A stretch of 64,000 nucleotides of DNA from Arthrobacter sp. MMS18-M83. GTDB taxonomy: Bacteria > Actinomycetota > Actinomycetes > Actinomycetales > Micrococcaceae. Position numbers and translations under genes: made by a program. Positions 1-64,000 of the stretch are shown piece after piece. The stretch's first letter is position 1. Every line of letters starts with the position of its first letter. Where the stretch lies: the NCBI RefSeq assembly GCF_026683955.1, contig NZ_CP113343.1, forward strand, positions 3,224,001-3,288,000, given 5' to 3'. The notes under the pieces are model-generated. The model saw only the letters and a list, made by a program, of their open reading frames with translations, was not told the origin of the DNA and searched no databases.

Positions 1-109
1 TTCCCGAAGGCGCGGTACGAATCGCTACGATGTGGTCAATGATTCCGGACGACCGGACGCCGCCCGCAAACTAGTTCACTGCACTGTTTCTCCGCAGCAG
101 TTATCCACG

Positions 110-138
110 TGGAAACGCACGATTCTGCAAAATATGGT
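110..138 (+). promoter_or_regulatory. possible topA promoter
   Basis: A TATGGT hexamer at 133-138 lies 17 nt after TGGAAA at 110-115, about 55 nt before the chosen topA start. The match to a housekeeping promoter is only moderate. The rest of 1-193 shows no credible gene. Confidence 0.3.
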
Positions 139-193
139 GAACTAGGCCAATATGGGCACCAGCCCAAGCAATTCATTTTTCTGTAGGAGAACC

Positions 194-2920
194 GTGCCCA
201 GCAAGGCAAAAACCGGCAAGAAACTCGTGATCGTGGAGTCTCCGGCCAAGAGCAAGACCATCGCCAAGTACCTGGGCGAAGGCTTCATTGTCGAGGCTTC
301 GATCGGCCACATCCGCGACCTCCCGCAGCCGTCGGACCTCCCTGCAGAACTGAAGAAGACTTCGGTGGGCAAGTTCGCCGTCGACATCGAAAACGACTTC
401 AAGCCGTACTACGTGGTGTCTCCGGATAAGAAGAAAAAAGTCGCCGAACTCAAGGCCCAGCTGAAAGACGCTGACGCGCTCTACCTCGCAACCGATGGGG
501 ACCGCGAGGGCGAGGCCATCGCGTGGCACCTCCTGGAGGTCCTGAAACCCAAGGTTCCCGTCTACCGCATGACCTTCGGTGAAATCACCAAGGAAGCCAT
601 CCATCGCGCCATGGACAACTTGCGCGACGTCGACAGCGCTTTGGTGGACGCCCAGGAAACGCGCCGCATCCTGGACCGCTTATACGGCTACGAGATCTCC
701 CCGGTGCTCTGGCGAAAAGTGGCCCGGGGCTTGTCGGCCGGCCGGGTGCAGTCCGTCGTGACCCGCATGGTGGTTGACCGCGAGCGCGAACGCATGGCCT
801 TCAAATCCGCGTCCTACTGGGACTTGACCGGCCAGTTCGGGACCGGTTCCGCGTCCTTCAAGGCGAAGCTTGCTGCCGTGGACGGCGCGAAGGTGGCCAG
901 CGGCCGCGACTTCAACGACGACGGCGCCCTCACCTCTTCGAACGCCGTGCACCTCAACGAGGAACTCGCGACGTCGTTGGCGGCCGGACTGGAGACCGCG
1001 GACTTCCGCGTCCGCTCGGTGGACACCAAGCCGTACACGCGCCGTCCCGCCGCACCGTTCACGACGTCGACCCTTCAGCAGGAAGCCGGCCGTAAGCTGC
1101 GCTTCACCTCCAAGAGCACCATGCAGATCGCCCAGCGCCTGTATGAAAACGGCTACATCACTTATATGCGTACGGACTCCTCCGCATTGAGCGACGAAGC
1201 GCTCACAGCCGCCCGCCGCCAGGCCGCTGAGCTGTACGGTCCCGAGTATGTGCCGCAGTCTCCGCGCGTCTACGCCAACAAGGCCGCCAACGCGCAGGAA
1301 GCCCACGAAGCCATCCGCCCCGCGGGTGACTCCTTCCGCACCCCTGCGCAGGTGGCAAGCCATTTGACCGGCGACGCCTTCCGCCTCTACGAACTCATCT
1401 GGAAGCGCACCATCGCCTCCCAGATGGGCGACGCCAAGGGCTCCACGGCCACCATCCGCCTCGGCGCGGTGGCTGCCGATGGGCGCGACGCCGAATTCTC
1501 GGCCTCCGGTACGGTCATCACCTTCCCGGGCTTCCTCGCAGCCTACGAAGAAGGCAAGGACGAGAGCCGCGGCGACGACGACTCCGATGAAGCCCGCCGC
1601 CTGCCCAACGTTGCCAAGGACGATTCCCTCACGGCTTCAGACATCGTCGCCGTGGGCCACGAGACCTCCCCGCCGCCGCGGTACACGGAAGCGTCCCTGA
1701 CGGCGGAGCTGGAAAAGCGTGGCATCGGCCGTCCGTCCACCTACGCGTCCACCATCTCCACCATCCAGGACCGCGGCTACGTCCGGAAGCAGGGCTCCGC
1801 GCTGGTTCCCAGCTGGATCGCCTTCTCCGTAATCCGTTTGTTGGAGCAGCATTTCACCGACTACGTGGACTACGAGTTCACGGCGGACATGGAAGGCGAC
1901 CTGGACAAGATCGCCAACGGCCAGGCCGTTGGTGCCGCTTGGCTCAAGCACTTCTACTACGGTGAAGACGCCGATCCTGGACTGCTGAGCATCGTCAACA
2001 ACCTCGGCGAAATCGATGCCCGCGAGATCAACTCCGTGCCGATTGCCGAAGGCATCACCCTGCGCGTCGGCAAGTTCGGCCCGTACCTGGAGAGCTCGAT
2101 CCCCACTATCGACCCCAAGACCGGTGAGGTCGTGGAGTCGGCGCGTGCCAACGTCCCCGAGGACCTCGCACCGGACGAGCTCACTGCGGCCAAGGCCGTG
2201 GAGCTCATGGAAACGGCAGCCCCTGAGGAACGCGTCCTCGGCGCGGACCCGCACACCGGGCACAGCGTGGTTGCCAAGAACGGCCGTTACGGCGCCTATG
2301 TCACCGAGATCATCCCGGAAATGACGGAAGAGCAGCTGGCAAACCAGCCGGTGGAGTATTACAAGAACGGCAAACCCAAGCCGCCGAAGAAGCCGGTCAA
2401 GGCCAAGCCGCGCACAGGTTCGCTGTTCAAGTCCATGTCCGTTGACTCGATCACGCTCGACGAAGCAATGCAGCTCATGAGCCTGCCCCGCGTCCTCGGC
2501 GCGGACGCCGAAGGCAACCCCATCACGGTGCAGAACGGCCGCTTTGGGCCGTATTTGAAGAAGGGCACGGACTCGCGGTCCATCGGCTCCGAGGAAGAGA
2601 TCTTCACCATCACCCTGGAACAGGCACTGGAGATCTACTCCCAGCCGAAACAGCGTGGTGCACGTTCAGCCGTGCCACCGCTGGCCGAGTTCGGTCCGGA
2701 CCCGGTCTCGGAGAAGAACATCGTGGTGAAGGAAGGTCGTTTCGGTCCGTACATCACCGACGGCGTCACCAACATCACGGTTCCCCGCGCCACGTCCTTG
2801 GAAGAGCTGACCCGGGAGCAGGCCATCGAGCTGCTCGCCGAGAAGCGCGCCAAGGGCCCGGTCAAGCGGACCACCACGGCCCGTAAAGCGCCAGCGAAGA
2901 AGGCTGCGGCGAAGAAGTAG
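194..2920 (+). CDS. topA: type IA DNA topoisomerase I
   Basis: Relaxes negatively supercoiled DNA by a single-strand break and strand passage; essential for supercoiling balance. The TOPRIM domain starts almost at once (KKLVIVESPAKSKTIAKYL, acidic DGDREGEAIAWH motif). The catalytic tyrosine is in ITYMRTDS, about residue 324. Actinobacterial TopA carries repeated C-terminal DNA-binding domains instead of zinc ribbons, and the GRFGPY/GRYGAY-type repeats in the last third fit this, followed by a Lys/Ala-rich tail (KKAAAKK). I chose GTG 194 because taggaga lies just upstream and homology begins there; an in-frame ATG at 152 has no ribosome site. The product is about 908 aa, normal for the family. 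Transcribed alone. Confidence 0.97.
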   Translation: MPSKAKTGKKLVIVESPAKSKTIAKYLGEGFIVEASIGHIRDLPQPSDLPAELKKTSVGKFAVDIENDFKPYYVVSPDKKKKVAELKAQLKDADALYLATDGDREGEAIAWHLLEVLKPKVPVYRMTFGEITKEAIHRAMDNLRDVDSALVDAQETRRILDRLYGYEISPVLWRKVARGLSAGRVQSVVTRMVVDRERERMAFKSASYWDLTGQFGTGSASFKAKLAAVDGAKVASGRDFNDDGALTSSNAVHLNEELATSLAAGLETADFRVRSVDTKPYTRRPAAPFTTSTLQQEAGRKLRFTSKSTMQIAQRLYENGYITYMRTDSSALSDEALTAARRQAAELYGPEYVPQSPRVYANKAANAQEAHEAIRPAGDSFRTPAQVASHLTGDAFRLYELIWKRTIASQMGDAKGSTATIRLGAVAADGRDAEFSASGTVITFPGFLAAYEEGKDESRGDDDSDEARRLPNVAKDDSLTASDIVAVGHETSPPPRYTEASLTAELEKRGIGRPSTYASTISTIQDRGYVRKQGSALVPSWIAFSVIRLLEQHFTDYVDYEFTADMEGDLDKIANGQAVGAAWLKHFYYGEDADPGLLSIVNNLGEIDAREINSVPIAEGITLRVGKFGPYLESSIPTIDPKTGEVVESARANVPEDLAPDELTAAKAVELMETAAPEERVLGADPHTGHSVVAKNGRYGAYVTEIIPEMTEEQLANQPVEYYKNGKPKPPKKPVKAKPRTGSLFKSMSVDSITLDEAMQLMSLPRVLGADAEGNPITVQNGRFGPYLKKGTDSRSIGSEEEIFTITLEQALEIYSQPKQRGARSAVPPLAEFGPDPVSEKNIVVKEGRFGPYITDGVTNITVPRATSLEELTREQAIELLAEKRAKGPVKRTTTARKAPAKKAAAKK

Positions 2921-2938
2921 TTCTGGGGTTGCCGAAAT

Positions 2939-2994
2939 CGTGGATGTGGGCCGGGGGCTGCGTTCTGGAACGTAGTCCCCGGCCCACACCCACG
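2939..2994. repeat. palindrome family A, copy 1
   Basis: Imperfect inverted repeat with 27-nt arms (2939-2965 and 2968-2994) and 3 mismatches, able to form an almost loop-free hairpin. It lies 19 nt after the topA stop and 75 nt before the DUF559-type gene. Its left arm shares the pattern CGTGG-T--GGGCCG-GG-CT with copy 2 at 4130-4195. It could also act as the topA terminator, but no T-tract follows it. Confidence 0.75.
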
Positions 2995-3069
2995 TACGGG
3001 GTTTCCTGGGTTTCCACATAGCTCGATTGGCCGCTTCCGGGCACTCCGCTGTTCGCCGAAGCTGGTGCA

Positions 3070-4131
3070 GTGAACAGTTATGGAAACATTGACTCCGTTG
3101 TCCCGGTGGACCCGCTGGCGGAACTTTGGGATTACATGGAACCGGCGGAATCCTCGGCACCTTGCGCACCTCCGGGCCCTCAAGCCGCCGTGGTTCCAGC
3201 GCCCATACGCCTTGGCGCCCCCTCGTTTCCTGTGGATGGGGACATGTGGCGGACAGAGGAGCTTCTCTCCCAAGGACTCAGCAAACGGCAGATCAATGAG
3301 CACCTCCGCTCCGGCTCGCTGGTGAGGGTCCGGACGGGCGTCATGGTCCGTGGCACCTTCTGGCATGGGCTTTCGGACGATGGCCGGGAGCGCGCTCAGT
3401 TGGCGGCGTATTGCCGTCGGACCCTCCGCGTTACGGCGGACGGGCTGACGTTCAGCCATACCTCCGCAGCACGTCTGCACCGTTTGTATTTGTGGAGGGC
3501 GGATCACTTGATCCACGTCATCATTCCGTACCACGCAGCTAGCGGATCCCATGCGGCCGACGTCCGGGCTCATTCAGGCCTCCTCCTGCCCGGGCAACGG
3601 ATAGAGATTGACGGACTTTCGGTGACATCACTTGACCGCACAGTTCTGGACTGCGCGCAGATACTGAATTATCGGCAAGGCCTGATTCTCTTGGACCACG
3701 GTTTGAGGCGCGGATGCAATCGTGAGTGGTTGGAGTCAGCCTGTGCCAACCTGGTCGGTGCCCGGGGAGTCGCCGCGTTCCGAAAAGCCCTGGCCTTTGC
3801 GAACCCATTGTCCGAATCCCCAGGGGAGACATTGACCCGGGACGCGATCGCCAAACTCGGCTTCCCGGAGCCCGTGCTCCAGTTGCGGGTCCAAACACCT
3901 CGCGGCGCTTACCGGTTCGACTTCGCGTGGCCGCACCTTCGGGCCGCGCTCGAGTTCGACGGCAAGGCAAAGTACTTCGACTACAAGCCAACTGCGGAAG
4001 TGATCTTCGAAGAACGGCAAAGGGAGAAGCTGCTGACTGAGCAGGGTTGGCGGATCCTGCGCATTGATTGGAAAGGCCTCTTCGACGAACGCGGCCTGAA
4101 AGTACGCCTGCTCAGGCTACTTCGGGCCTGA
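3070..4131 (+). CDS. DUF559 / AbiEi-like domain protein, putative nuclease
   Basis: 353 aa. Residues of about 60-120 (TEELLSQGLSKRQINEHL, then a basic patch) resemble the winged-helix start of AbiEi-type proteins. The C-terminal 90 residues look like DUF559, a Vsr-like PD-(D/E)XK nuclease fold: D284 in RFDFAW and E295 in AALEFDG have the expected spacing, followed by a conserved-looking GWRILRIDW strand. The role is unknown; such genes are common and variable in Actinobacteria and have been guessed to act in defence or DNA repair. It starts with GTG and its TGA stop lies at the edge of palindrome copy A2, with copy A1 just upstream. The start is uncertain: the first ~55 residues are Pro/Ala-rich and a later start is possible. 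Confidence 0.75.
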   Translation: MNSYGNIDSVVPVDPLAELWDYMEPAESSAPCAPPGPQAAVVPAPIRLGAPSFPVDGDMWRTEELLSQGLSKRQINEHLRSGSLVRVRTGVMVRGTFWHGLSDDGRERAQLAAYCRRTLRVTADGLTFSHTSAARLHRLYLWRADHLIHVIIPYHAASGSHAADVRAHSGLLLPGQRIEIDGLSVTSLDRTVLDCAQILNYRQGLILLDHGLRRGCNREWLESACANLVGARGVAAFRKALAFANPLSESPGETLTRDAIAKLGFPEPVLQLRVQTPRGAYRFDFAWPHLRAALEFDGKAKYFDYKPTAEVIFEERQREKLLTEQGWRILRIDWKGLFDERGLKVRLLRLLRA

Positions 4132-4195
4132 GATCGTGGGTCCGGGCCGAGGACTACGTTCCGGGACGCAGCGTACGGCCCACACCCACGATCTC
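4130..4195. repeat. palindrome family A, copy 2
   Basis: Inverted repeat with two 33-nt arms that abut (4130-4162 and 4163-4195) and several mismatches. The outer 12 bp (GAGATCGTGGGT) pair perfectly. It overlaps the last bases of the preceding DUF559-type gene. It is related in sequence to copy 1 at 2939-2994. No T-tract is visible. Confidence 0.8.
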
Positions 4196-4284
4196 GGCGG
4201 CGGACGATTGGGCGGTGGGCGGCGGGCGGGCCGGGAGCAGGCCGGGAATTGCGTCCTGCACGTCAACCGTGATCGAGTGGAACC

Positions 4285-4782
4285 ATGACAGATCAGCCAG
4301 CTGCCCCGGAATCCCTGCCCTTGAACGATCTCGAGTCCAAGCTCGCGAAGGCAGGACAAGCCGACGCGAACCCCGTGGACGTCATCCTGTCCTTCTTGAA
4401 CAACGAGGTCTACATCCTCAGCGCAGACTCCCTGGATAGGCCCGATGCCGCGGTGGAACCACTCGTGCTCTCGAACGCCGAGGGCCAACCAGTCCTTGCT
4501 GTCTTCAGCCACCCCAGCCGGGTGGAATCGCACTTCCTCGAGGCCGCACCCAACGTCCTTGGTACCCATGGCGCCGCGATCCTGGATAGCATCGGTGACG
4601 AGCTTGGCCTCGTGATCAACCCCGGCAGCGAGCACGGCTTCGAGATGGGCCCGGAGGGCATCGCCAACGTCCGCCGGGACTTCACCCGCGCCGACGAAGG
4701 TGACGACGCGGCGACACACGCGGCTCCGCACGCAGCCACTAGTCCCACCGACGGCGCCGCAAACGCCAGACCCCAGGAATAA
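4285..4782 (+). CDS. SseB-like family protein
   Basis: 165 aa, soluble, no membrane segment. The pattern NDLESKLAKA...FLNNEVYILSAD, the LVLSNAEGQPVLAVFSHPSRV strand-turn-strand and the GLVINPGSEHGFEM loop match the SseB-domain family, small proteins of unknown biochemical function that are often encoded singly. The last 35 residues are Ala/Thr/Pro-rich and probably disordered. A weak ribosome site (gtggaa) precedes ATG 4285. Function not known. Confidence 0.75.
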   Translation: MTDQPAAPESLPLNDLESKLAKAGQADANPVDVILSFLNNEVYILSADSLDRPDAAVEPLVLSNAEGQPVLAVFSHPSRVESHFLEAAPNVLGTHGAAILDSIGDELGLVINPGSEHGFEMGPEGIANVRRDFTRADEGDDAATHAAPHAATSPTDGAANARPQE

Positions 4783-4853
4783 TTGACTAGCCGCCAGCAC
4801 GAATCGGCGGTCGCACTTGCTTCACTCGCTTCGAATCGGGGAATAATGGCAGA

Positions 4854-5918
4854 ATGCGTCTTGGCGTCCTAGACATCGGTTCCAACACCGTCCATTTGCT
4901 TTTGGTGGACGCGCACCCGGGCGCACGCCCGGTCGCGTTTGCCTCCCATAAGCGACCCCTTTCGCTGGTCCAGTTCCTGGACGCCGAAGGTAACATCAAC
5001 GACGCCGGACAACACGAGTTGATCGAGTTCGTCCTTGAAGCGTGGGAGTTCGCAGCCCGCCACAAGGCCGAGGATCTACTGGCCTTTTGTACGTCGGCTA
5101 TCCGGGAAGCCACCAACGGTCCCGAAGTCCTGGCCAGGGTGAAGCACGAGACTACCGTGACGCTGCAGGAACTGACCGGTAGCGAAGAGGCCTCCATGAC
5201 CTTTTTCGCGGTTCGACGCTGGTATGGCTGGGGCGCCGGTCCCATCCTGGACCTGGACATCGGCGGCGGCTCTTTCGAAATGGCATTCGGCCAGGACGAG
5301 CTGCCCGAGCTCGCGGTGTCCGTCCCCCTGGGCGCCAGCCGCTTGACCCGGGACTGGCTCCACAATGACCCGCCGTCGGCCAAGAGCGTCAAGGAGCTGC
5401 GCAAGTACATCCGCCAAACACTCAAACCCGTGGTGCGTGAGTTCAAGCAACTCGGCCGGGCCAACCTGGTGGCCGGAACCTCCAAGACCTTCCGTTCACT
5501 TGCGCGCATCGCGGGTGCGGCCCCCAGCGGTGCCGGTCCGTACGTCAAACGCGAGCTCCATGCCACGGACTTGGGACTCTGGGCGCAGCGCATCTCGGCC
5601 ATGACGGTCGAGGACCGGCTCTATCTCCCGGGGGTCTCGGATGCGCGGGCCGGGCAGATCCTTGCTGGAGCCCTCGTGGCCGAGGCGGCCTTGGAAATGT
5701 TCGAGTTTCCAAGCATGGAGATCTGCCCTTGGGCATTGCGCGAAGGATTGATCTTGCGCCGACTCGACCAGCTGATCTTCGACGGCCCGCTGGCCCCGGC
5801 CCCGCATGTCGGGCTCGGCGGCGCCGTACCGGTGCCCCGCATGGGCGCCAACACCCGAACGGCCGCGCCCGCGGCAGCGTCCATCCCCATCCCAACCGCC
5901 GGCAGGCAGGCCAACTGA
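4854..5918 (+). CDS. ppx: Ppx/GppA family phosphatase
   Basis: Exopolyphosphatase/pppGpp-phosphatase family enzyme of the short, two-domain actinobacterial type (354 aa), lacking the HD-like C-terminal domains of E. coli Ppx. The two ATPase-fold phosphate loops are visible: LDIGSNTVHLLLVD at residue 6 and LDLDIGGGSFEMAFG near residue 137. The tail (~40 residues) is Pro/Ala-rich. It ends one base before the next ORF, so the two form an operon. Mycobacterium tuberculosis Rv0496 (Ppx1) has the same neighbours, which supports the call. Substrate preference, polyP or (p)ppGpp, cannot be read from the sequence. Confidence 0.9.
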   Translation: MRLGVLDIGSNTVHLLLVDAHPGARPVAFASHKRPLSLVQFLDAEGNINDAGQHELIEFVLEAWEFAARHKAEDLLAFCTSAIREATNGPEVLARVKHETTVTLQELTGSEEASMTFFAVRRWYGWGAGPILDLDIGGGSFEMAFGQDELPELAVSVPLGASRLTRDWLHNDPPSAKSVKELRKYIRQTLKPVVREFKQLGRANLVAGTSKTFRSLARIAGAAPSGAGPYVKRELHATDLGLWAQRISAMTVEDRLYLPGVSDARAGQILAGALVAEAALEMFEFPSMEICPWALREGLILRRLDQLIFDGPLAPAPHVGLGGAVPVPRMGANTRTAAPAAASIPIPTAGRQAN

Positions 5919-5919
5919 C

Positions 5920-6756
5920 ATGAGCACCGACGTCGAGCACTCCGAAGAAGACACGCCGAGGATCCCGGTGGCGCTTTCCAGCGCTTCTGTCTATCCACTC
6001 AGCGTCCATGACGCGTTTGCGGTAGCCCAGGACCTGGGGTACGACGGCGTCGAGGTGATGGTGACCAACAACGCCACCAGCCAGAACCCGGATGCCTTGA
6101 TCCAGCTCAGCCATCGTTACGACCAGCAGATCGTCTCCATCCACGCGCCCACCTTGCTGCTGACCCAACAGGTCTGGGGTCCGGCGTGGAACAAGATCGA
6201 GATGTCCTGCCAGATGGCGCGGGAGGTGGGCTGCAACACGGTGGTGGTCCACCCGCCGTTCCGCTGGCAGTCGAACTATGCCGAGAACTTCGCCGCCGGT
6301 GTGCGCGAGATCGCGGCGATGTACCAAGTGCACATTGCGGTAGAGAACATGTACCCGTGGCGCGTGCGCGGCCGGGAAGCGCTTGCTTACCTTCCGCACT
6401 GGGACCCGATGGGCCAAGATTACGACGACGTCACGTGGGACTTCTCGCACGCCGCCACTGCCGGGGCCAACAGTCTTGAGGCCGTGCGGGCGCTCGGGAG
6501 CAAGTTGCGCCACGTCCACCTCACCGACGGTTCCGGTTCGGGCAAGGACGAGCACCTGATCCCCGGGTACGGGACCCAACAGTGCGCCGAGGTGCTGCAG
6601 CATCTGGCATCCAACGGATTCGAGGGCACAGTGGTTGCCGAGATCTCCACCCGCAAGGCAAAAGCTGCCGGAGAGCGCGAGGAGTGGCTCGCTGAAACCC
6701 TGCGCTTTGCGCGCCAGCATTTGGGAGCGCCACTCGTGGGAGCCTTCGAGATCTAA
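5920..6756 (+). CDS. TIM-barrel sugar phosphate isomerase/epimerase family protein
   Basis: 278 aa xylose-isomerase-like TIM barrel (AP endonuclease 2 superfamily). Family metal-site elements are present: GYDGVEVM after the first strand, VVVHPPFRW, IAVENMYPW, WDFSHA, and the terminal LRHVHLTDGSG...LIPGYG segment. The substrate is unknown. ATG 5920 directly follows the ppx stop; longer upstream reading in this frame is overlap with ppx. The Rv0498 homologue sits in the same place in mycobacteria, so the pairing with ppx is ancient in Actinobacteria. Confidence 0.85.
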   Translation: MSTDVEHSEEDTPRIPVALSSASVYPLSVHDAFAVAQDLGYDGVEVMVTNNATSQNPDALIQLSHRYDQQIVSIHAPTLLLTQQVWGPAWNKIEMSCQMAREVGCNTVVVHPPFRWQSNYAENFAAGVREIAAMYQVHIAVENMYPWRVRGREALAYLPHWDPMGQDYDDVTWDFSHAATAGANSLEAVRALGSKLRHVHLTDGSGSGKDEHLIPGYGTQQCAEVLQHLASNGFEGTVVAEISTRKAKAAGEREEWLAETLRFARQHLGAPLVGAFEI

Positions 6757-6795
6757 GGGCTGTTGAGATTTAGCCCCACGCTCCTTAAAGCGAGA

Positions 6796-6852
6796 AAGCA
6801 CCGGCGGTCGATACGGGAAAATGGGGGGAAACCCGTTCGACCACCGGTGCTT
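6796..6852. repeat. long imperfect hairpin in the isomerase-proC interval
   Basis: Arms 6796-6817 and 6832-6852 pair over about 20 bp with one mismatch and one bulged base, closing a 14-nt purine-rich loop. It begins 39 nt after the isomerase stop and ends 180 nt before proC. No T-tract follows on either strand, so it may be a high-GC terminator, an mRNA-stability hairpin or a structured RNA. The rest of 6757-7032 shows nothing I can identify. Confidence 0.6.
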
Positions 6853-7032
6853 GTGGCGGACATCCCCATGCCCGCCTCATCACTCGCACCCTCAATGAGG
6901 TAACTACTAAGTTACGGAGCGATATTGGGTGCAGCCTGCAATAACCTTGGGAACTAGCTGGGAATCCTTGGCGCCTCTGGACAACCCTGCAATTGGTTCT
7001 GCTGTGCGCGGCTGAACTGGCATCATGGAGCC

Positions 7033-7863
7033 ATGAGCAACCGAATCGCATTCCTTGGCTGTGGATCCATGAACGAGGCCATTCTGGGTGGCTTGCTGGC
7101 CGCCGGAACGGATCCGTCGGACGTCGTCGCCACCGTACGTCGCGCGGAACGCGCCGCCGAACTGGCCGAGCGCCACCATGTCATGACCATCGCCGGAGTA
7201 GAGGAACCAGACAACAACAAGCTGGCCACCAAAGGCGCGTCGGTTGTCATCTTGGGTGTCAAGCCCGTGGGCATTGCTGATCTTGCCCGCGAGATCTCGC
7301 CCGCGCTGGCCAAGAACACCATTGTGATCAGTGTTGCCGCTGCCGTGTCCATTGCCCAGCTGGAAGCAGCGTTGCCGGCGGGCCAGCCGGTCATCCGCAC
7401 CATGCCTAACACGCCCGCCAAGCTCGGCCGCGGGGTGGTCTCCGTTTCTCCCGGAACCAACTGCACTCCCGAGCAGCTCCAGCAGGCCAAGGACATCCTC
7501 GCCGCGGCAGGAACCGTGGTGGAAATCCCCGAGGAACAGGTGGATGCCCTGTCTGCCATCAGCGGCTCCGGCCCCGCGTACGCGTTCTACCTTGCCGAAG
7601 CCATGGCCGCCGCCGGGGTCGAACTTGGCTTGGATCCCGAGCTTTCCCTCATGATTTCCCGGGAGACCGTGGCAGGTGCCGGCTTCATGCTTGCCGAGCC
7701 CGGCGCGGATCCGACCGCACTGCGCATCGCCGTGACCAGCCCCAACGGCACCACGGAGCGCGCCATCGCGGCCTTCAATGAAGGCGGCATACCCGCGATC
7801 ATCGCCGCCGGAGCCCGTGCAGCGGCTGCCCGCGCCGCAGAAATCACGCAGCAACTCGCCTAG
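7033..7863 (+). CDS. proC: pyrroline-5-carboxylate reductase
   Basis: Last step of proline synthesis: NAD(P)H-dependent reduction of 1-pyrroline-5-carboxylate. 276 aa, standard length. The N-terminal Rossmann motif is IAFLGCGSMNEAILGGLL. The region VIRTMPNTPAKLGRGV and the C-terminal dimerisation and substrate segment DALSAISGSGPAYAFYLAEAMA ... TSPNGTTE-AI are classical ProC signatures. ATG 7033 is the only sensible start. Transcribed singly; the BldC-like gene that usually follows it in Actinobacteria is here displaced to 17.7 kb. Confidence 0.97.
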   Translation: MSNRIAFLGCGSMNEAILGGLLAAGTDPSDVVATVRRAERAAELAERHHVMTIAGVEEPDNNKLATKGASVVILGVKPVGIADLAREISPALAKNTIVISVAAAVSIAQLEAALPAGQPVIRTMPNTPAKLGRGVVSVSPGTNCTPEQLQQAKDILAAAGTVVEIPEEQVDALSAISGSGPAYAFYLAEAMAAAGVELGLDPELSLMISRETVAGAGFMLAEPGADPTALRIAVTSPNGTTERAIAAFNEGGIPAIIAAGARAAAARAAEITQQLA

Positions 7864-7907
7864 CCTTCTCCCTCAAAGAGGCCCGCTGCCTGAGCCGCGG
7901 GAGTCGG

Positions 7908-8879
7908 CTAGATCCAGTCCCGTTTCTTGAACGCCAGGTACAGGAATATTGATCCTCCGGCCATGAGTGCGCTGGAGAGCCAGAGACCGTAATCGTTCTG
8001 GAAGCCGAAGAAGGGCACGTTCTGCCCGAAGAAGCCGGTGACGGCGGTGGGGACGGCGATGATAGCGGCCCAGCTGGTGACTTTTTTCATGACCAGGTTC
8101 ATCTGGTTCCCCTGGATGCTGATATGCGTTTCCAGGATGGTGGTGACCAGGTCACGGAGCGATTCCGTCCATTCAGTGGCACGCAGAACATGGTCGTAGA
8201 CGTCCTGCAGGAAGGGCTGCATCGCGGGGCTGCAACCGACGAGGTCATCGCGGCGCAGGAGGGTGTTGAGGACTTCGCGCATGGGCAGGATCACGCGGCG
8301 GAGCCGGACCAGGTTCTTGCGCAGCTCGAAGGTCTTCCGCTGCAGGTCGTGGTCGGGGGAGTGATCGTCGAAAAGGGATTCTTCGAGAGTGTCGATGTAA
8401 CCGTCGAGTTCCTGGACGGCGTCGAAATGCCCGTCGACGATCAAGTCCAGCAGGCCCCAGAAGAGGAAGGGCACCCCATGGGCGGTCAGGTCAGTTTCCG
8501 CATCCCAGTGCGCCATCAACTTGTCTGTGTCGAAATCAGGGCCGTGCACAGTCACGAGGGCGTTCCGGCTCACGAATGCCGAAATCTCGGCGATGGCGAG
8601 TTCGCCGGTGCCGGACTCCAGCCCCGCCTGATAGGCCGACAGGAACAAATGGTTCGGGTACCGGTCCAGCTTGGGCCGCTGGAAGTCATGGACGGCGTCC
8701 TCAACGGCCAGGCGGTGGAGCCCATACACCGTCTCGACGCCCAGGAGGTCATCCGCTGTCGGATTGGTGAAGTCGATCCACAGCACCACGTCATCCTGGT
8801 GGGCAAGGGCCTCGATCTCATGGGCGCCGACATCGTCGCGTTCGAGTTTTCCTTCGCGGTACAGCCGTATGAATACCAT
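7908..8879 (-). CDS. corA: CorA family divalent cation transporter
   Basis: Membrane magnesium/cobalt channel of the CorA/MIT family, 323 aa. A long cytoplasmic alpha/beta and coiled-helix part is followed by two C-terminal membrane segments (TSWAAIIAVPTAVTGFF and YGLWLSSALMAGGSIFLYLAF). The family's GMN filter motif appears here as G-Q-N (GFFGQNVPFFG). I chose ATG 8879 because TAGCAT lies 7 nt upstream, fitting a leaderless mRNA; ATG 8888 would add three residues. It is followed by ktrAB on the same strand but with its own promoter-like box. Confidence 0.9.
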   Translation of the reverse strand: MVFIRLYREGKLERDDVGAHEIEALAHQDDVVLWIDFTNPTADDLLGVETVYGLHRLAVEDAVHDFQRPKLDRYPNHLFLSAYQAGLESGTGELAIAEISAFVSRNALVTVHGPDFDTDKLMAHWDAETDLTAHGVPFLFWGLLDLIVDGHFDAVQELDGYIDTLEESLFDDHSPDHDLQRKTFELRKNLVRLRRVILPMREVLNTLLRRDDLVGCSPAMQPFLQDVYDHVLRATEWTESLRDLVTTILETHISIQGNQMNLVMKKVTSWAAIIAVPTAVTGFFGQNVPFFGFQNDYGLWLSSALMAGGSIFLYLAFKKRDWI

Positions 8880-8924
8880 CCGCCCCATGCTACGGCAGCC
8901 GGCTCCAAACAAACTCGAGGGTAG

Positions 8925-9611
8925 TTACGGCCGGGCCGCGAAGCGCTCCAGCAGGTCCACGTGCCCGGACACAATCAGCATGTCCCGGCCCGAAACCTTC
9001 GTGTCCGGCCGGGCATAGGTGAAGTCCTCGCCCGGGGATTTCACGCCGACAATCGTCACGCCGTACTTGGAGCGGACCTTGGACTCATCCAGCGTGAAGC
9101 CCACGGTTTCCTTCGGCGGGTACATTTTCACGATCGCGAAGTCGTCGTCGAACTCGATGAAGTCCAGCATGCGCCCCGATACGAGGTGGGCCGCACGGAC
9201 CCCGGCGTCGGCCTCGGGATAGATGACGTGGTTGGCGCCGATTCGCGTGAGGATCTTGCCGTGTGAGGCAGTGATCGCTTTAACCCAGAGGTGTTCGATG
9301 CCCAGATCCACGAGGTTCACCGTGATGAGCACCGAGGACTCGATCGACGTACCCACTCCGACCACTGCGGAACTGAATTCCTGCGCGCCGAGCTGGCGGA
9401 GGGCGTCGATGTTCGTGGCGTCGGCCTCCACCACATGGGTCAGGACGGACGCCCAGGTCTGGACGAGCGTGCGGTCCCGCTCGATGGCCAGGACTTCGCG
9501 TCCCTGCTTGACGAGCTGCTCGGCAGTGGCTGCACCGAAGCGGCCCAGGCCGATCACCAGCACGGGGGCGTTGTGCGCCGGCCGGTTGGGGGCGCCTGTT
9601 GAATTAGCCAA
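8925..9611 (-). CDS. ktrA: TrkA/KtrA potassium uptake regulatory subunit
   Basis: Cytoplasmic RCK-domain gating subunit for the KtrB channel encoded just upstream. The RCK_N Rossmann motif is PVLVIGLGRFGAATAEQL, the acidic ribose-binding residue lies in LAIERD, and a TrkA_C domain (YGVTIVGVKSPGEDFTYARP) follows. No ATG precedes the conserved domain. The best start is TTG 9611, overlapping the ktrB stop and preceded by ggaagagagg, giving about 228 aa. The overlap suggests translational coupling. Reading further upstream in this frame is ktrB overlap. Confidence 0.92.
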   Translation of the reverse strand: MANSTGAPNRPAHNAPVLVIGLGRFGAATAEQLVKQGREVLAIERDRTLVQTWASVLTHVVEADATNIDALRQLGAQEFSSAVVGVGTSIESSVLITVNLVDLGIEHLWVKAITASHGKILTRIGANHVIYPEADAGVRAAHLVSGRMLDFIEFDDDFAIVKMYPPKETVGFTLDESKVRSKYGVTIVGVKSPGEDFTYARPDTKVSGRDMLIVSGHVDLLERFAARP

Positions 9612-11037
9612 TGATTGGCCTCTCTTCCGGGTAATGGAATAGCTGCCTGCGCTGGCGGAGGGCCAGGGCGGAGGCAAGGGTGATGGTGCCGATGCGGCCG
9701 GCGAACATGAGGGCGGCGAGAATGTAGACTCCCGACGGCGGCAACTCGGCACTGAGGTTCGTGCTCAGGCCCACCGTTGCGAAGGCTGAAATGGTTTCGA
9801 ACAGTACCCGGTCCAGGCTGGCCCCGCTGATGGCCAGCAACAAGAATGCGGCTGCGCATACCAAGGTGGCACCAGCGACGATCACTGAGATGGCCACCCG
9901 CATGGTGCCCTCGGGGATCGTGCGGCCGTAGACCTTGACGTCGTCGTCGCCACGTGCCTCAGCGACGATGGCAAGGAACATGACCGCGATAGTGGTCACT
10001 TTGATGCCGCCCGCCGTCGACGCCGAACCGCCGCCGGCGAACATGAGCGCGTCCGACAGCAGCCTGGTGGTGGAATCCATATGGCTCTGGTCAACCAGGT
10101 TGAAGCCTCCGGAGCGCGTCATGACCGAGGCGAAAATGGAATGCGTGATCTTGTCCCCAAGGCTCATGTTGGCGATGGTGTTGGTGTTGTCCCACTCCAT
10201 CAGGGCCCAGAGGGCTGCGCCGGCAACGAGGAGTATCAGGGAAACCTGGATGGTCAGCTTGGTGTGGAGGCTCCACTTCTTCCAACGGAGACCGTGCCTC
10301 CGGAGCACCAGCATCACGGGGAAGCCGAGGCTGCCGAGGAACACGCCAAGCATAAGCGGCACCAGAATCCACAGGTCCGCCTCGTACGGCACGATTCCGT
10401 CGGAATGGGGTGTGAAACCGGCATTGTTGAAAGAAGAGATCGAGTAGAAGGCCCCGTGCCAGACGGCCTGCCAGAAGTCCTCTCCGAGTGTGACGAACCG
10501 GGGAATCATCGCGACGGCCAGTACGGCCTCGATGGTCACAGACGTCGAGATGACGATCCGCAACAAGGTACCCACTTCGCCCAAGCGTCCTGCGTGGTTC
10601 AAGGCCTCCTGGGCGATGAGCTTGCCCCTCACTCCCAGCCGTTTGCTGACCATGAGCGCCAGGAGGGAAGCGAGCGTCAGGGTTCCCAATCCCCCTACGA
10701 AGATGCCCACGAGAATCACGAGCTGGCCGAAGAAGGTCCAGTGCGTCGCCGTCGACACAACGGTCAAACCGGTCACACAGACGCTGGAGACAGCGGTGAA
10801 CAAGGCCTGGTGGATGGGGGTGGCCGCGCCGTCAGCCGATGCCGCCGGCAGGGAAAGCAGACCGGTGAACAAGAGAATCGCGAGGCCATAGGCCGTCAGG
10901 GCCAATCGGGCCGGTGAGGTGTTGGCGATGTTGTCGATGAAGTCGCGGATACCCGTGAAAATCCACAGGCCTCCCCGCTCCGGCTGGACGGTTTGCCAGC
11001 TGGCCGGGTCTCGGGACCTCGACTGGCTCTGAGTCAT
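9604..11037 (-). CDS. ktrB: TrkH/KtrB family potassium transporter
   Basis: Integral membrane pore protein, 477 aa, of the KtrB (short TrkH) type. Four pore-loop repeats are visible, each with filter glycines: AVSSVCVTGLTVVST, SISSFNNAGFTPHSDG, ASVMTRSGGFNLVDQ and ISAFATVGLSTNLSAEL. About eight to ten hydrophobic segments surround them. It forms an operon with ktrA, and together they make a K+ (possibly Na+-coupled) uptake system for osmotic and pH homeostasis. The first ~30 residues are charged and cytoplasmic. Confidence 0.95.
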   Translation of the reverse strand: MTQSQSRSRDPASWQTVQPERGGLWIFTGIRDFIDNIANTSPARLALTAYGLAILLFTGLLSLPAASADGAATPIHQALFTAVSSVCVTGLTVVSTATHWTFFGQLVILVGIFVGGLGTLTLASLLALMVSKRLGVRGKLIAQEALNHAGRLGEVGTLLRIVISTSVTIEAVLAVAMIPRFVTLGEDFWQAVWHGAFYSISSFNNAGFTPHSDGIVPYEADLWILVPLMLGVFLGSLGFPVMLVLRRHGLRWKKWSLHTKLTIQVSLILLVAGAALWALMEWDNTNTIANMSLGDKITHSIFASVMTRSGGFNLVDQSHMDSTTRLLSDALMFAGGGSASTAGGIKVTTIAVMFLAIVAEARGDDDVKVYGRTIPEGTMRVAISVIVAGATLVCAAAFLLLAISGASLDRVLFETISAFATVGLSTNLSAELPPSGVYILAALMFAGRIGTITLASALALRQRRQLFHYPEERPIIG

Positions 11038-11149
11038 GGCGGTGCTGTTCGCTTCTGGTCGATTGATTCTGCTTTCTTGAGTAGTAAACCACTAATCGCC
11101 CGCTGTAACGGGGCAGGTGCGCTCCCGCGGCTCGGGTAGCCTGTCATTG

Positions 11150-12361
11150 ATGACTTCCTGGGCCGGCCTCCGTCCGTCCGCGCTGCCAACGACGGTGGCG
11201 TGGGATCCCGCCATGACCGCATACAATTTCGGTCCCTCGCATCCGATGGCCCCCGCGCGGCTGGAACTGACGGCCAGGCTCGCCGCGGCGCTCGGACTCT
11301 TCGACCTGGAGCATGTGTCCGTCCAAGCGCCCGGGGTCGCGACCGACGTCGAACTCCTCGCCGTTCACAGCGCCGAATACGTCGCCGCCGTGCGGCGCGC
11401 CAGTGAGGACCCGACGACGCCGGACCCGGAACGCGGGCTCGGCACCGAAGATGATCCCGCGTTTGCGGGAATGCACGAAGCAAGCGCCCGTCTTGCGGGC
11501 GGATCGTTGCTCGCGGCCGAGGCCATCCTGTCCGGTACCGCGGTCCGGGCCGTCAACTTCGGCGGCGGCATGCATCATGCTTCCCGTGAGCGGGCCAGTG
11601 GGTTTTGTATCTATAACGACGCCGCCCTCGCCGTGCAGAGGCTACTCGACGGCGGAGTCCGGAGGGTTGCGTACATCGACATCGACGCCCACCACGGTGA
11701 TGGCACCCAGAGCATCTTCTGGAACGATCCCAGGGTCCTGACGATCTCCCTGCACGAGAGCGGCCTTTCGTTGTTCCCAGGAACGGGATTCGCCGACGAG
11801 ATCGGCGGCCCGGATGCGCTCGGCTCAGCCGTCAACGTGGCCTTGCCTGCGTGGACGGGCGACGCCGGGTGGCTGCGCGCGTTCCATGCAGTTGTGCCGC
11901 AACTCGTCCGGGCCTTTGAGCCGGAAGTCATCGTGAGCCAGCACGGCTGTGACTCCCACAAACTCGATCCCCTCACGCACCTCAACCTCAGCGTGGACGG
12001 CCAACGCGAGGCGGCCACCGCCGTCGCGGGCCTCGCCGCCAGGGTCTGCGAGAACCGCTGGATTGCCACCGGGGGAGGGGGCTACGACATCACGGGAGTG
12101 GTGCCGCGGACCTGGAGCCACTTGATAGGAATCGTGGCCCAGCACCCCGTGCAGTTGACGGCTCCGGTCCCCGAAATCTTCCGGAACTATGTCAAGGAGA
12201 AGTACGGGGAATCGGTTCCGGAACTCATGGGCGACGGCGTCGACACATGGTGGCGCTCGTGGGAGGTGGGGTACGACCCTGCCGACGCCGTGGACCGCAC
12301 CGTCATTGCCACCCGCAAGGAGATCTTTCCCCTCTACGGCTTGGATCCCTGGTTCGACTGA
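11150..12361 (+). CDS. acuC: AcuC-type histone deacetylase family protein
   Basis: Zinc-dependent deacetylase of the arginase/HDAC fold; Bacillus AcuC deacetylates acetyl-CoA synthetase. 403 aa. Metal and catalytic signatures are present: FGGGMHHA, YIDIDAHHGDGTQSIFW (Asp and His zinc ligands), ISLHESG, VSQHGCDSH and TGGGGYDITGVVPRTW. ATG 11150 is preceded by TAGCCT with a 7-nt gap, so the mRNA is probably leaderless; an upstream in-frame start at 11117 is less likely. No acetyl-CoA synthetase gene is nearby, so the physiological substrate is inferred. Confidence 0.9.
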   Translation: MTSWAGLRPSALPTTVAWDPAMTAYNFGPSHPMAPARLELTARLAAALGLFDLEHVSVQAPGVATDVELLAVHSAEYVAAVRRASEDPTTPDPERGLGTEDDPAFAGMHEASARLAGGSLLAAEAILSGTAVRAVNFGGGMHHASRERASGFCIYNDAALAVQRLLDGGVRRVAYIDIDAHHGDGTQSIFWNDPRVLTISLHESGLSLFPGTGFADEIGGPDALGSAVNVALPAWTGDAGWLRAFHAVVPQLVRAFEPEVIVSQHGCDSHKLDPLTHLNLSVDGQREAATAVAGLAARVCENRWIATGGGGYDITGVVPRTWSHLIGIVAQHPVQLTAPVPEIFRNYVKEKYGESVPELMGDGVDTWWRSWEVGYDPADAVDRTVIATRKEIFPLYGLDPWFD

Positions 12362-12456
12362 TGGTTGTTCGGCCAGCTGGCGCAAAGCTGGGTCAACACC
12401 GCGCAGAAGCGAAATAGTTGATGCCTTTTGGCGTATATGTCGCTAGGGTGGGAGGC

Positions 12457-13011
12457 ATGGTGACTGACGACGTATTTGCCGTCATTGCTGAGGCAACCCG
12501 GCGTGACATTCTGGTTTCCCTCCGCTCTGGGGATAAAGCTGTGGGGGAACTGGTGGAGGAGCTCGCAGCGAGCCAGCCCACCATTTCAAAGCATTTGAAG
12601 GTACTCCGCGAGGCGGATCTCGTCAGCATGCGCGCACAGGGGCAGAAACGCTACTACGCGTTGAACCCCAAGCCGCTCGCCGGGGTTGCCGACTGGCTTG
12701 AGACGTTCGACGTCGGACCCGCCCGGCCCGCAGCCGAAGCCTCCACCGTGGCTGGTAGCCCGCGCGCCGCGAGGAAGCAGCTTCCGCAGCCCGACGAGGA
12801 ACCCCTTGGCACACCGTCGGCGAGCACCGACGTCGTGCGCTCGCCTGAGCCCACGCCGGATTCCGGCGCCGCTGCCGCCGCGGCGGGGATGGACGACACC
12901 ATGCCGCAGCAGATCGGCCGCACGGTTGGCCGTGCCGCCACGAAGGCAGCGGACCTCTTGGCCAACCTGCCGAATCTACCCAATCTGCCGAAGTTCGGCC
13001 GGAAGAAGTAG
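12457..13011 (+). CDS. ArsR-family winged-helix regulator
   Basis: 184 aa. Residues 1-85 are a typical ArsR winged helix: VFAVIAEATRRDILVSL, the recognition helix in ASQPTISKHLKVLREADLV, and a wing in AQGQKRYYALNPKPL. No metal-binding cysteines occur, so it is not an obvious metal sensor. It resembles the group that senses other signals or interacts with partner proteins. The remaining ~100 residues are Ala/Pro/Ser-rich, probably disordered, ending in a curious leucine/asparagine/proline run (NLPNLPNLPKFG). ATG 12457 follows TAGGGT by 7 nt (leaderless-like) and GGGAGG overlaps it. Confidence 0.85.
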   Translation: MVTDDVFAVIAEATRRDILVSLRSGDKAVGELVEELAASQPTISKHLKVLREADLVSMRAQGQKRYYALNPKPLAGVADWLETFDVGPARPAAEASTVAGSPRAARKQLPQPDEEPLGTPSASTDVVRSPEPTPDSGAAAAAAGMDDTMPQQIGRTVGRAATKAADLLANLPNLPNLPKFGRKK

Positions 13012-13028
13012 GGAAGGCCAGCGGCAGG

Positions 13029-14333
13029 TTACCTGCTCAGCAACCGCACGTGGTCCGGGGTCAGTTCCGAGACCTTCGTTACTCCAAGCAGGGCCATGGT
13101 GCGGGCCATGTCCTTCTCCAGGATCTGGATGGTGCGGTCCACGCCGGCGCGGCCGCCGGCCATGAGTCCGTAGAGGTAGGCCCGGCCGATCAGCGTGAAA
13201 TCGGCGCCGAGGGCAAGGGCCGCCACGATGTCCGCGCCGCTCATAATGCCCGTGTCGAGAATGATGGCCGCGTCACTGCCGTCCGCTTTCAGGGCGGCGG
13301 CGACCTCCGGAACGAGGTGCAGCGGAATCGGCGCGCGGTCCAGTTGGCGTCCGCCGTGGTTTGAAATCACGATGCCGTCCGCGCCGTGGTCCACCACCTT
13401 GCGGGCATCGTCCACTGTCTGAATGCCCTTGACTACCAGCTTTCCCTTCCACGTTTCGCGCAGCCAGTCGAGGTCGTCAAAGGTCAGGGTGGGATCGAAC
13501 ATGGAATTGATGAGATCGGCCACTGTGCCCGTGTAGCGCGAGAGTGAAGCGAAGGTCAGTGGCTCGTGCGTGAGGAAGTTGAACCACCAGGCGGGCCGAT
13601 AGGAAGCATCCAGCACGGTCTTCACGGTGAGCGCGGGCGGAATGGTCATGCCGTTGCGGACATCGCGCAACCGGGCGCCCGCGACGGCGGTGTCAACCGT
13701 GACCATGAGGGTGTCGTTTCCGGCCTTGGCGGCGCGCTCGATCAGTTCGAGTGACTTGTCCCGATCCGTCCAGAGGTACAGCTGGAACCAATTGCGGCCG
13801 TTCGGTGCGGCCGCGGCAACGTCCTCAATGGAAGCCGTGCCCATGGTGGACAGGGTGTACGGAATACCAGCCGCTTCGGCCGCCTGCGAGCCCGCGTACT
13901 CACCCTCCGACTGCATCATGCGCGTGAATCCCGTGGGTGCTATACCGAACGGAAGCCGGGACATTTTGCCCAGGATCTCGGTGCTGAGGTCGATGCTGGA
14001 GACGTCGCGCAGGATTCCCGGCCGGAACTCGATGTCCTGGAACGCCTGGCGGGCCCGGCGGAGGGTGATCTCAGCCTCGGCCGCGCCGTCCGTGTAGTCG
14101 AATGGTGCTTGGGGAGTTCGCCGCTTGGCCATGTCCCTTAGTTCCCAAATGGTGGATGCGCGGCGCAGCTTCGCCGCGTTGCTGAACTCGGGCTTCTTGA
14201 ATTTCATCAGGGGAGCCAGGTCGGAGTACTTGGGAACCCGGCGCTTCAGTGCAGCGGGGCGCCCGACGGCGGTGGGGACGTTCGCGGGCACCTCGAGGGA
14301 AGGGGCGCTGCTCGGCTGGACTGTCTGCGTCAT
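13029..14333 (-). CDS. lldD: FMN-dependent L-lactate dehydrogenase (alpha-hydroxy acid oxidase family)
   Basis: Oxidises L-lactate to pyruvate, passing electrons to the quinone pool. 434 aa TIM barrel. Key motifs: [16 protein letters not shown] (FMN region), [39 protein letters not shown] and the catalytic histidine in [15 protein letters not shown]. The substrate could be another 2-hydroxy acid, but the divergent FadR/GntR regulator with two LldR-type operators in the promoter supports lactate. ATG 14333 was chosen; the longer reading to 14369 runs into the operators. Confidence 0.88.
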
Positions 14334-14355
14334 GATGCTGTCTCCAGTGTGTTTG

Positions 14356-14395
14356 TGTGGTTGGACCACACTCTATGCCATGTGGTCCAACCACA
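14356..14395. promoter_or_regulatory. twin LldR-type operators between lldD and lldR
   Basis: Two 15-bp copies, TGTGGTTGGACCACA (14356-14370) and its exact reverse complement TGTGGTCCAACCACA (14381-14395), are separated by 10 bp. Each holds TGGTNNNACCA, matching the FadR/LldR consensus TNGTNNNACNA known from Corynebacterium LldR. Centre-to-centre distance is 25 bp. The second copy abuts the lldR promoter box TAGTAT (14401-14406), so autoregulation and control of lldD are both likely. Confidence 0.85.
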
Positions 14396-14412
14396 TCAAC
14401 TAGTATTTATCC

Positions 14413-15117
14413 ATGCGAACGCACGAACTCGTCCTCAGTTGGATCGAAAAGCAACTGTCGGACGGACATTTGGTGCTGGGCGGGCGGCTCCCCGCCGAAC
14501 GGGCGCTCGCAGAGCAACTGGAAGTCTCAAGGACATCAGTCCGTGAAGCCATCCGGATCCTGGAAGCCATGGGTGTGGTCCGGGCCGGCGTGGGGTCCGG
14601 CAAGGACGCCGGGACAGTGGTCATCGCCGAACCGGCCACGGCCCTCGGCTCCGCGCTCCGCCTCCATGTGGCCACGCAACATTTGCCCGTCGCGGACATC
14701 GTGCAAACCCGGGTCCTGCTCGAATCGTGGGCGGTATCCCGCGCCAAAGCCGACGCCCCCGAACTCGCGGAAGCAGCGAGGCTGCTGGACGAAATGGACG
14801 CAAGCTCCGCCGTCGACGGCTTCCTCGCGCTGGACGTCGCCTTCCACCTGGCGCTGGCGGAAGCCGCGGGAAATGCGGTGGTGAGCACCATCATGGGCTC
14901 GCTGCGCGAAGCGATCGAAGGCTACGCCGCGGCCCTGACTGCCAACCTGCCGGATTGGGACAGCACCGCGAACCGCCTGCGGTGCGAGCACCGCGCCATC
15001 TTGGAGGCGCTGAACAACGGCGACGGCGGCCGGGCAGCGATGCTCGTCACCGCGCACATCGAGGGGTACTACCGGGAAGCTGGGCTGGGCCGGCCTCCCG
15101 CGGAGACTAGGCCTTGA
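14413..15117 (+). CDS. lldR: FadR/GntR-family regulator (LldR-like)
   Basis: 234 aa. The N-terminal winged helix has GGRLPAERALAEQLEVSRTSVREAIRIL, the GntR signature. The C-terminal FCD all-helical ligand domain carries the usual acidic/histidine metal positions (LDVAFHLALAEAAGN and CEHRAILEAL). In this family such a domain often binds small carboxylates; with lldD divergent, lactate is the likely effector. ATG 14413 lies 6 nt after TAGTAT, so the mRNA is probably leaderless. The 3' end overlaps the convergent LacI-family gene by 11 bp. Confidence 0.88.
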   Translation: MRTHELVLSWIEKQLSDGHLVLGGRLPAERALAEQLEVSRTSVREAIRILEAMGVVRAGVGSGKDAGTVVIAEPATALGSALRLHVATQHLPVADIVQTRVLLESWAVSRAKADAPELAEAARLLDEMDASSAVDGFLALDVAFHLALAEAAGNAVVSTIMGSLREAIEGYAAALTANLPDWDSTANRLRCEHRAILEALNNGDGGRAAMLVTAHIEGYYREAGLGRPPAETRP

Positions 15118-16120
15118 CGGGTCCGGTGCTGCCCCTGAGCTCAATCCGCGGGGGGAAGTAATTCGTGGGGGACGCGGCGTCGTTGGCCTGAATCTGCTCC
15201 CGCATGCGGCGCCACGCAAGATCGCCGAGATCGGTGATCGGCACGGCCGCGGTGGTCAGTGGAGGCATGGTGTACCGGGCGAAGGGCATGTCATCGAAAC
15301 CCGTGAGCGACAAGTCTTCCGGCACGCGGATCCCTCGCTGGCTCAGGCCACTCAACAAGCCCATCGCTGCGACGTCGTTGAAGACGAGGATGCCGGTGGC
15401 GCCGCATGAGGCGACGGCATCGCTCGACTCAAACCCGGCGTCGAACGTGTTGCCTCCCGGAATGAACTGCAATTCGACGTCCGGGTACTCGGCCGTGAAC
15501 TTCTCGAGCCCCCGGAGCCGCTGCACGTTGGACGCGCTCCGGTCCGGACCCGTCAGATAGGCCAATTTTCGATGGCCCAGCTCAACGAGATGGGCGGCGA
15601 GTTCCTGGATGCCTTGGCCGTAGTCCACTACGAGGCTGGGTGTCGGTACCGACTCGGTGGTCCGGTTGATGAGCACGAGCGGATAGAGGGTGGGGGCGAG
15701 TTCTTCGAGTTCGGCGTCGCTCATGCGGGGGGCGCAGAGAACGACGCCGTCGCAACGCCGCCGGGCTTCCCCGGCGAGAATTGCTTCTTCACTGGAGACC
15801 TCGGATGAGTCCGCGATCAAAACGCGGTAGCCGTCGCGGGCGGCGGCAATGCTGAGCCCACGAAGGATGGCCTGGAACGTCGGGTTGGACAGGTCCGGAA
15901 CCACGATTCCGATAGTGTCCGTTTTTCCCAGGGCCAGGCTCCGGCCTACTGGGTTTGGTTTGTATTTCAGCTCGGAGGCGGCTGCGCGAACGCGCGCGGC
16001 AATGTCCACGTCCACGGTGGTATTGCCGTTCATGACACGGGAAACGGTGGCATGCGAAACGCCGGCCATGGATGCCACATCTGCGATGCCCACCCGCCGG
16101 GTGTTTCTTCTGCCTGGCAT
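15107..16120 (-). CDS. LacI-family transcriptional regulator
   Basis: 337 aa. N-terminal HTH (VGIADVASMAGVSHATVSRVMNG) with hinge helix (KPNPVGRSLALGKT), then a periplasmic-binding-protein-like effector domain (TDTIGIVVPDLSNPTFQAILRG; AYLTGPDRSASNVQRLRG; LTGFDDMPFARYTMPPLTT). The effector is unknown; no sugar gene is adjacent, so its targets may be elsewhere. A good ribosome site (ggaaggaac) precedes ATG 16120. It is divergent from the DAHP synthase transcript. Confidence 0.88.
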   Translation of the reverse strand: MPGRRNTRRVGIADVASMAGVSHATVSRVMNGNTTVDVDIAARVRAAASELKYKPNPVGRSLALGKTDTIGIVVPDLSNPTFQAILRGLSIAAARDGYRVLIADSSEVSSEEAILAGEARRRCDGVVLCAPRMSDAELEELAPTLYPLVLINRTTESVPTPSLVVDYGQGIQELAAHLVELGHRKLAYLTGPDRSASNVQRLRGLEKFTAEYPDVELQFIPGGNTFDAGFESSDAVASCGATGILVFNDVAAMGLLSGLSQRGIRVPEDLSLTGFDDMPFARYTMPPLTTAAVPITDLGDLAWRRMREQIQANDAASPTNYFPPRIELRGSTGPVKA

Positions 16121-16191
16121 GGGTTCCTTCCTGGAGTTGCTGCCGCCTCGCGAGCGGCGATTTGTTCTGAGGTGAAGTTTATATTGCGTGG

Positions 16192-16203
16192 GGAAGCGGT
16201 TTC
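16192..16203 (-). promoter_or_regulatory. possible LacI-type operator
   Basis: On the minus strand GAAACCGCTTCC resembles the GAAA-CG-TTTC operator pattern of LacI proteins. It lies about 70 nt upstream of the LacI gene start and just upstream of a TAAACT -10-like box on the same strand, consistent with autoregulation. One half-site is degenerate. Confidence 0.3.
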
Positions 16204-16226
16204 TCTTGATGTCGTTGCATTTCGAT

Positions 16227-16256
16227 TTGCGAGCGGCTGGAAGCCGAGGCTATGGT
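16227..16256 (+). promoter_or_regulatory. promoter of the DAHP synthase leader transcript
   Basis: TTGCGA at 16227-16232 and TATGGT at 16251-16256 are separated by 18 bp. The TATGGT box ends 6 nt before ATG 16263, so transcription would begin at or next to that ATG and the leader peptide would be translated from a leaderless end. Confidence 0.6.
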
Positions 16257-16262
16257 TTGGCT

Positions 16263-16322
16263 ATGACTAACCGTTGGTATGCGTATTTTTCGTTGGCTCT
16301 GGAGGGGCCCGCGTCTAACTGA
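16263..16322 (+). CDS. aromatic amino acid leader peptide
   Basis: A 19-residue ORF, MTNRWYAYFSLALEGPASN. It holds one Trp, two Tyr and one Phe within five codons (W5, Y6, Y8, F9), immediately before a strong RNA stem and 113 nt before the gene for the first enzyme of aromatic synthesis. This is the classical layout of an attenuation leader: ribosome stalling on Trp, Tyr or Phe codons would report charged tRNA levels. The start fits the upstream -10 box. It is too short for ordinary gene finders. Not experimentally supported. Confidence 0.7.
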   Translation: MTNRWYAYFSLALEGPASN

Positions 16323-16430
16323 CACGCATCCAACTTTCCTTCAGAGCCAACAGGGCAGAGATCATTCTCTGCCCTTCGCCATTTCCAGGCGGGCTCTAAG
16401 TAGGGTCCGCTCCTCTCCGGAACAGGACCC
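16292..16430 (+). promoter_or_regulatory. attenuator-like leader RNA of the DAHP synthase gene
   Basis: Stem 1: 16292-16307 pairs with 16336-16351 over 16 bp including G-U pairs; its 5' arm begins at the codon right after the W-Y-A-Y-F run. Stem 2, terminator-like: AGGGCAGAG (16352-16360) with CTCTGCCCT (16367-16375), abutting stem 1. AGAGCC at 16343-16348 can alternatively pair with a second GGCTCT at 16392-16397. A third stem, GGGTCC (16403-16408) with GGACCC (16425-16430), would cover the weak aroG ribosome site. No strong T-tract follows stem 2. The exclusive antiterminator is not obvious, so the mechanism is unresolved. Confidence 0.6.
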
Positions 16431-16435
16431 ACTTC

Positions 16436-17578
16436 ATGACCAGCATCGCCGCAGAGCCCAGCACACATAACGCGGACATCGGGGCTGCCGCCGCGCAGTC
16501 GACGTCGAACCTGCGCGTAAGCCGCTTCGAACCGCTCCCCACGCCGCAGGAAATCAGCGCGGAACTGCCGTTGGACGCCAGGGCCTCGGCCGTCGTCGAG
16601 CGCGGACGCGACGGAGTCCGCGCAATCATGGACGGAGTTGACGACCGCCTGCTCGTGATCGTTGGCCCGTGCTCCATCCACGACCCGAAGGCCGGCTTGG
16701 AATACGCCCGCCGCCTCGTCAGCCAGGCCGAGAAGCACAAGGAGGACCTGCTGATCGTCATGCGGGCCTACTTCGAGAAGCCGCGCACCACGGTGGGCTG
16801 GAAGGGCCTCATCAATGATCCCCACCTGGACGGCAGCCACGACATCGCGGCCGGGCTCCGTACGGCGCGCGGATTCCTGCAGCAAGTCACGGCCCTCGGC
16901 CTGCCGACGGCCACAGAGTTCCTGGAACCCATCAGCCCGCAATACATGGCCGACCTCGTGGCGTGGGGTGCCATTGGAGCCCGTACCACCGAGAGCCAGA
17001 TCCACCGCCAACTCGCCTCCGGACTCTCCATGCCGATCGGCTTCAAGAACGGGACCGACGGCGACCTCCAGGTAGCGATCGACGCTTGCGGTGCGTCTGC
17101 CGCACCGCAGGCATTCTTGGGAATCGACGGCGATGGCCGCGCCGCCCTCGTGGCGACCGCGGGCAACCCGGACACCCATGTGATCCTGCGCGGTGGCCGA
17201 AAGGGCCCGAACTACTCCGCCGCCGACGTCGCCGAGGCCTCGGAGAAGCTCTCGGCCAAGGGATTGAATCCCCGGCTGATCGTGGACGCGAGCCACGCCA
17301 ACAGCGGCAAGAGCCACCACCGCCAAGCCGAGGTTGCACTGGAGATCGGCGCCCAGCTGGAGGACAACGTGGCTTCGCCGATCGCCGGAGTGATGCTGGA
17401 AAGCTTCCTGGTAGGCGGGGCACAGAACCTGGATGTGGAACGGCAGCTGGCTGGGGAACAGGACTTGGTGTACGGCCAGAGCGTTACTGACGCCTGCATG
17501 GAATGGGAGGTCACAGTGTCCGTCCTGGACCAGTTGGCGGCCTCGGCACGCAAGCGTCGTGTGGCAGCTGCCGACTAG
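16436..17578 (+). CDS. aroG: class I 3-deoxy-7-phosphoheptulonate synthase (DAHP synthase)
   Basis: Condenses phosphoenolpyruvate and erythrose 4-phosphate, the entry step of aromatic amino acid synthesis. 380 aa, type I-alpha (AroF/G/H-like). Signatures: LLVIVGPCSIHDPKAGLEYA (metal cysteine), MRAYFEKPRTTVGWKGLINDP (PEP and E4P binding), GARTTESQIHR, GFKNGTDGDLQVA, and IVDASHANSGKSH (metal histidine). The ribosome site is weak (acagga). The upstream leader peptide implies control by aromatic amino acid supply as well as the usual feedback inhibition. Which E. coli paralogue it matches in feedback specificity cannot be told. Confidence 0.95.
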   Translation: MTSIAAEPSTHNADIGAAAAQSTSNLRVSRFEPLPTPQEISAELPLDARASAVVERGRDGVRAIMDGVDDRLLVIVGPCSIHDPKAGLEYARRLVSQAEKHKEDLLIVMRAYFEKPRTTVGWKGLINDPHLDGSHDIAAGLRTARGFLQQVTALGLPTATEFLEPISPQYMADLVAWGAIGARTTESQIHRQLASGLSMPIGFKNGTDGDLQVAIDACGASAAPQAFLGIDGDGRAALVATAGNPDTHVILRGGRKGPNYSAADVAEASEKLSAKGLNPRLIVDASHANSGKSHHRQAEVALEIGAQLEDNVASPIAGVMLESFLVGGAQNLDVERQLAGEQDLVYGQSVTDACMEWEVTVSVLDQLAASARKRRVAAAD

Positions 17579-17736
17579 CGAAAACCATGCCCACAGTTGG
17601 CTGAAACACTTTCACTTTGGTACCAGCAGCCTCTAGAGTATCTAGCACATGGTTGTTTGATGGCTCAGCATCGGCACACCAGGTAATGAATGCTGGGGTT
17701 CGCCGCTAACCGCTGAGAGCAAAGGAATATGGAGAA

Positions 17737-17949
17737 ATGTCCGCAGAGACTAACTTCTCGAACGCGCGTTTCATGACCGTGGCCGAGGTTGCCGAAGTCC
17801 TCCGGGTTTCCAAAATGACCGTGTACCGCCTGGTCCACTCGGGAGAAATGCCAGCCGTCCGTTTTGGGCGTTCATTCCGTGTCCCCGAGGAAGCAGTGAA
17901 CCAGTACCTCAAGGGTGCGGTCGTCGATGGACGCTCGGAGACCGCTTGA
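17737..17949 (+). CDS. BldC-like helix-turn-helix protein
   Basis: 70 aa MerR-like/excisionase-type single-domain DNA-binding protein: FMTVAEVAEVLRVSKMTVYRLVHSGEMPAVRFGRSFRVPEEAV in overlapping short motifs, the recognition helix being SKMTVYRLVHSG. Very close in form to Streptomyces BldC and M. tuberculosis Rv0500A, which also precede the bS22 gene. ATG 17737 follows ggagaa. Streptomyces BldC binds direct repeats cooperatively and controls development; the role in this non-sporulating group is not established. Confidence 0.88.
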   Translation: MSAETNFSNARFMTVAEVAEVLRVSKMTVYRLVHSGEMPAVRFGRSFRVPEEAVNQYLKGAVVDGRSETA

Positions 17950-18122
17950 GACTTGCTTGGTTTACATAGGGCCAGCGGTCATTGGGTGCCCCCGATAGGC
18001 GGTACCCTGTTAAGGAACGTTTTACGTCATTGTAAGAATCTGTCAGTTGTAAAAGTCTGTTGCTCAGTTCAAGGACCTCACCCAGCAGACAGAATCTCAA
18101 TCTAGTTTGGTAAGGAACTTAC

Positions 18123-18221
18123 GTGGGTTCAGTTATTAAGAAGCGCCGCAAGCGTATGGCCAAGAAGAAGCACCGCAAGCTGCTTCGCAAGACCCGCCAC
18201 CAGCGCCGCAACAAGAAGTAG
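18123..18221 (+). CDS. small ribosomal subunit protein bS22 (AURKAIP1/COX24 domain)
   Basis: A 32-residue, extremely basic peptide starting MGSVIKKRRKRMAKKKHRK and ending RHQRRNKK. It closely matches the mycobacterial 30S protein bS22 (33 aa, M. tuberculosis Rv0500B), found by cryo-EM near the decoding centre. GTG 18123 follows aagga by 6 nt. It lies 173 nt after the BldC-like gene, as in mycobacteria, and is followed by a strong terminator. Too short for automated calling but well supported by sequence and synteny. Confidence 0.9.
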   Translation: MGSVIKKRRKRMAKKKHRKLLRKTRHQRRNKK

Positions 18222-18240
18222 AGATACTTCCTACAGCGTG

Positions 18241-18275
18241 AATGCCCGTTGCCTTTCGAGGCTGCGGGCATTTTT
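18241..18275 (+). terminator. intrinsic terminator after bS22 gene
   Basis: AATGCCCG (18241-18248) pairs with CGGGCATT (18265-18272). An inner GCCT/AGGC stem closes a TTCG tetraloop, and a run of five T follows. This is a textbook rho-independent terminator 20 nt after the bS22 stop. Confidence 0.9.
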
Positions 18276-18291
18276 GCGTTCATCCCCCGAT

Positions 18292-18501
18292 GACGCTCGC
18301 TCACGTTTGTAGCTTGTTTCGATGACGCTCGCTCCCTTATGCGCCCAAAAAGCCGAACCCTCCTTCACATCGAGTCGCCCAGTTCATATCGAGTGCAGGA
18401 GGGTTAATCATTTCGCCGAAAGATCTGCAGGAGGATCGGCCAAAACCGGCGCAGAAGTGAGCGAGGATCACCGGCTAGGTGGTCGGACGTGAGCGAGCGT
18501 C
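18292..18501. repeat. family C repeats and an inverted repeat
   Basis: Core GACGCTCGCTCAC occurs at 18292-18304, a near copy (GACGCTCGCTCCC) at 18324-18336, and an inverted copy (ACGTGAGCGAGCGTC) at 18487-18501. Between them AACCCTCCT (18356-18364) and AGGAGGGTT (18397-18405) form an inverted repeat around two copies of ATCGAGT. This 290-base interval between the bS22 terminator and the HAD gene holds no ORF I would support. Confidence 0.7.
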
Positions 18502-18509
18502 GTCATGAG

Positions 18510-19328
18510 CTAGACCCTCGGGCTGCGGAACTTCGAGAAGCCCCGCCAGAGGCCGTACACGGCGCCTCCGACGGTCGCAGCTTTGAGGCCGAGCGTGGCC
18601 GCTCGTCGGCCGGAACGGAAGTCATAGACGGGCCAATTGTTCTCCCGCGCATGGCGCCGCAGTCTGGCGTCGGGATTGATGCACACGGGGTGGCCCACCA
18701 AAGTGAGCAGCGGGATGTCGTTATGTGAATCGCTGTACGCCCAGCAGCGGTTCAAATCCAGGTCTTCTTCGTCAGCCACGCGCTGCACCGCCACGGCTTT
18801 GGCCGGTCCATGGAGGATTTCGCCTACCAGGCGCCCGGTGTAGGCGCCATCTTCAACCTCGCCCACGGTGCCCAAAGCGCCTGTCAGCCCCAACCGGGTG
18901 GAAATCACGGTGGCGACTTCGATGGGGGTGGCGGTCACCAGCCAGACCTTCCGGCCAACGCGCAGATGCTGTTCGGCCAAAGCCTTGGTACCAGGCCAGA
19001 TCCGGGACTCGATCATCTCGTCGTAGACTTCTTCGCCCAGCTCCTGGATATCGGAAACCTTGATGCCTGCCGCGAGGATCAGTGCGGAATCCCGGACTGA
19101 ATGGACGTCCTCCATGTTTTCGCCCCGCAGGACAAACTTGAACTGTTTCCAGGCGAAGCCCGCGGCTTGGGAGAGGGTGAACGCCTTACGTTCGTACATC
19201 TTCCGCGCGACGTGGAAGAGGCTGGCGCCCTTCATAAGGGTGTTGTCGACGTCGAAGAATGCAGCTTCGCCGTGTTGGTGCGTTGCGGCCGGCGTGATGG
19301 CCACAACAGCGTTCTTCTCGACGGGCAT
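18510..19328 (-). CDS. HAD-IB family hydrolase (SerB1-like)
   Basis: 272 aa HAD phosphatase of subfamily IB. Motif I is AAFFDVDNTLMKGAS (nucleophile Asp in DVDNT), motif II is VWLVTATPIEV, and motif III/IV is RCWAYSDSHNDIPLLTLVGHPV. A C-terminal hydrophobic/basic tail follows (GGAVYGLWRGFSKF). The subfamily includes phosphoserine phosphatase; M. tuberculosis SerB1 (Rv0505c) is in the equivalent place, but the true substrate is uncertain. ATG 19328 lies 6 nt after TAGACT on its strand, hence probably leaderless. Confidence 0.87.
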   Translation of the reverse strand: MPVEKNAVVAITPAATHQHGEAAFFDVDNTLMKGASLFHVARKMYERKAFTLSQAAGFAWKQFKFVLRGENMEDVHSVRDSALILAAGIKVSDIQELGEEVYDEMIESRIWPGTKALAEQHLRVGRKVWLVTATPIEVATVISTRLGLTGALGTVGEVEDGAYTGRLVGEILHGPAKAVAVQRVADEEDLDLNRCWAYSDSHNDIPLLTLVGHPVCINPDARLRRHARENNWPVYDFRSGRRAATLGLKAATVGGAVYGLWRGFSKFRSPRV

Positions 19329-19470
19329 GCCATGAGTCTAGTCAATCGCCCGGCTCCGTGCCGTTCGTGAGGGTGCCCTGCGGTTCCGCGTCGAGCGTTC
19401 TTTGGGCTGTGCGTCGTTGGGTTGGGGGCTGTTTCAGGCTGGGTCAACGCTAACGCGATACCGTTGACCC

Positions 19471-19725
19471 ATGCCGAATCCCGACGTCGTACTCCTCACC
19501 AAAGCTGACTGCCACCTGTGCGCCGCGGCGCGCGACGCCGTCGAACGCGTGACCTCAAGCCTCGGGCTCGCGTGGAGTGAGCGGTCGATCGATACGGACC
19601 CGGCACTCCGCGAACGCTATGCCGAGGAGATCCCGGTGGTATTGGTGGACGGAATCCAGCGGGATTTCTGGAAAATCGACGAGGCGAGGCTGGTGCGGGT
19701 CCTGAAGAAGGCCTTGGCTGCCTGA
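19471..19725 (+). CDS. glutaredoxin-family protein
   Basis: 84 aa thioredoxin-fold protein with redox motif CHLC (LLTKADCHLCAAARDAVE) and the cis-proline region EEIPVVLVDG. It belongs to the DUF836/glutaredoxin-like group, near M. tuberculosis Rv0508. It sits 63 nt before rex, a conserved neighbour pair in Actinobacteria. ATG 19471 is 6 nt after TACCGT (leaderless-like). The partner protein is unknown. Confidence 0.85.
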   Translation: MPNPDVVLLTKADCHLCAAARDAVERVTSSLGLAWSERSIDTDPALRERYAEEIPVVLVDGIQRDFWKIDEARLVRVLKKALAA

Positions 19726-19788
19726 ACATGCGTCCAACGCTTTGTTGGCAATAGAGTGGGAAAACAAAGCGACGCAATGGAGAAGAAC

Positions 19789-20499
19789 GTGACTGCGCTG
19801 GAACCGTCCGCCGAAGCTCTACCCGGGGACGCTGTACCTGGGGACAAGGACTCTGCCGCGAAGCAGATACCACCCGCGGCTGTGGCCCGGATGACGCTCT
19901 ACTTGCGCGCGCTGAACTCCCTACTGGGCGAAGGCGTGGAACGGGTTTCCTCCGAGGCGCTGGCCGAGGCGTCGGGAGTCAGTTCCTCAACCCTGCGCAA
20001 GGACCTCTCTTATGTTGGCTCCTACGGAACGCGGGGCGTGGGATACGAGGTGCAGTATCTGAGCCGCCACATTGCTGCGGCATTGGGCCTGACCCACGAC
20101 TGGAAAGTGGCGATTGTGGGTGCCGGCAACCTTGGCAAGGCCTTGGCCCGGTACGGCGGATTCGAATCTCGTGGTTTCGACGTGGTGGCGATCCTCGACG
20201 CCGATCCCATGGTCATTGGGAACGAAGTCGGCTGGCTGCGGGTCAGCGATGCCGCGAATCTTGAAACGGTCCTTCAGCGGACCGGCACCAACATGGTTGT
20301 CCTGGCTCTCCCGGCCGCGGTGGCACAAGGCGTCTGCGACCGCGTGATCAGCGCAGGGATCCGCAGCATCCTCAGCTTTGCTCCCGTGCTGCTGCAGGTT
20401 CCGCCGTATGTGAATCTGCGCAAGGTGGACATGGCCACCGAGCTGCAAATCCTTGCGTATCACGCACAACGGGCACAGACCCCAGGCCAGGCCCTTTAG
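19789..20499 (+). CDS. rex: redox-sensing transcriptional repressor Rex
   Basis: Senses the NADH/NAD+ ratio and represses respiratory and fermentative genes when NADH is low. 236 aa from GTG 19789. Winged-helix part: MTLYLRALNSLLGEGVERVSSEALAEASGVSSSTLRKDLSY. Rossmann part: KVAIVGAGNLGKALARYGGF; C-terminal helix of the dimer swap VDMATELQILAYHAQR. GGAG lies 6 nt before GTG 19789; earlier in-frame starts at 19756 (GTG) and 19777 (ATG) are alternatives. In many Actinobacteria hemA follows, but here it does not. Confidence 0.93.
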   Translation: MTALEPSAEALPGDAVPGDKDSAAKQIPPAAVARMTLYLRALNSLLGEGVERVSSEALAEASGVSSSTLRKDLSYVGSYGTRGVGYEVQYLSRHIAAALGLTHDWKVAIVGAGNLGKALARYGGFESRGFDVVAILDADPMVIGNEVGWLRVSDAANLETVLQRTGTNMVVLALPAAVAQGVCDRVISAGIRSILSFAPVLLQVPPYVNLRKVDMATELQILAYHAQRAQTPGQAL

Positions 20500-20565
20500 G
20501 CCAAAGCCGGTTCTGCGCCCGTTGTGTTCGTCGAGACGTGCCGTAGAGGCCGAATGGCCTCAAGG

Positions 20566-21420
20566 TTAGCGGCCGTACGGCGCCTGGTTGTAGGGGTTCG
20601 GGAAAGGCTGTGCTTTCCGGAAATACGGTGCCGAGCCAGGCAAATACAACAGCACCATCGCGGCGATGCCCAAGAGGATGGTGACGGTCTGGATCAATCC
20701 GTACAGCAGGCCGAACGTGAATGATCCACCAAGAAGGCTAAAGAGCGAAATCGCCGCGAAGACGGTTCCCAGGATCCGAGCCCAGTTCTTCCCCTTACGG
20801 ACTGGGAATGCGACAAGCGCGTAAAGACCCAGCGATATCAGGCCACCGATGATGGCTCCAATGATGATGGCGCCCTGCATGCTTTGCAGAGCCCCGGCGG
20901 GAAGCCGCTGGCCCTGCTGGGCTGCGGACTGCTGCATTATGGCCGTAAAGGTGTCGCCGCCCGTGAATGCGAGAACCATTGCGCTCACGAAAGAGAGGAC
21001 GCCAGCGGAGACGATCATCAAGAACGCAGTGTTCACCAGTTCCGGGACGCCGGACGTCCCAGCGGGCTGCTGGCTCGGCCACGTGACGGGTCCGCTCTGC
21101 CCGTACTGCGGGACGGAGAACTGGCCGTACTGGGGAGCCTGTTGACCGTACTGGGGTGCGGAGGGCTGGCCGTACTGCGGCTGTTGGCCCGGTTGCGGAG
21201 CCTGCTGGCCGTACTGGGGAGCCTGTTGACCGTACTGGGGAGCCTGTTGACCGTACTGGGGCGCGGGGGGCTGGCCGTACTGCGGCTGTTGGCCCGTCTG
21301 CGGAGTTTGCTGGCCGTACTGGGGCTGTTGGCCCGGCTGCGGAGTTTGCTGGCCGTACTGGGGCTGTTCAGGTGTGGGGTTTTCGCCCGGAGTGGATGGC
21401 GGATACGGAGGGGTGCTCAT
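20566..21420 (-). CDS. membrane protein with PQYGQQ-repeat N-terminus
   Basis: 284 aa. The first ~130 residues are a low-complexity Pro/Gln/Tyr/Gly tract with more than ten PQYGQ units. After it come four predicted membrane segments (FLMIVSAGVLSFVSAMVLAF; AIIIGAIIGGLISLGLYALV; ARILGTVFAAISLFSLLGG; ILLGIAAMVLLYLPG). The repeat DNA is coding, not a tandem-repeat element. Function unknown; the layout resembles other actinobacterial Pro/Gln-rich membrane proteins of the envelope. ATG 21420 follows aaggaa. The next gene upstream on this strand has the same architecture, so they look like paralogues. Confidence 0.8.
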   Translation of the reverse strand: MSTPPYPPSTPGENPTPEQPQYGQQTPQPGQQPQYGQQTPQTGQQPQYGQPPAPQYGQQAPQYGQQAPQYGQQAPQPGQQPQYGQPSAPQYGQQAPQYGQFSVPQYGQSGPVTWPSQQPAGTSGVPELVNTAFLMIVSAGVLSFVSAMVLAFTGGDTFTAIMQQSAAQQGQRLPAGALQSMQGAIIIGAIIGGLISLGLYALVAFPVRKGKNWARILGTVFAAISLFSLLGGSFTFGLLYGLIQTVTILLGIAAMVLLYLPGSAPYFRKAQPFPNPYNQAPYGR

Positions 21421-21597
21421 GGCATTCCTTTGCGTGTCGACTGCAGATACGGCTGCCGGGTGCAACGTGCGCCTGCCCCCAGCTTGGCTTAATTCCACCG
21501 TACCCCGGCAGAACAGTGCTCGGGATGATTCACGGCAAGAATTCTGCCGGACTGGGTTCCGCGGATCTCCGGGTGTGAATGGTGCCGGGGCAAAGGG

Positions 21598-21634
21598 AAG
21601 GCCGCGGGGTCCCCCGGGAACCTGCCGCGGCCTT
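21598..21634 (-). terminator. terminator between the two Pro/Gln-rich genes
   Basis: AAGGCCGCGG (21598-21607) and CCGCGGCCTT (21625-21634) form a perfect 10-bp stem. It lies 32 nt beyond the stop of the minus-strand gene at 21666, and TCCCTTTG follows on that strand. Confidence 0.65.
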
Positions 21635-21665
21635 CGTCTCGAAAAACCGGCTCAGAGCTGTGTGG

Positions 21666-22382
21666 CTAAATGGTGCTCTTCACTGATTTGAACCATGCCT
21701 GCGAATTGGGCAGCCACATCAGGATGGTTGCCACAAGGCTGATGACAAAGCTGAACCAGTTGTTGCTCTGTCCATTGGCCATCGCTCCTCCCACGATCGA
21801 GAGAATCAGGGAAATACCCGCGATGACGGTCAGCGCGAGGCGGGCCCACTCCTTGCCTTCCTTCATCTTCATCGCGAAGACGATCTGGGCGGCCGCGACA
21901 ACCAGCGCGAACAGTACCAAAAGGAGGACGACGACGGCGAGTCCCGGCGCGAGCGCGAAAAGCACCACGGAGCCAAAGAGGCCCAGCAGGCCACCCAGGA
22001 GGCCCAGGAGCCCGCCAATAAGCCAGATCCAGTACGAGACCTTCAGCTCGATGGGCATTCCGGTGACATTGAACATGCCGGAAAAACCGCCCTTGGGCAG
22101 GACATCGTTGAAGTTTTTTGGACCGTCAGTAGGCATCTCGAAGTGGAAACCTTCGCTGTGCCCGGGTTGGCCCGTCGGAGGGGTGCCGGGGGCAGGCTGC
22201 TGGTAACCGGGGGCTGGTTGCTGATAGGAAGGGGGCGCTTGGTAGGAAGGGGCTGCTGGGTATCCCTGCGGAGGCTGGTAACCCGCAGGAGGGACGGTGC
22301 CGGGCTGCTGAGGCTGAGCTCCGGGCTGCGGTGGCTGGCCACCGGGCTGCTGAGGCTGAGGAGCTTCGTTTGGGTTACTCAT
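21666..22382 (-). CDS. Pro/Gln-rich N-terminus membrane protein
   Basis: 238 aa. An N-terminal disordered tract (PQQPGGQPPQPG, then QAPPSYQQPAPGYQQ) of about 75 residues is followed by VTGMPIELKVSYW and four hydrophobic helices, the second being VVLFALAPGLAVVVLLLVLF. It is paralogous in layout to the 20566-21420 gene. No enzymatic motif is seen; function not known. The N-terminal tract is probably cytoplasmic or surface-exposed and disordered. ATG 22382 was taken as the first codon of the tract. Confidence 0.78.
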   Translation of the reverse strand: MSNPNEAPQPQQPGGQPPQPGAQPQQPGTVPPAGYQPPQGYPAAPSYQAPPSYQQPAPGYQQPAPGTPPTGQPGHSEGFHFEMPTDGPKNFNDVLPKGGFSGMFNVTGMPIELKVSYWIWLIGGLLGLLGGLLGLFGSVVLFALAPGLAVVVLLLVLFALVVAAAQIVFAMKMKEGKEWARLALTVIAGISLILSIVGGAMANGQSNNWFSFVISLVATILMWLPNSQAWFKSVKSTI

Positions 22383-22492
22383 GGCATCACTTTAGACCTG
22401 AGGTTTAAGGATTCATAGGAAATTCTTAGCCAATTCGCCGCTAAGTATCGGGTTTTTCCCGAACAATAGGCGGGTGACTCCGCAAGCAACGA

Positions 22493-22546
22493 AATGGCGC
22501 CTCCGGGGCCGCACGATGGATCGCGTGCAGCACCGAAGGCGCCATT
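22493..22546 (-). terminator. terminator after yceI-family gene
   Basis: AATGGCGCC (22493-22501) pairs with GGCGCCATT (22538-22546). On the minus strand the stem is followed by TTCGTTGCTTG. It lies 20 nt beyond the stop of the YceI-family gene. Confidence 0.6.
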
Positions 22547-22566
22547 CAGGCCGGGAGCCGGGTGGA

Positions 22567-23115
22567 TTAGGCGGCAGGTGCGATGAAAGCCAGTTCGAGG
22601 TTGATGACAACCTTATCGCTGACGAGCACGCCGCCAGCCTCGAGCACGGCGTTCCAGGTCAGACCGAAGTCTTTGCGGCTGATGGTGGTCTCACCGGAAA
22701 CGCCTGCGCGGGTGTTGCCGAAGGGGTCAACGGCCACGCCGTTGAACTCGGTCTCGATGGTCACCTCTTTGGTGACGCCCTTGATGCTCAGGTTGCCCAC
22801 GAGGTCGAAGCTGTCGCCGTTGGCCTTGACGTGGCGGGAGACAAAAGTGATTTCCGGGAACTTCTCCACGTCGAAGAAGTCCTCGCCCTTGACGTGGCCG
22901 TCGCGGTTGGCGTCGCCGGAGTCGAAGCTGGCGGTCTGGATAGTGGCGTTGACCTTGGAGTCAGCCAGGCTGTTGCCGAGCTCCAGGGTGGCCCCGGCCT
23001 CGGTGAACTGGCCGCGGACCTTGCTGATGCCTGCGTGCCGGACGGTGAAGCCGATCTCGCTGTGGGAGTTGTCGAGGGTCCAGATACCGGTGGTGACGTT
23101 GGCGGGAAGTGTCAT
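22567..23115 (-). CDS. YceI family protein
   Basis: 182 aa lipocalin-like beta barrel binding isoprenoid-type ligands in characterised homologues. The family pattern is clear: TTGIWTLDNSHSEIGFTVRH, SKVRGQFTEAGATLEL, the FDSGDANRDGHVKGEDFFDVEKFPEITF stretch, and a late GLTWNAVLEAGGVLV. No signal peptide, so it is probably cytoplasmic, unlike E. coli YceI. ATG 23115 follows aaggaga by 5 nt; reading further upstream is not coding-like. Monocistronic. Confidence 0.92.
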   Translation of the reverse strand: MTLPANVTTGIWTLDNSHSEIGFTVRHAGISKVRGQFTEAGATLELGNSLADSKVNATIQTASFDSGDANRDGHVKGEDFFDVEKFPEITFVSRHVKANGDSFDLVGNLSIKGVTKEVTIETEFNGVAVDPFGNTRAGVSGETTISRKDFGLTWNAVLEAGGVLVSDKVVINLELAFIAPAA

Positions 23116-23318
23116 GGCGTTCTCCTTGGGATGGTGTGGTCGTAGCTTCATCGGACGTTCGGCCGCACTTAGTTGAAGTGTCAACCGAACCTTGTGTCAA
23201 GTATAAACATGCAAATGCATCTTTTATTCCACCTTCAGGGAACATTCTGGAGAAACTTTCAGTTCTACGAAACGTAGAAGATTTCAGATCGCCCGCCTTC
23301 TTTGAGAAACTGGTAAAC

Positions 23319-23984
23319 ATGCCCCAAGCAACTGTCCATCTGCTCCGCCATGGCGAGGTCTACAATCCCGACCGTATTCTGTACGGCAGGTTGCCCGAAT
23401 TCCACCTCTCCGAACGCGGCCGCGAGATGGCCCAGATGCTCGCGGACCACTTTGCTGCCCGCGCCGCGCAGGGGGCGAACATCGTCCACCTTGTCGCCTC
23501 GCCGTTGACCCGTGCCCAGGAAACTGCCCTTCCCACGTCCCACGCGTTGGACCTTGAGATCCACACGGAACCACGGATCATCGAGGCCGAGAACCACTTC
23601 GAAGGGCTTAAAGCGAGCGCCTCCGAGTTCATCAAGCCCAAGCACTGGTTCGAGTACCGAAACCCGCTGCGTCCGTCCTGGGGCGAGTCCTACAAGGACC
23701 AGGTCACCCGGATGCGTGCCGCCGTCGAGGACGCCCGACTGAAGGCGATCGAACTGGGCGGCGACGGCGCGGAGGCCATCCTGGTCAGCCACCAGCTTCC
23801 CATCTACGCAACGCGCCTCAGCGCGGAGGGCCGACGGTTGTGGCACGATCCGCGCAAACGCGAGTGCACGCTGACGTCGCTGACGTCCCTGGTGTTCGAC
23901 GACGACGGCAAGGTTGCGCGGGTGGAGTACAGCGAACCCGCCGCCGTGCTGCTGCCCGGTGCCGCGAGCACTCCCGGAGCATGA
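23319..23984 (+). CDS. histidine phosphatase family protein
   Basis: 221 aa phosphoglycerate-mutase-like phosphatase. The catalytic histidine is in VHLLRHGEVYNPDRILYGR; the later AILVSHQLPIYATRL holds the second catalytic histidine. It heads the cytochrome c maturation operon and overlaps the next gene by 4 nt (ATGA), a gene order widespread in Micrococcaceae. Its link to cytochrome c maturation is not known. ATG 23319 begins the conserved domain; upstream in-frame codons are intergenic sequence. Confidence 0.88.
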   Translation: MPQATVHLLRHGEVYNPDRILYGRLPEFHLSERGREMAQMLADHFAARAAQGANIVHLVASPLTRAQETALPTSHALDLEIHTEPRIIEAENHFEGLKASASEFIKPKHWFEYRNPLRPSWGESYKDQVTRMRAAVEDARLKAIELGGDGAEAILVSHQLPIYATRLSAEGRRLWHDPRKRECTLTSLTSLVFDDDGKVARVEYSEPAAVLLPGAASTPGA

Positions 23985-24637
23985 CAATGAACCGCACCGC
24001 CAACGGCATAAGCAACAGCATCAAGACCACCAGCGCAGCCCTGACGTCCCGCCGCAGCATCCTTGCCGCCGGGGGACTGGCGCTCACTGCGCTGACCATG
24101 GGCCTGTCCGCCTGTGCGCAGGAAGACGCCCTGGCCAAGCAGGCGAAGGCCGGCGACAACAAGAACTACGTCGCCGGAGACGGCTCCGTGACGGAATTCG
24201 TCAAAGCTGACCGAAAGGCCGCCGTCGGGATCAAGGGCACTTTGTTTGACGGCACTGCCGTGACACCGCAGGACCTGCTCGGCAAGGTGACCGTCCTCAA
24301 CTTCTGGTTCGCCGCGTGCGCGCCGTGCCGAGTCGAGGCGCCGATCCTCGAAGAGCTGCACCAGGAGTTCAAGAGCAAGGGCGTCCAGTTCTACGGCGTG
24401 AACCTCCGGGACGAGAAGGCCACGGCCGATGCGTTCGACAAGACCTTCAACCTCACGTACCCCAGCTTCAATGACAAAGACGGTGCCGTGCTCCTGTCTG
24501 TCTCCGGCATTGTGCCTCCCGGTGCCGTACCCACCACCTTGGTCCTGGACAAGGAAGGCAAGATCGCCTCCCGAGTCCTGGGTGAGATCGAGAAGAGCAC
24601 CCTCAAGGCACTCATTACTTCCGCGGTTGCCGAGTAG
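23981..24637 (+). CDS. TlpA/ResA-type thiol-disulfide oxidoreductase lipoprotein
   Basis: 218 aa. Signal peptide with lipobox (LTALTMGLSACAQ), preceded by SRRSILAAGG which could also serve as a Tat motif. The thioredoxin-fold domain has active site FWFAACAPCRVEAP (CxxC = CAPC), and ends with GAVPTTLVLDKEGKIASRVLG including the cis-proline. It should keep apocytochrome c haem-binding cysteines reduced outside the membrane, receiving electrons from CcdA encoded next. ATG 23981 overlaps the preceding stop; ATG 23987 is an alternative. Confidence 0.9.
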   Translation: MTMNRTANGISNSIKTTSAALTSRRSILAAGGLALTALTMGLSACAQEDALAKQAKAGDNKNYVAGDGSVTEFVKADRKAAVGIKGTLFDGTAVTPQDLLGKVTVLNFWFAACAPCRVEAPILEELHQEFKSKGVQFYGVNLRDEKATADAFDKTFNLTYPSFNDKDGAVLLSVSGIVPPGAVPTTLVLDKEGKIASRVLGEIEKSTLKALITSAVAE

Positions 24638-24651
24638 GTGGCCAGGATAGC

Positions 24652-25407
24652 GTGAACAGCCCCTTCGCCGAGACCATCTTGAGCGGTTCCTTGCTGCTGG
24701 CCATCCCCGTGGCCCTGCTTGCCGGACTCGTGTCCTTCCTGTCGCCATGCGTCCTGCCCCTGGTTCCTGGCTACCTCGGCTACGTGACCGGGCTGACCGG
24801 CGTCGACCTCCAAAAGCAGAAACGCGGGCGCATGCTCGCGGGAATCGGCTTGTTCGTCCTCGGCTTCTCCCTGATTTTTGTCCTGCTGGGTGGTGCCTTC
24901 GGTCAGTTGGGGACCCTCATTACCGGCCCGCAGAACGCCTGGATCACGCAATTGCTGGGCTTGCTGGTGATCATCATGGGCGTCGTTTTCCTCGGCGGCT
25001 TTGGTTGGTTGCAGCGCGACGCCAAAATCCATGCCAAGCCTCCTGCCGGGTTGTGGGGTGCGCCGTTGTTGGGCATCACCTTCGGGCTGGGCTGGGCGCC
25101 GTGCATCGGCCCCACCTATTCCGCCGTCCAGCTGCTGAGTCTCTCCGGGGGATCGTCCGCGGCGAAGGGGGCACTCCTGGCGTTTGTCTATAGTCTTGGC
25201 CTGGGCATCCCCTTCCTGCTGATCGCCCTCGCAGTTCGCCGGGGGATGGGTGTGATGTCTTTCTTCCGCAAGCACCGCTTGGCCATCCAGCGCATGGGCG
25301 GGGGCATTCTGATCCTCCTCGGAATCCTGATGGCCACTGGGGTGTGGGGCGCCTGGGTTACCGGGCTGCAGTACTGGTTCCAAACCGATGTGAAGTTGCC
25401 GATCTGA
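24652..25407 (+). CDS. ccdA: cytochrome c biogenesis protein CcdA
   Basis: Six-helix membrane thiol carrier that passes electrons from cytoplasmic thioredoxin to the external TlpA-like protein. 251 aa. The first redox cysteine is in GLVSFLSPCVLPLVPGYLGY and the second in FGLGWAPCIGPTYSA, as in the family. It starts with GTG 24652 and its TGA overlaps the resB ATG. Part of the five-gene cytochrome c System II operon. Confidence 0.95.
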   Translation: MNSPFAETILSGSLLLAIPVALLAGLVSFLSPCVLPLVPGYLGYVTGLTGVDLQKQKRGRMLAGIGLFVLGFSLIFVLLGGAFGQLGTLITGPQNAWITQLLGLLVIIMGVVFLGGFGWLQRDAKIHAKPPAGLWGAPLLGITFGLGWAPCIGPTYSAVQLLSLSGGSSAAKGALLAFVYSLGLGIPFLLIALAVRRGMGVMSFFRKHRLAIQRMGGGILILLGILMATGVWGAWVTGLQYWFQTDVKLPI

Positions 25408-27107
25408 TGAGCGAGCCCGTGCAAGGTAAAAAGAATTCCAACAAGTCCGCCAGCAAGCCCACGGCTGACAAGGCAGTTGACAGGGCTAAAGCTGAGGCAG
25501 CACTGCCGGTGCTAGGGATCGTGGGCATGCTGCGCTGGGCCTGGACCCAGCTGACCAGCATGCGCACCGCACTGTTCCTGCTGCTGCTCCTTGCCGTTGC
25601 GGCGGTGCCCGGCTCGCTGTTCCCGCAGCGCCCGGTGAACCCTTCGATCGTGACCCAGTACATCAAGGACCACCCGGACTACGGCAAGATCCTTGACTCC
25701 GTGCAGCTCTACGACGTGTACTCCTCGGCCTGGTTCTCGGCCATCTACATTCTGCTGTTCATCTCGCTTATTGGTTGTGTCACGCCGCGGGCCATTGCCC
25801 ACTACAAGGCGATGCGCTCGCAACCGCCGCGGACGCCCAAGCGTCTCTCCCGCCTTCCGGAGTACGGCACACTCGTGCTGCCCGCCGACGCCGGGATCCC
25901 GGCGTCGAAGGCTATTTCGGATGCCGCTGAGGTGCTGAAGAAGCGCGGCTACCGCGTGGAGGTGCGCGACGTCGACGGCGCCATGCCTTCCTTGGGTGCC
26001 GAGCGCGGCTTCCTCAAGGAAGTGGGCAACCTGGTGTTCCACGCTTCGCTGATCGGTGTGCTGGTTTCAGTTGCCGTCGGCGGGCTGTTTGGCTACAGCG
26101 GGCAGCGCATCCTGGTGGAAGGCGACACCTTCGTGAACACCTTGGTGGGCTATGACCAATTCAGCCCTGGCACCAACTTCCAGAGCAGTTGGCTGCAGCC
26201 GTACTCCATCCAGCTGGACAAGTTCGACGTCAAGTTCGATCGTGAATCGTCTGCGCATTTCGGCCAGCCCATCGACTTCACGGCGGCCGTCACCACTAAG
26301 GACACGCCCGATTCGCCCGCCAAGAAGCAGACCCTCAAGGTCAACGATCCCGTGACGCTTGGCGATACCAGCATCTACCTGACGGGCAATGGCTACGCCC
26401 CCGTGGTCACCGTCCGGGACGGCGCCGGCAACGTTGCCATGCAGGGGCCTGTGGTGGCCAAGCTGCAGGGTGACAACTACTATTCCTCGGTGGTCATCAA
26501 GGTTCCCGATGCCAAGCCCGATCAGCTCGGCTTCGCAGGGTTCTTCCTGCCCACGGCGATGGTCACGGACAAGGGTGTCGCCTTCAGCGGCGATCCCGAA
26601 CTCATCAACCCGCAGTTGAACCTCAACTCGTACTACGGCGATCTCGGCCTGAACAAGGGCACCCCGCAGAACGTCTTCGAGCTCGACGTGGCCAAGCTGA
26701 CCCCGCTCAATGGCCGCGGCATGGCGGAGAAGGCCATCGCGCTCGCCCCGGGTGGCACCTACACGCTTCCGAACGGCAAGGGCAGCATCACGTTCGACGG
26801 CGTCAAGAAGTACGTTGGCGTGGACATCCACCACAACCCGGGCCAGGCGACCGCGCTCGTGTTCGCCTTGTTGGCGGTCGCCGGGCTGATCCTCTCCCTC
26901 TACCTGAACCGCCGCCGCGTCTGGGTCCGGACGGGAACCCACGACGACGGGCGCACAATGGTGGAGTATGGTCTCCTTGCCCGCGGCGAGGACCACAGGC
27001 TGGCCGGCGAAGCCGCCGCGATCCGCGAACTGCTGCAACGAGAATGGCTGCCCTCCGCGGAGCAACCCACCGACACCGTTTCTTCCTCAACCTCGAAGGA
27101 CCAGTAA
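25407..27107 (+). CDS. resB: cytochrome c biogenesis protein ResB
   Basis: 566 aa ResB/Ccs1 component of the System II cytochrome c synthase, which partners CcsB to deliver haem. Membrane segments: MRTALFLLLLLAVAAVPGSLF, a second near residue 113, FHASLIGVLVSVAVGGLFG, and a late LVFALLAVAGLILSLYL. A large external domain lies between the third and fourth. The N-terminus is a Lys-rich cytoplasmic tail. ATG 25407 overlaps the ccdA stop, and its TAA overlaps the ccsB start by one base, indicating tight translational coupling. Confidence 0.95.
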   Translation: MSEPVQGKKNSNKSASKPTADKAVDRAKAEAALPVLGIVGMLRWAWTQLTSMRTALFLLLLLAVAAVPGSLFPQRPVNPSIVTQYIKDHPDYGKILDSVQLYDVYSSAWFSAIYILLFISLIGCVTPRAIAHYKAMRSQPPRTPKRLSRLPEYGTLVLPADAGIPASKAISDAAEVLKKRGYRVEVRDVDGAMPSLGAERGFLKEVGNLVFHASLIGVLVSVAVGGLFGYSGQRILVEGDTFVNTLVGYDQFSPGTNFQSSWLQPYSIQLDKFDVKFDRESSAHFGQPIDFTAAVTTKDTPDSPAKKQTLKVNDPVTLGDTSIYLTGNGYAPVVTVRDGAGNVAMQGPVVAKLQGDNYYSSVVIKVPDAKPDQLGFAGFFLPTAMVTDKGVAFSGDPELINPQLNLNSYYGDLGLNKGTPQNVFELDVAKLTPLNGRGMAEKAIALAPGGTYTLPNGKGSITFDGVKKYVGVDIHHNPGQATALVFALLAVAGLILSLYLNRRRVWVRTGTHDDGRTMVEYGLLARGEDHRLAGEAAAIRELLQREWLPSAEQPTDTVSSSTSKDQ

Positions 27108-28171
27108 TGTTCCCCATCAACGAAACCATGGGCCAATACAGCGAGCTTTTCATGCTGCTCGCGGCCGGCACTTACACGGTGGCGTTTATCGCTTTCGCGT
27201 GGGACCTCGCCAAGAGCAGCAAGACGTTGCGGGCGGTAGACCTGAAGGCAGCCTCTGCGGAGGCCGTCGAGGTCAAGGTTCCGGTGGCTGCCGGACGTGC
27301 AGGTGGGAACGACGTCGGGGGACCGGCTGGCCGCGTTGAGCGCCCGACGTCGGCGGTCACCTCTGTCGGCCAGACCGCCGGCGGCGACATGAAGTATGCC
27401 GCCGAGCGCCGCATTCCCGCTCGCGTTGCCGTGGCGGTCGCGATTATCGGCGTTGCTATCCACGGCGCCGGTGTGATCACCCGTGCGCTCGGCGCAGGGC
27501 GCGTGCCGTGGGGCAACATGTACGAGTTCCTGACCACTGGCGCGTTCCTGGTTGTTGCTGTCTTCCTGCTGTCGCTGATCCGCCGAGACCTGCGCTTCCT
27601 TGGCACGTTCGTTCTCGGCCTGGCAGTGATCATGCTGGTGGCAGCGTCCGTGGCTTACTGGACCCCCGTTGGGCACTTGGTCCCGGCGCTGCAGAGCTAC
27701 TGGTTGGTCATCCACGTCTCCATCGCCGTGATGTCCGCCTCACTCTTCACATTGACGTTCGCCATGTCCGCGCTGCAGTTGGTGCAATCGCACCGGCAGA
27801 AGACCCTGGCGTCCGGCGGAGCAGACAAACTGGGCTTCATGCGCCTGGTTCCCAACGCCTTGAGCCTGGAAAACCTGTCCTACCGCATCAACACGGTGGC
27901 GTTCGTGGGCTGGACCTTCACCCTCATGTTCGGCGCCATCTGGGCCGAGAAGGCGTGGGGCCGTTTCTGGGGCTGGGACACCAAGGAAGTCTGGACGTTC
28001 GTCATCTGGGTGGTGTACGCCGGCTACTTGCACGCCCGCGCCACCCGCGGCTGGACCGGTACGCGCGCAGCGTGGCTGTCGATCGTGGGTTACCTGTGCG
28101 TGATCTTCAACTTCACCATCGTGAACCAGTTCTTCAACGGGTTGCACTCTTACTCGGGGCTCGCGCAGTAG
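27107..28171 (+). CDS. ccsB: cytochrome c biogenesis protein CcsB (CcsA family)
   Basis: Haem-handling subunit of the System II cytochrome c synthase. 354 aa with about eight membrane helices. The tryptophan-rich haem motif is present: WGRFWGWDTKEVWTFVIW, with conserved histidines in WLVIHVSIAVM and YLHARATRG. Residues of about 40-90 form a variable soluble loop. ATG 27107 follows gaagga. Last gene of the operon, ending at a perfect hairpin. Confidence 0.95.
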   Translation: MFPINETMGQYSELFMLLAAGTYTVAFIAFAWDLAKSSKTLRAVDLKAASAEAVEVKVPVAAGRAGGNDVGGPAGRVERPTSAVTSVGQTAGGDMKYAAERRIPARVAVAVAIIGVAIHGAGVITRALGAGRVPWGNMYEFLTTGAFLVVAVFLLSLIRRDLRFLGTFVLGLAVIMLVAASVAYWTPVGHLVPALQSYWLVIHVSIAVMSASLFTLTFAMSALQLVQSHRQKTLASGGADKLGFMRLVPNALSLENLSYRINTVAFVGWTFTLMFGAIWAEKAWGRFWGWDTKEVWTFVIWVVYAGYLHARATRGWTGTRAAWLSIVGYLCVIFNFTIVNQFFNGLHSYSGLAQ

Positions 28172-28211
28172 GGCTGGGTCCGCGTCCTTCCTGACCCTCA
28201 TTGAATTAATG

Positions 28212-28252
28212 ACGACGGCGACACTCCGCACTAGCGGGCGTGTCGCCGTCGT
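28212..28252. terminator. bidirectional terminator, ccsB / PLDc_N gene
   Basis: Perfect 13-bp inverted repeat ACGACGGCGACAC (28212-28224) and its complement (28240-28252) between convergent genes, 41 nt after the ccsB stop. Short T-rich segments flank it (TCGCGTTTC on plus). Confidence 0.8.
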
Positions 28253-28294
28253 TCGCGTTTCAAAAGAGGTCAGGAAGGGCGGTACGTCGAGTCC

Positions 28295-28672
28295 TCAGGT
28301 GTTGACGTCGCCGCTGTCTTCGGCGTTGGATCCGCCCTTGAGTTTGCGTTCCTTGGCTTCAAGCTCGGCCTTGAGCTTCTTGAGGCGTTCGGCCTCGGCC
28401 TGGTTACGACGGCGGATCTCGAGGTTCCGCAGGAAGTCGGGGTCGTCGTCGGGCGCGGTGGGGTGGCTCGTGGGCTGCGGGGTGGGGCGGCTGTTGTAGG
28501 GGCGGCCCAAAATGAACCAGAGAGCGGCTCCGAGGATCGGCAGCAGTATCACCACGATGATCCAGGCGGGTTTGGAAATTCCCCGGGTGGCGCGGCGGTC
28601 CGTGCGGATGACGTCCACCAGCCCATAGACGTACACGAGCAAGACGGCGACAACTGCAACTACGCGGAGCAT
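28295..28672 (-). CDS. PLDc N-terminal domain membrane protein
   Basis: 125 aa. Two membrane helices (VVAVVAVLLVYVYGLVDVI and AWIIVVILLPILGAALWFILG) with RRATRG between them are typical of the PLDc_N (phospholipase D-nuclease N-terminal) domain found alone in many Actinobacteria. The C-terminal half is a charged coiled coil (RRRNQAEAERLKKLKAELE). Function unknown. ATG 28672 lies 7 nt after TAGACT on its strand, so it is probably leaderless; the longer upstream frame is antisense to the next gene. Confidence 0.82.
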   Translation of the reverse strand: MLRVVAVVAVLLVYVYGLVDVIRTDRRATRGISKPAWIIVVILLPILGAALWFILGRPYNSRPTPQPTSHPTAPDDDPDFLRNLEIRRRNQAEAERLKKLKAELEAKERKLKGGSNAEDSGDVNT

Positions 28673-28753
28673 ACCGTCAAGTCTAGTCGCCGTCGGGTCC
28701 GGTGATAGCTGTACGATCAGGGTGCAATCAGGCTGTGCGGCTAAACTTGATTC

Positions 28754-29062
28754 GTGGCTTTCCTCAAATACTCCTTGATCCGCATGGCGCTCTTCGTTCC
28801 GCTGTTCGCCCTTTTCGTCTTCCTGCAGACGGGTTGGTTGCTGGCGGTGATCTTCGCGGGCCTGATTGCTTTCGCCATCAGCTACCTGTTCTTCCAGAAG
28901 CAACGCGACGCCGCCACGGCCGCCATGCGCGAGCGTTTCAGTGGCCGCGCCAAGCCCATCCGCTCCGCACTTGAGATCGAAGATGCCGAGGTCGAGGACC
29001 GGCTGGTGGATGAAAACCCCGCGGTGAAGGTCAAGAACGACCGACGCCCCAAGGAAGCCTAG
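28754..29062 (+). CDS. DUF4229 domain membrane protein
   Basis: 102 aa. Starts GTG 28754, 6 nt after TAAACT (leaderless-like). Two membrane helices (IRMALFVPLFALFVFLQ; LAVIFAGLIAFAISYLFF) then FQKQRDAATAAMRER and a charged tail, the DUF4229 pattern seen beside menaquinone genes in many Actinobacteria. No function is established. Confidence 0.82.
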   Translation: MAFLKYSLIRMALFVPLFALFVFLQTGWLLAVIFAGLIAFAISYLFFQKQRDAATAAMRERFSGRAKPIRSALEIEDAEVEDRLVDENPAVKVKNDRRPKEA

Positions 29063-29068
29063 AAACTC

Positions 29069-29168
29069 AAAGCTGCGCGAGCGTCGGGGGAAACCCGGCT
29101 ATAGCTGCGCGAGCGTCGGGGGAAAACGCTCGTTCAGGTTTGGGGGGTTTCCTGCGGACGCTCGCTCA
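29069..29168. repeat. family C repeats, three copies
   Basis: Two direct copies of AAGCTGCGCGAGCGTCGGGG-type sequence (start 29069 and 29102, 33-bp period) followed by an inverted GGACGCTCGCTCAG at 29155-29168. The block fills the gap between the DUF4229 and menA stops (convergent). The palindromic arrangement could terminate transcription from either side. Confidence 0.7.
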
Positions 29169-29185
29169 GATGATGTGCGCGAGGG

Positions 29186-30067
29186 TTAGAAACCGTGGCT
29201 CAGGATTAGGCCCAGCGAGAACAGCACGCTGTAGCCAAGGTTGATCAGTCCGGTCTGCTTCAGCACGGGGATCAGGCTCTTGCGCTTCCTGCCGTTGACC
29301 ATTAGCCATGCCGGCATGAGGCAGGCGGGGATCAGCAGCAAGACGATCAGCATCGACGGCTTGGTAGGCGCCAGAACGATCACCAACAGGATAGCGACGG
29401 CCAACATCAGGACGTAGCTCTCGCGGGCGTGACGGTCGCCAAGCCGCACGGCCAGTGTGCGCTTGCCCGCGGCCATGTCCGTTGGGATGTCGCGGACGTT
29501 GTTGGCCATCAGCAGGGCGCAGGCGATCAATCCTGTGCCAATCGCTCCGATAACGGCCGGCAGGCTCACTTGGCCAGCCTGCGTATACGTGGTGCCCAGT
29601 GTTGCCACCAACCCGAAGAAAACAAACACGAAGAGGTCGCCCAAGCCCATGTAGCCGTACGGGTTCTTGCCGCCGGTGTAGCCCCAGGCAGCAAGAACGC
29701 AGCCGAGGCCCACCAAGATCAGCCACCAGCTCTGCGTGATGATCACCAGAGCCAGGCCGAACACCATGGCCAGGCCGAAGGCACCGAAGGCAGCCCACTT
29801 GACGTGGTCCGGGCGTGCCACACCCGAACCGACCAGCCGGAGCGGGCCTATGCGGTCCTCATCGGTGCCGCGGATGCCGTCCGAGTAGTCGTTGGCATAG
29901 TTGACCCCGATCTGCAGCAGCAGCGCCACCAGGGCGGCGAGGATGGCGTTCAAGACCCGGAAAGACTGAAGCTCGTAGGCGGCCGCGCTACCGATCAGCA
30001 CCGGCGCGATCGCGGCCGGCAGGGTGCGCAGGCGGGCGCCTTGAATCCATTGTGCAGCAGTTGCCAC
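29186..30067 (-). CDS. menA: 1,4-dihydroxy-2-naphthoate polyprenyltransferase
   Basis: Membrane prenyltransferase that attaches the polyprenyl chain to DHNA, giving demethylmenaquinone. 293 aa, about nine membrane helices. First Asp-rich motif: NYANDYSDGIRGTDEDR; second: ANNVRDIPTDMAAGKRTLAVRLG, both binding Mg-diphosphate. GTG 30067 is the start, with cgagg upstream. It is followed on the same strand after menE and menB, so the three make a menaquinone cluster, though 60 nt separates it from menE. Confidence 0.95.
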   Translation of the reverse strand: MATAAQWIQGARLRTLPAAIAPVLIGSAAAYELQSFRVLNAILAALVALLLQIGVNYANDYSDGIRGTDEDRIGPLRLVGSGVARPDHVKWAAFGAFGLAMVFGLALVIITQSWWLILVGLGCVLAAWGYTGGKNPYGYMGLGDLFVFVFFGLVATLGTTYTQAGQVSLPAVIGAIGTGLIACALLMANNVRDIPTDMAAGKRTLAVRLGDRHARESYVLMLAVAILLVIVLAPTKPSMLIVLLLIPACLMPAWLMVNGRKRKSLIPVLKQTGLINLGYSVLFSLGLILSHGF

Positions 30068-30127
30068 GTTCAGTACCTCGTGTTGTTTCGTGTTGGGGAA
30101 GGCAGATGACGGTCTCGGAGAACTTGT

Positions 30128-31261
30128 CTATTCTCCCTGATGCACCTCGGTGAGCAGCTCGATCATCGCCAGCCGGTCCGGTTTTCCGTTGGGGAGCATG
30201 ATGAGCCCATCCGTCGTGAGCACCGTTTTCGGAGCGAGGGCCCCCAGCTTTTCCTGGCAAAGCGCCTTGTAGTGCTCAACGCCTTCCGGGGAGCTGTCCT
30301 CCACCGCCACATATGCCGCCACTGCCTGGCCCCACTCACGCGAAGGTACTCCGGCCACGAATGCCGCCGTCACGCCGTCGAACATTTCAAGCTCGGCCTG
30401 GATGAACGCGGCGGAGGCTTTGACGCCGCCGGTGATGATGACGTCGTCGGCCCGGCCCAGAACGGTGAGTGTGCCGTCCGCGGCGAGCTCGCCGAGATCG
30501 TTGGTGCGGTACCAGCGGGTGCCGTCCTCCTCGAAGAACGCCTCGGCACTCGCCTCGGGCGCGTCCAGGTAACCGGAAGCCACGGTGTCGCCGCCCAGGA
30601 GGACGCGGCCGTCGTCGTCGAGCATGACCCTGACGCCCTCCAGCGGGCTTCCGTCGTACACGCAACCGCCGCATGTCTCAGCCGAGCCATAGGTGGTCAC
30701 AACCTTCAGCCCGGCCTCCCTGGCAGCGTCCAGCAGCGTGGCGGAGGCAGGTGCCCCGCCCAGGAGGATGGCGTTGAAGCGGTGAAGGACCGCCAGGGTT
30801 TGCGGTGAGGGCGAGTCCAGGAGCCGTTGCAGCTGGGTGGGCACCAAGGAAGTGAAGCGGATGGTGTCCGTGAGTTCTTCGGCGGCCGCGGTGAAGGCTT
30901 TGGGTGTGAAGCCGTTGGAAAGATCCATGGCCCACGGACGCGTGCCCGCGAAAAGCGAGCGGACCAGCACCTGGACCCCGGCGACGTACTGCAGCGGCAA
31001 GGCCAGGAGCCACTGTCCCTCGCCCCGGAGTGCGATTGCTGTGGCCATGGAAGAAGCTGCAAGCTCGTCAACTGTGAGCACGGTGGCCTTGGGCGTGCCG
31101 GTGGAACCGGACGTGCGGACCACCACTGCCGCATCCTCGAAACCGGGTGTTTCAACGGGGACCGCCACAGGGGCGCCGTCCTCCGAGACGGTGATTTCGA
31201 CCGCGGGGCCCTCGTCGTGGAGGGCGGCGGCCAGGGCCTTGAGAACGGGATCGATGTTCAC
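30128..31261 (-). CDS. menE: o-succinylbenzoate-CoA ligase (AMP-binding)
   Basis: Activates o-succinylbenzoate to its CoA thioester for MenB. 377 aa, the short actinobacterial MenE type. Adenylation motifs: VVRTSGSTGTPKATVLT (A3), TYGSAETCGGCVYDG (A5), RWYRTNDLGELAADG (A7/A8), and a late catalytic lysine region MLPNGKPDRLAMIEL. GTG 31261 lies 9 nt after the menB stop, so the two are co-transcribed. N-terminal length is about 60 residues shorter than E. coli MenE, usual in this group. Confidence 0.92.
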   Translation of the reverse strand: MNIDPVLKALAAALHDEGPAVEITVSEDGAPVAVPVETPGFEDAAVVVRTSGSTGTPKATVLTVDELAASSMATAIALRGEGQWLLALPLQYVAGVQVLVRSLFAGTRPWAMDLSNGFTPKAFTAAAEELTDTIRFTSLVPTQLQRLLDSPSPQTLAVLHRFNAILLGGAPASATLLDAAREAGLKVVTTYGSAETCGGCVYDGSPLEGVRVMLDDDGRVLLGGDTVASGYLDAPEASAEAFFEEDGTRWYRTNDLGELAADGTLTVLGRADDVIITGGVKASAAFIQAELEMFDGVTAAFVAGVPSREWGQAVAAYVAVEDSSPEGVEHYKALCQEKLGALAPKTVLTTDGLIMLPNGKPDRLAMIELLTEVHQGE

Positions 31262-31270
31262 GGGCGAGTC

Positions 31271-32224
31271 CTAGAAGTAGTAAGGGAAGTTGGACCAGTC
31301 CGGATCGCGCTTCTCGAGGAAGGCTTCCTTGCCCTCCACGGCTTCGTCCGTCATGTAGGCCAGGCGCGTTGCCTCGCCCGCGAAGACCTGCTGACCGGCA
31401 AGGCCGTCGTCGGCCAGGTTGAAGGCGAACTTGAGCATGCGAATGGCCTGCGGGGACTGGCGCGCGATGTCCGCGGCGTACTCCAAGGCAACCTCCTCAA
31501 GGCGCATGTGGTCAACGGCTTCGTTGACGGCACCCATCCGCACCATGTCCTCCGCGGAATACTCGCGGGCCAGGAAGAAGATCTCGCGGGCGGCTTTCTG
31601 GCCGACCTGGCGGGCCAGCAACGCCGAGCCGTATCCGGCGTCGAAACTTCCCACGGTGGCGTCGGTCTGTTTGAACTTGCCGTGCTCGCGGGAGGCGATA
31701 GTGAGGTCAGCAACAACGTGCAGCGAGTGCCCGCCACCCGCGGCCCAGCCGTTGACGACGGCGATGACCACCTTGGGCATGGTCCGCATGAGCCGCTGGA
31801 CCTCCAGGATGTGAAGGCGGCCGGCCCGGGCGGGATCGATGCTCTCCTGCGTCTCGCCGTCGGCATAGCGGTAGCCGTCGCGGCCGCGGATCCGTTGGTC
31901 CCCGCCGGAACAGAAGGAGTGGCCGCCGTCCTTGGGGGAGGGGCCATTGCCGGTGAGGAGTACCGTGGCGACATCCGGGGTCATTCGGGCGTGGTCCATG
32001 GCGCGGTAGAGCTCGTCGACGGTGCCGGGACGGAAGGCGTTGCGCACCTCCGGCCGGTTGAAGGCGATCCGGACAGTGGGAAGGTCTTTTGTCACGGAGC
32101 CGGCTGCGTCCCGCTCGACTTGCCGGTGGTACGTCATGTCCTGGAAATCGTGGAAACCGGACACGGTGCGCCAGCGCGACGGGTCAAAGACGTCGGATAC
32201 CTTGGCGGGGAAGTCGTTGCTCAC
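31271..32224 (-). CDS. menB: 1,4-dihydroxy-2-naphthoyl-CoA synthase
   Basis: Crotonase-fold enzyme closing the naphthoate ring. 317 aa. MenB-specific features: an N-terminal extension (FDPSRWRTVSGFHDFQDMTYHR), oxyanion loop GGHSFCSGGDQRIRGRDGYRY, AVVNGWAAGGGHSLHVVADLTIASREHGKF with the gly-rich turn, GSFDAGYGSALLARQVG, and C-terminal FLEKRDPDWSNFPYYF. GTG 32224 lies 6 nt after TAGACT, indicating a leaderless start of the menB-menE unit. Confidence 0.96.
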   Translation of the reverse strand: MSNDFPAKVSDVFDPSRWRTVSGFHDFQDMTYHRQVERDAAGSVTKDLPTVRIAFNRPEVRNAFRPGTVDELYRAMDHARMTPDVATVLLTGNGPSPKDGGHSFCSGGDQRIRGRDGYRYADGETQESIDPARAGRLHILEVQRLMRTMPKVVIAVVNGWAAGGGHSLHVVADLTIASREHGKFKQTDATVGSFDAGYGSALLARQVGQKAAREIFFLAREYSAEDMVRMGAVNEAVDHMRLEEVALEYAADIARQSPQAIRMLKFAFNLADDGLAGQQVFAGEATRLAYMTDEAVEGKEAFLEKRDPDWSNFPYYF

Positions 32225-32245
32225 CCTCCGAGTCTAGTAATCCCC

Positions 32246-32683
32246 TCAGCTGATGCAGAACTCGTTGCCTTCGGGGTCGGCCATGGTGTGCCATTCGTGC
32301 GGCCCTTGCTTGGCCGTCCACAGGTATTTCGCCCCCCGGGCTTCCAGGGCGGCGCGGACCTCGTCCTTGTCCTGTCCGTCGAGGCGCACGTCCCAATGGA
32401 CGCGGTTCTTGACGGTTTTGTCCTCCGGGACGGTCTGGAAGAGGAAGCGCCTGCGGGTGTCCTTGTCCGGGTCTTCCGCGGGGCCAATGGCCGCGCCGTC
32501 CTTCCACACGAGCTTGCCATTGTGCGTGGTGGTCTCGGACTCGGTGGCGAATCCCTGATCCACCATGGACCGGATAAACGCCTCGTCCTGGGGCTCCACA
32601 ATCCAGTCGAGCGTCTCGGCCCACCAGTCGGCCAGGACGTGCGGATTCTTGCAGTCGACTACTACCTGAAAGTTCAGTGCCAT
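32246..32683 (-). CDS. VOC family protein (glyoxalase-like)
   Basis: 145 aa single-chain vicinal oxygen chelate protein with two beta-alpha-beta-beta-beta modules: NFQVVVDCKNPHVLADWWAETLDW and VHWDVRLDGQDKDEVRAALEARGAKYLW, ending HTMADPEGNEFCIS. It lacks an assigned substrate; related proteins are annotated as glyoxalase/bleomycin-resistance-like. ATG 32683 is 6 nt after TAGGTT (leaderless-like). Not obviously connected with menaquinone. Confidence 0.85.
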   Translation of the reverse strand: MALNFQVVVDCKNPHVLADWWAETLDWIVEPQDEAFIRSMVDQGFATESETTTHNGKLVWKDGAAIGPAEDPDKDTRRRFLFQTVPEDKTVKNRVHWDVRLDGQDKDEVRAALEARGAKYLWTAKQGPHEWHTMADPEGNEFCIS

Positions 32684-32749
32684 GGACTGAACCTACGACG
32701 ACGGAGCGTGGCCACGGAAGTGCCTAGCGGACAGTTTCGGTCCGGGTTC

Positions 32750-32815
32750 CCCAACTGACTCGCATTAGGTGTCGTTTTGAGCCCGCAAAACGACAACAAC
32801 TGCGAGTCAGTTGGG
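32750..32815. repeat. palindrome family B, copy 1
   Basis: Left arm 32750-32780 (CCCAACTGACTCGCATTAGG then TGTCGTTTTGA) and right arm 32786-32815 form a ~30-bp imperfect hairpin with a short loop. It ends 3 nt before the CPBP gene stop, thus sits at that gene's 3' end. Other copies at 40228, 41303 and 41990. Confidence 0.8.
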
Positions 32816-32818
32816 TGG

Positions 32819-33547
32819 TTACCCGCCCAGAAGCTGCGGCGGGATCGCGTAGATGAGCAGGAGTGCCAACAGGTTCTTGGCGGCGTGGACGAAGTAGGAG
32901 AACATCACATTCTTGCCCGTCCATACATACACGGCCACCAGGACGGCCCCCATTCCGAGGTAGGGCGCCAGGGCGGGAAGCACCAACCCTTCACGCCCCA
33001 CCACATGGATGGCTGCGAAGCAGAGTCCTGACAGGACACAACAGACCCAGATGTTCAGGTGGCGGGACAGCTTGCCGATCAATAAATGCCGGAACAGGTA
33101 TTCCTCCACGAAGGGACCCATCACCACCAGCAAAGGCACCACGAACCAAGCCGGCAGTTGCTGGACCAGGGACTGGAGGCCCAGTTGGTTCTGCGATTCC
33201 TTGGCGGATCCGGTAGCTGACACCAGAACGGCCGTGAGCACCAACATTGCCACGATGGATAGGGGAATCATGGCCAGCGTGAACCACGGGCGCGTGGCCA
33301 GAATCAGGAGGTCGCGGGCTAGGACCTGCCACGCGGACGCAACCGCGACCAAGCCGACCGACGCGTAGAAAGCAAGGTTGATCGCATAGACGGCGGTAGC
33401 CGGGTCCGGGAGTATCTGCTGCACGAAGGCTGTCACCGGGGCTGCGGCGAGGCTCAGGACAGCCGCCAATGACGCATAGAGTCCGGCGGCCGCAGCATCC
33501 AGACCGGTGAAACGGTATAGCCCCCCGGCCGGTGGAATGGTGCCCAT
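32819..33547 (-). CDS. CPBP family intramembrane metalloprotease
   Basis: 242 aa membrane protein with about seven helices. The Abi/CPBP motifs are visible: FVEEYLFRHLLIGKL (EE plus R), LSGLCFAAIHVVG (histidine), and a C-terminal KNVMFSYFVHAAKNLLALLL (histidine and asparagine). Family roles range from prenyl-protein processing to bacteriocin self-immunity; the substrate here is unknown. ATG 33547 lies 6 nt after TACGCT; the longer reading to 33733 overlaps the permease leader region. Confidence 0.85.
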   Translation of the reverse strand: MGTIPPAGGLYRFTGLDAAAAGLYASLAAVLSLAAAPVTAFVQQILPDPATAVYAINLAFYASVGLVAVASAWQVLARDLLILATRPWFTLAMIPLSIVAMLVLTAVLVSATGSAKESQNQLGLQSLVQQLPAWFVVPLLVVMGPFVEEYLFRHLLIGKLSRHLNIWVCCVLSGLCFAAIHVVGREGLVLPALAPYLGMGAVLVAVYVWTGKNVMFSYFVHAAKNLLALLLIYAIPPQLLGG

Positions 33548-33749
33548 GTGTCCAGCGTAGCGCCCCACTTTGTTGCCCGCGTCACGCTCCGCCGGAATCA
33601 CCGGGTACGATGGTCTTGCCGGATTTACCTTCGACGCTTCCGTGTTTGCGCTACTGATTCGACTCGCCAACAGGCCAAAAGCTCGAATTGCGTGCGCCGA
33701 TACGAGTGAAGCCAGGGCCGGAATTTTCCCCAACCCACAAGGAACAGCT

Positions 33750-35225
33750 GTGCCTCAAAACACCACAACCGACCTTCAGCGCGAGCCGGAAACCCTGGCG
33801 GCGCCCAGTACTGCTACAACGTCCGAAAACCTCAGTGCCGAGGGCTACAAGAAGACCCTGAGCGGCCGCCACGTCACCATGATCTCCATGGGCGGGGCCA
33901 TCGGCGTCGGACTCTTCATGGGTGCCGGCGGACGGCTGGCTTCGACGGGCCCGGCGCTGATCTTCTCCTACGCCATCGCCGGCGTCATCGCCTACCTGCT
34001 CATGCGCGCCCTCGGCGAGCTCATCATGTACCGCCAGACGTCCGGCTCCTTCGTCAGCTACGCCGGCGAAATGTTCGGTAAGAAGGGCGCCTTCCTCTCC
34101 GGCTGGATGTACTTCATCAACTGGGGCATGACCGGGATCGCGGAGCTGATCGCGATCGGCCTGTACTTCCAGTTCTTCTTCCCCAATGTGCCAGTCGAGG
34201 CGTCGGCCATCGCGGCGCTGTTGTTGCTCGTGGCCGTGAACCTGCTCAGCGTCAAGGCGTTCGGTGAATTCGAATTCTGGGCCTCGGTCCTGAAGGTCGG
34301 CGCCATCGTGATCTTCCTGGCTGTAGGCACCTTCATGGTGGTCACGAACGCCAAGGTGGGTAACGGCCACGCGTCCGCGGCCAACCTTTTCGACGGCGAC
34401 GGGGGAATGTTCCCCAAGGGCGCCCTCGTCATGGTCCTCGTCCTGAATGCCGTGATCTTCGCTTACAACGGCATCGAACTCGTTGGCATCACGGCCGGTG
34501 AGATGCAGGATCCCAAGCGTGAAGTGCCCAAGGCGATCCGCGCCGTCGTGCTCCGTATCGTGGTCTTCTACGTCGGTTCCGTCCTTCTCCTGGCCATGCT
34601 GCTGCCGTCAGACCAGTACAAGGCCGGCGTTTCGCCGTTCGTCACCGTGTTCGGCCAGATGGGCCTTGGCTGGGTGGGCGACGTGATGAACATGATCGTC
34701 ATCACGGCCGCGCTGTCCTCCTGCAACTCCGGCCTGTACTCGATCGGCCGCGTGTTCCGCACCATGGCCAACAATGGACATGCTCCGCAGTGGCTCACCA
34801 AGATGTCCTCGCGCCACGTCCCGTACGCCGCGATCCTGGCCATCGCCGCGTTCTACCTCGTGGGCATCCTGATGAACATCTGGCTGGGCGGCTCGCATGC
34901 CTTTGACCTCGCGCTCAACACCGCGTCCATCGGTGTCATCTTCACTTGGGGCGCCATCTTCGCCAGCCAGATCGCACTGCGCCAACAGAAGGGCAAAGTC
35001 TCCACCCTTCCGATGCCCGGATCGCCATGGACCAGCTGGGTGGGCCTCGTTGCCCTCTTGGCCATTACCGTGCTGATTGGCTTCGACACCATGACCAGCA
35101 AGACCGGCGAGGTGTTCCTCCTGGGTCTCTGGACCCTGGCCACCATCCCGTTCTTCGCCGTCGTGCTGTGGCTCGGCTGGCAGAAGGTCAAGAACAACGA
35201 GCCGAAGAGCGAGCTGTTTAGCTAG
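33750..35225 (+). CDS. amino acid permease (APC superfamily, AAT family)
   Basis: 491 aa with 12 membrane helices. The first helix has the unwound substrate site MGGAIGVGLFMGAGGRL; GELIMYRQTSGSFVSYAGEMFG follows helix 2-3; NGIELVGITAGEMQDPKREVPKAIR is the typical AAT signature. It resembles D-serine/D-alanine/glycine (CycA) and GABA permeases, so specificity is unresolved. GTG 33750 follows aagga by 7 nt; upstream in-frame sequence to 33570 is non-coding in character. No catabolic gene is adjacent. Confidence 0.92.
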   Translation: MPQNTTTDLQREPETLAAPSTATTSENLSAEGYKKTLSGRHVTMISMGGAIGVGLFMGAGGRLASTGPALIFSYAIAGVIAYLLMRALGELIMYRQTSGSFVSYAGEMFGKKGAFLSGWMYFINWGMTGIAELIAIGLYFQFFFPNVPVEASAIAALLLLVAVNLLSVKAFGEFEFWASVLKVGAIVIFLAVGTFMVVTNAKVGNGHASAANLFDGDGGMFPKGALVMVLVLNAVIFAYNGIELVGITAGEMQDPKREVPKAIRAVVLRIVVFYVGSVLLLAMLLPSDQYKAGVSPFVTVFGQMGLGWVGDVMNMIVITAALSSCNSGLYSIGRVFRTMANNGHAPQWLTKMSSRHVPYAAILAIAAFYLVGILMNIWLGGSHAFDLALNTASIGVIFTWGAIFASQIALRQQKGKVSTLPMPGSPWTSWVGLVALLAITVLIGFDTMTSKTGEVFLLGLWTLATIPFFAVVLWLGWQKVKNNEPKSELFS

Positions 35226-35245
35226 GCCCCACACCTAGCAGCCTG

Positions 35246-35287
35246 ACGACGGCGGGCGCCTCCCGCGGCGGAGGCGCCCGCCGTCGT
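35246..35287. terminator. bidirectional terminator, permease / hydrolase
   Basis: Perfect 17-bp inverted repeat (35246-35262 and 35271-35287) with 8-nt loop between convergent genes; ACTTTGTTC follows on the plus strand. Confidence 0.85.
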
Positions 35288-35294
35288 ACTTTGT

Positions 35295-36020
35295 TCAGCC
35301 CTTCAGGTACTTCGCGAAATGGTCCTCGATGCGCTGCCAGGCTTCCGGCGCGGCTGCCGGGTCGGGTTTGATGCCCATCACCCGCATCAACGGCCTCAGT
35401 GCCCGGGGCCCGACCGGGGCGTCGTTCAGAAAAGCGTGGCCCGCCGTCGGGAATTCCTTGACGTCGTGCTCGATCCCGAGGTTCGTGAGTGCGGCTTCCA
35501 ACTTGGCGGACGCTCCCCGCAAGGTCCTGTCCTGGCCTCCATAGTTGGCCACGATCGGGCACGCACCTTCCAACGCCTGCTCCAGATCCCGCGGCAATTG
35601 GCCATAGTTGACCGAGGCGGCGTCGAAGTCGTCATGGGCCGCAAGCAGGGCGAAGGCACCTCCCATACAAAACCCGATGACCCCCACCTTTCCGGTGCAC
35701 CTGGCATCGCCGCGGAGCCAAGACCGTGCCGTGGACACGTCCGTGAACGCCCGGCCAGTGCCGGACATCAGGGAGCGCATGGTCGCCACAAGGCAGCGCC
35801 TCGCGCCGCCGTCGCTATAGAGGTCGACGGCGAGCGTCAGGTAGCCTGCCGCCGCGAGCCGATCCGCGTGGCGGCGCATCATGTCGTCGAGCCCAAAGGC
35901 TTCATGGATGAGTACGACGCCGGGGAACGGCCCCTCGCCGTCGGGCTCGGCCAGGTACCCCTGCAGCGTGCGGGAGCCTCCGGCCGCCGTGCTCTCCGTG
36001 CTCAAATCGATGTGCACCAT
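35295..36020 (-). CDS. dienelactone hydrolase family protein
   Basis: 241 aa alpha/beta hydrolase. The nucleophilic cysteine is in VGVIGFCMGGAFALLAAHDD, with catalytic Asp in YGGQDRTLRG and His in AGHAFLND, the DLH Cys-Asp-His triad. An early FPGVVLIHEAFGLDDMMRRHADRL provides the oxyanion region and glutamate. Authentic dienelactone hydrolases open lactones from chlorocatechol or protoanemonin breakdown; no such genes are adjacent, so substrate is open. ATG 36020 is the centre of a 14-bp palindrome TGCACCATGGTGCA, and 36018-36020 is the only ATG before the conserved core. Confidence 0.85.
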   Translation of the reverse strand: MVHIDLSTESTAAGGSRTLQGYLAEPDGEGPFPGVVLIHEAFGLDDMMRRHADRLAAAGYLTLAVDLYSDGGARRCLVATMRSLMSGTGRAFTDVSTARSWLRGDARCTGKVGVIGFCMGGAFALLAAHDDFDAASVNYGQLPRDLEQALEGACPIVANYGGQDRTLRGASAKLEAALTNLGIEHDVKEFPTAGHAFLNDAPVGPRALRPLMRVMGIKPDPAAAPEAWQRIEDHFAKYLKG

Positions 36021-36092
36021 GGTGCAATCCTGCCAGACCGCGCAAGTGTCTTGTCGGCTGTTTTTGTCTGCGGTCGCAGTTAGGCTCGATGC

Positions 36093-36551
36093 ATGGACCA
36101 CAGCACCACTCTCAGCCAGCACGTCAACGCCTCCCGGGAGAAAGTCTGGGCCGTCATCTCTGACATTCCGGGCTCCGCCAGGACCCTCTCGGGCGTGAAA
36201 GCGATCCAGATGCTCAGCGAGGGACCCTATGGCGAGGGCACGCGCTGGAAGGAAACACGCGTCATGATGGGCCGGGAGGAAACCGTGGAAATGCAGGTTT
36301 CCCAGAGCGATCCGCCGGGCAGCACCACGGTCACGGCGCGGCAGGGCGGCGCGGACTACACCAACCGCTTTACCTTGAAAGAGCAGGACGGCGGGACGGA
36401 ACTGACGTTGTTCTTCGGTGCCGAGGTCCTCAAGCCGACTTTCCTCAGCAAAGTCATGATGGCCGCGTTCGGGAAGCTCGGGATGAGTGTCACGCGTAAG
36501 GCGCTCGCGAAGGATCTTGCCGAGATTGCGGCCAAAGCGGAGTCGCTCTAG
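36093..36551 (+). CDS. SRPBCC family protein
   Basis: 152 aa START/Bet v1-like fold: TTLSQHVNASREKVWAVISDIPGSARTLSGVKAIQML at the start (helix-grip strand and first helix) and a long C-terminal helix (VMMAAFGKLGMSVTRKALAKDL). These proteins bind hydrophobic ligands in an internal cavity; function here is unknown. ATG 36093 is 6 nt after TAGGCT (leaderless-like). It is coupled to the next gene by a one-base stop/start overlap. Confidence 0.85.
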   Translation: MDHSTTLSQHVNASREKVWAVISDIPGSARTLSGVKAIQMLSEGPYGEGTRWKETRVMMGREETVEMQVSQSDPPGSTTVTARQGGADYTNRFTLKEQDGGTELTLFFGAEVLKPTFLSKVMMAAFGKLGMSVTRKALAKDLAEIAAKAESL

Positions 36552-37210
36552 TGGCGGCGGTTGGCAAGGTGGCGGCACCCCGGATTTCACCGATCAGGCT
36601 TGACGAGCTCCGCGACGATCCCGCCCCGGACTTCCAGCGTGGCGAACGGTACGACGGCGTCCGCCTTACCCGTGCGGTGGCCGACGGCGCGGAGTTGAGC
36701 GGGGCGGACTTCATCGAGTGCGAATTCAATGGAGTCTCATTCAACGAGGCTCAGCTACGCGGCGCGACCTTCCGGGACTGCATCCTGAACGAGCCCTACG
36801 CGCCGGTGTTCACCGCTGCACGTACCTCATGGCGTGAAGTCGAGATCAGCAACCCGCGTTGGGGCTCAGCGGAGATGTACGAGGGCGCCTGGCATTCGGT
36901 GAAGATCGACGGGGGCAAGCTGGACTTCCTGAACCTTCGCGGATCCAAACTCACGGATGTGGTGATCACGGGCTGCATCATCAACGAACTCGACCTTAGG
37001 GCCTGTACCGCGACGCGCATGGTGGTCAAGGACTGCACCATCGGGACGCTGGATGTCACGGGGGCCAAGCTCAAGGATGTGGACCTGCGTGGCTCGGATT
37101 TCCGCATGATCAATGGACTTGGCGGACTGTCCGGCGTGGTCATTGACGACTATCAGCTCAGCCTCATGGCGCCGCTTTTGGCAGGGCATCTGGGGATCCG
37201 GGTGATCTGA
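36551..37210 (+). CDS. pentapeptide repeat protein
   Basis: 219 aa. Repeats of the A(D/N)LXX type run from about residue 40 to 195: AELSGADFIECEFNGVSFNEAQLRGATFRDC, then LDFLNLRGSKLTDVVITG, LDVTGAKLKDVDLRGSDF in overlapping coils, giving a right-handed quadrilateral beta helix. Some relatives shield DNA gyrase from quinolones, but nothing here indicates that role. GTG 36551 overlaps the preceding TAG. Function not known. Confidence 0.82.
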   Translation: MAAVGKVAAPRISPIRLDELRDDPAPDFQRGERYDGVRLTRAVADGAELSGADFIECEFNGVSFNEAQLRGATFRDCILNEPYAPVFTAARTSWREVEISNPRWGSAEMYEGAWHSVKIDGGKLDFLNLRGSKLTDVVITGCIINELDLRACTATRMVVKDCTIGTLDVTGAKLKDVDLRGSDFRMINGLGGLSGVVIDDYQLSLMAPLLAGHLGIRVI

Positions 37211-37220
37211 GTGAAACATC

Positions 37221-37257
37221 GGCGCCGCCAGGTAGCAGTTGACCACATGGCGGCGCC
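37221..37257 (+). terminator. terminator hairpin after pentapeptide gene
   Basis: Perfect 10-bp inverted repeat GGCGCCGCCA (37221-37230) and TGGCGGCGCC (37248-37257), 11 nt after the stop. It overlaps the -35 element of the next promoter; the sequence after it is TGTAATCTTTAT, moderately T-rich. Confidence 0.55.
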
Positions 37258-37290
37258 GTGTAATCTTTATAGAACGAACGGTCGGTAAAT
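37239..37290 (+). promoter_or_regulatory. promoter and candidate PaaR operator of the thiolase operon
   Basis: TTGACC (37239-37244), 16-bp spacer, TAATCT (37261-37266). Just downstream, ACGAACGGTCGGTAAAT (37274-37290) fits half of the PaaR-type palindrome ACCGNNCGNNCGGTNAGT; a repressor here would block initiation. Similar sites precede paaZ, paaR and paaI in this window. Confidence 0.6.
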
Positions 37291-37328
37291 TACTCACCGG
37301 CCCCGCTCCCTTCGCGAAGGATGTTCTC

Positions 37329-38552
37329 ATGGTCGAGGCTTTTCTTGTTGGCGGTGCCCGCACCCCTGTAGGCCGGTATGGCGGAGCGCTTTCCGCGGTC
37401 CGTCCTGATGACCTGGCAGCCCTCGTGATCCGCGAAGCCGTGGCCCGGGCCGGTGTAGACCCCGACGCCATTGACGAAGTCATCCTGGGCAACGCCAACG
37501 GTGCCGGCGAGGAAAACCGCAACGTCGCACGCATGGCCACCCTCTTGGCGGGACTTCCCCTCCACATCCCCGGCATCACGGTCAACCGCCTGTGTGCCTC
37601 CGGCATGAGCGCCATCATCATGGCCAGCCACATGATCAAGGCCGGCGCAGCGGACATCGTTGTGGCGGGCGGCGTCGAGTCCATGAGCCGGGCCCCTTGG
37701 GTGCAGGAGAAGCCCTCAACAGCCTTCGCCAAGCCTGGCCAAATCTTCGACACCTCCATCGGTTGGCGCTTCGCCAACCCGCTTTTCACCAAGGGCGAGC
37801 TCTCCCGCGGCGGCAAGATGACCTACTCCATGCCAGAAACGGCTGAGGAAGTTGCCCGGGTGGACGGCATCTCCCGTGAGGACGCCGACGCTTTCGCCGT
37901 CCGCTCGCACGAACGCGCGCTTGCAGCCATTGCCGGCGGCCGCTTCAAGGACGAGATCGTGCCAGTCACCGTGAAGACACGCAAGGGAGAAACCGTGGTT
38001 GACACTGACGAGGGGCCTCGCGAAGGAACCACGATGGAGGTTCTCGCAGGTCTCCGTCCCGTGGTTGCAGGCGGCTCCGTTGTTACTGCCGGCAACTCCT
38101 CCACGCTCAACGACGGCGCGTCCGCCATCATCGTCGCTTCGGAGGCTGCCATCGAAAAGTTCGGCCTCACGCCACGTGCCCGCATCATCGACGGTGGCTC
38201 GGCGGGCTGCGAACCGGAAATCATGGGAATCGGCCCGGTCCCCGCTACCCAGAAGATCCTGGGCCGTTCCGGACTCACCGTCGGCGACCTAGGCGCCGTC
38301 GAACTCAATGAAGCCTTTGCGACGCAATCGCTCGCGAGCATGCGGCGTCTGGGCCTGGACCCGGACATCGTGAACAACGACGGCGGCGCGATCTCCCTGG
38401 GGCACCCGCTGGGTTCCAGCGGCTCGCGTATCGCCATCACCCTGCTGGGCCGCATGGAACGGGAGCTCGGCACCGCCGACCGTAAGATCGGCCTCGCAAC
38501 GATGTGCATCGGCGTCGGGCAGGGCGCCGCCATCCTCCTGGAAGGCATGTAA
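37329..38552 (+). CDS. acetyl-CoA acetyltransferase family thiolase (PaaJ/PcaF-like)
   Basis: Thiolytic cleavage of a beta-ketoacyl-CoA. 407 aa. Active-site cysteine in TVNRLCASGMSAIIMASHM, with later GAVELNEAFATQSLASM (His/Asn region), NNDGGAISLGHPLGSSGSRI (catalytic His), and MCIGVGQGAAILL (second Cys). The closest functional class is 3-oxoadipyl-CoA/3-oxo-5,6-dehydrosuberyl-CoA thiolase of the phenylacetate or beta-ketoadipate route, supported by the PaaR-like site and the two downstream genes. ATG 37329 begins the domain; aagga lies upstream. Confidence 0.88.
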   Translation: MVEAFLVGGARTPVGRYGGALSAVRPDDLAALVIREAVARAGVDPDAIDEVILGNANGAGEENRNVARMATLLAGLPLHIPGITVNRLCASGMSAIIMASHMIKAGAADIVVAGGVESMSRAPWVQEKPSTAFAKPGQIFDTSIGWRFANPLFTKGELSRGGKMTYSMPETAEEVARVDGISREDADAFAVRSHERALAAIAGGRFKDEIVPVTVKTRKGETVVDTDEGPREGTTMEVLAGLRPVVAGGSVVTAGNSSTLNDGASAIIVASEAAIEKFGLTPRARIIDGGSAGCEPEIMGIGPVPATQKILGRSGLTVGDLGAVELNEAFATQSLASMRRLGLDPDIVNNDGGAISLGHPLGSSGSRIAITLLGRMERELGTADRKIGLATMCIGVGQGAAILLEGM

Positions 38553-39358
38553 TGGCTTTGAACCCCGGGGAATTCGGAACCTTGCTCATAGAAGAACGCG
38601 AGGACCGCGTCACTGTCCTCCTGAACCGGCCCGAGGTCCGCAACGCGATCGACCAGCAGATGGTGGACGAACTCCACAAGGTGTGCGACTACCTTGAGGG
38701 CGAGCCGAAAATACTGATCATCGCCGGCGTAGAAGGCGTGTTTGCGTCGGGCGCGGACATCGGCCAGCTGCGGGAACGCCGCCGTGACGACGCCCTGCGC
38801 GGCATCAACTCCACCATCTTTGTCCGGATCGCGAAACTGCCCATGCCCGTCATCGCGGCCTTGGACGGCTACTGCCTGGGCGGCGGGGCCGAGCTCGCCT
38901 ATGCGGCGGACTTCCGCATCGGTACGCCCAGCCTCCGGATCGGCAACCCGGAAACCGGGCTGGGCATCATGGCCGCAGCCGGGGCCACGTGGCGCCTCAA
39001 GGAACTCGTGGGGGAGCCGATCGCCAAGGAAATCCTCCTGGCCGGTGCCGTCCTCCGTGCCGAGGAAGCCCTGCGGATCAACCTCATCACCCAGATCCAT
39101 GAGGCCCCGGTGCTCATGGAAGCTGCCCACAACCTTGCTGACCGGATCGGCCGGCAGGACCCCCTGGCCGTGCGGATCACCAAGTCGGTCTTCCACGCTC
39201 CCGCCGAGGCGCACCCCGTAATCGACACCTTGGCCCAGGGCATGCTCTTTGAATCCCAAGCCAAGTTCGACCGCATGCAGGCGTTCCTCGACAAGAAGAG
39301 CGCCAAACAGTCCAGCGACAAGCAGTCCAGCGACAACCCAGACAGGACCCGGAAATGA
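38552..39358 (+). CDS. enoyl-CoA hydratase/isomerase family protein (PaaF-like)
   Basis: 268 aa crotonase. Oxyanion loop: GVFASGADIGQLRERR and YCLGGGAELAYAADFRIG; catalytic acidic residue in GNPETGLGIMAAAG. The tail beyond residue 248 is hydrophilic with a short duplication (KQSSDKQSSDNP). ATG 38552 overlaps the thiolase TAA by one base, and its end overlaps the next ATG by 4 nt, so the three genes form one operon. In phenylacetate degradation PaaF hydrates 2,3-dehydroadipyl-CoA; that role is inferred from context. Confidence 0.85.
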   Translation: MALNPGEFGTLLIEEREDRVTVLLNRPEVRNAIDQQMVDELHKVCDYLEGEPKILIIAGVEGVFASGADIGQLRERRRDDALRGINSTIFVRIAKLPMPVIAALDGYCLGGGAELAYAADFRIGTPSLRIGNPETGLGIMAAAGATWRLKELVGEPIAKEILLAGAVLRAEEALRINLITQIHEAPVLMEAAHNLADRIGRQDPLAVRITKSVFHAPAEAHPVIDTLAQGMLFESQAKFDRMQAFLDKKSAKQSSDKQSSDNPDRTRK

Positions 39359-40218
39359 CAGCAGTCCCCGCAATCCCACATGTTGTCGGTGTCCTCGGCG
39401 GGGGACGCATGGGTGCCGGCATCGCCCACGCTTTTTTGACCAAGGGCGCCACCGTGATCGTCGTCGAGCGCGATCACGAAGCCGCGGCCGGGGCGCAGGG
39501 TCGCGTCGCTGAAGCTGTGGCCAAATCCGCTGCCCGCGGCACCCTGACCGAGACCGCGGACGAAGTATTGTCCCGGTTCAGCACCTCCACCGACTACGAC
39601 TCCTTTATTCACTGCGGGCTCGTTGTGGAGGCCGTGCCAGAGGATTACGAGCTCAAGGTCGCAGCCCTCAAGGCCGTGGAGGAGCACCTCTCCGCGGACG
39701 CCTTCCTGGCCTCGAACACCTCGTCCCTGTCCGTCACCGGCCTTGCTTCGCAGCTCCGGAGGCCCGCCAATTTCGTGGGCCTGCACTTCTTCAACCCGGT
39801 CCCGGCGTCCACGCTCATCGAGGTGGTCCTGGCCAAGGAGACCTCGCCGGAACTCGCTGCCACGGCGAAAAGCTGGACCGAAGCACTAGGCAAGACCGCC
39901 GTCGTCGTCAATGACGCTCCGGGCTTTGCGTCCTCGCGGCTGGGCGTCGCGATCGCCCTTGAGGCGATGCGCATGGTGGAAGAAGGCGTGGCGTCGGCGG
40001 AGGACATCGACGCCGCCATGGTGCTCGGTTACAAACACCCCACCGGGCCGCTGAAGACCACGGATATCGTCGGCCTGGATGTGCGCCTCGGCATCGCCGA
40101 ATACCTGCATTCGACGCTGGGGGAGCGCTTCGCACCACCCCAGATTCTGCGCGACAAGGTTGCTCGCGGCGAGCTGGGACGCAAGACTGGCAAGGGTTTC
40201 TTCGACTGGACTGACTGA
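39355..40218 (+). CDS. 3-hydroxyacyl-CoA dehydrogenase (PaaH-like)
   Basis: 287 aa. N-terminal NAD site VVGVLGGGRMGAGIAHAF; GLVVEAVPEDYELK; SNTSSLSVTGLAS with catalytic-site Ser/Asn; VGLHFFNPVPASTLIEVV with catalytic His; C-terminal domain KHPTGPLKTTDIVGLDVRL and GRKTGKGFFDW. Oxidises 3-hydroxyacyl-CoA before the thiolase step, so with its two upstream partners it completes a hydratase-dehydrogenase-thiolase module. ATGA overlap with the preceding gene. Ends just before palindrome copy B2. Confidence 0.92.
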   Translation: MTAVPAIPHVVGVLGGGRMGAGIAHAFLTKGATVIVVERDHEAAAGAQGRVAEAVAKSAARGTLTETADEVLSRFSTSTDYDSFIHCGLVVEAVPEDYELKVAALKAVEEHLSADAFLASNTSSLSVTGLASQLRRPANFVGLHFFNPVPASTLIEVVLAKETSPELAATAKSWTEALGKTAVVVNDAPGFASSRLGVAIALEAMRMVEEGVASAEDIDAAMVLGYKHPTGPLKTTDIVGLDVRLGIAEYLHSTLGERFAPPQILRDKVARGELGRKTGKGFFDWTD

Positions 40219-40227
40219 GCCTCGGAA

Positions 40228-40295
40228 CCCCAACTGGCTCGCATTTGTGGTCGTTTTGAGGCCTCATAGCGACATCTAATGCGAGTTACTTGGGG
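40228..40295. repeat. palindrome family B, copy 2
   Basis: Left arm 40228-40261 (CCCCAACTGGCTCGCATTTG...) and right arm 40262-40295 form a long imperfect hairpin with several mismatches. It lies between two convergent genes and contains the stop codon (40286-40288) and last codons of the DUF559-type gene. Confidence 0.8.
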
Positions 40296-41239
40296 GTCCA
40301 GCCCCGGCCCAAGAGCACGGCACGGACTTTTGCGACGGCGGACCTCGCATCCTTCTCCATGTGCCGTTTGGAGATCCTGACCAAGTGCCAGCCCGCACGG
40401 GCGAAATCCTCTTCGCGGGCGATGTCCCGGACTATCTGGGCCGGCTCGGAATGCGGCTCGCCGTCGTATTCGACCGCCACGCGGTGTTCCGGATAGGCCA
40501 GATCCGGTTGACGTACGACGCCGGCAGCTAGCTGAGTGACGACGTTCAGTTGCGGTTCGGGCAGTCCGCCCCGTTCAAGCGCCAGCCGAAGCCGCGTTTC
40601 GGGGGCCGAGTCGGAGCCGATCCGTGCCTGTTCAAGGGCCAGGCGTGCCTTGCGGATCCCAGGAGTGCCCTTGTGCCGGTCCAGCGTGTCGGCCAATTGT
40701 TCCAATGTTGCGTACGGCTCCGTGCGGTCTTCAAACTCCGGCCGAGGGACCCGCAGCAGATGGTCGGCCACAACGGTCAGCTCATCCACGCTCATTTTCC
40801 TCGACACATCGAGCCATGTCCGCGTGCGCGTGGTGACCAGGACTCCGTCAAGATTCGTGATTTCGTCATCGAAGAACTGCCCCACATGTCCCACCACCCC
40901 GGTTCGCCGCGGAATCGCCATGGTGTCCGGACGTGAGATATGGATGCGCGGATCATCGCTGCCCGGCAGGAGCCCTGGGAATGACCACAGCGAGAAGGCT
41001 GTGGCGTGAGATGCAGCTGAGAACCCGGTCACCACTGTGAAAGGGCGCACGATCAGCGGCAAACTGGCGTCCCTCGTCTGCCCTTGGACTAGCGCCTCGT
41101 CCGGAATCCTGATACCGCGGCTTGGCGAGGGCAGCGATCGGTGCCTCAACCGCCGGAGGCTTACACCGGCGTCGGCCGCTTCTTGAAAGGTAAATGGGGC
41201 GCTCGCCAGCGGCGCCGGCAAAGGTTGCGGTGTCCTCAT
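40286..41239 (-). CDS. DUF559-type protein, putative nuclease
   Basis: 317 aa, related in architecture to the 3070-4131 protein but very divergent. Residues 1-200 include a degenerate winged-helix-like start (FTFQEAADAGVSLRRLRHRS) and GVLVTTRTRTWLDVSR. The C-terminal PD-(D/E)XK-like part is D246 and E257 in RQPDLAYPEHRVAVEYDGEP, then AGWHLVRISKRHM; the D-x10-E-x2-D spacing is identical to the first protein. ATG 41239 follows the conserved region's start; longer reading to 41341 is within palindrome B3. Its stop lies inside palindrome B2. Function unknown. Confidence 0.78.
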   Translation of the reverse strand: MRTPQPLPAPLASAPFTFQEAADAGVSLRRLRHRSLPSPSRGIRIPDEALVQGQTRDASLPLIVRPFTVVTGFSAASHATAFSLWSFPGLLPGSDDPRIHISRPDTMAIPRRTGVVGHVGQFFDDEITNLDGVLVTTRTRTWLDVSRKMSVDELTVVADHLLRVPRPEFEDRTEPYATLEQLADTLDRHKGTPGIRKARLALEQARIGSDSAPETRLRLALERGGLPEPQLNVVTQLAAGVVRQPDLAYPEHRVAVEYDGEPHSEPAQIVRDIAREEDFARAGWHLVRISKRHMEKDARSAVAKVRAVLLGRGWTPK

Positions 41240-41302
41240 CGCCCCATCGTTGCAAATCCTGGAACGCCATTTTGAGTTATCCACAGGCACGCTCCTCGGA
41301 AC

Positions 41303-41368
41303 CCCAACTGACTCGCAGTAGGTGTCGTTTTCAGGCCGCAAAACGACAACAAATGCGAGTCAGTTGGG
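41303..41368. repeat. palindrome family B, copy 3
   Basis: Arms 41303-41331 and 41340-41368 (29 nt each, 3 mismatches) enclose an 8-nt loop. It lies in the divergent intergenic region, 64 nt upstream of the DUF559-type gene and immediately before the TAGGCT box of the GNAT gene. A terminator role is unlikely in this place. Confidence 0.82.
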
Positions 41369-41385
41369 TCGGTTAGGCTAGCCGG

Positions 41386-41985
41386 GTGACTCTCATTGCA
41401 CCTGTAACCCTGGATGGCCGCTTCGTAACCTTGGAACCGCTGAGCCCCGAGCACCACGATGGCTTGGTGGACGCAGCCAAGGACGGCGAGTTGTGGAAGC
41501 TTTGGTACACCTCCGTGCCGTCGCCTGAACGAATGGCCGCGGAGATCGACCGCCGGCTCGCGCTGCAGGAGCAGGGATCGATGTTGCCATTCGCCACGCG
41601 GTTGAAGGCGAGCGGCAAGCTGATCGGCATGACCACCTACATGAACATCGACACCGCCACCCCGCGCGTCGAGATCGGCTCCACGTGGAACGCAGCCTCT
41701 GCACACGGCAGCGGCAGCAACCCCGATTCCAAGCTGTTGCTCCTCCACCACGCCTTCGAAACCCTCGGTTGCCCCGCCGTCGAATTCCGGACCCACTGGC
41801 TCAACCACCAATCGCGTGAGGCTATCGCGCGGCTGGGCGCCAAGCAGGACGGCGTGCTCCGCAACCACTCGCGCACGCTGGACGGAGTACTGCGCGACAC
41901 AGTCGTGTTCTCCATTCTCGAACACGAATGGCCCGCCGTCCGTACCGGCCTCGAGTTCAGGCTCGCGAAGCGGCTCCCCATGTAG
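41386..41985 (+). CDS. GNAT family N-acetyltransferase
   Basis: 199 aa acyltransferase of the RimJ/RimL-like group: RFVTLEPLSPEHHDGLVDAA start, MTTYMNIDTATPRVEIGSTW central strands, and FETLGCPAVEFRTHWLNHQSREAIARLGAKQDGVLRNH. The acetyl-CoA pyrophosphate loop is degenerate compared with RimI, as in many of these. Substrate unknown. GTG 41386 is 6 nt after TAGGCT, so leaderless-like. It is bracketed by palindromes B3 and B4. Confidence 0.82.
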   Translation: MTLIAPVTLDGRFVTLEPLSPEHHDGLVDAAKDGELWKLWYTSVPSPERMAAEIDRRLALQEQGSMLPFATRLKASGKLIGMTTYMNIDTATPRVEIGSTWNAASAHGSGSNPDSKLLLLHHAFETLGCPAVEFRTHWLNHQSREAIARLGAKQDGVLRNHSRTLDGVLRDTVVFSILEHEWPAVRTGLEFRLAKRLPM

Positions 41986-41989
41986 CCGG

Positions 41990-42041
41990 CAGTTGTTGTC
42001 GTTCTGAGCCTTCAAAACGACAACAACTGCGAGCTAGTTGG
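41990..42041. repeat. palindrome family B, copy 4 (truncated left arm)
   Basis: GCAGTTGTTGTCGTTCTGAG at about 41990-42009 pairs with the right arm to 42041 (GACAACAACTGC..GTTGGG). The outer left third present in the other copies is missing. It fills the gap between two convergent gene ends. Confidence 0.75.
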
Positions 42042-42042
42042 G

Positions 42043-43170
42043 TCAGCGGGGAGCAGGAGCCAAAGCGCCGCGGACCGAGGTCCAGGACTTGAGGACCTCC
42101 AGCACGTCCGGGTCGCGTTCCGTCAGGACGGCCTGGGAATACGATTCCTCAAGAAGCGCGTCCACGGAGATCCGGGTGCCGGTCGACGCGCTGAGCATGG
42201 CGGCTTCCACCATGGCCAGGCTCATGATGTTCTGGTGAACCTGGCCCATGGGGGTGCTTCCGTTGCGCAGGGCGGCCACGAAGTCACTCAGCGAGCCGGC
42301 GATCTCCTGCCCGGGATCATCGCTGTCTGCCCTGAGTGGGACCTCGATGGAATCCACGAGCGGTTCATTGTCGCCGTCCCACAGGACCGTGCCGTGTTCG
42401 CCGCTGATCCGCCACGCGGCGTTCCAGGAGGTCTCCTGGCCCGGGCTGCACCAGCTCCCGGTGAACACGAAGCGCTCCCCGCCGGTCATTTCGAAGATGG
42501 CGGTGGCCCCTGCATCGCCGCGGTACCAACTCCAAGCCGGGTTGTATTCCTCGCAGAACACCGAGACCGGATCTTCGTCGAGCAGGAAGCGGGCCATGTC
42601 GAACTGATGGATGGCCATGTCCAGCAGGAGCGGGTGGTCCATGGCATCCCGGAAACCACCGAAATGCGGAGCCTTGAAGAATTCCGCCGACATGATGCCC
42701 ACAGTGCCGAGCGCCGAGGCGAGCCGTTTGGCTTCGAACAGGTGGCGGTTGTACCGGCGGGACTGGCTGACCATGAACAACTGGCCAGTGAGCTCCGACG
42801 CCGCGGCCAGCGAAAGCCCTTGGACTACGGTGGAGGCTACGGGCTTTTCGCCGAGCACTGGCAGTCCGGCAGCCAGCGCCTCAGTGGTCACCGGATGGTG
42901 GGCGACCGGAACGGTGACGTTGATGACCGCTTGGGCGCCGAAGTCGGACGCCAACTGTGCGGTCCCGGTGCCCACCGGCAGATCGGGAAGCCCGATAGCC
43001 GCCGCGCCGGCGCGGGCGGCGTCCAGATCCAGGTCAACGATGCCCGCGAGCTCCACGAGCGGCGACTCGTGCACCGTCCGAAGCCATGCGCGGCCCATGC
43101 CCCCGGCGCCGACGACGACGACGCGAAGGGGAGTGCCGTCGTCGGGAAGGGTGGCGAAAGGGGTGCTCAT
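42043..43170 (-). CDS. Gfo/Idh/MocA family oxidoreductase
   Basis: 375 aa NAD(P)-dependent sugar or polyol dehydrogenase: [17 protein letters not shown]ossmann motif, [13 protein letters not shown] with the family EKP lysine, and the beta-sheet domain containing [33 protein letters not shown]. Last gene of the LacI-controlled importer operon, overlapping thuA by 4 nt. With ThuA it may oxidise a glycoside or disaccharide to a 3-keto form; ThuA/ThuB of rhizobia do this to trehalose-type sugars. The exact substrate is inferred, not shown. Confidence 0.88.
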
Positions 43171-43934
43171 GCGTTGGCTCCCTGGTAGCTCTTGCCGTTG
43201 AAGAAGTCGTTGGTCTCATAGCGAAGGAGCTCCGGGTAGACGCGCTCCGGCCGGTCGGTGACCGCCCATTCGACGGCGTTGGAGATGACCCGGCGGACGT
43301 CCTTGTGGTGGTAGACCGGGTAGTCCTGGTCGCCGGGGCTGAAGAAGAAGATCTTTCCGTGGCCGCGGCGGAACGTGCAGCCGGAGCGGAATACTTCACC
43401 GCCGCTGAAGGAGCTGATAAAAACGAGTTCCTCGGGGGTGGGGATGTCGAAGAATTCGCCGTACATTTCCTGCTGCTCGATCACGATGGGGTGCGGCACG
43501 CCCTTGGTGATCGGGTGGGTGGGGTCCACAGTCCAGACGAGTTCGCGGTCCTGCTCGCTCCGCCAGCGCAGCGTGCACGACGTGCCCATGAGCTTAGTGA
43601 AGATCTTCGACCAGTGCCCGGAATGCAGCACGATCAGGCCCATGCCGGACAGGACGTGGCGGTGGACGCGCTCCACGATCTCGTCGTCGACGTCGCCGTG
43701 GGACATGTGCCCCCACCAGGTGAGGACGTCCGTGTTGGCGAGGACTTCTTCTGTGAGGCCGTGCTCGGGCTCGTCGAGGGTGGCGGTGCGGACGCTGGCC
43801 CTGGCGCCGAGGTTCTCCTCGATGCCGGCCTTCACTGCCCCGTGCATGCCTTCGGGGTACAGTCGGGCCACCAGTTCGTCGCGCTTTTCGTGCCGGTTTT
43901 CGCTCCAGACGGTCACGCGGATTGGTTCAGACAT
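43167..43934 (-). CDS. thuA: ThuA domain protein (trehalose-utilisation type)
   Basis: 255 aa ThuA-like protein of the class I glutamine amidotransferase-like fold: [49 protein letters not shown] and [21 protein letters not shown]. These proteins act in disaccharide catabolism with Gfo/Idh partners; biochemical activity is poorly defined. A spacer of about 130 nt with a stable hairpin separates it from the permease genes, but it is on the same strand and probably the same transcript. Confidence 0.85.
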
Positions 43935-43975
43935 GGTTTCTCCTTGTTGACGAATTTGGTTTAGCGGTTAGCGCC

Positions 43976-44034
43976 CGACGGCGGTGCGGCGCCGCGGGCG
44001 GTGCGCGGCGCACCGGCGGTGGGTCCCGCCGTCG
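43976..44034 (-). promoter_or_regulatory. GC-rich intercistronic hairpin
   Basis: CGACGGCGG (43976-43984) and CCGCCGTCG (44026-44034) pair across a very GC-rich loop that can itself fold. It lies between the permease stop and the thuA start, and may reduce or stabilise one side of the operon mRNA. Confidence 0.5.
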
Positions 44035-44068
44035 TGAACTGGCTACTTGAGTGCACTACTTGAGTGCA

Positions 44069-44953
44069 CTACTTGACCGCACCGCCGGTTGTGCCCGCCG
44101 CGATGTACTTTTGCGCGGCGACCAGCAGGATGATTGCAGGGATGGAGGCTAGGACGGCCGTGGCCATGACCGAGCTCCAGTCGTTCACGTAGGCGCCGAT
44201 GTACTGGAAGATTCCCAGGGTGACGGGCCGCACTGCCTCGGTGGTGGTCAGCGTCAGCGCGAACAGGAAGTCGCTCCACGTGAACAGGAATGTAAAGAGC
44301 CCCGCGGTGATCAGGGAGTTCCTGCTCAAGGGCACCACGATTGACCAAAAGGCCCTCAGGTACCCGGCGCCATCCACGCGCGCTGCCTCGATGACCGACG
44401 CTGGCATACCGTTCATGAAGGCCCTGATGATGAGGATCGCGAATGGGATGCCGTGGGAGGAATCTGCGAGGATCAGGCCCGGGATGGAATTGAGCAGGCC
44501 AAGATCGTTGTAGGCCGTGTACAACGCGTTGGCCACCACGATTCCGGGGATCATCTGGCTGATCAGGATCGCGAACAGGACCACCCCGGCACCTTCGACC
44601 TTGAAATAGGCCAAGGCGTAGGCCGCGGGTGCCGCGATGGCCAAGCTGAGGAGCACGCTGCCCAGCGAGATCACCAGGCTGGTGACCAGGTTCCCGCCCT
44701 GTTCGCTGATGGCCGTGGCATAGCCCGTGAAGTCCGGTTTCAGCGGCAGCCACGAGGTTTCAAGGGTGGTGCCGTTGGGCTGCAGCGAGGCGTTGATCAT
44801 CCAGTACACGGGGAACAGCATGATGGCGAGGAAGAGGATGGCCAGGACCGTGTAGCCCCACTTTTTGGACGTGGGTCCGGGGTCTTTGGGTGCCGGTCCG
44901 GTTCTGTTGAGGGCAGGCGCCGAACGGCGGCTGGTGATTTTCGTCGTTGTCAT
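44069..44953 (-). CDS. carbohydrate ABC transporter permease (MalG-type)
   Basis: 294 aa, six membrane helices, with the EAA loop EAARVDGAGYLRAFWSIVVPLSRNSLITAGLF near residues 200-230 that contacts the ATPase. The first helix is VLAILFLAIMLFPVYWMINASL. ATG 44953 follows gaggaa; in-frame upstream reading is the end of the other permease. No ATPase gene is in the operon, so a shared MsmK/MalK-like ATPase encoded elsewhere probably energises it. The 3' end is followed by a 13-bp tandem duplication. Confidence 0.92.
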   Translation of the reverse strand: MTTTKITSRRSAPALNRTGPAPKDPGPTSKKWGYTVLAILFLAIMLFPVYWMINASLQPNGTTLETSWLPLKPDFTGYATAISEQGGNLVTSLVISLGSVLLSLAIAAPAAYALAYFKVEGAGVVLFAILISQMIPGIVVANALYTAYNDLGLLNSIPGLILADSSHGIPFAILIIRAFMNGMPASVIEAARVDGAGYLRAFWSIVVPLSRNSLITAGLFTFLFTWSDFLFALTLTTTEAVRPVTLGIFQYIGAYVNDWSSVMATAVLASIPAIILLVAAQKYIAAGTTGGAVK

Positions 44954-44960
44954 GGTTTCC

Positions 44961-45971
44961 TCATTCATCGACGGATCGCCGGCTGGCCCGCAGGTACAGG
45001 ACCGCGAAGACCAAGGAAATGACCACCAGGACATTGCCCAGCGCGGCGCCCTCGCCGAATTTGAACTCGTGGAAGGACAGATCGTAGGACTGGGTGGCGA
45101 TGGTCTGGGTCGAGTTGGCGGGGCCGCCGTTGGTCAGGCCCAGGATGATGTCCAGCACCTTCAGGGTGTAGACGACGCCGAGCACCAGGACCACGCTCAC
45201 CACCGGCCGCAGCATCGGCCAAGTGATGTGCCGGAACGCCTTCCAACCGGTGGCGCCGTCCAGGGAACCGGCCTCATAGAGCTCGTTGGGGATTTCCTGG
45301 AGGCCGCCGTAGAGGATGGTCAGATTGAACGGGATGCCGATCCAGATGTTCACTCCAACCACCGCGATCAGGGCCAGCGAAGTGCTGGTGAGCCAAGGAA
45401 CGCCGGTGTCCACGATGTGCAACTGGCCCAGGAACCGGTTCAAGGCTCCGCTGTCCTTGTCCAAGATCCACCGCCACACGGCGCTGGAAACGATGAGCGG
45501 CAGCAGCCAGGGGAGCAGGAGCAGCGAACGGAGGATTCCGTTGAGCGGGAACCTGCGCTGGAAGAAGACCGCCAGCGCCAGCCCGATCACGAACTGGCCA
45601 GCTATCGAGCCGAGGGTGAACAGCACGGTGTTCACCAGCGACGTTGAAAACAACGACGACGACAGCACCTTTGCGTAGTTCGCAAACCCCACCCAGGGGG
45701 CCTCCCCCGTGAAGAACGTGGCGGTGGTGTAGTCCTGGAAGCTCATCACGACGTTCTTGACTACTGGGTAGCCGAAGAACAGGGCCATATAGATCACGGC
45801 GGGGACCAGGAACAGCCATTGGTAGATGCGCTCGCGGTGTTTGCGGCTGCGCCTGCGGGGCTTTAGTCCCGTCTCCCCTGGCGGGGTGGTGTCAGTCCCG
45901 GATTTTGCCCGCGAGTTGGCGCGTAGCTTGGCGCGCGACTTGGCCTGCGACAAATCAGTTGTGAGGGACAT
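44961..45971 (-). CDS. carbohydrate ABC transporter permease (MalF-type)
   Basis: 336 aa. Six helices, the first WLFLVPAVIYMALFFGYPVV, with EAA loop EAGSLDGATGWKAFRHITWPMLRPVVSVVLVLG. The cytoplasmic N-terminus is unusually repetitive (SQAKSRAKLRANSRAKSG). It lies 10 nt after the binding-protein stop. Its stop overlaps the upstream region of the second permease. ATG 45971 is preferred over the TTG two codons upstream. Confidence 0.92.
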   Translation of the reverse strand: MSLTTDLSQAKSRAKLRANSRAKSGTDTTPPGETGLKPRRRSRKHRERIYQWLFLVPAVIYMALFFGYPVVKNVVMSFQDYTTATFFTGEAPWVGFANYAKVLSSSLFSTSLVNTVLFTLGSIAGQFVIGLALAVFFQRRFPLNGILRSLLLLPWLLPLIVSSAVWRWILDKDSGALNRFLGQLHIVDTGVPWLTSTSLALIAVVGVNIWIGIPFNLTILYGGLQEIPNELYEAGSLDGATGWKAFRHITWPMLRPVVSVVLVLGVVYTLKVLDIILGLTNGGPANSTQTIATQSYDLSFHEFKFGEGAALGNVLVVISLVFAVLYLRASRRSVDE

Positions 45972-45981
45972 GTCCAACTGC

Positions 45982-47217
45982 TTACTGGCCTTGGGCTTGC
46001 TTCAGGGCGTCGGCAGGGGAGGCCTTGCCTGTCAGCGCAGTCTGGATGGCGGTGTAGATCTTAGTAGCCTGTGCTGGCCAACCCTCGCCTAGCTGGCCGG
46101 TGCGGGCGCGCGCGGTCTTGATGAGATCGGTGAAGGTGGCGAGCTTGGGGTTCTCGCTGGCGAACTTCGCGGCCAGCGTGGTCTTGGACGGGATGGTGTT
46201 GCGGACCTTGGCCATGCCTAGCTGGTTCTCGTCACTGTTCATGCAAGCGACTACTTCGGCGGCCTTGGCCTGGCGGGCTTTGCTCCCTGTCTGCGGGACC
46301 GTCCACACCTCGCCGCCAAGCGGGGCTACGGCCGTCTGGCTGGCGTCGCGGACCGGAATCTTCACGACCCCGTACTGCAGCGTGGTCTTCTTGTCGAGGG
46401 CCGGAATCTGCCAAGGGCCGTTGACCATCATGGCTGCCTTGCCGGCCATGAACTGGTCCTTGACGTCTGCCTGCGTCCAGTTCAGGGCGGAGGAGGACAC
46501 GGATCCGTCCTTGACCAAGTCGGTCCAGAGCTGCAAGGCCTGCGCGGTCTCGGGGGTGTCGATGTTCTTCTCGTTGCCGCCGTTGGACCACATGACCGGA
46601 AGGAACTGCCACGTGCCTTCATAAGTGGGGTTGGCGTTGAACGCCAGGCCATACTGCTCACCCGAGGTGAGCTTGGTGGCTGCAGCCTTCAGCTCATCCC
46701 AGGTGGTCGGCGGCGTGACGCCGGCCTTGGCCAGGATGTCCTTGTTGTAGAAGAGAGCAATCGTGTTCACGGTGGGGGCGAGCCCGTACACCTTGTCCTT
46801 GTAAGTGCCAGCGCTCAGCACTCCGGGCGCGAAGTCGGTGGTGCTGATCTTGAAATCGGTCAAGGGTGCCAGAGCTCCCGTGGCGGCGATCTGCTGCAGG
46901 TCCGGGTTGTCGAGCATGAGCACGTCCGGCAACGTCTTGGAAGAGGACTGCTGGAGCACCTTCGAGATCAACGACTTGCCTGGCACGGTTTCGCGTTTGA
47001 TGGCGACGCCGGCCTTGGTGCCGCACGCCGTCAGCGCGTCGCCGATAAATGACTTGTCCGGCTCGTTGTTGTAGTAATCCATGACGGAGATTTCCTTCAC
47101 GGCTTCCGTGGAAGAGGCGGAGGCGGTGGTACCGCAACCCGAGATGGCGAGCGGGAGGCCGACCAGTGCTGCCACGGCCAGGGCGAGCGGGCGGCGTGTC
47201 GTGATAGCTGACTTCAT
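45982..47217 (-). CDS. extracellular sugar-binding lipoprotein (ABC)
   Basis: 411 aa. Signal peptide with lipobox (LVGLPLAISGCGTT) then the family-1 solute-binding fold: GKSLISKVLQQSSSKTLPDVLMLDNPDLQQIAATGAL in pieces, VTPPTTWDELKAAATKLT, and AKAAMMVNGPWQIP. It sets the specificity for the two permeases. ATG 47217 is preceded by aaggaa. The LacI operator at 47284-47297 lies 67 nt upstream, so sugar availability should control it. Confidence 0.92.
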   Translation of the reverse strand: MKSAITTRRPLALAVAALVGLPLAISGCGTTASASSTEAVKEISVMDYYNNEPDKSFIGDALTACGTKAGVAIKRETVPGKSLISKVLQQSSSKTLPDVLMLDNPDLQQIAATGALAPLTDFKISTTDFAPGVLSAGTYKDKVYGLAPTVNTIALFYNKDILAKAGVTPPTTWDELKAAATKLTSGEQYGLAFNANPTYEGTWQFLPVMWSNGGNEKNIDTPETAQALQLWTDLVKDGSVSSSALNWTQADVKDQFMAGKAAMMVNGPWQIPALDKKTTLQYGVVKIPVRDASQTAVAPLGGEVWTVPQTGSKARQAKAAEVVACMNSDENQLGMAKVRNTIPSKTTLAAKFASENPKLATFTDLIKTARARTGQLGEGWPAQATKIYTAIQTALTGKASPADALKQAQGQ

Positions 47218-47283
47218 TGTCTGTTCCTTTGTTCGTGGATAGGGGAGTTGGTGGAAGCTACTTTGTTGGTAGGAATCGAATCA

Positions 47284-47297
47284 TCGATGCGTATCGA
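47284..47297. promoter_or_regulatory. LacI operator upstream of the sugar importer
   Basis: TCGATGCGTATCGA, a 14-bp near-palindrome (12 of 14 positions symmetric), identical to the second operator at 48467-48480 before the LacI gene. Its position before the importer operon suggests direct repression. Confidence 0.75.
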
Positions 47298-47376
47298 CGA
47301 TGGTGAAACTAAAGCGGCTGAAACGAAAGGGTGGGGCAGGCGTTCGGGTGAGAGGTCGGTGGTGAGACGGGGTCGT

Positions 47377-48399
47377 TCAGGCGCCGCGGGCTGGGCGGAG
47401 CGTGCTGGAACGGTGAGTGATGACCGTTGGCACCAACTCCAGGGATTCGTGTGGTCCCTGGGAGTCGGCTTCGAGGAGCTGGCACATGATTTTCACGGCG
47501 CGGCGGGATACTTCTCCGGGCCGCAGATCGATGGTGGAAAGCGGAATGGGCTGGAGTTCGGCAAGGGTGGGGGACGCGCTGCCGATCACGGAGACGTCAA
47601 TGCCGGGGGTCAAGCCGCGGCTACTCAAGATGCGGCGCAGAATGTCCTGGATTGTGCGATCGGGGGCGATGAATGCTGGCTTACCTGTGGTGCTGGCGAG
47701 GGCTTTGTCGACCGATTCGGAGATGGTGGCGTGGTCGATCCCGCCGGGAAGATGGAGCACGGTCACGCCAAGGGTTTTGGCCGCAACATCCGTGCCATGC
47801 AGGAACCGGTCAACGTAGTTCACATGCCGGTCCATCACTGCAGGCTGCCAATCAAGGACGGAAATCACCGAGTGGCCAGCTGCCGCAAGATCCCGGACGC
47901 AATGCTCCCCGGCCATTTCGAAGTCGGCGTCGATGCAGACCAGTCCGGACGGATCGCGGGGGATGCCGATCAGCACCACCGGGACGTTCAGGCTGCGGGC
48001 CACGGGGAGGCGCTCGTCCTCGTCCTCAACCTGCATGAGGATCAGGCCGTCGCAGATCTGCTGCCCGACGACTCGGCGCAGTCCGGCGGCGCCTTCATCG
48101 TCGGTGACCAAGAGAATGTCGTGGTCGTATTGCCGGGCCGAGTTGGCAATAACCGAGACGAATTCCATGATCGATCCCATTTCGAGCTCTGGGATGAACG
48201 GAATGACCAGACCGATGACTCTGGTTTTGCGGCTTGCCAAGGCTCTGGCACCTGCATTGGGCTGGTACGTCAACTGGTCAATGGCGGCCTCGACCTTTTT
48301 CCGGGTCTTCTCGGAAATGGGCCGCTTACCGCTGAGCACATACGAAACGGTGCTTTGGGCTACCCCGGCCGCTTGGGCGACATCCTTGCTGGTGGGCAC
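47377..48399 (-). CDS. LacI-family regulator of the sugar importer
   Basis: 340 aa. HTH at the very start (TSKDVAQAAGVAQSTVSYVLSGKRPIS), hinge YQPNAGARALASRKT, and ligand domain with RVIGLVIPFIPELEMGSIMEFV and LVCIDADFEMAGEHCVRDL. GTG 48399 is preceded by a perfect aaggagg at 7 nt; the ORF reading to 48495 covers its own operator region. It lies upstream of, and on the same strand as, the operon it most likely represses. Autoregulation is likely (two operators upstream). Confidence 0.9.
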   Translation of the reverse strand: MPTSKDVAQAAGVAQSTVSYVLSGKRPISEKTRKKVEAAIDQLTYQPNAGARALASRKTRVIGLVIPFIPELEMGSIMEFVSVIANSARQYDHDILLVTDDEGAAGLRRVVGQQICDGLILMQVEDEDERLPVARSLNVPVVLIGIPRDPSGLVCIDADFEMAGEHCVRDLAAAGHSVISVLDWQPAVMDRHVNYVDRFLHGTDVAAKTLGVTVLHLPGGIDHATISESVDKALASTTGKPAFIAPDRTIQDILRRILSSRGLTPGIDVSVIGSASPTLAELQPIPLSTIDLRPGEVSRRAVKIMCQLLEADSQGPHESLELVPTVITHRSSTLRPARGA

Positions 48400-48453
48400 T
48401 TCCAGGCCTCCTTGCCGGGTGCGGTGTTTGGTCCGATGCCTGATTCTGCGTCG

Positions 48454-48480
48454 TCGATACGCATCGTCGATGCGTATCGA
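48454..48480. promoter_or_regulatory. tandem LacI operators before the regulator
   Basis: TCGATACGCATCG (48454-48466) and TCGATGCGTATCGA (48467-48480). CGATACGCATCG and CGATGCGTATCG are exact reverse complements one base apart, so the two sites also form a perfect 12-bp inverted repeat. The same 14-bp word occurs before the importer operon. Confidence 0.8.
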
Positions 48481-48520
48481 GGAAAAGTATGACATAAGTC
48501 ACGTAGGGCGCGCAAGACCC

Positions 48521-48667
48521 GACCCTCGCTCACGTATATCGGCTTTTTGCGCGACCCTCGCTCACGTCATCTGCAGGAGCGTTGGCCGGGAGGGGTTGAT
48601 ATCTGCGGGAGGGTTGGCGGGGAGGCCGACGTTCCAAACCCTCGCTCACGTATATCGGCTTTTTGCC
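48521..48667. repeat. family C repeats, left of the IS element
   Basis: A 29-bp direct repeat beginning ACCCTCGCTCACGTATATCG occurs at 48522-48550 and 48638-48666 (116 bp apart); a further copy, GACCCTCGCTCACGTCATC, starts at 48553. The region between holds no credible gene. Confidence 0.75.
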
Positions 48668-48736
48668 CTGTGTGTCAGGCTCTTGTGTGACAGGTTTTCT
48701 GTCGGCAGGAGTCCGGCGTATGGGTCGGGGAAGGCC

Positions 48737-49183
48737 ATGATGGACTTTGCTGTCCCTGCCCGCCAGTCGAATCGCCACTTCACAGTTGGCGAGAAAAACG
48801 CGATTCTGGATGAACACGAGAAATGCCTTGAAATGGGTTCGAAGGCCGCTCTGGCCCGGGCCATCGGAATCCGGGCAGCTCTGATCCGGCAATGGGCACG
48901 CGCCCGGGAATCCGGTGAACTGCCTTCGGTGAGTGACCCAACTAAGGAGGATCAGCGATTGAGCGCCGGAGACAAGCGACAACTCGAACGAGTCCTCAAG
49001 GAGAACGAGATTCTCAAAGCCAAGCTGGCCCGCTCCGAGGCCGCGGTGGACATCTTGGGAAAAGCTTCCGCGCTCTTGGACGCCATGGCCAAGAGCGCGG
49101 CGGCGACCGAACCGCAACTGGAAGCGCCGGAGCCGGGGCGCCCGGAGTGGTTGATGCCAAAGCCTGGAAAACCATCGCCCTGA
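48737..49183 (+). CDS. IS3-family transposase OrfA
   Basis: 148 aa. N-terminal HTH (FTVGEKNAILDEHEKCLEMGSKAALARAIGIRAALIRQWARAR read in pieces) and a leucine-zipper-like stretch (LERVLKENEILKAKLARSE) for multimerisation. It overlaps orfB by 37 nt in the -1 phase; a G-GAA-AAC-like slippery run (about 49168-49174) could make the OrfAB fusion. ATG 48737 is the first Met of the domain. Confidence 0.85.
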   Translation: MMDFAVPARQSNRHFTVGEKNAILDEHEKCLEMGSKAALARAIGIRAALIRQWARARESGELPSVSDPTKEDQRLSAGDKRQLERVLKENEILKAKLARSEAAVDILGKASALLDAMAKSAAATEPQLEAPEPGRPEWLMPKPGKPSP

Positions 49184-50191
49184 CCTTCGCTGGGAAACTG
49201 GTGACAGCCGGCTGGTCGGCAGTGAGAGCCTGTACGTTGGTAGGCCTGCACCGTACCACCTGGTACCGGCACCTGACCCCGCCAACCCCGGCCGGGATCA
49301 CCGTCCCGCACGCCGAGCGTGACTACCCGAACCGGATCACGACGGCCGAGGCCGACGAGTTCATGGAACGGCTCAACTCCGAGGAATACGCGGACCTCTC
49401 GGTCACCCAGGCCTACTACCGGATGCTGGACGCGGGCTACTGCCCGTTCTCGATCGCGGCAGCGCACCGGATCGTGGCCCGGCACGGGCAGAACGGAGAC
49501 CGCCGCGAACAACGCCCTGGTACCGGCCCCAAACGGGCTAAGCCCGTCCATACGGCGACGGCTCCAAACCAGCTCTGGAGCTGGGACATCACCATGCTCC
49601 ACGGCCCTGGCAAACACACCTATAAGCTCTACACGATCATGGATGTGTTCTCCCGAAAGGTCGTTGGCCACCGCATCGAATACACCGAAACGGCCGCTCT
49701 CGCCTCGGCCCTGATCCGGGACGCCGTCGCCGGCAACAGGCACACACCCGCAGTGCTCCACGCAGACAACGGGGCCCCGATGCGGGCAGGCACCAGGTTA
49801 GAACTTGCCCGCGATTTGGGCATCACTTTGTCCTACTCCCGGCCCCGGGTCTCCGATGACAACCCGTACTCGGAGTCCCTGTTCAGAACCGTGAAATATG
49901 ACTTGGATTTCCCCAGACGGGTTCCAGGACCTCCAGCACGCGCGGGAGCACTTGGCGGCGTTCTTCACCGGCTACAACACCCACCACCGCCACAGCGGAC
50001 TGAACTACTACACCCCGGACACCGTCCACGACGGACTGGTACAACAAGCAAGCCGGCAGCGCCAAGAAACACTCGATGCCTGCTACGCCCGCAACCCGCA
50101 CCGATACCGCAACAAGCCTGCCGCGCCAGGAGTCCCACCCGTAGCCGGCATCAACCACAAAGCAACCAACCCGCTGTCACAAACAGCTTGA
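49147..50191 (+). pseudogene. IS3-family transposase OrfB, frameshifted
   Basis: DDE integrase: D in WSWDITMLHGPGKH, D in VLHADNGAPM, and E in DNPYSESLFRTVKY. After the E residue the frame changes: the sequence up to about 49911 (YDLDFP) continues in the next phase as DGFQDLQHAREHLAAFF and runs to the stop at 50191 (HHRHSGLNYYTPDTVHDGL). An extra A near 49915 explains this, so the C-terminal ~90 residues are out of frame. A sequencing error is possible. Confidence 0.85.
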
Positions 50192-50207
50192 TAAATACCG
50201 TTTGCGC

Positions 50208-50256
50208 GACCCTCTCTCACGTATGTCGGCTTCCTCGGAGACCCTCGCTCACATCC
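50208..50256. repeat. family C repeats, right of the IS element
   Basis: GACCCTCTCTCACGTATGTC (50208-50227) followed by GACCCTCGCTCACATCC (50240-50256), related to the 29-bp units left of the IS. Same orientation on both sides. Confidence 0.7.
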
Positions 50257-50280
50257 GGGTCGTGTGGTTAGCTGTCCGGT

Positions 50281-51042
50281 ATGGATGGGATCTCAACCGC
50301 CGCCAAGCAACGAGGCGTCCATTGGGACGGTGCCGTGAACGCCTGGCGCATCGCGGGAAGCGTGTACCGGATGGGCAGGCGGGAATGGCTCACCGAAGCT
50401 GGTTGGCAGGAGATGTACGACGACGGCATCCGCACCGTGATCGACTTGCGGACCGCGCGTGAGCAGCAGCCCAGGGAGGTCGATCCCGTGGTATCCGAGG
50501 AGGCGACGGCGCGCTTCGACATCGTCCATTGCCCCACTGAGGACCCGGCGAACGAAGATTTCACCGCCCTCTTTGGCCCGTACCTGAAAGACCCTGCGCA
50601 CTACGCCGACTATCTGCGGCTCTTCTCGGACAACATCGCCGCGGTCTTCAAGGCCATCGCCGCGGCGACAGGCGGGGTAGTGGTGCATTGCGCGGCTGGG
50701 CGGGACCGCAGCGGAGTCATCGCCGTGATGCTGCAGAACCTGGCAGGGGCAAGCGACGAGGAAATCGTGCGTGGTTACCAGCGGGGGATGCGCGGTATCA
50801 ACGAGCGCCATCGCTACCATCGCGCCCCTCATGCCCATGATGCCTTTCTCGAGGAAGATGCACTTGAAGCCATGCTGGCATCACGCAGCGTGAGCCTTTT
50901 GGAATTCGCGCATTCCCTGGACTCCCAAGCTTTCCTCGCGGCGAACGGCGTCTCGAAAGCCGAAATCTCGGCCATTCGTACCAAGCTCGGGAGCCGGACG
51001 GACCAGCGGGAGGTGGCCACGCGCCGTCGTGACCTTCTTTGA
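50281..51042 (+). CDS. tyrosine-protein phosphatase family protein
   Basis: 253 aa. P-loop HCAAGRDRSGVIAVML (Cys nucleophile, CX5R). An early WQEMYDDGIRTVIDLR strand and the general acid region typical of the Y_phosphatase3 family are visible. Related enzymes act on phosphotyrosine or phosphoinositides; substrate unknown. ATG 50281 is 7 nt after TTAGCT, a weak leaderless signature. Not obviously connected with the IS or paa genes. Confidence 0.85.
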   Translation: MDGISTAAKQRGVHWDGAVNAWRIAGSVYRMGRREWLTEAGWQEMYDDGIRTVIDLRTAREQQPREVDPVVSEEATARFDIVHCPTEDPANEDFTALFGPYLKDPAHYADYLRLFSDNIAAVFKAIAAATGGVVVHCAAGRDRSGVIAVMLQNLAGASDEEIVRGYQRGMRGINERHRYHRAPHAHDAFLEEDALEAMLASRSVSLLEFAHSLDSQAFLAANGVSKAEISAIRTKLGSRTDQREVATRRRDLL

Positions 51043-51138
51043 TGTCGGAAAGCGTTTACGACACGGCGAGTCCCGTCGTTCCGGCGCAAAATCACAGCAA
51101 ACAGGGTCAGGAAGGGCGTAGTCCGGCAAAGCATCTAG

Positions 51139-51196
51139 TGTACAGACCGGGGCTCTCATGTATTCTGGGGATATTACCGAACGGCCGGTCAGTAAT
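51139..51196 (+). promoter_or_regulatory. paaZ promoter with PaaR operator
   Basis: TGTACA (51139-51144), 16-bp spacer, TATTCT (51161-51166). Next to it ACCGAACGGCCGGTCAGT (51176-51193) matches ACCGNNCGNNCGGTNAGT, the core of the Corynebacterium PaaR palindrome, and is nearly symmetric over 24 bp (51173-51196). A bound TetR repressor would cover the start site. Confidence 0.75.
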
Positions 51197-51248
51197 TTGC
51201 GGCCGTTCAGTCCATTTCGTGCCCGTGCCTTGGAAGGACCCGTCGACG

Positions 51249-53351
51249 ATGACCAGTACCGCAGTCGCTCCGGAAGCCACAGTTGTTGAAACCGTGCCCA
51301 GTTTCGTCCAGGGCGAATGGTGGACCCCCAGCGCAGACGCCTCCGCCGGCGTACCCGTGCGCGACGCCAGCACCGGCGAGGTCCTCGCAATGGTCAACAC
51401 CGACGGACTGGACCTTGCCGGCGTCGTGAACTATGGCCGAACGGTGGGCCAGCGCGAGCTCGGCAAGCTCACCTTCCACCAGCGAGCCCTCAAGCTCAAG
51501 GAGCTGGCCCAGTACCTCAACGGCCGCCGCGAGGAGTTCTACACCTCCTCCTTCAAGACCGGAGCCACCAAGATCGACTCAATGGTGGACATCGACGGCG
51601 GCATCGGCGTGCTCTTCACCTTTGGCTCGAAGGGCCGCCGTGAACTGCCAAACTCGCAGGTTGTCGTGGACGGGCCCATGGAAATCCTGTCCAAAGATGG
51701 CTCCTTCGCCGGCGAGCACATCTACACGCGTATCCCGGGGGTCGCCGCGCAGATCAACGCCTTCAACTTCCCAGTGTGGGGAATGCTCGAGAAGTTCGCG
51801 CCTGCATTCCTGGCCGGCGTCCCCACCATCGTCAAGCCGGCTACCCCGACCGGTTACGTTGCCGCCGTCGTCGTCAAGGCAATCGTGGAGTCCGGGATCC
51901 TGCCGGAAGGCTCGCTGCAGCTCATCTCGGGATCCGTCAGGAACCTGCTGGACCATCTCGATTACCGCGACATTCTGGCCTTCACCGGCTCTGCCTCCAC
52001 CGCCAACTCGCTGAAGTCCCACGTCAACGTGGTCCAGGGTGGCGTCCGCTTCACTTCAGAAACCGACTCGCTCAACGCCGCCATCCTCGGACCAGACGCC
52101 GTGCCCGGCACTCCCGAATTCGACGCTTTCATCAAGTCTGTCGTCACCGAAATGACGGTCAAGGCCGGCCAGAAGTGCACCTCGATCCGCCGCACCATCG
52201 TGCCCCAGGACCTGGTGTCCGACGTCGTCTCCGCCATCGGCGCGCGGGTGGACGAGCGCGTCGTGGTCGGTGACCCCCGCGCGGAGGGCGTCACGATGGG
52301 CGCCCTCGCGTCCCTTGAGCAGCTCGCCGACGTTCGCGCCGCAGTGCAGTCCATGCTCGACGCCGGTGGCGAGCTTGCGTACGGGACGCTCGATTCGCCG
52401 TCGGTCACCTCGCTCGACGGCACCGTTGGTGTCGTCGAGGACGGAGCGTTCATGTCGCCGGTCGTCCTGAGTTGGGCTGACGTGGACTCGGAAGCTGTCC
52501 ACTCGCTCGAGGCGTTCGGTCCGGTGTCGTCCGTGATCGGGTATGCGGACCTCGACGACGCCGTCCGCCTCGCCGCCCGCGGTGGCGGCTCCCTGGTGGC
52601 TTCCGTATGCACCAACGATCCCGCGGTTGCCAGGGAATTGGTAACCGGAATCGCGGCGCACCACGGGCGAGTCCTGATGCTCAACCGCGAGGACGCCCGG
52701 TCGTCAACCGGGCACGGTTCGCCCGTGCCGCACCTGGTCCACGGCGGACCGGGCCGCGCCGGTGGTGGCGAAGAGCTCGGCGGTATCCGCTCCGTCATGC
52801 ACCATATGCAGCGCACCGCCATTCAAGGCTCGCCGAACATGCTCACTGCCGTGACCGGCGTCTGGCACGCAGGCGCGGACCGCAACTTTACGGTGGAGAC
52901 CGAAGGAACGCACCCGTTCCGGAAGTCCCTGGCGACTTTGCGGATCGGCGACGCCGTGCGATCCGGACTGCGGCAAGTCACGCTCGAAGACATCACCGCC
53001 TTCGCCAACTCCACGGGCGACACCTTCTACGCCCACACCAACCAGGAAGCTGCGGAGGCCAACCCGTTCTTCCCGGGAATCGTGGCACACGGATACCTGC
53101 TGCTGAGCTGGGCCGCCGGGCTGTTCGTGGAGCCCGCTCCCGGTCCCGTCCTGGCCAACTACGGCCTGGAGAACCTGCGCTTCATCACTCCCGTGGCCGC
53201 CGGGGATTCGATCCGCGTCACCCTGACAGCCAAGAAGATCACCCCGCGCGAAACCGACGAATACGGCGAAGTAGCCTGGGACGCCGTCCTTACCAACCAG
53301 AACGACGAAATCGTCGCCACTTACGACGTCCTGACCCTCGTGGAGAAGTAA
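51249..53351 (+). CDS. paaZ: phenylacetate degradation bifunctional protein PaaZ
   Basis: Opens the epoxidised phenylacetyl-CoA ring (oxepin-CoA hydrolase) and oxidises the resulting aldehyde. 700 aa. Aldehyde dehydrogenase domain, residues ~10-530: FTSETDSLNAAILG (Glu) and VKAGQKCTSIRR (catalytic Cys). MaoC-type hydratase domain, ~550-700: STGDTFYAHTNQEAAEANPF with catalytic Asp/His, then FPGIVAHGYLLLSWAAG. ATG 51249 follows ggaagga. The ring-activating paaABCDE genes are not in the window. Confidence 0.94.
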   Translation: MTSTAVAPEATVVETVPSFVQGEWWTPSADASAGVPVRDASTGEVLAMVNTDGLDLAGVVNYGRTVGQRELGKLTFHQRALKLKELAQYLNGRREEFYTSSFKTGATKIDSMVDIDGGIGVLFTFGSKGRRELPNSQVVVDGPMEILSKDGSFAGEHIYTRIPGVAAQINAFNFPVWGMLEKFAPAFLAGVPTIVKPATPTGYVAAVVVKAIVESGILPEGSLQLISGSVRNLLDHLDYRDILAFTGSASTANSLKSHVNVVQGGVRFTSETDSLNAAILGPDAVPGTPEFDAFIKSVVTEMTVKAGQKCTSIRRTIVPQDLVSDVVSAIGARVDERVVVGDPRAEGVTMGALASLEQLADVRAAVQSMLDAGGELAYGTLDSPSVTSLDGTVGVVEDGAFMSPVVLSWADVDSEAVHSLEAFGPVSSVIGYADLDDAVRLAARGGGSLVASVCTNDPAVARELVTGIAAHHGRVLMLNREDARSSTGHGSPVPHLVHGGPGRAGGGEELGGIRSVMHHMQRTAIQGSPNMLTAVTGVWHAGADRNFTVETEGTHPFRKSLATLRIGDAVRSGLRQVTLEDITAFANSTGDTFYAHTNQEAAEANPFFPGIVAHGYLLLSWAAGLFVEPAPGPVLANYGLENLRFITPVAAGDSIRVTLTAKKITPRETDEYGEVAWDAVLTNQNDEIVATYDVLTLVEK

Positions 53352-53368
53352 CTTTCCCCTTCCCCTCC

Positions 53369-53451
53369 GGACGCTCGCTCACGTTTGTGGGTGTTTTGGC
53401 GGACGCTCGCTCACGTTTGTGGGTGTTTGGCCCGGCGCTCGCTCACTTGTG
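53369..53451. repeat. family C tandem repeats after paaZ
   Basis: GGACGCTCGCTCACGTTTGT followed by GGGTGTTT occurs twice (starts 53369 and 53401, 32-bp period) and a shorter GCGCTCGCTCACTTGTG copy begins at 53435. They begin 18 nt after the paaZ stop. Confidence 0.78.
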
Positions 53452-53461
53452 CTGCATGTGA

Positions 53462-53520
53462 GGAACGCTCCCCACCGATGGGGAGCGTTCCGTGTCTGAG
53501 CCGGAGGGAATCCCTCCGGC
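53462..53520. terminator. two hairpins between convergent paaZ and GYD genes
   Basis: GGAACGCTCCCC (53462-53473) pairs perfectly with 53480-53491; a second stem GCCGGAGGG (53500-53508) pairs with CCCTCCGGC (53512-53520). The first is a likely bidirectional terminator. Confidence 0.75.
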
Positions 53521-53533
53521 CGGCTGGTTGGTT

Positions 53534-53854
53534 CTATTGCCCTGGAGCGCGGTATGTCGGGGTCTTCTTGGCAGCTTCGTCGAGATCCTCAACCGTCATG
53601 AGCGGCTTCAAATGCAGGCGCACAGCACCTGTCGCGTTGATCATGAGTGAGAGGGCGGCAGCGCTAGCCGCGTCCGGGATTTCGAACACCCCGACGACGT
53701 CGGTCTCCCCGAAAGCGTAGTAGAAACATTCGAGCGATCCGTCTACGGATTTGAGTGAATTGACCACAGCATCGCGGCGCATGGTGCCGCCCTCGCGCAA
53801 CAGCCCCTTGATTCCGTCGCCTACGTAGTTTGCTTCGAATAGATATTTGGTCAT
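53534..53854 (-). CDS. GYD domain protein
   Basis: 106 aa. KYLFEANYVGDGIKGLLREGGTMRRDAV at the start, YYAFGETDVVGVFEIPDAASAAAL centrally: the ferredoxin-like GYD domain pattern. Function unknown; members are small stand-alone proteins. Ribosome site ggaagac precedes ATG 53854. No link to the neighbouring paa genes is evident. Confidence 0.82.
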   Translation of the reverse strand: MTKYLFEANYVGDGIKGLLREGGTMRRDAVVNSLKSVDGSLECFYYAFGETDVVGVFEIPDAASAAALSLMINATGAVRLHLKPLMTVEDLDEAAKKTPTYRAPGQ

Positions 53855-54064
53855 TGTCTTCCCATCCCGTGATGTCCAGGACTCGGGCCTCCTAAGGTGC
53901 TCCCATCACCCGTTGAGGGAAGGTCCCGGAGTTGTTCCCCTGCGAGGGGGCTGTGGACATAGTAGGCCGGGGTCGTCGCCCTGACAACGGTCTAGGCTAA
54001 CGCTCGCTCACAAGTTCTTTCCGACCTCGTCCGGCGTAAGATTTTCAGCGTAGGAGGTGGCGAA

Positions 54065-54472
54065 GTGAACCTAGCACTCAGAACAGCCACAACCGTCTTG
54101 CCTGTCGATGACGTAGCCCGAGCCCGCAGCTTTTACGCGGAGAAGCTCGGCCTCCCGCACCGCGGCATGACGTGGGATGGAAATGATTTGTTCGGTATCG
54201 GCGGCGGCCCCTTGCTGCAGCTGAACCCCATCAAGGACGGCATACACTCATCGCATACTGTCCTTTCCTTTGAAGTCAGTGACATCGAGCGGACGGTCGA
54301 GGAAATGGAGGCCAGCGGAGTCGAATTCCAGGACTACGACCTCCCGGACCTCAAGACCGAACACCACATCTGTACAACAAGTGCGGACCGGTGCGCTTGG
54401 TTCATGGACACGGAAAACAACATCCTATGCGTCCATGAAAGCCTGGGCGTCCAGGCCGAATACCAGCTCTGA
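54065..54472 (+). CDS. VOC family protein (glyoxalase-like)
   Basis: 135 aa. ATTVLPVDDVARARSFYAEKLGLPHRG is the typical first beta-alpha unit; HTVLSFEVSDIERTVEEMEASGVEFQDYDLP the second; WFMDTENNILCVHE ends the metal-binding sheet. GTG 54065 has an excellent aggagg ribosome site 7 nt upstream. The substrate is unknown. The upstream gap (53855-54064) holds one family C core (GCTCGCTCAC near 54002) and no gene. Confidence 0.87.
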   Translation: MNLALRTATTVLPVDDVARARSFYAEKLGLPHRGMTWDGNDLFGIGGGPLLQLNPIKDGIHSSHTVLSFEVSDIERTVEEMEASGVEFQDYDLPDLKTEHHICTTSADRCAWFMDTENNILCVHESLGVQAEYQL

Positions 54473-54501
54473 TCGGCTGAAAGCACTCACGGCGACCAAG
54501 C

Positions 54502-54538
54502 GGAACCCTGCTTCACTTTTAGTGAAGGAGGGTTCCGT
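54502..54538 (+). terminator. terminator after VOC gene
   Basis: CGGAACCCT (54502-54510) pairs with AGGGTTCCG (54530-54538) and an inner CTTCACT/AGTGAAG stem closes a TTT loop, together an almost perfect 16-bp hairpin. TCATTTGG follows. Confidence 0.75.
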
Positions 54539-54552
54539 CATTTGGCCTCGGA

Positions 54553-54600
54553 TATGAGCGAGCGTCGGTCGGAAGTGCCGCAGATGTGAGCGAGCGTCGG
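54553..54600. repeat. family C repeats before paaR end
   Basis: Two inverted-orientation copies: ATGAGCGAGCGTCGG near 54553 and GTGAGCGAGCGTCGG near 54586, about 32 bp apart, in the gap between convergent genes. Confidence 0.72.
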
Positions 54601-54647
54601 GAGGGGAGGAGGGTGTCGGTGAGGGGAGGAAGGGGGCAGGACGAGCC

Positions 54648-55259
54648 CTACGCCGAGGCGTGGAGGCCGTCGAACGCCATGGTGATGACGTCGTCGGCCA
54701 GGCGCTGAGGGGAGAGTGATCCGCCCGGTTTGTACCACTCCACGATCGAGTTGATGGTGCCGAACAGGAGCCGGGTCACGGTGCGGGGATCGATGTCCTG
54801 GCGCAGCGAGCCTTCTTCGCGGGCGGCCGAGATCAGCGCGGCCACCTTGTGGTCGAAAGCACGACGACGTTCCAGGGCATCGCGCTCGATCTCCGTGTTG
54901 CCGCGGAGCCGCAGAAGCAGGGTGACGAACGGCAGCCGCTCCACCAATACGGCGATGGTCTGCCGCAGCACGAATTCCAGGCGTGCGTCGGCCGCCCCAG
55001 TAACAGCCTCGGGTTGATCCAGGATGGCCTCAAGCCCTCCCAGCGCGTGTTCCAGGGCGAGCTTCAAGAGGTCGCCCTTGGACGGCACGTGGTGGTAGAT
55101 GGCCGACTTTGAGATGCCGAGGTTTTCGGCCAGAATGCCCATGGACGTGGCGTCGTAACCGTGGCGGTTGAAGACGTCGACGGCGATGAGCAGCACTGAT
55201 TGCTGGTCGTATCCGGGGCGTCCCCGCTTGGTTACTGTTTCACTAGGCATGCTGGCCAT
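54648..55259 (-). CDS. paaR: TetR-family regulator, probable PaaR
   Basis: 203 aa. N-terminal HTH: YDQQSVLLIAVDVFNRHGYDATSMGILAENLGISKSAIYHHVPSKGDLL (tetR_N recognition helix ISKSAIYHHVPSK). The C-terminal helical ligand domain has a YKPGGSLSPQRLADDV segment. Position between paaZ and paaK, plus PaaR-like palindromes upstream of itself, paaZ, paaI and the thiolase operon, make repression relieved by phenylacetyl-CoA the best guess. ATG 55259 or 55250 may be the start. Confidence 0.8.
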   Translation of the reverse strand: MASMPSETVTKRGRPGYDQQSVLLIAVDVFNRHGYDATSMGILAENLGISKSAIYHHVPSKGDLLKLALEHALGGLEAILDQPEAVTGAADARLEFVLRQTIAVLVERLPFVTLLLRLRGNTEIERDALERRRAFDHKVAALISAAREEGSLRQDIDPRTVTRLLFGTINSIVEWYKPGGSLSPQRLADDVITMAFDGLHASA

Positions 55260-55266
55260 TTTCTCA

Positions 55267-55282
55267 TGAACGGTCGGTTGAT
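55267..55282. promoter_or_regulatory. candidate PaaR operator before paaR
   Basis: TGAACGGTCGGTTGAT keeps the GNNCGNNCGGTNGAT part of the PaaR consensus, 8 nt upstream of the paaR start, suggesting autoregulation. Confidence 0.55.
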
Positions 55283-55303
55283 TCGTGCACCCGCCCAGCC
55301 AAG

Positions 55304-56644
55304 TTACCTCTTGGGTCGCATGTCGTAGACGCGGCGCAGCTTGCCGTTGGAGCGCTCAAGCGAACCCGGTTCCACCACATCAACCACGCACGAAGAACCC
55401 ACGTGGATCTTGATCTGTTCGCGCAAGGCGTGTGCCGCCGTCGTACCCGCCTCGACGGAAACGTTCTCTCGGCGCTCAATCTTGACCGTCAGCGAATCCA
55501 TGCGCTTGCCCTCGGGGCGGGTGAGCTCGAGCTGGAAGTGCGGGCTGAGCTCGGGGATGCGCAGGGCGATTTCCTCGATCTGCGACGGGAAGAGGTTCAC
55601 GCCGCGCAGGATGATCATGTCGTCACTGCGGCCGGTGATGCGGCCCATGCGGCGGTGCGCGGGGCGGGCGGTGCCGGGCAGCAGGCGGGTGAGATCCTTG
55701 GTGCGGTACCGGATGATCGGCAGCGCTTCCTTGGTGAGCGAGGTGAAGACGAGTTCGCCCGGTTCGCCGTCGGCCAGCACGGCGCTTTCCCCGCGGGAGG
55801 GGTCGAACGGATCGATGATCTCGGGGCGGAAGTGGTCCTCCCAGATGTGGCAGCCGTCCTGGGTCTCAACGGCTTCCCCGGCGACGCCCGGACCCATGAC
55901 CTCGGATAGGCCGTAGATGTCGCAGGCCTTGATGTTCATGATGGTTTCGAGCTCGTGGCGCATTTCCTCGGTCCACGGTTCGGCGCCGAGCACCGCGTAC
56001 TTGAGCGAGGTCGACGCCGGATCCACACCCATGTGTGCCATGGCGTCGGCGATGGTCAGCAAGTAGGTGGGCGTTGCCAGGATCGCGTCCGGCTTGAAGT
56101 CCTGGATCAGCTGGATCTGGCGTTCGGTCTGGCCGCCGGACATCGGAATGACGGTGCAGCCCAACGCTTCGGCCCCCGCATGGGCGCCCAGGCCGCCGGT
56201 GAACAGGCCGTAGCCGTAGGCGTTGTGGACCTTCATGCCGGGACGGACTCCCGAGGCGCGGAGCGAGCGCGCCACCAAGGTGGCCCAGTTGGCGAGGTCG
56301 TTTTTGGTGTACCCGACGACGGTCGGCCGGCCTGTTGTGCCCGAGCTCGCGTGGACGCGGGCTACTTCGTTTTGCGGCACGGCGAACATGCCGAAGGGGT
56401 ATTCCTGGCGGAGGTCTTCCTTGGTGGTGTACGGGAACTTGCCGAGATCGGACAGTTCGCGGAGGTCCGTGGGGTGGACGCCGGCGTCGTCGAACTTGCG
56501 CTTGTATAGCGGGACGCGATCGTAGGCGTACGCCACAGTGTGCTGGAGGCGGCTGAGCTGTAGGGCCTCGAGCTCGTCGCGGGAGATGGTTTCTTCGCGG
56601 TCCAGTACGGGTGCGTCAGGAGCGGCGACGGTGTTCTGTGTCAT
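55304..56644 (-). CDS. paaK: phenylacetate-CoA ligase
   Basis: Activates phenylacetate to phenylacetyl-CoA, the committed step. 446 aa AMP-binding enzyme: HASSGTTGRPTVVGYTKNDL (phosphate loop), KVHNAYGYGLFTGGLGAH, YGLSEVMGPGVAGE, and the C-terminal hinge GRSDDMIILRGVNLFPSQIEE. ATG 56644 follows aggaag. It lies 7 nt after the paaI stop, hence one transcript. Confidence 0.95.
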   Translation of the reverse strand: MTQNTVAAPDAPVLDREETISRDELEALQLSRLQHTVAYAYDRVPLYKRKFDDAGVHPTDLRELSDLGKFPYTTKEDLRQEYPFGMFAVPQNEVARVHASSGTTGRPTVVGYTKNDLANWATLVARSLRASGVRPGMKVHNAYGYGLFTGGLGAHAGAEALGCTVIPMSGGQTERQIQLIQDFKPDAILATPTYLLTIADAMAHMGVDPASTSLKYAVLGAEPWTEEMRHELETIMNIKACDIYGLSEVMGPGVAGEAVETQDGCHIWEDHFRPEIIDPFDPSRGESAVLADGEPGELVFTSLTKEALPIIRYRTKDLTRLLPGTARPAHRRMGRITGRSDDMIILRGVNLFPSQIEEIALRIPELSPHFQLELTRPEGKRMDSLTVKIERRENVSVEAGTTAAHALREQIKIHVGSSCVVDVVEPGSLERSNGKLRRVYDMRPKR

Positions 56645-56651
56645 GGTCTTC

Positions 56652-57134
56652 CTACTTCTTGGAAATGGTGCGGCTGCGGCCACGGAACTCGGCGATCAGC
56701 TCGCCGTAGCTACCCGGATCGTTGGGCGACACGACGGCGGCAGGTTCGCTTGCGTCGGCCGCGAAGATTTGGATGTCGTACAGACCGCTGCGCCCGTTGT
56801 TGGCGCGGCGGTTCGCGACGGCGGTGATCACCTGGCCTTGATAGGCCGGCTTGAGGAAGTTGATGTCGACGCCGGCGGCGACAGTGATGGTGTCAGCCTC
56901 CGACGGCGATGGGACGGCCGGGTTGCAGGCGAGGGCAAACGCTGAATCCGCGAAGGCGAAGATCATTCCGCCGTGGGCCATTCCGAAGCCGTTGAGCATT
57001 TCCTGCCGGAGCTTCATGCGGACGGTGGCGTGGCCGTCGTCGACCTTGAGTACCTCCAGGCCCATCCACTCGGAGGCGTAGTCGTTCTTGAGGATCTGGT
57101 GCTGCGCTGCGCCAGAAAGGGTGGTCTCAACCAT
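56652..57134 (-). CDS. paaI: hydroxyphenylacetyl-CoA thioesterase PaaI
   Basis: 160 aa hotdog-fold thioesterase that rescues CoA from dead-end intermediates of the paa route. Signature GFGMAHGGMIFAFADSAFALACN (catalytic Asp in the helix) and GVDINFLKPAYQGQVITAVA. ATG 57134 with ggagg 9 nt upstream. First gene of the paaI-paaK unit, with a PaaR-like palindrome upstream. Confidence 0.93.
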   Translation of the reverse strand: MVETTLSGAAQHQILKNDYASEWMGLEVLKVDDGHATVRMKLRQEMLNGFGMAHGGMIFAFADSAFALACNPAVPSPSEADTITVAAGVDINFLKPAYQGQVITAVANRRANNGRSGLYDIQIFAADASEPAAVVSPNDPGSYGELIAEFRGRSRTISKK

Positions 57135-57157
57135 GCGTCGTTGCCTCCAGCTTTATT

Positions 57158-57177
57158 TACCGAATGTTCATTAGGTA
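57158..57177. promoter_or_regulatory. candidate PaaR operator before paaI
   Basis: TACCGAATGTTCATTAGGTA, symmetric at 16 of 20 positions, 24 nt upstream of paaI. It retains ACCG and GGT ends but departs from the CG centre of the other sites. Confidence 0.55.
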
Positions 57178-57262
57178 ATCCCAGTTTGCTTGAACTGTCA
57201 AGAGGCGACCGCCCGGCGGGACTCCCCGGAACCCATCCGGCCTGACGTAGTAGCCTCGAGGC

Positions 57263-57817
57263 ATGCCGCTCATCGAACTTCCCATTCGGACGCCGAGGCT
57301 CGTGCTTCGCCGCTTCGAGGCCACCGATCTGGAGCGATTCCACGCCTATCAGTCCTTGCCGGAGACTGCGCGTTTCCTCCTCAGACAGGAATTGACCCTC
57401 ACACAGTCCATGGAAGCGCTGGGCCGCTACGCCAACTTCACTTTCGAGCAAGAGGGCGACTGGGTGTGCCTAGCAATAGAGCGCGCCGACTCGCCGGGAC
57501 TGCTCGGCGAAGTGGTGCTCAAATGGTTGCCTGGCACGGGGCAGGCCGAAATCGGCTGGATCCTGGCACCGGAAAGCCGAGGCCATGGCTACGCAGCCGA
57601 GGCAGCCGAGGCCGTGCTCCGCCTGGGCTTCGAGACCCTCATGTTCCACAGGATCGACGCCAAGCTCGACGCCCTCAACACCTCCTCATCAGGTTTGTGC
57701 GAGCGGCTCGGCATGCGTCGCGAGGCAGTCCTCGTGGACAACTGGCACTACAAGGGCCAATGGTCCACCGAAGTCATCTACGCCATCCTCGATTCTGAAT
57801 GGCGCGCACGGAAATAG
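57263..57817 (+). CDS. GNAT family N-acetyltransferase (RimJ/RimL-like)
   Basis: 184 aa. RLVLRRFEATDLERFHAYQS start, AEIGWILAPESRGHGYAAEAAEAVLRLGFE with the R/Q-x-x-G-x-G/A acetyl-CoA loop (RGHGYA), then LDALNTSSSGLCERLGMRREA. Substrate unknown. ATG 57263 is 6 nt after TAGCCT. The paaI promoter is divergent from it, sharing 128 bp. Confidence 0.88.
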   Translation: MPLIELPIRTPRLVLRRFEATDLERFHAYQSLPETARFLLRQELTLTQSMEALGRYANFTFEQEGDWVCLAIERADSPGLLGEVVLKWLPGTGQAEIGWILAPESRGHGYAAEAAEAVLRLGFETLMFHRIDAKLDALNTSSSGLCERLGMRREAVLVDNWHYKGQWSTEVIYAILDSEWRARK

Positions 57818-57846
57818 TCGGCTGCTCCGAAAGTGCCATTTGAACT

Positions 57847-58326
57847 TCAGAGGGTACATAGAATCTCCGCGAGCTTCGCGGCGTAGACCTCCGCTCGTTG
57901 CACCGACGACTCTGAGTACGTCCCCGAGACGTCAAGCAGATTGAGGCAGCCGAGGAATCGGCCGTTGTCGACGATCACTGCGTTGATAGCTGCGCCCAGA
58001 TTGAGGGCGCCAAGGACATCTTGGTGTTCGAACGCATCCGAGCCGATCGCTGCCTCATCGGCGGCAAGGAACGATTCGTGGCGTACGACGCACTGTTGGA
58101 GCCAGTCTTCACCAAGTTCGCGTGAGATACCGCCCACCCGGTAGAGGCCGGGCATGCTGGAAAATACCCGGACCAGGTCCTGGGTCTCAGGACGCCACAA
58201 TGAGACGGTGGTCAGCAATGCTCCCACGTCGATTTTGACGGATGCGACGATGTCGGCGAGTCTGTCGGCCGAGGCAGCAGAGACTGGAATCTCGGCGTAC
58301 TCCTCCTCAAATTGGGGGACGGTCAT
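57847..58326 (-). CDS. GAF domain protein
   Basis: 159 aa consisting of one GAF-like domain (ADIVASVKIDVGALLTTVSLWRPETQDLVRVF ... NLGAAINAVIVDNGRFLGCLNLLD), without an effector domain. Its ligand and partner are unknown. It overlaps the end of the EamA gene by 4 nt, so they are co-transcribed. Confidence 0.8.
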   Translation of the reverse strand: MTVPQFEEEYAEIPVSAASADRLADIVASVKIDVGALLTTVSLWRPETQDLVRVFSSMPGLYRVGGISRELGEDWLQQCVVRHESFLAADEAAIGSDAFEHQDVLGALNLGAAINAVIVDNGRFLGCLNLLDVSGTYSESSVQRAEVYAAKLAEILCTL

Positions 58327-59216
58327 GGTGCGGGTTCCAGTTCTTTGTCGGGTGCGATGGATGCTGTTGCACGTGAAAGCAAGATGACGCCGGCGAGCGC
58401 GGCCGTTCCCCCAACGAGGGACGCAATACTGGGGACCTCACCGAGCAGAATCCACCCGAGCAGCAGGGACAGCACTGGCACGACATACAGAAGCGAACCG
58501 CCCTCGGCCACGCTGGTCCTTGCCAGCGAAACGTTCCAGAAGCCATAGGCCACCACGGTGCAGATCACTACGAGTACCACCAATGCCAGCCAAGCGGTCC
58601 AGGCGAACCCAGCTGGTTCCACGGCGAAACGGGCAGTCGGTAGCGTGGCCACTCCGCCGATGATGGATCCCCAGAAGACCACCTCCAGTGGTGGGACGCG
58701 TGCCAGTAGCGGCTGTTGAACAATGAGGAATGCCGACAGCAGCAAGGCGGCTGCCACGATGTAAAAGGCATCGCCGTTGAAGCCAATCGCCGCGGAATCG
58801 CCCAGCGTAATGACCACGACGCCCGCCACGGCGAGGAGCATCCCCCAGTAGCCCAGCTTGGACGTTCTCTCCCGAAGCATGAGGTGGCCGAGGACAAACG
58901 CGAAGACGGGCGAGATATTAAGCAGGAGGCTTGTTGTTCCGGCCGGAACGGTCGTCTGGCCCAGGTTCAGGAGCAGGCCGAAGCCCGCATAGCCCAGTAT
59001 TCCCGCGGCCAGCATCCTTGGAATGTCACCGCCGCGCAGCTTGAGTCCTTGCCGGCGGACCAGCAGGACCAGGCCCAGTACGACGGCGGCACCCAAGTAG
59101 CGCAGGGGCGTCAGGTCCTGTGGGTCCACGACCTTGAGGGCCTCGCGGGTGGCCACATATGTGGGCGCGGAAGAGAGCACCATCAGTACATCTGGTCTTC
59201 GATACCATCCGGTCAC
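58323..59216 (-). CDS. EamA/DMT family transporter
   Basis: 297 aa, about ten membrane helices in two EamA repeats: ILGYAGFGLLLNLGQTTVPAGTTSLLLNISPVFAFVLGHLML is the first-repeat signature and LLYVVPVLSLLLGWILLGEVP the second. Drug/metabolite-type exporter of unknown substrate, possibly amino acid or nucleoside. The start is GTG 59216 or the Met 12 codons later. Co-transcribed with the downstream GAF gene, so the GAF protein may sense a related ligand (inference). Confidence 0.87.
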   Translation of the reverse strand: MTGWYRRPDVLMVLSSAPTYVATREALKVVDPQDLTPLRYLGAAVVLGLVLLVRRQGLKLRGGDIPRMLAAGILGYAGFGLLLNLGQTTVPAGTTSLLLNISPVFAFVLGHLMLRERTSKLGYWGMLLAVAGVVVITLGDSAAIGFNGDAFYIVAAALLLSAFLIVQQPLLARVPPLEVVFWGSIIGGVATLPTARFAVEPAGFAWTAWLALVVLVVICTVVAYGFWNVSLARTSVAEGGSLLYVVPVLSLLLGWILLGEVPSIASLVGGTAALAGVILLSRATASIAPDKELEPAP

Positions 59217-59287
59217 AATGGAGCCCTCCCGGTGAAATGGCCCTTTGTTTCAGGGCGGTTAAATTATTTGGAGAACTATTGATCTCT

Positions 59288-59327
59288 CGGACGATTTATT
59301 CGTACAGTACATGAATTAGATCGTTCG
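59288..59327. promoter_or_regulatory. inverted repeat before the peptide importer
   Basis: CGGACGATTTATTC-GTAC (59288-59305) and its imperfect complement (59307-59327) surround one base. The AT-rich interval lies 30 nt before the binding-protein start and is a candidate operator of an unidentified regulator. Confidence 0.45.
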
Positions 59328-59356
59328 TGAAAGAAAAAGGAAAAGGATTCGGCACC

Positions 59357-60934
59357 ATGGATTCAAGGATCGAAGCACCAACAGGGTGGCTGTCCCGGCG
59401 CACCCTACTCGCCGGTTCGGCCTTGCTGCTGGCCCCCGCGGTCCTCGCAGCCTGCGGGGTCAGCCCGTCGCCGTCAGCCACGGGCGCAGCTACCGGCGTG
59501 GCCCGCCAAGGCGGGACGTTGCGCATCGCCCGCCCGCCGGCGTCGAAGGCTGAAACACTGGACCCTGCCAGTTCGTTGTCCGCCTACGAATACCTGGGCG
59601 CCCTCTACAACCGCCTCGTGAAGCTTTCGGCAAAGGGCGAGATCGTTCCTGATCTGGCCGAATCATGGACACTGTCCAAGGACGCCATGACCTGGACTTT
59701 TGTGCTGCGCAAGGGCGTAACTTGGCACGACGGGAAGCCGTTCACTGCCCAGGACGTCATCTTCTCGATCCAGCACATCCTGGACCCGGCCACTAAGTCT
59801 CCGCAGGCAGGGGTGCTTTCCCCCTTCGTCGACGGCAACTCGATCACCGCTCCGGATGCCAACACGGTGGTATTCGCTCTGAAGTCCCCGAACGCAGAAT
59901 TCGCTAGCCTTCTGACCGGCTACAACTGCTACATCATCCCCTCGGGTTCCGCGGCTACTATCGGCACCAGCGGCGTCGGTACCGGCCCGTTCAAGCTGAA
60001 GAGCTTCACGGCGGCAGGACCTGGCGTGATCCTGCGAAACGACAACTACTTCGGCGACAAACCCAAGTTGGACAGCATCGAATTTTCCTCCATTGCCGAC
60101 ACCCAGGCACGCGTGAACGCATTGTTGGCCGGACAGGTTGACCTCGTGGCCCAGACCAACCTGGATTTCGCCACCGCCAAGACGGTTTCTGCCTCATCCG
60201 TTGCGACGGTTTCCAGTGTGAAGAACGCGCAGTGGTACCCGGTGCCTATGCTCAACACGAGTGAGCAGTTCAAGGACGCGGACATCCGCCGCGCTTTCGC
60301 CCATGCCTACAACCCGGACGAGGTTTTCAAGCTGGCTGTGCAGGGGAACGGAACGATCGCGCATAACAACCCGGTGCCGCCCACCGAGGCCTACCACCTT
60401 GACTATGGCCTGGGCTACGACCCGGACAAGTCGAAGGCGCTGCTGAAGGCCAAGGGCTTCGACCACTTTGATGTGCCCATCTACACTTCGAGCTACGACC
60501 CCGTCCTTTCCCCGCTGGCGCTGGCCTTGCAGAGCTCCATGAAGGCGGCCAACATCAATCTGACGGTGACCAATTCACCCGCGGATTCCTACTTCACCGA
60601 TGTCTGGATGAAGAAGCCGCTGATGACCACCTACTGGTACACGGGACGCCCGATCGACCAGTTGCTGAACCAGATCTTCCGCACCGGATCCTCCTATAAT
60701 GAGACCGCCTACTCCAACGCCACCTTCGATCAGACGCTTGACGCTGCCCGCGCTACGGTGGACGACGGCAAGCGCAAGACGCTTTACCAGGATGCCCAGA
60801 AGATCCTGATCGACGACGGCGGTTCATTGACCCCGTTCTTCTCCGACCGGATCACGGGCCTGAGTAAGAAGGTTGTCAACTACAGCGAGCACGGCTTCGA
60901 GTTCGACTACATCAACATTGGGCTGCTGGCCTGA
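59357..60934 (+). CDS. oligopeptide-type ABC substrate-binding lipoprotein
   Basis: 525 aa from ATG 59357, preceded by aaaagga. Twin-arginine signal with lipobox: WLSRRTLLAGSALL and VLAACGVS. Family-5 binding fold: LDPASSLSAYEYLGALYNRLVKL, ESWTLSKDAMTWTFVLRKGVTWHDGKPFTAQDVIFS. It binds peptides, nickel chelates or other small molecules; specificity unknown. The Tat plus lipid anchor suggests folding before export. Its TGA overlaps the next ATG. Confidence 0.92.
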   Translation: MDSRIEAPTGWLSRRTLLAGSALLLAPAVLAACGVSPSPSATGAATGVARQGGTLRIARPPASKAETLDPASSLSAYEYLGALYNRLVKLSAKGEIVPDLAESWTLSKDAMTWTFVLRKGVTWHDGKPFTAQDVIFSIQHILDPATKSPQAGVLSPFVDGNSITAPDANTVVFALKSPNAEFASLLTGYNCYIIPSGSAATIGTSGVGTGPFKLKSFTAAGPGVILRNDNYFGDKPKLDSIEFSSIADTQARVNALLAGQVDLVAQTNLDFATAKTVSASSVATVSSVKNAQWYPVPMLNTSEQFKDADIRRAFAHAYNPDEVFKLAVQGNGTIAHNNPVPPTEAYHLDYGLGYDPDKSKALLKAKGFDHFDVPIYTSSYDPVLSPLALALQSSMKAANINLTVTNSPADSYFTDVWMKKPLMTTYWYTGRPIDQLLNQIFRTGSSYNETAYSNATFDQTLDAARATVDDGKRKTLYQDAQKILIDDGGSLTPFFSDRITGLSKKVVNYSEHGFEFDYINIGLLA

Positions 60935-61890
60935 TGTTGACGTTTTTCGCCAAACGGATGGGCTGGTCCGTCTTCACGGTGCTGCTGGCTACGGTGCTGG
61001 TTTTCAGCGCTATCCAGTCGCTGCCGGGAGACGCGGCCAGCCAGATATTGGGCCAGAACGCCACGCCGTCGGCTGTTGCCACGATGCGGCAGCAACTCGG
61101 GCTGGATGAGCCGCCTGTCTCGCGTTTCTTCAATTGGCTCGGCAAGGCTTTGCACGGGGACTTTGGCAACTCCCTCGTTGGCGGCGGCAGCGTCGCGGCA
61201 GAGGTGGGCTCCGCCTTGGTGAACACGTCCCTTCTGGCCGGTATCACCATTGTGATCGGTATCCTGCTCTCCCTCGTGCTGGGCCTTGTTGCAGGCCTGA
61301 CCCGTGACCGGTGGCCGGACATCTCGATTTCCACGCTGGCCCTCGTGGGGATGAGCGTTCCGGAGTTTGTGGTGGCCACCGTGCTGGTGTTGCTTTTCTC
61401 CATCTACATCCCGATATTCCCGGCAGTGGTGATCGCCGGGCAGAATGCCTCCCTCGCGGATCTTCTTCCCTCTGTCTGGCTACCTGCTGGGGCGCTGATT
61501 TGCGTTCTTGCGGCCTACATCATCCGGATGATGCGCACGTCGGTGATCGATGTGATGGACAGCGAGTTCGTCCGCACAGCCATCCTGAAAGGCAACTCAA
61601 CGTCCCGGGTGGTCTTCAAGCACCTGCTGCCCAGCGCTATGTTGCCCACCCTGAACGTGATCGCCATGAACATAGCCTGGCTGATCGGCGGTGTGGTGGT
61701 CGTGGAAAGCATTTTCAACTATCCAGGAATCGGCACCCTGATGATCAGATCTGTTCAGACACGTGACCTTCCCACCATCTTGCTGATCACGGTGATGAGT
61801 GCGTTGACATACGTGGTGTGCAACCTGCTGGCGGACTTTGCAGCGTTCCTGCTGAATCCACGGCTGCGGTACCCAAGGAGCAGCAAATGA
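60934..61890 (+). CDS. ABC transporter permease (DppB type)
   Basis: 318 aa with six helices. EAA loop: DVMDSEFVRTAILKGNSTSRVVFKHLLPSAMLPTLNVIAM; N-terminal LATVLVFSAIQSLPGDAASQILG is typical DppB. ATG 60934 overlaps the binding-protein stop. Together with the next gene it forms the membrane channel of the importer. Confidence 0.93.
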   Translation: MLTFFAKRMGWSVFTVLLATVLVFSAIQSLPGDAASQILGQNATPSAVATMRQQLGLDEPPVSRFFNWLGKALHGDFGNSLVGGGSVAAEVGSALVNTSLLAGITIVIGILLSLVLGLVAGLTRDRWPDISISTLALVGMSVPEFVVATVLVLLFSIYIPIFPAVVIAGQNASLADLLPSVWLPAGALICVLAAYIIRMMRTSVIDVMDSEFVRTAILKGNSTSRVVFKHLLPSAMLPTLNVIAMNIAWLIGGVVVVESIFNYPGIGTLMIRSVQTRDLPTILLITVMSALTYVVCNLLADFAAFLLNPRLRYPRSSK

Positions 61891-61903
61891 CCAGGAGCGG
61901 CAA

Positions 61904-62794
61904 ATGAGTGCAACGACGATGACGGCCACGGGTCCCAAGGCCTCCGGCAGTCTAGGGCGGGCGGTCCGTTCCATCCTGAACTCGCGGACGGCCACCTTCG
62001 GGTTTGTCCTGGTGATTGTAAACATCGTGGTGGCGGTGCTGGCCCCGGTGCTGACTTCCTATGATCCGGTAGCCACGGACGCCATGAGCGCGCTGCAGGA
62101 GAGTTCGGGGGCGCACTTGCTGGGCACGGACGCTCTCGGCCGGGATACCCTCACGCGAACCTTGTTCGGTGGCCAGTATGCATTGGCTATCAGTTTCACT
62201 GCCACCGGGCTGACGGTGTTGCTGGGATCGGTCATTGCCGGCATTGCGGCCTACAGGGGCGGCATTGTGGATGACATCATCACGAGGGTCTTGGATTCGG
62301 TTCTCGCAGTCCCGGCAATTCTGTCAATGTTGGTGGTGGTGACCATCTTCGGAACAGGCCCTTGGGTGATCATCTTGGCCGTTGCCGTGGTCTACACAGG
62401 CGGAGTGACCCGTATTGTGCGCGCCGCAGCCATGGACGTGATGCCCAAAGACTTCATCACTGCGGCCAAGGCGCGAGGCGAGGGGATGTTCTCCATCCTC
62501 GTCCGCGAAGTCTTCCCGAACGTCCTGGACATTATCCTCGTGGAATTCGCCATGCGGGCCTCTTGGGTGGTGCTGCTCATCAGTTCACTGTCCTTCCTGG
62601 GCTTCGGCGCCAGCCCACCAACGCCGGACTGGGGCCTCATGGTGGCCGAGAACCGAAACTTGATGGCTGTGGTGCCCCTGGCCACGTTGTCGCCCATTGC
62701 CGCACTGGCCTCCCTGATCGTTGGACTCAACCTTGCAGCCGATGGGCTTGCCAAGAGCTTCGGCATTGACCGAATGAAGGAGGTGCTTGGCTAG
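61904..62794 (+). CDS. ABC transporter permease (DppC type)
   Basis: 296 aa. HLLGTDALGRDTLTRTLFGGQYALAIS is the DppC signature, and EAA loop AAAMDVMPKDFITAAKARGEGMFSILVREVFPNVLDI follows. It ends in a one-base overlap with the ATPase gene (TAGTG). Confidence 0.93.
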   Translation: MSATTMTATGPKASGSLGRAVRSILNSRTATFGFVLVIVNIVVAVLAPVLTSYDPVATDAMSALQESSGAHLLGTDALGRDTLTRTLFGGQYALAISFTATGLTVLLGSVIAGIAAYRGGIVDDIITRVLDSVLAVPAILSMLVVVTIFGTGPWVIILAVAVVYTGGVTRIVRAAAMDVMPKDFITAAKARGEGMFSILVREVFPNVLDIILVEFAMRASWVVLLISSLSFLGFGASPPTPDWGLMVAENRNLMAVVPLATLSPIAALASLIVGLNLAADGLAKSFGIDRMKEVLG

Positions 62795-64000
62795 TGACAA
62801 TAGATGCAGCCAACACCATTGATGAAGCAACCATCCTCAACGGAACCGACATTGTCCGGATCGAGAAGCTCAGCGTTTCGTACCTCTCTGGGAACCGCCA
62901 AGTGGACGTCCTCAAGGACGTGACCTTGAAGCTGGGGCGCGGCCACGTTCTTGGCCTGGTAGGGGAGTCGGGTTCCGGGAAGTCCACTCTCGCTAGCGCC
63001 TTGCTCGGCTCCCTAAGGAGCACGTCGTTCGTGTCCAACGGGTCTGTGCGAGTGGCAGGCCAAGACGTCTTTGCCCTCGCCCCGCGCGAGTTGCGCCGGC
63101 TCCGGATGGACGAGGTGGCCATGGTCCCGCAGAACGCGGGCAACGCCCTGACCCCAACCATGAAGATCGGGGAACAGATCGCCGAGGTCCTCCACCACCT
63201 CAGGGGAAACAGAGCCGCCCAGCGGGCACGGGCCGAGGAACTGCTCCGGCTGGTGAGGCTTCCTAGCCCAGGGCACGCACTGGACAGGTACCCGCACCAG
63301 TTCTCCGGCGGCCAGCAGCAGCGCATCGGGATTGCTATGGCCCTTGCCGCCAACCCGTCCCTTCTTGTCCTTGATGAACCTACTACGGGACTGGATGTGG
63401 TCACGCAGGCAGCCATCCTTGACCTCCTCGCGGAACTGCAGCAGACGCTTGGCATGTCCATGGTGATGGTCAGCCATGACTTGGGCGTCATCGACAAGAT
63501 GTGCACGGACATCGCCCTCCTGCGTAAGGGCGAGGTGGTGGAGTCCGGCAGAACACGCAGCGTCTTGGCGGAACCGAAACATGCTTACACGCGTGGCCTG
63601 ATCGACAGCGTGCCGCGGATCGACACGCCTGGTATTCCTCCCGGGATGGACCAGGCCGCCATCGACTCGGGGACCGTGCGGGAAGGCGCCGTGGAGTTGT
63701 ATGTCCGCACTCCGCCCCAGGAGCTCCGGCCAGTGCTGAGTGTTCGGGACCTGACCATTGACTACCGCCGCAAGCCGGTGCCTGGAACGGGACCCACAGT
63801 CCAGGGCGTGAGCTTTGACGTGAACGCCGGCGAAATCGTGGCGCTCGTGGGCGAGTCCGGTTCCGGAAAATCCACCATCGCCAACGCCATCGCAGGTCTG
63901 CAGAAGAGTGAAGGCGGCCGTATGTCCCTAGCAGGAGTCGGGCCTGAGGCTGGAAACCGAAAGGCCGACGGCGGCAATCTGGCCGGAACCGTGTCTAGCC
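62794..64000 (+). CDS. fused dipeptide ABC ATPase (DppD-DppF), partial
   Basis: GTG 62794 opens a frame that runs off the window end, more than 400 codons. The first ATPase domain is complete: Walker A GLVGESGSGKSTLA, signature FSGGQQQRIGIAMAL, Walker B LLVLDEPTTGLD. A linker (LRPVLSVRDLTIDYRR) leads to a second Walker A, LVGESGSGKSTIANAI. The single fused chain is common in Actinobacteria. The 3' end is missing only because the window stops. Confidence 0.93.
   Translation, partial: MTIDAANTIDEATILNGTDIVRIEKLSVSYLSGNRQVDVLKDVTLKLGRGHVLGLVGESGSGKSTLASALLGSLRSTSFVSNGSVRVAGQDVFALAPRELRRLRMDEVAMVPQNAGNALTPTMKIGEQIAEVLHHLRGNRAAQRARAEELLRLVRLPSPGHALDRYPHQFSGGQQQRIGIAMALAANPSLLVLDEPTTGLDVVTQAAILDLLAELQQTLGMSMVMVSHDLGVIDKMCTDIALLRKGEVVESGRTRSVLAEPKHAYTRGLIDSVPRIDTPGIPPGMDQAAIDSGTVREGAVELYVRTPPQELRPVLSVRDLTIDYRRKPVPGTGPTVQGVSFDVNAGEIVALVGESGSGKSTIANAIAGLQKSEGGRMSLAGVGPEAGNRKADGGNLAGTVSS

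Follow-up and report, generated by a model that had tools for sequence, protein, structure and literature searches.

In attenuators of the trpL/pheL type, the control codons lie within the first stem of a leader RNA that can fold into mutually exclusive helices, and in ermC-type systems the position of the ribosome on the leader decides the pairing of a downstream ribosome site. Among actinobacteria, the aroR-aroF attenuator of Corynebacterium glutamicum was reportedly described by Neshat et al. in 2014, and Canestrari et al. are said to have described in 2020 the polycysteine leaderless attenuators of mycobacteria, in which a short ORF attenuates an operon. In the openly accessible parts of the papers concerned, aroR-aroF is called transcription attenuation (PMC11802643) and also “negative translational control” (PMC7356990), the AroR leader carries Phe-Tyr-Phe (PMC4046766, PMC11802643), and aroR responds to Phe and not Tyr (PMC11802643). 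In Escherichia coli, according to PMC11802643, TyrR and TrpR act as repressors of the step with which aromatic synthesis begins. The leader ORFs leuL, trpL, and ilvL of Streptomyces lividans are given as leaderless, some of them lacking a U-run, in the available portion of PMC8079986, and the available portion of Seliverstov 2005 (PMC1262725) lists candidates before trp, cys, leu/ilv, and ileS genes, reporting no such structure ahead of genes that belong to other amino acid pathways.

The window, by which is meant the whole 64,000-nucleotide stretch of Arthrobacter sp. MMS18-M83 DNA analyzed here, almost certainly carries a leader-peptide attenuator before aroG, the sole type I DAHP synthase gene in the genome by protein search (Table 1). 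5′ of the biosynthetic gene stands a short ORF in which codons for the pathway products abound, the general mark of an attenuator. As far as the accessible descriptions of aroR-aroF extend, the two systems are alike in having an aromatic-codon leader peptide 5′ of a DAHP synthase gene and would share the aromatic-limitation response reported for aroR-aroF; they differ in that F and Y codons are reported there and W, Y, and F codons are found here, and in that the present element lacks a convincing terminator and its helix chain extends to the Shine-Dalgarno sequence. With the trpL/pheL type it shares mutually exclusive helices and the placing of control codons in the first stem; it departs from that type in its three amino acids per leader, leaderless start, five-helix chain, and an output that is probably at translation initiation. 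As in the ermC type, the position of the leader ribosome would govern pairing at a downstream ribosome site, but the signal would be tRNA charging, and the ermC-like X:Z pairing is unsupported across groups. The mycobacterial polycysteine attenuators likewise have a leaderless short ORF in actinobacteria, with cysteine rather than aromatic codons. The S. lividans leaders are also leaderless, and the available portion of PMC8079986 lists eight, with no DAHP synthase leader among them.

Rfam 15 returned 0 matches for the whole window (gathering thresholds), for 16150-16500 (E<=1), and for nine related loci (E<=0.1). A search of the open literature, with most subscription papers out of reach and some sources available in part, found the aroR attenuator and no report of the element in Micrococcaceae or class-wide. 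We rate aroR-type leader attenuation as known and this element, in Micrococcaceae and the wider class, as new within the open literature, in which C. glutamicum aroR is the one described control of such kind found for actinobacteria.

Table 1. Features of the aroG leader region and associated genes, in window coordinates unless stated otherwise
Feature	Position	Strand	Basis or remark
LacI-family regulator	15107-16120	-	divergent; start ~142 nt upstream of leader ATG
-35-like box TTGCGA	16227..16232	+	sequence; in most of 121 loci the best TTGACA-like match lies 17-19 nt before the -10 box and starts with TT
-10 box TATGGT	16251..16256	+	6 nt 5′ of leader ATG; comparative support
Leaderless leader ORF, MTNRWYAYFSLALEGPASN + TGA	16263..16322	+	ATG 16263-16265, TGA 16320-16322; sequence and family comparison
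Segment a	16272..16284	+	overlaps control codons; pairs with a′ (permutation z -8.2)
Control codons TGG TAT GCG TAT TTT (Trp-Tyr-Ala-Tyr-Phe)	16275..16289	+	each identical in 120 or 121 of 121
Segment b (GTTGGCTCTGGAGG)	16292..16305	+	P1 5′ arm; 98.3% of cells paired, 46 sequences; z -11.4
Segment a′ (ACGCATCCAAC)	16324..16334	+	directly 3′ of stop codon
Segment b′ (CCTTCAGAGCCAAC)	16338..16351	+	P1 3′ arm; also 5′ partner of X
P2, constant 9-bp hairpin, 4-nt loop	16353..16374	+	both-side changes at 4/8 pairs; arms z -17.1
P3, small CGCC...GGCG hairpin	16377..16391	+	both-side changes at 3/4 pairs
Segment X (GGCGGGCTCT)	16388..16397	+	includes GGCTCT 16392-16397; pairs with b′ (P4) or Y (P5)
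Segment Y (GGGTCCGC)	16403..16410	+	pairs with X or Z
Segment Z (AGGACCC)	16424..16430	+	contains Shine-Dalgarno AGGA of aroG; P6 (Y:Z) permutation
aroG, type I DAHP synthase, 380 aa	16436..17578	+	TIGR00034, 6.9e-143
Small excisionase-type helix-turn-helix protein	17737-17949	+	directly 3′ of aroG; TIGR01764
Class II DAHP synthase	G000:C1:696334-697626		encoded elsewhere in the same genome

Every element named in an earlier, sequence-only reading of this DNA was found in the window where that reading had placed it. The reading had proposed a TTGCGA/TATGGT promoter and a leaderless start at 16263, and both gain comparative support. The two boxes are 18 nt apart in the window, and a TAnnnT box lies 6-8 nt 5′ of the leader ATG in 121/121 loci of the window's family. 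Class-wide, the box occupies this position in 194 of 208 loci and 60 of 70 representatives, and it occurs at four control offsets in just 0-1 of the 208. A Shine-Dalgarno-like motif (AGGA/GGAG/GAGG) was found 5′ of the leader start in 0/208 loci. Despite a σ70 scan of 15800-16700 that yielded no promoter reaching its threshold, a promoter before the leader is supported because the position of the -10 box is kept across loci. The RNA element is single-copy in the genome, two weak extra rows being on the opposite strand at the same place.

In the genus sample of 121 genomes, which counts the window's own genome, 120 were found to have aroG; at family level the gene was found in 61 of 149 genomes at E <= 1e-80. 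The family upstream set comprised 120 regions and the window, of which 82 were from same-genus relatives (80 taken of 119 with a match, plus two more) and 38 from other genera (taken from 53 matches, 15 being left out). An ORF with the aromatic cluster was present in all 121 aroG upstream regions, window included, and relatives lacking the codons or stems, which the sequence-only reading had named as evidence against its own proposal, were found in none of them. Counts of the window's codons (n = 121) were TGG 121, TAT 120, GCG 120, TAT 120, and TTT 120; within the family, the codons are frozen, not the residues alone. Variant leaders read WYANF in L089, CWQAYF in L107, and QWYAYF with a TTC end in L119, and the L040 leader is out of frame 3′ of the aromatic cluster.

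To look beyond the family, 297 genomes of the order were searched with a covariance model (R1), which had matches in 54 of them, at one place each and in five families. In the 38 order-level loci examined (three in the home family), aroG was downstream in every case, an independent result because this position was not built into the covariance-model search; of the other order matches, twelve were at known home-family aroG places, and G357, G522, G502, and G429 were left out. A DNA-pattern search, from which 80 loci were taken of at least 118 matches, reached records named Arthrobacter, Pseudarthrobacter, Paenarthrobacter, Sinomonas, Isoptericola, Promicromonospora, Oerskovia, Luteimicrobium, Glycomyces, Phytoactinopolyspora, Nakamurella, Streptomyces canus, and others. 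Among these 80, aroG lay within 2.5 kb in 76, and in L239, L247, and L252 the element is present and the available sequence stops about 120-410 nt past it. A Thiorhodococcus match, one of the 80 and with no aroG within 2.5 kb, looks like chance. Another record, titled Sporosarcina beigongshangi (L190), carries a Micrococcaceae-type leader and aroG at 78.6% identity, probably through contamination or transfer.

Loci at class level and in the anonymous family f21 were located via aroG, and their position before the gene is by construction. At class level, aroG was found in 66 of 295 genomes, and the search rule identified a leader in 11 of the 20 upstream regions examined and none in nine, among them all seven from family f31; a weaker ORF with RFY at L308 was left uncounted. 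In f21, with aroG in 102 of 121 genomes, the 30 best-scoring and 20 further chosen loci all have a leader, and in f31 the search rule found one in 0/7 aroG upstream regions. The leader recurs with diverged peptides in at least eight actinobacterial families besides that of the window. Its presence in relatives, expected from the sequence-only reading, thus held in all 121 family regions and failed farther off, in f31 (7/7) and at two loci.

Trp, Tyr, and Phe codons occur together in 63 of 70 dissimilar representative leaders, W and Y in four, and Y and F in three. Tyrosine was encoded by TAT 87 times and TAC twice in 68 leaders, and phenylalanine by TTT 59 times and TTC nine times; in nine ORFs of the window taken for comparison, the corresponding values were TAT 12/61 and TTT 9/65. 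UAU and UUU are the wobble-read synonyms. The retained W/Y/F codons lend comparative support to the earlier proposal that the leader senses several aromatic aminoacyl-tRNAs at once. Near invariance of peptide and codons in the window's family would also suit nascent-peptide arrest, in which an aromatic metabolite would cause the RWYAYF peptide to arrest its own ribosome. Across families, however, the peptide diverges (RWYWRF, YWRF, RWFTY, YFWF, WRFYF, and QFYWR) with its aromatic content retained, and for this reason peptide arrest was set aside as highly improbable.

Folding of the RNA from 16263 to 16450 gave -81.7 kcal/mol, compared with -54.3 ± 4.8 for 200 dinucleotide shuffles (z -5.8, 0/200). 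The 16-bp stem described earlier (16292-16307 with 16336-16351) comprises 14 pairs (P1, 16292-16305/16338-16351), or 16 counting two terminal G-U pairs, and has comparative support. On an alignment of 46 dissimilar family sequences (A1), P1, P2, and P3 together had 97.5% of cells paired versus 93.9 ± 0.3 with shuffled partners, 53 cells were changed on both sides versus 13.7, and pairing was clearly lower when the arms were slid. Most compensatory changes sit in P2 and P3, P1 contributing one such pair (five sequences). For b′:X, 95.0% of cells were paired on A1, but b′ is nearly invariant and covariation is uninformative there. Because b′ hardly varies within the family, covariation of P4 is visible in cross-family data only.

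In the cross-family permutation test, the energy of a cognate segment pair within a locus was compared with that of partners drawn from other loci (5000 permutations), with 68 representatives for P0, P1, and P4 and 60 for P5 and P6. Cognate partners were preferred for P0 (a:a′; z -8.2), P1 (b:b′; z -11.4), P4 (b′:X; z -7.6), P5 (X:Y; z -7.0), and P6 (Y:Z; z -7.3 to -8.0), each at 0/5000. The X core for the P5 and P6 tests was picked via its pairing with b′, the unbiased P4 test being the fixed-window one at n = 68. With one locus per group (14 groups, which are anonymous families or named genera, some of the latter possibly falling inside an anonymous family), the median p was <= 0.003 for all five helices. 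A shorter X window gave z -3.1 for X:Y (11/5000, p 0.030), and an earlier segmentation with an over-extended X (n = 47) gave z -4.6 for X:Y and z -4.4 for Y:Z, with a per-group p of 0.053 for Y:Z. No preference was seen for X:Z or for the control pairings (b′ with upstream DNA, a:X, b:X, b′:Y, and upstream:Y; z -1.2 to +1.4), and controls under the earlier segmentation were worse than chance (z +0.9 to +4.7). Left out of the permutation sets were 13 of 221 loci by selection rule (L040 and L117, with an altered element; L314 and L336, with a leader that the rule missed; seven f31 loci; L308 and L311), all of L342-L361, and 65 of the 80 named loci. In addition, L309 and L310 were omitted from the n = 68, codon-cover, and P2 tests, and L293 and seven loci without a placed start from n = 60.

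P0 pairs at least 2 nt of the W/Y/F codons in 53 of 68 loci. Because the order a-b-a′-b′ makes P0 and P1 cross, the two should not both form fully; P1 and P4 share b′, P4 and P5 share X, and P5 and P6 share Y. This sequence comparison supports a chain of alternatives made up of the five helices a:a′, b:b′, b′:X, X:Y, and Y:Z, and by the same comparison mutually exclusive helices are placed by the control codons. The two alternative partners proposed earlier for AGAGCC (16343-16348) are supported by P1 and P4, and the further stem suspected over the aroG ribosome site by covariation of Y:Z. The sequence-only reading could define no mutually exclusive antiterminator; a competitor has now been found, in that a:a′ crosses b:b′, which shares b′ with b′:X. 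Two individual loci count against the chain: L342 (g201) has no good P4 (best -5.2 kcal/mol), and in L349 (g223) the P4 hairpin appears in the fold whether or not the 5′ part is included, with no evident P1.

The conserved hairpin P2, whose arms pair with each other (z -17.1), could suggest classical transcription attenuation with P2 as the regulated terminator, as published for aroR-aroF, described as a transcription attenuator in the accessible part of PMC11802643. Consistent with this reading, P2 is strongly conserved with compensatory changes, a T-run lies 3′ of P2 in L118, L119, and L120 (g20), T-rich tails follow it in L309, several loci of f21, and a small number of further loci, and one weak competitor signal emerged among ten tests (3′ arm of P2 against b-to-stop, z -2.4, 48/5000, uncorrected). 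On the other hand, P2 is compatible with the P1 and P4 states alike, and five tests gave no cognate-specific competitor for its 5′ arm (z -0.1 to +3.9). The tail holds 2-4 T of 8 in the window and in all scored family loci (116 of 119, the unscored three being L118-L120), and a U-run intrinsic terminator competing with an antiterminator, as in the trp type, was not found in them. Moreover, P2 is seemingly absent by eye in a number of f21 lineages whose leaders are of the YFWF/YYWF type (L344-L348, L350-L352, L355, L357, and L358), b′ pairing directly with X; the folds of L345, L348, L351, L352, and L357 show this direct b′:X hairpin clearly. With T-poor tails, no 5′-arm competitor, and one weak test of ten, a regulated terminator at P2 is disfavored in most lineages, transcription attenuation of this kind is improbable, and P2 is probably not the switch. 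The 9-bp terminator-like hairpin of the earlier reading is thus present, but its role as a regulated terminator is not favored for most lineages, given that both states accommodate it and that a U-run is missing in most cases. The P2 sequence of L118-L120 is itself changed, as if turned into a terminator.

The model favored here, held as a whole with slightly better than even confidence, is a ribosome-position attenuator by which DAHP synthase would respond, through the helix chain, to how far tRNA-Trp, tRNA-Tyr, and tRNA-Phe are charged, all three being read together. Because of the parity of the chain, two states are expected: P0+P4+P6, with the aroG ribosome site paired, and P1+P5, with the site open. 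With the aromatic tRNAs charged, the ribosome would clear the leader, and P0, P4, and P6 would form, closing the site. With an aromatic tRNA in short supply, the ribosome would stall at the control codons and cover a, blocking P0; P1 would then form just ahead of the ribosome, leaving X free for Y and the site open. P2 and P3 would serve as scaffold hairpins, and lineages with a U-run after P2 or P4 may terminate transcription instead. That a stalled ribosome should block P0 and favor P1+P5 follows from the overlap of the control codons with a in 53 of 68 loci. In 58 of 70 representatives, 5 nt separate the last aromatic codon from the GGCTC core of b that follows it, a spacing that resembles that of hairpins standing before a paused ribosome. 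In L349, TTTTTT directly follows the b′:X hairpin, and P4 would for this reason be the OFF structure there, in agreement with the proposed polarity. This polarity, in which a stall gives P1+P5 and an open site, is reasonably probable, and an output that is mainly translational in the window's genus appears about equally so.

Equilibrium folding did not confirm the proposed output. Over 60 loci, the mean energies of the P1 state (-98.7 kcal/mol) and the P4 state (-96.3 kcal/mol) were close. X paired with downstream sequence more often when P1 was formed (47 up, 2 down), a count that also takes in pairing of X with the Shine-Dalgarno region, and Y:Z was commoner in the P4 state (32 versus 12). 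Accessibility of the Shine-Dalgarno sequence did not differ consistently between the P1 and P4 equilibrium models (of 60 loci, 10 up and 11 down, p 0.43), and the wider initiation region was slightly more open in P4 (14 versus 7, p 0.009). In the window, Y:Z forms in both states at equilibrium.

The opposite, ermC-like polarity was also considered: a stall at the last aromatic codon would cover b, b′:X would form, and the aroG site would open, X otherwise pairing with the Shine-Dalgarno region in the window's genus (GGGTTCTG:CAGGACCC). When the RNA was cut at a Phe-stalled ribosome, a cruder test in which some start codons were mis-set, the site opened in 57 of 121 loci and closed in 2, the openings being nearly all in the window's genus. 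Because of these 57 openings, the result favors the opposite polarity in that genus, but not in the window itself, for which no effect was predicted (+0.02). By a toeprint-type footprint, a ribosome stalled at the last aromatic codon would cover 5 of the 6 nt of the b core in 58 of 68 loci. When the A site holds the first aromatic codon, however, the core would be wholly uncovered in 68/68, and Trp would hardly be sensed. A Phe-dominant response, reported for C. glutamicum aroR in the accessible part of PMC11802643, would suit the opposite polarity, which nevertheless leaves P0 and P5 unexplained and relies on X:Z, a pairing without cognate preference (z +0.5 to +1.0; +0.1 under the earlier segmentation). 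The opposite polarity is accordingly regarded as unlikely, and pairing of X with the Shine-Dalgarno sequence as a general output, although predicted in much of the window's genus, was rejected for want of cross-group support.

An RNA element present in many actinobacterial families and reading all three end products together would account for the control of DAHP synthase in many soil and industrial genera, provide a testable case of one leader integrating multiple tRNAs, and indicate how the output of an attenuator can shift between ribosome-site closure and termination. A broader reading, to which we give somewhat less than even credence, is that one old actinobacterial RNA integrates Trp, Tyr, and Phe tRNAs through UAU/UUU codons and passes the signal along a five-helix domino to the aroG Shine-Dalgarno sequence, with some lineages ending in an intrinsic terminator and C. 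glutamicum aroR being derived from it. Two f21 loci (g201, genomes of 2.4 and 2.7 Mb, a genus that may be Corynebacterium) have WRFYF leaders with P0 and P1 present; compared by description, these leaders resemble the Phe-Tyr-Phe reported for C. glutamicum AroR, the window leader being W-Y-A-Y-F.
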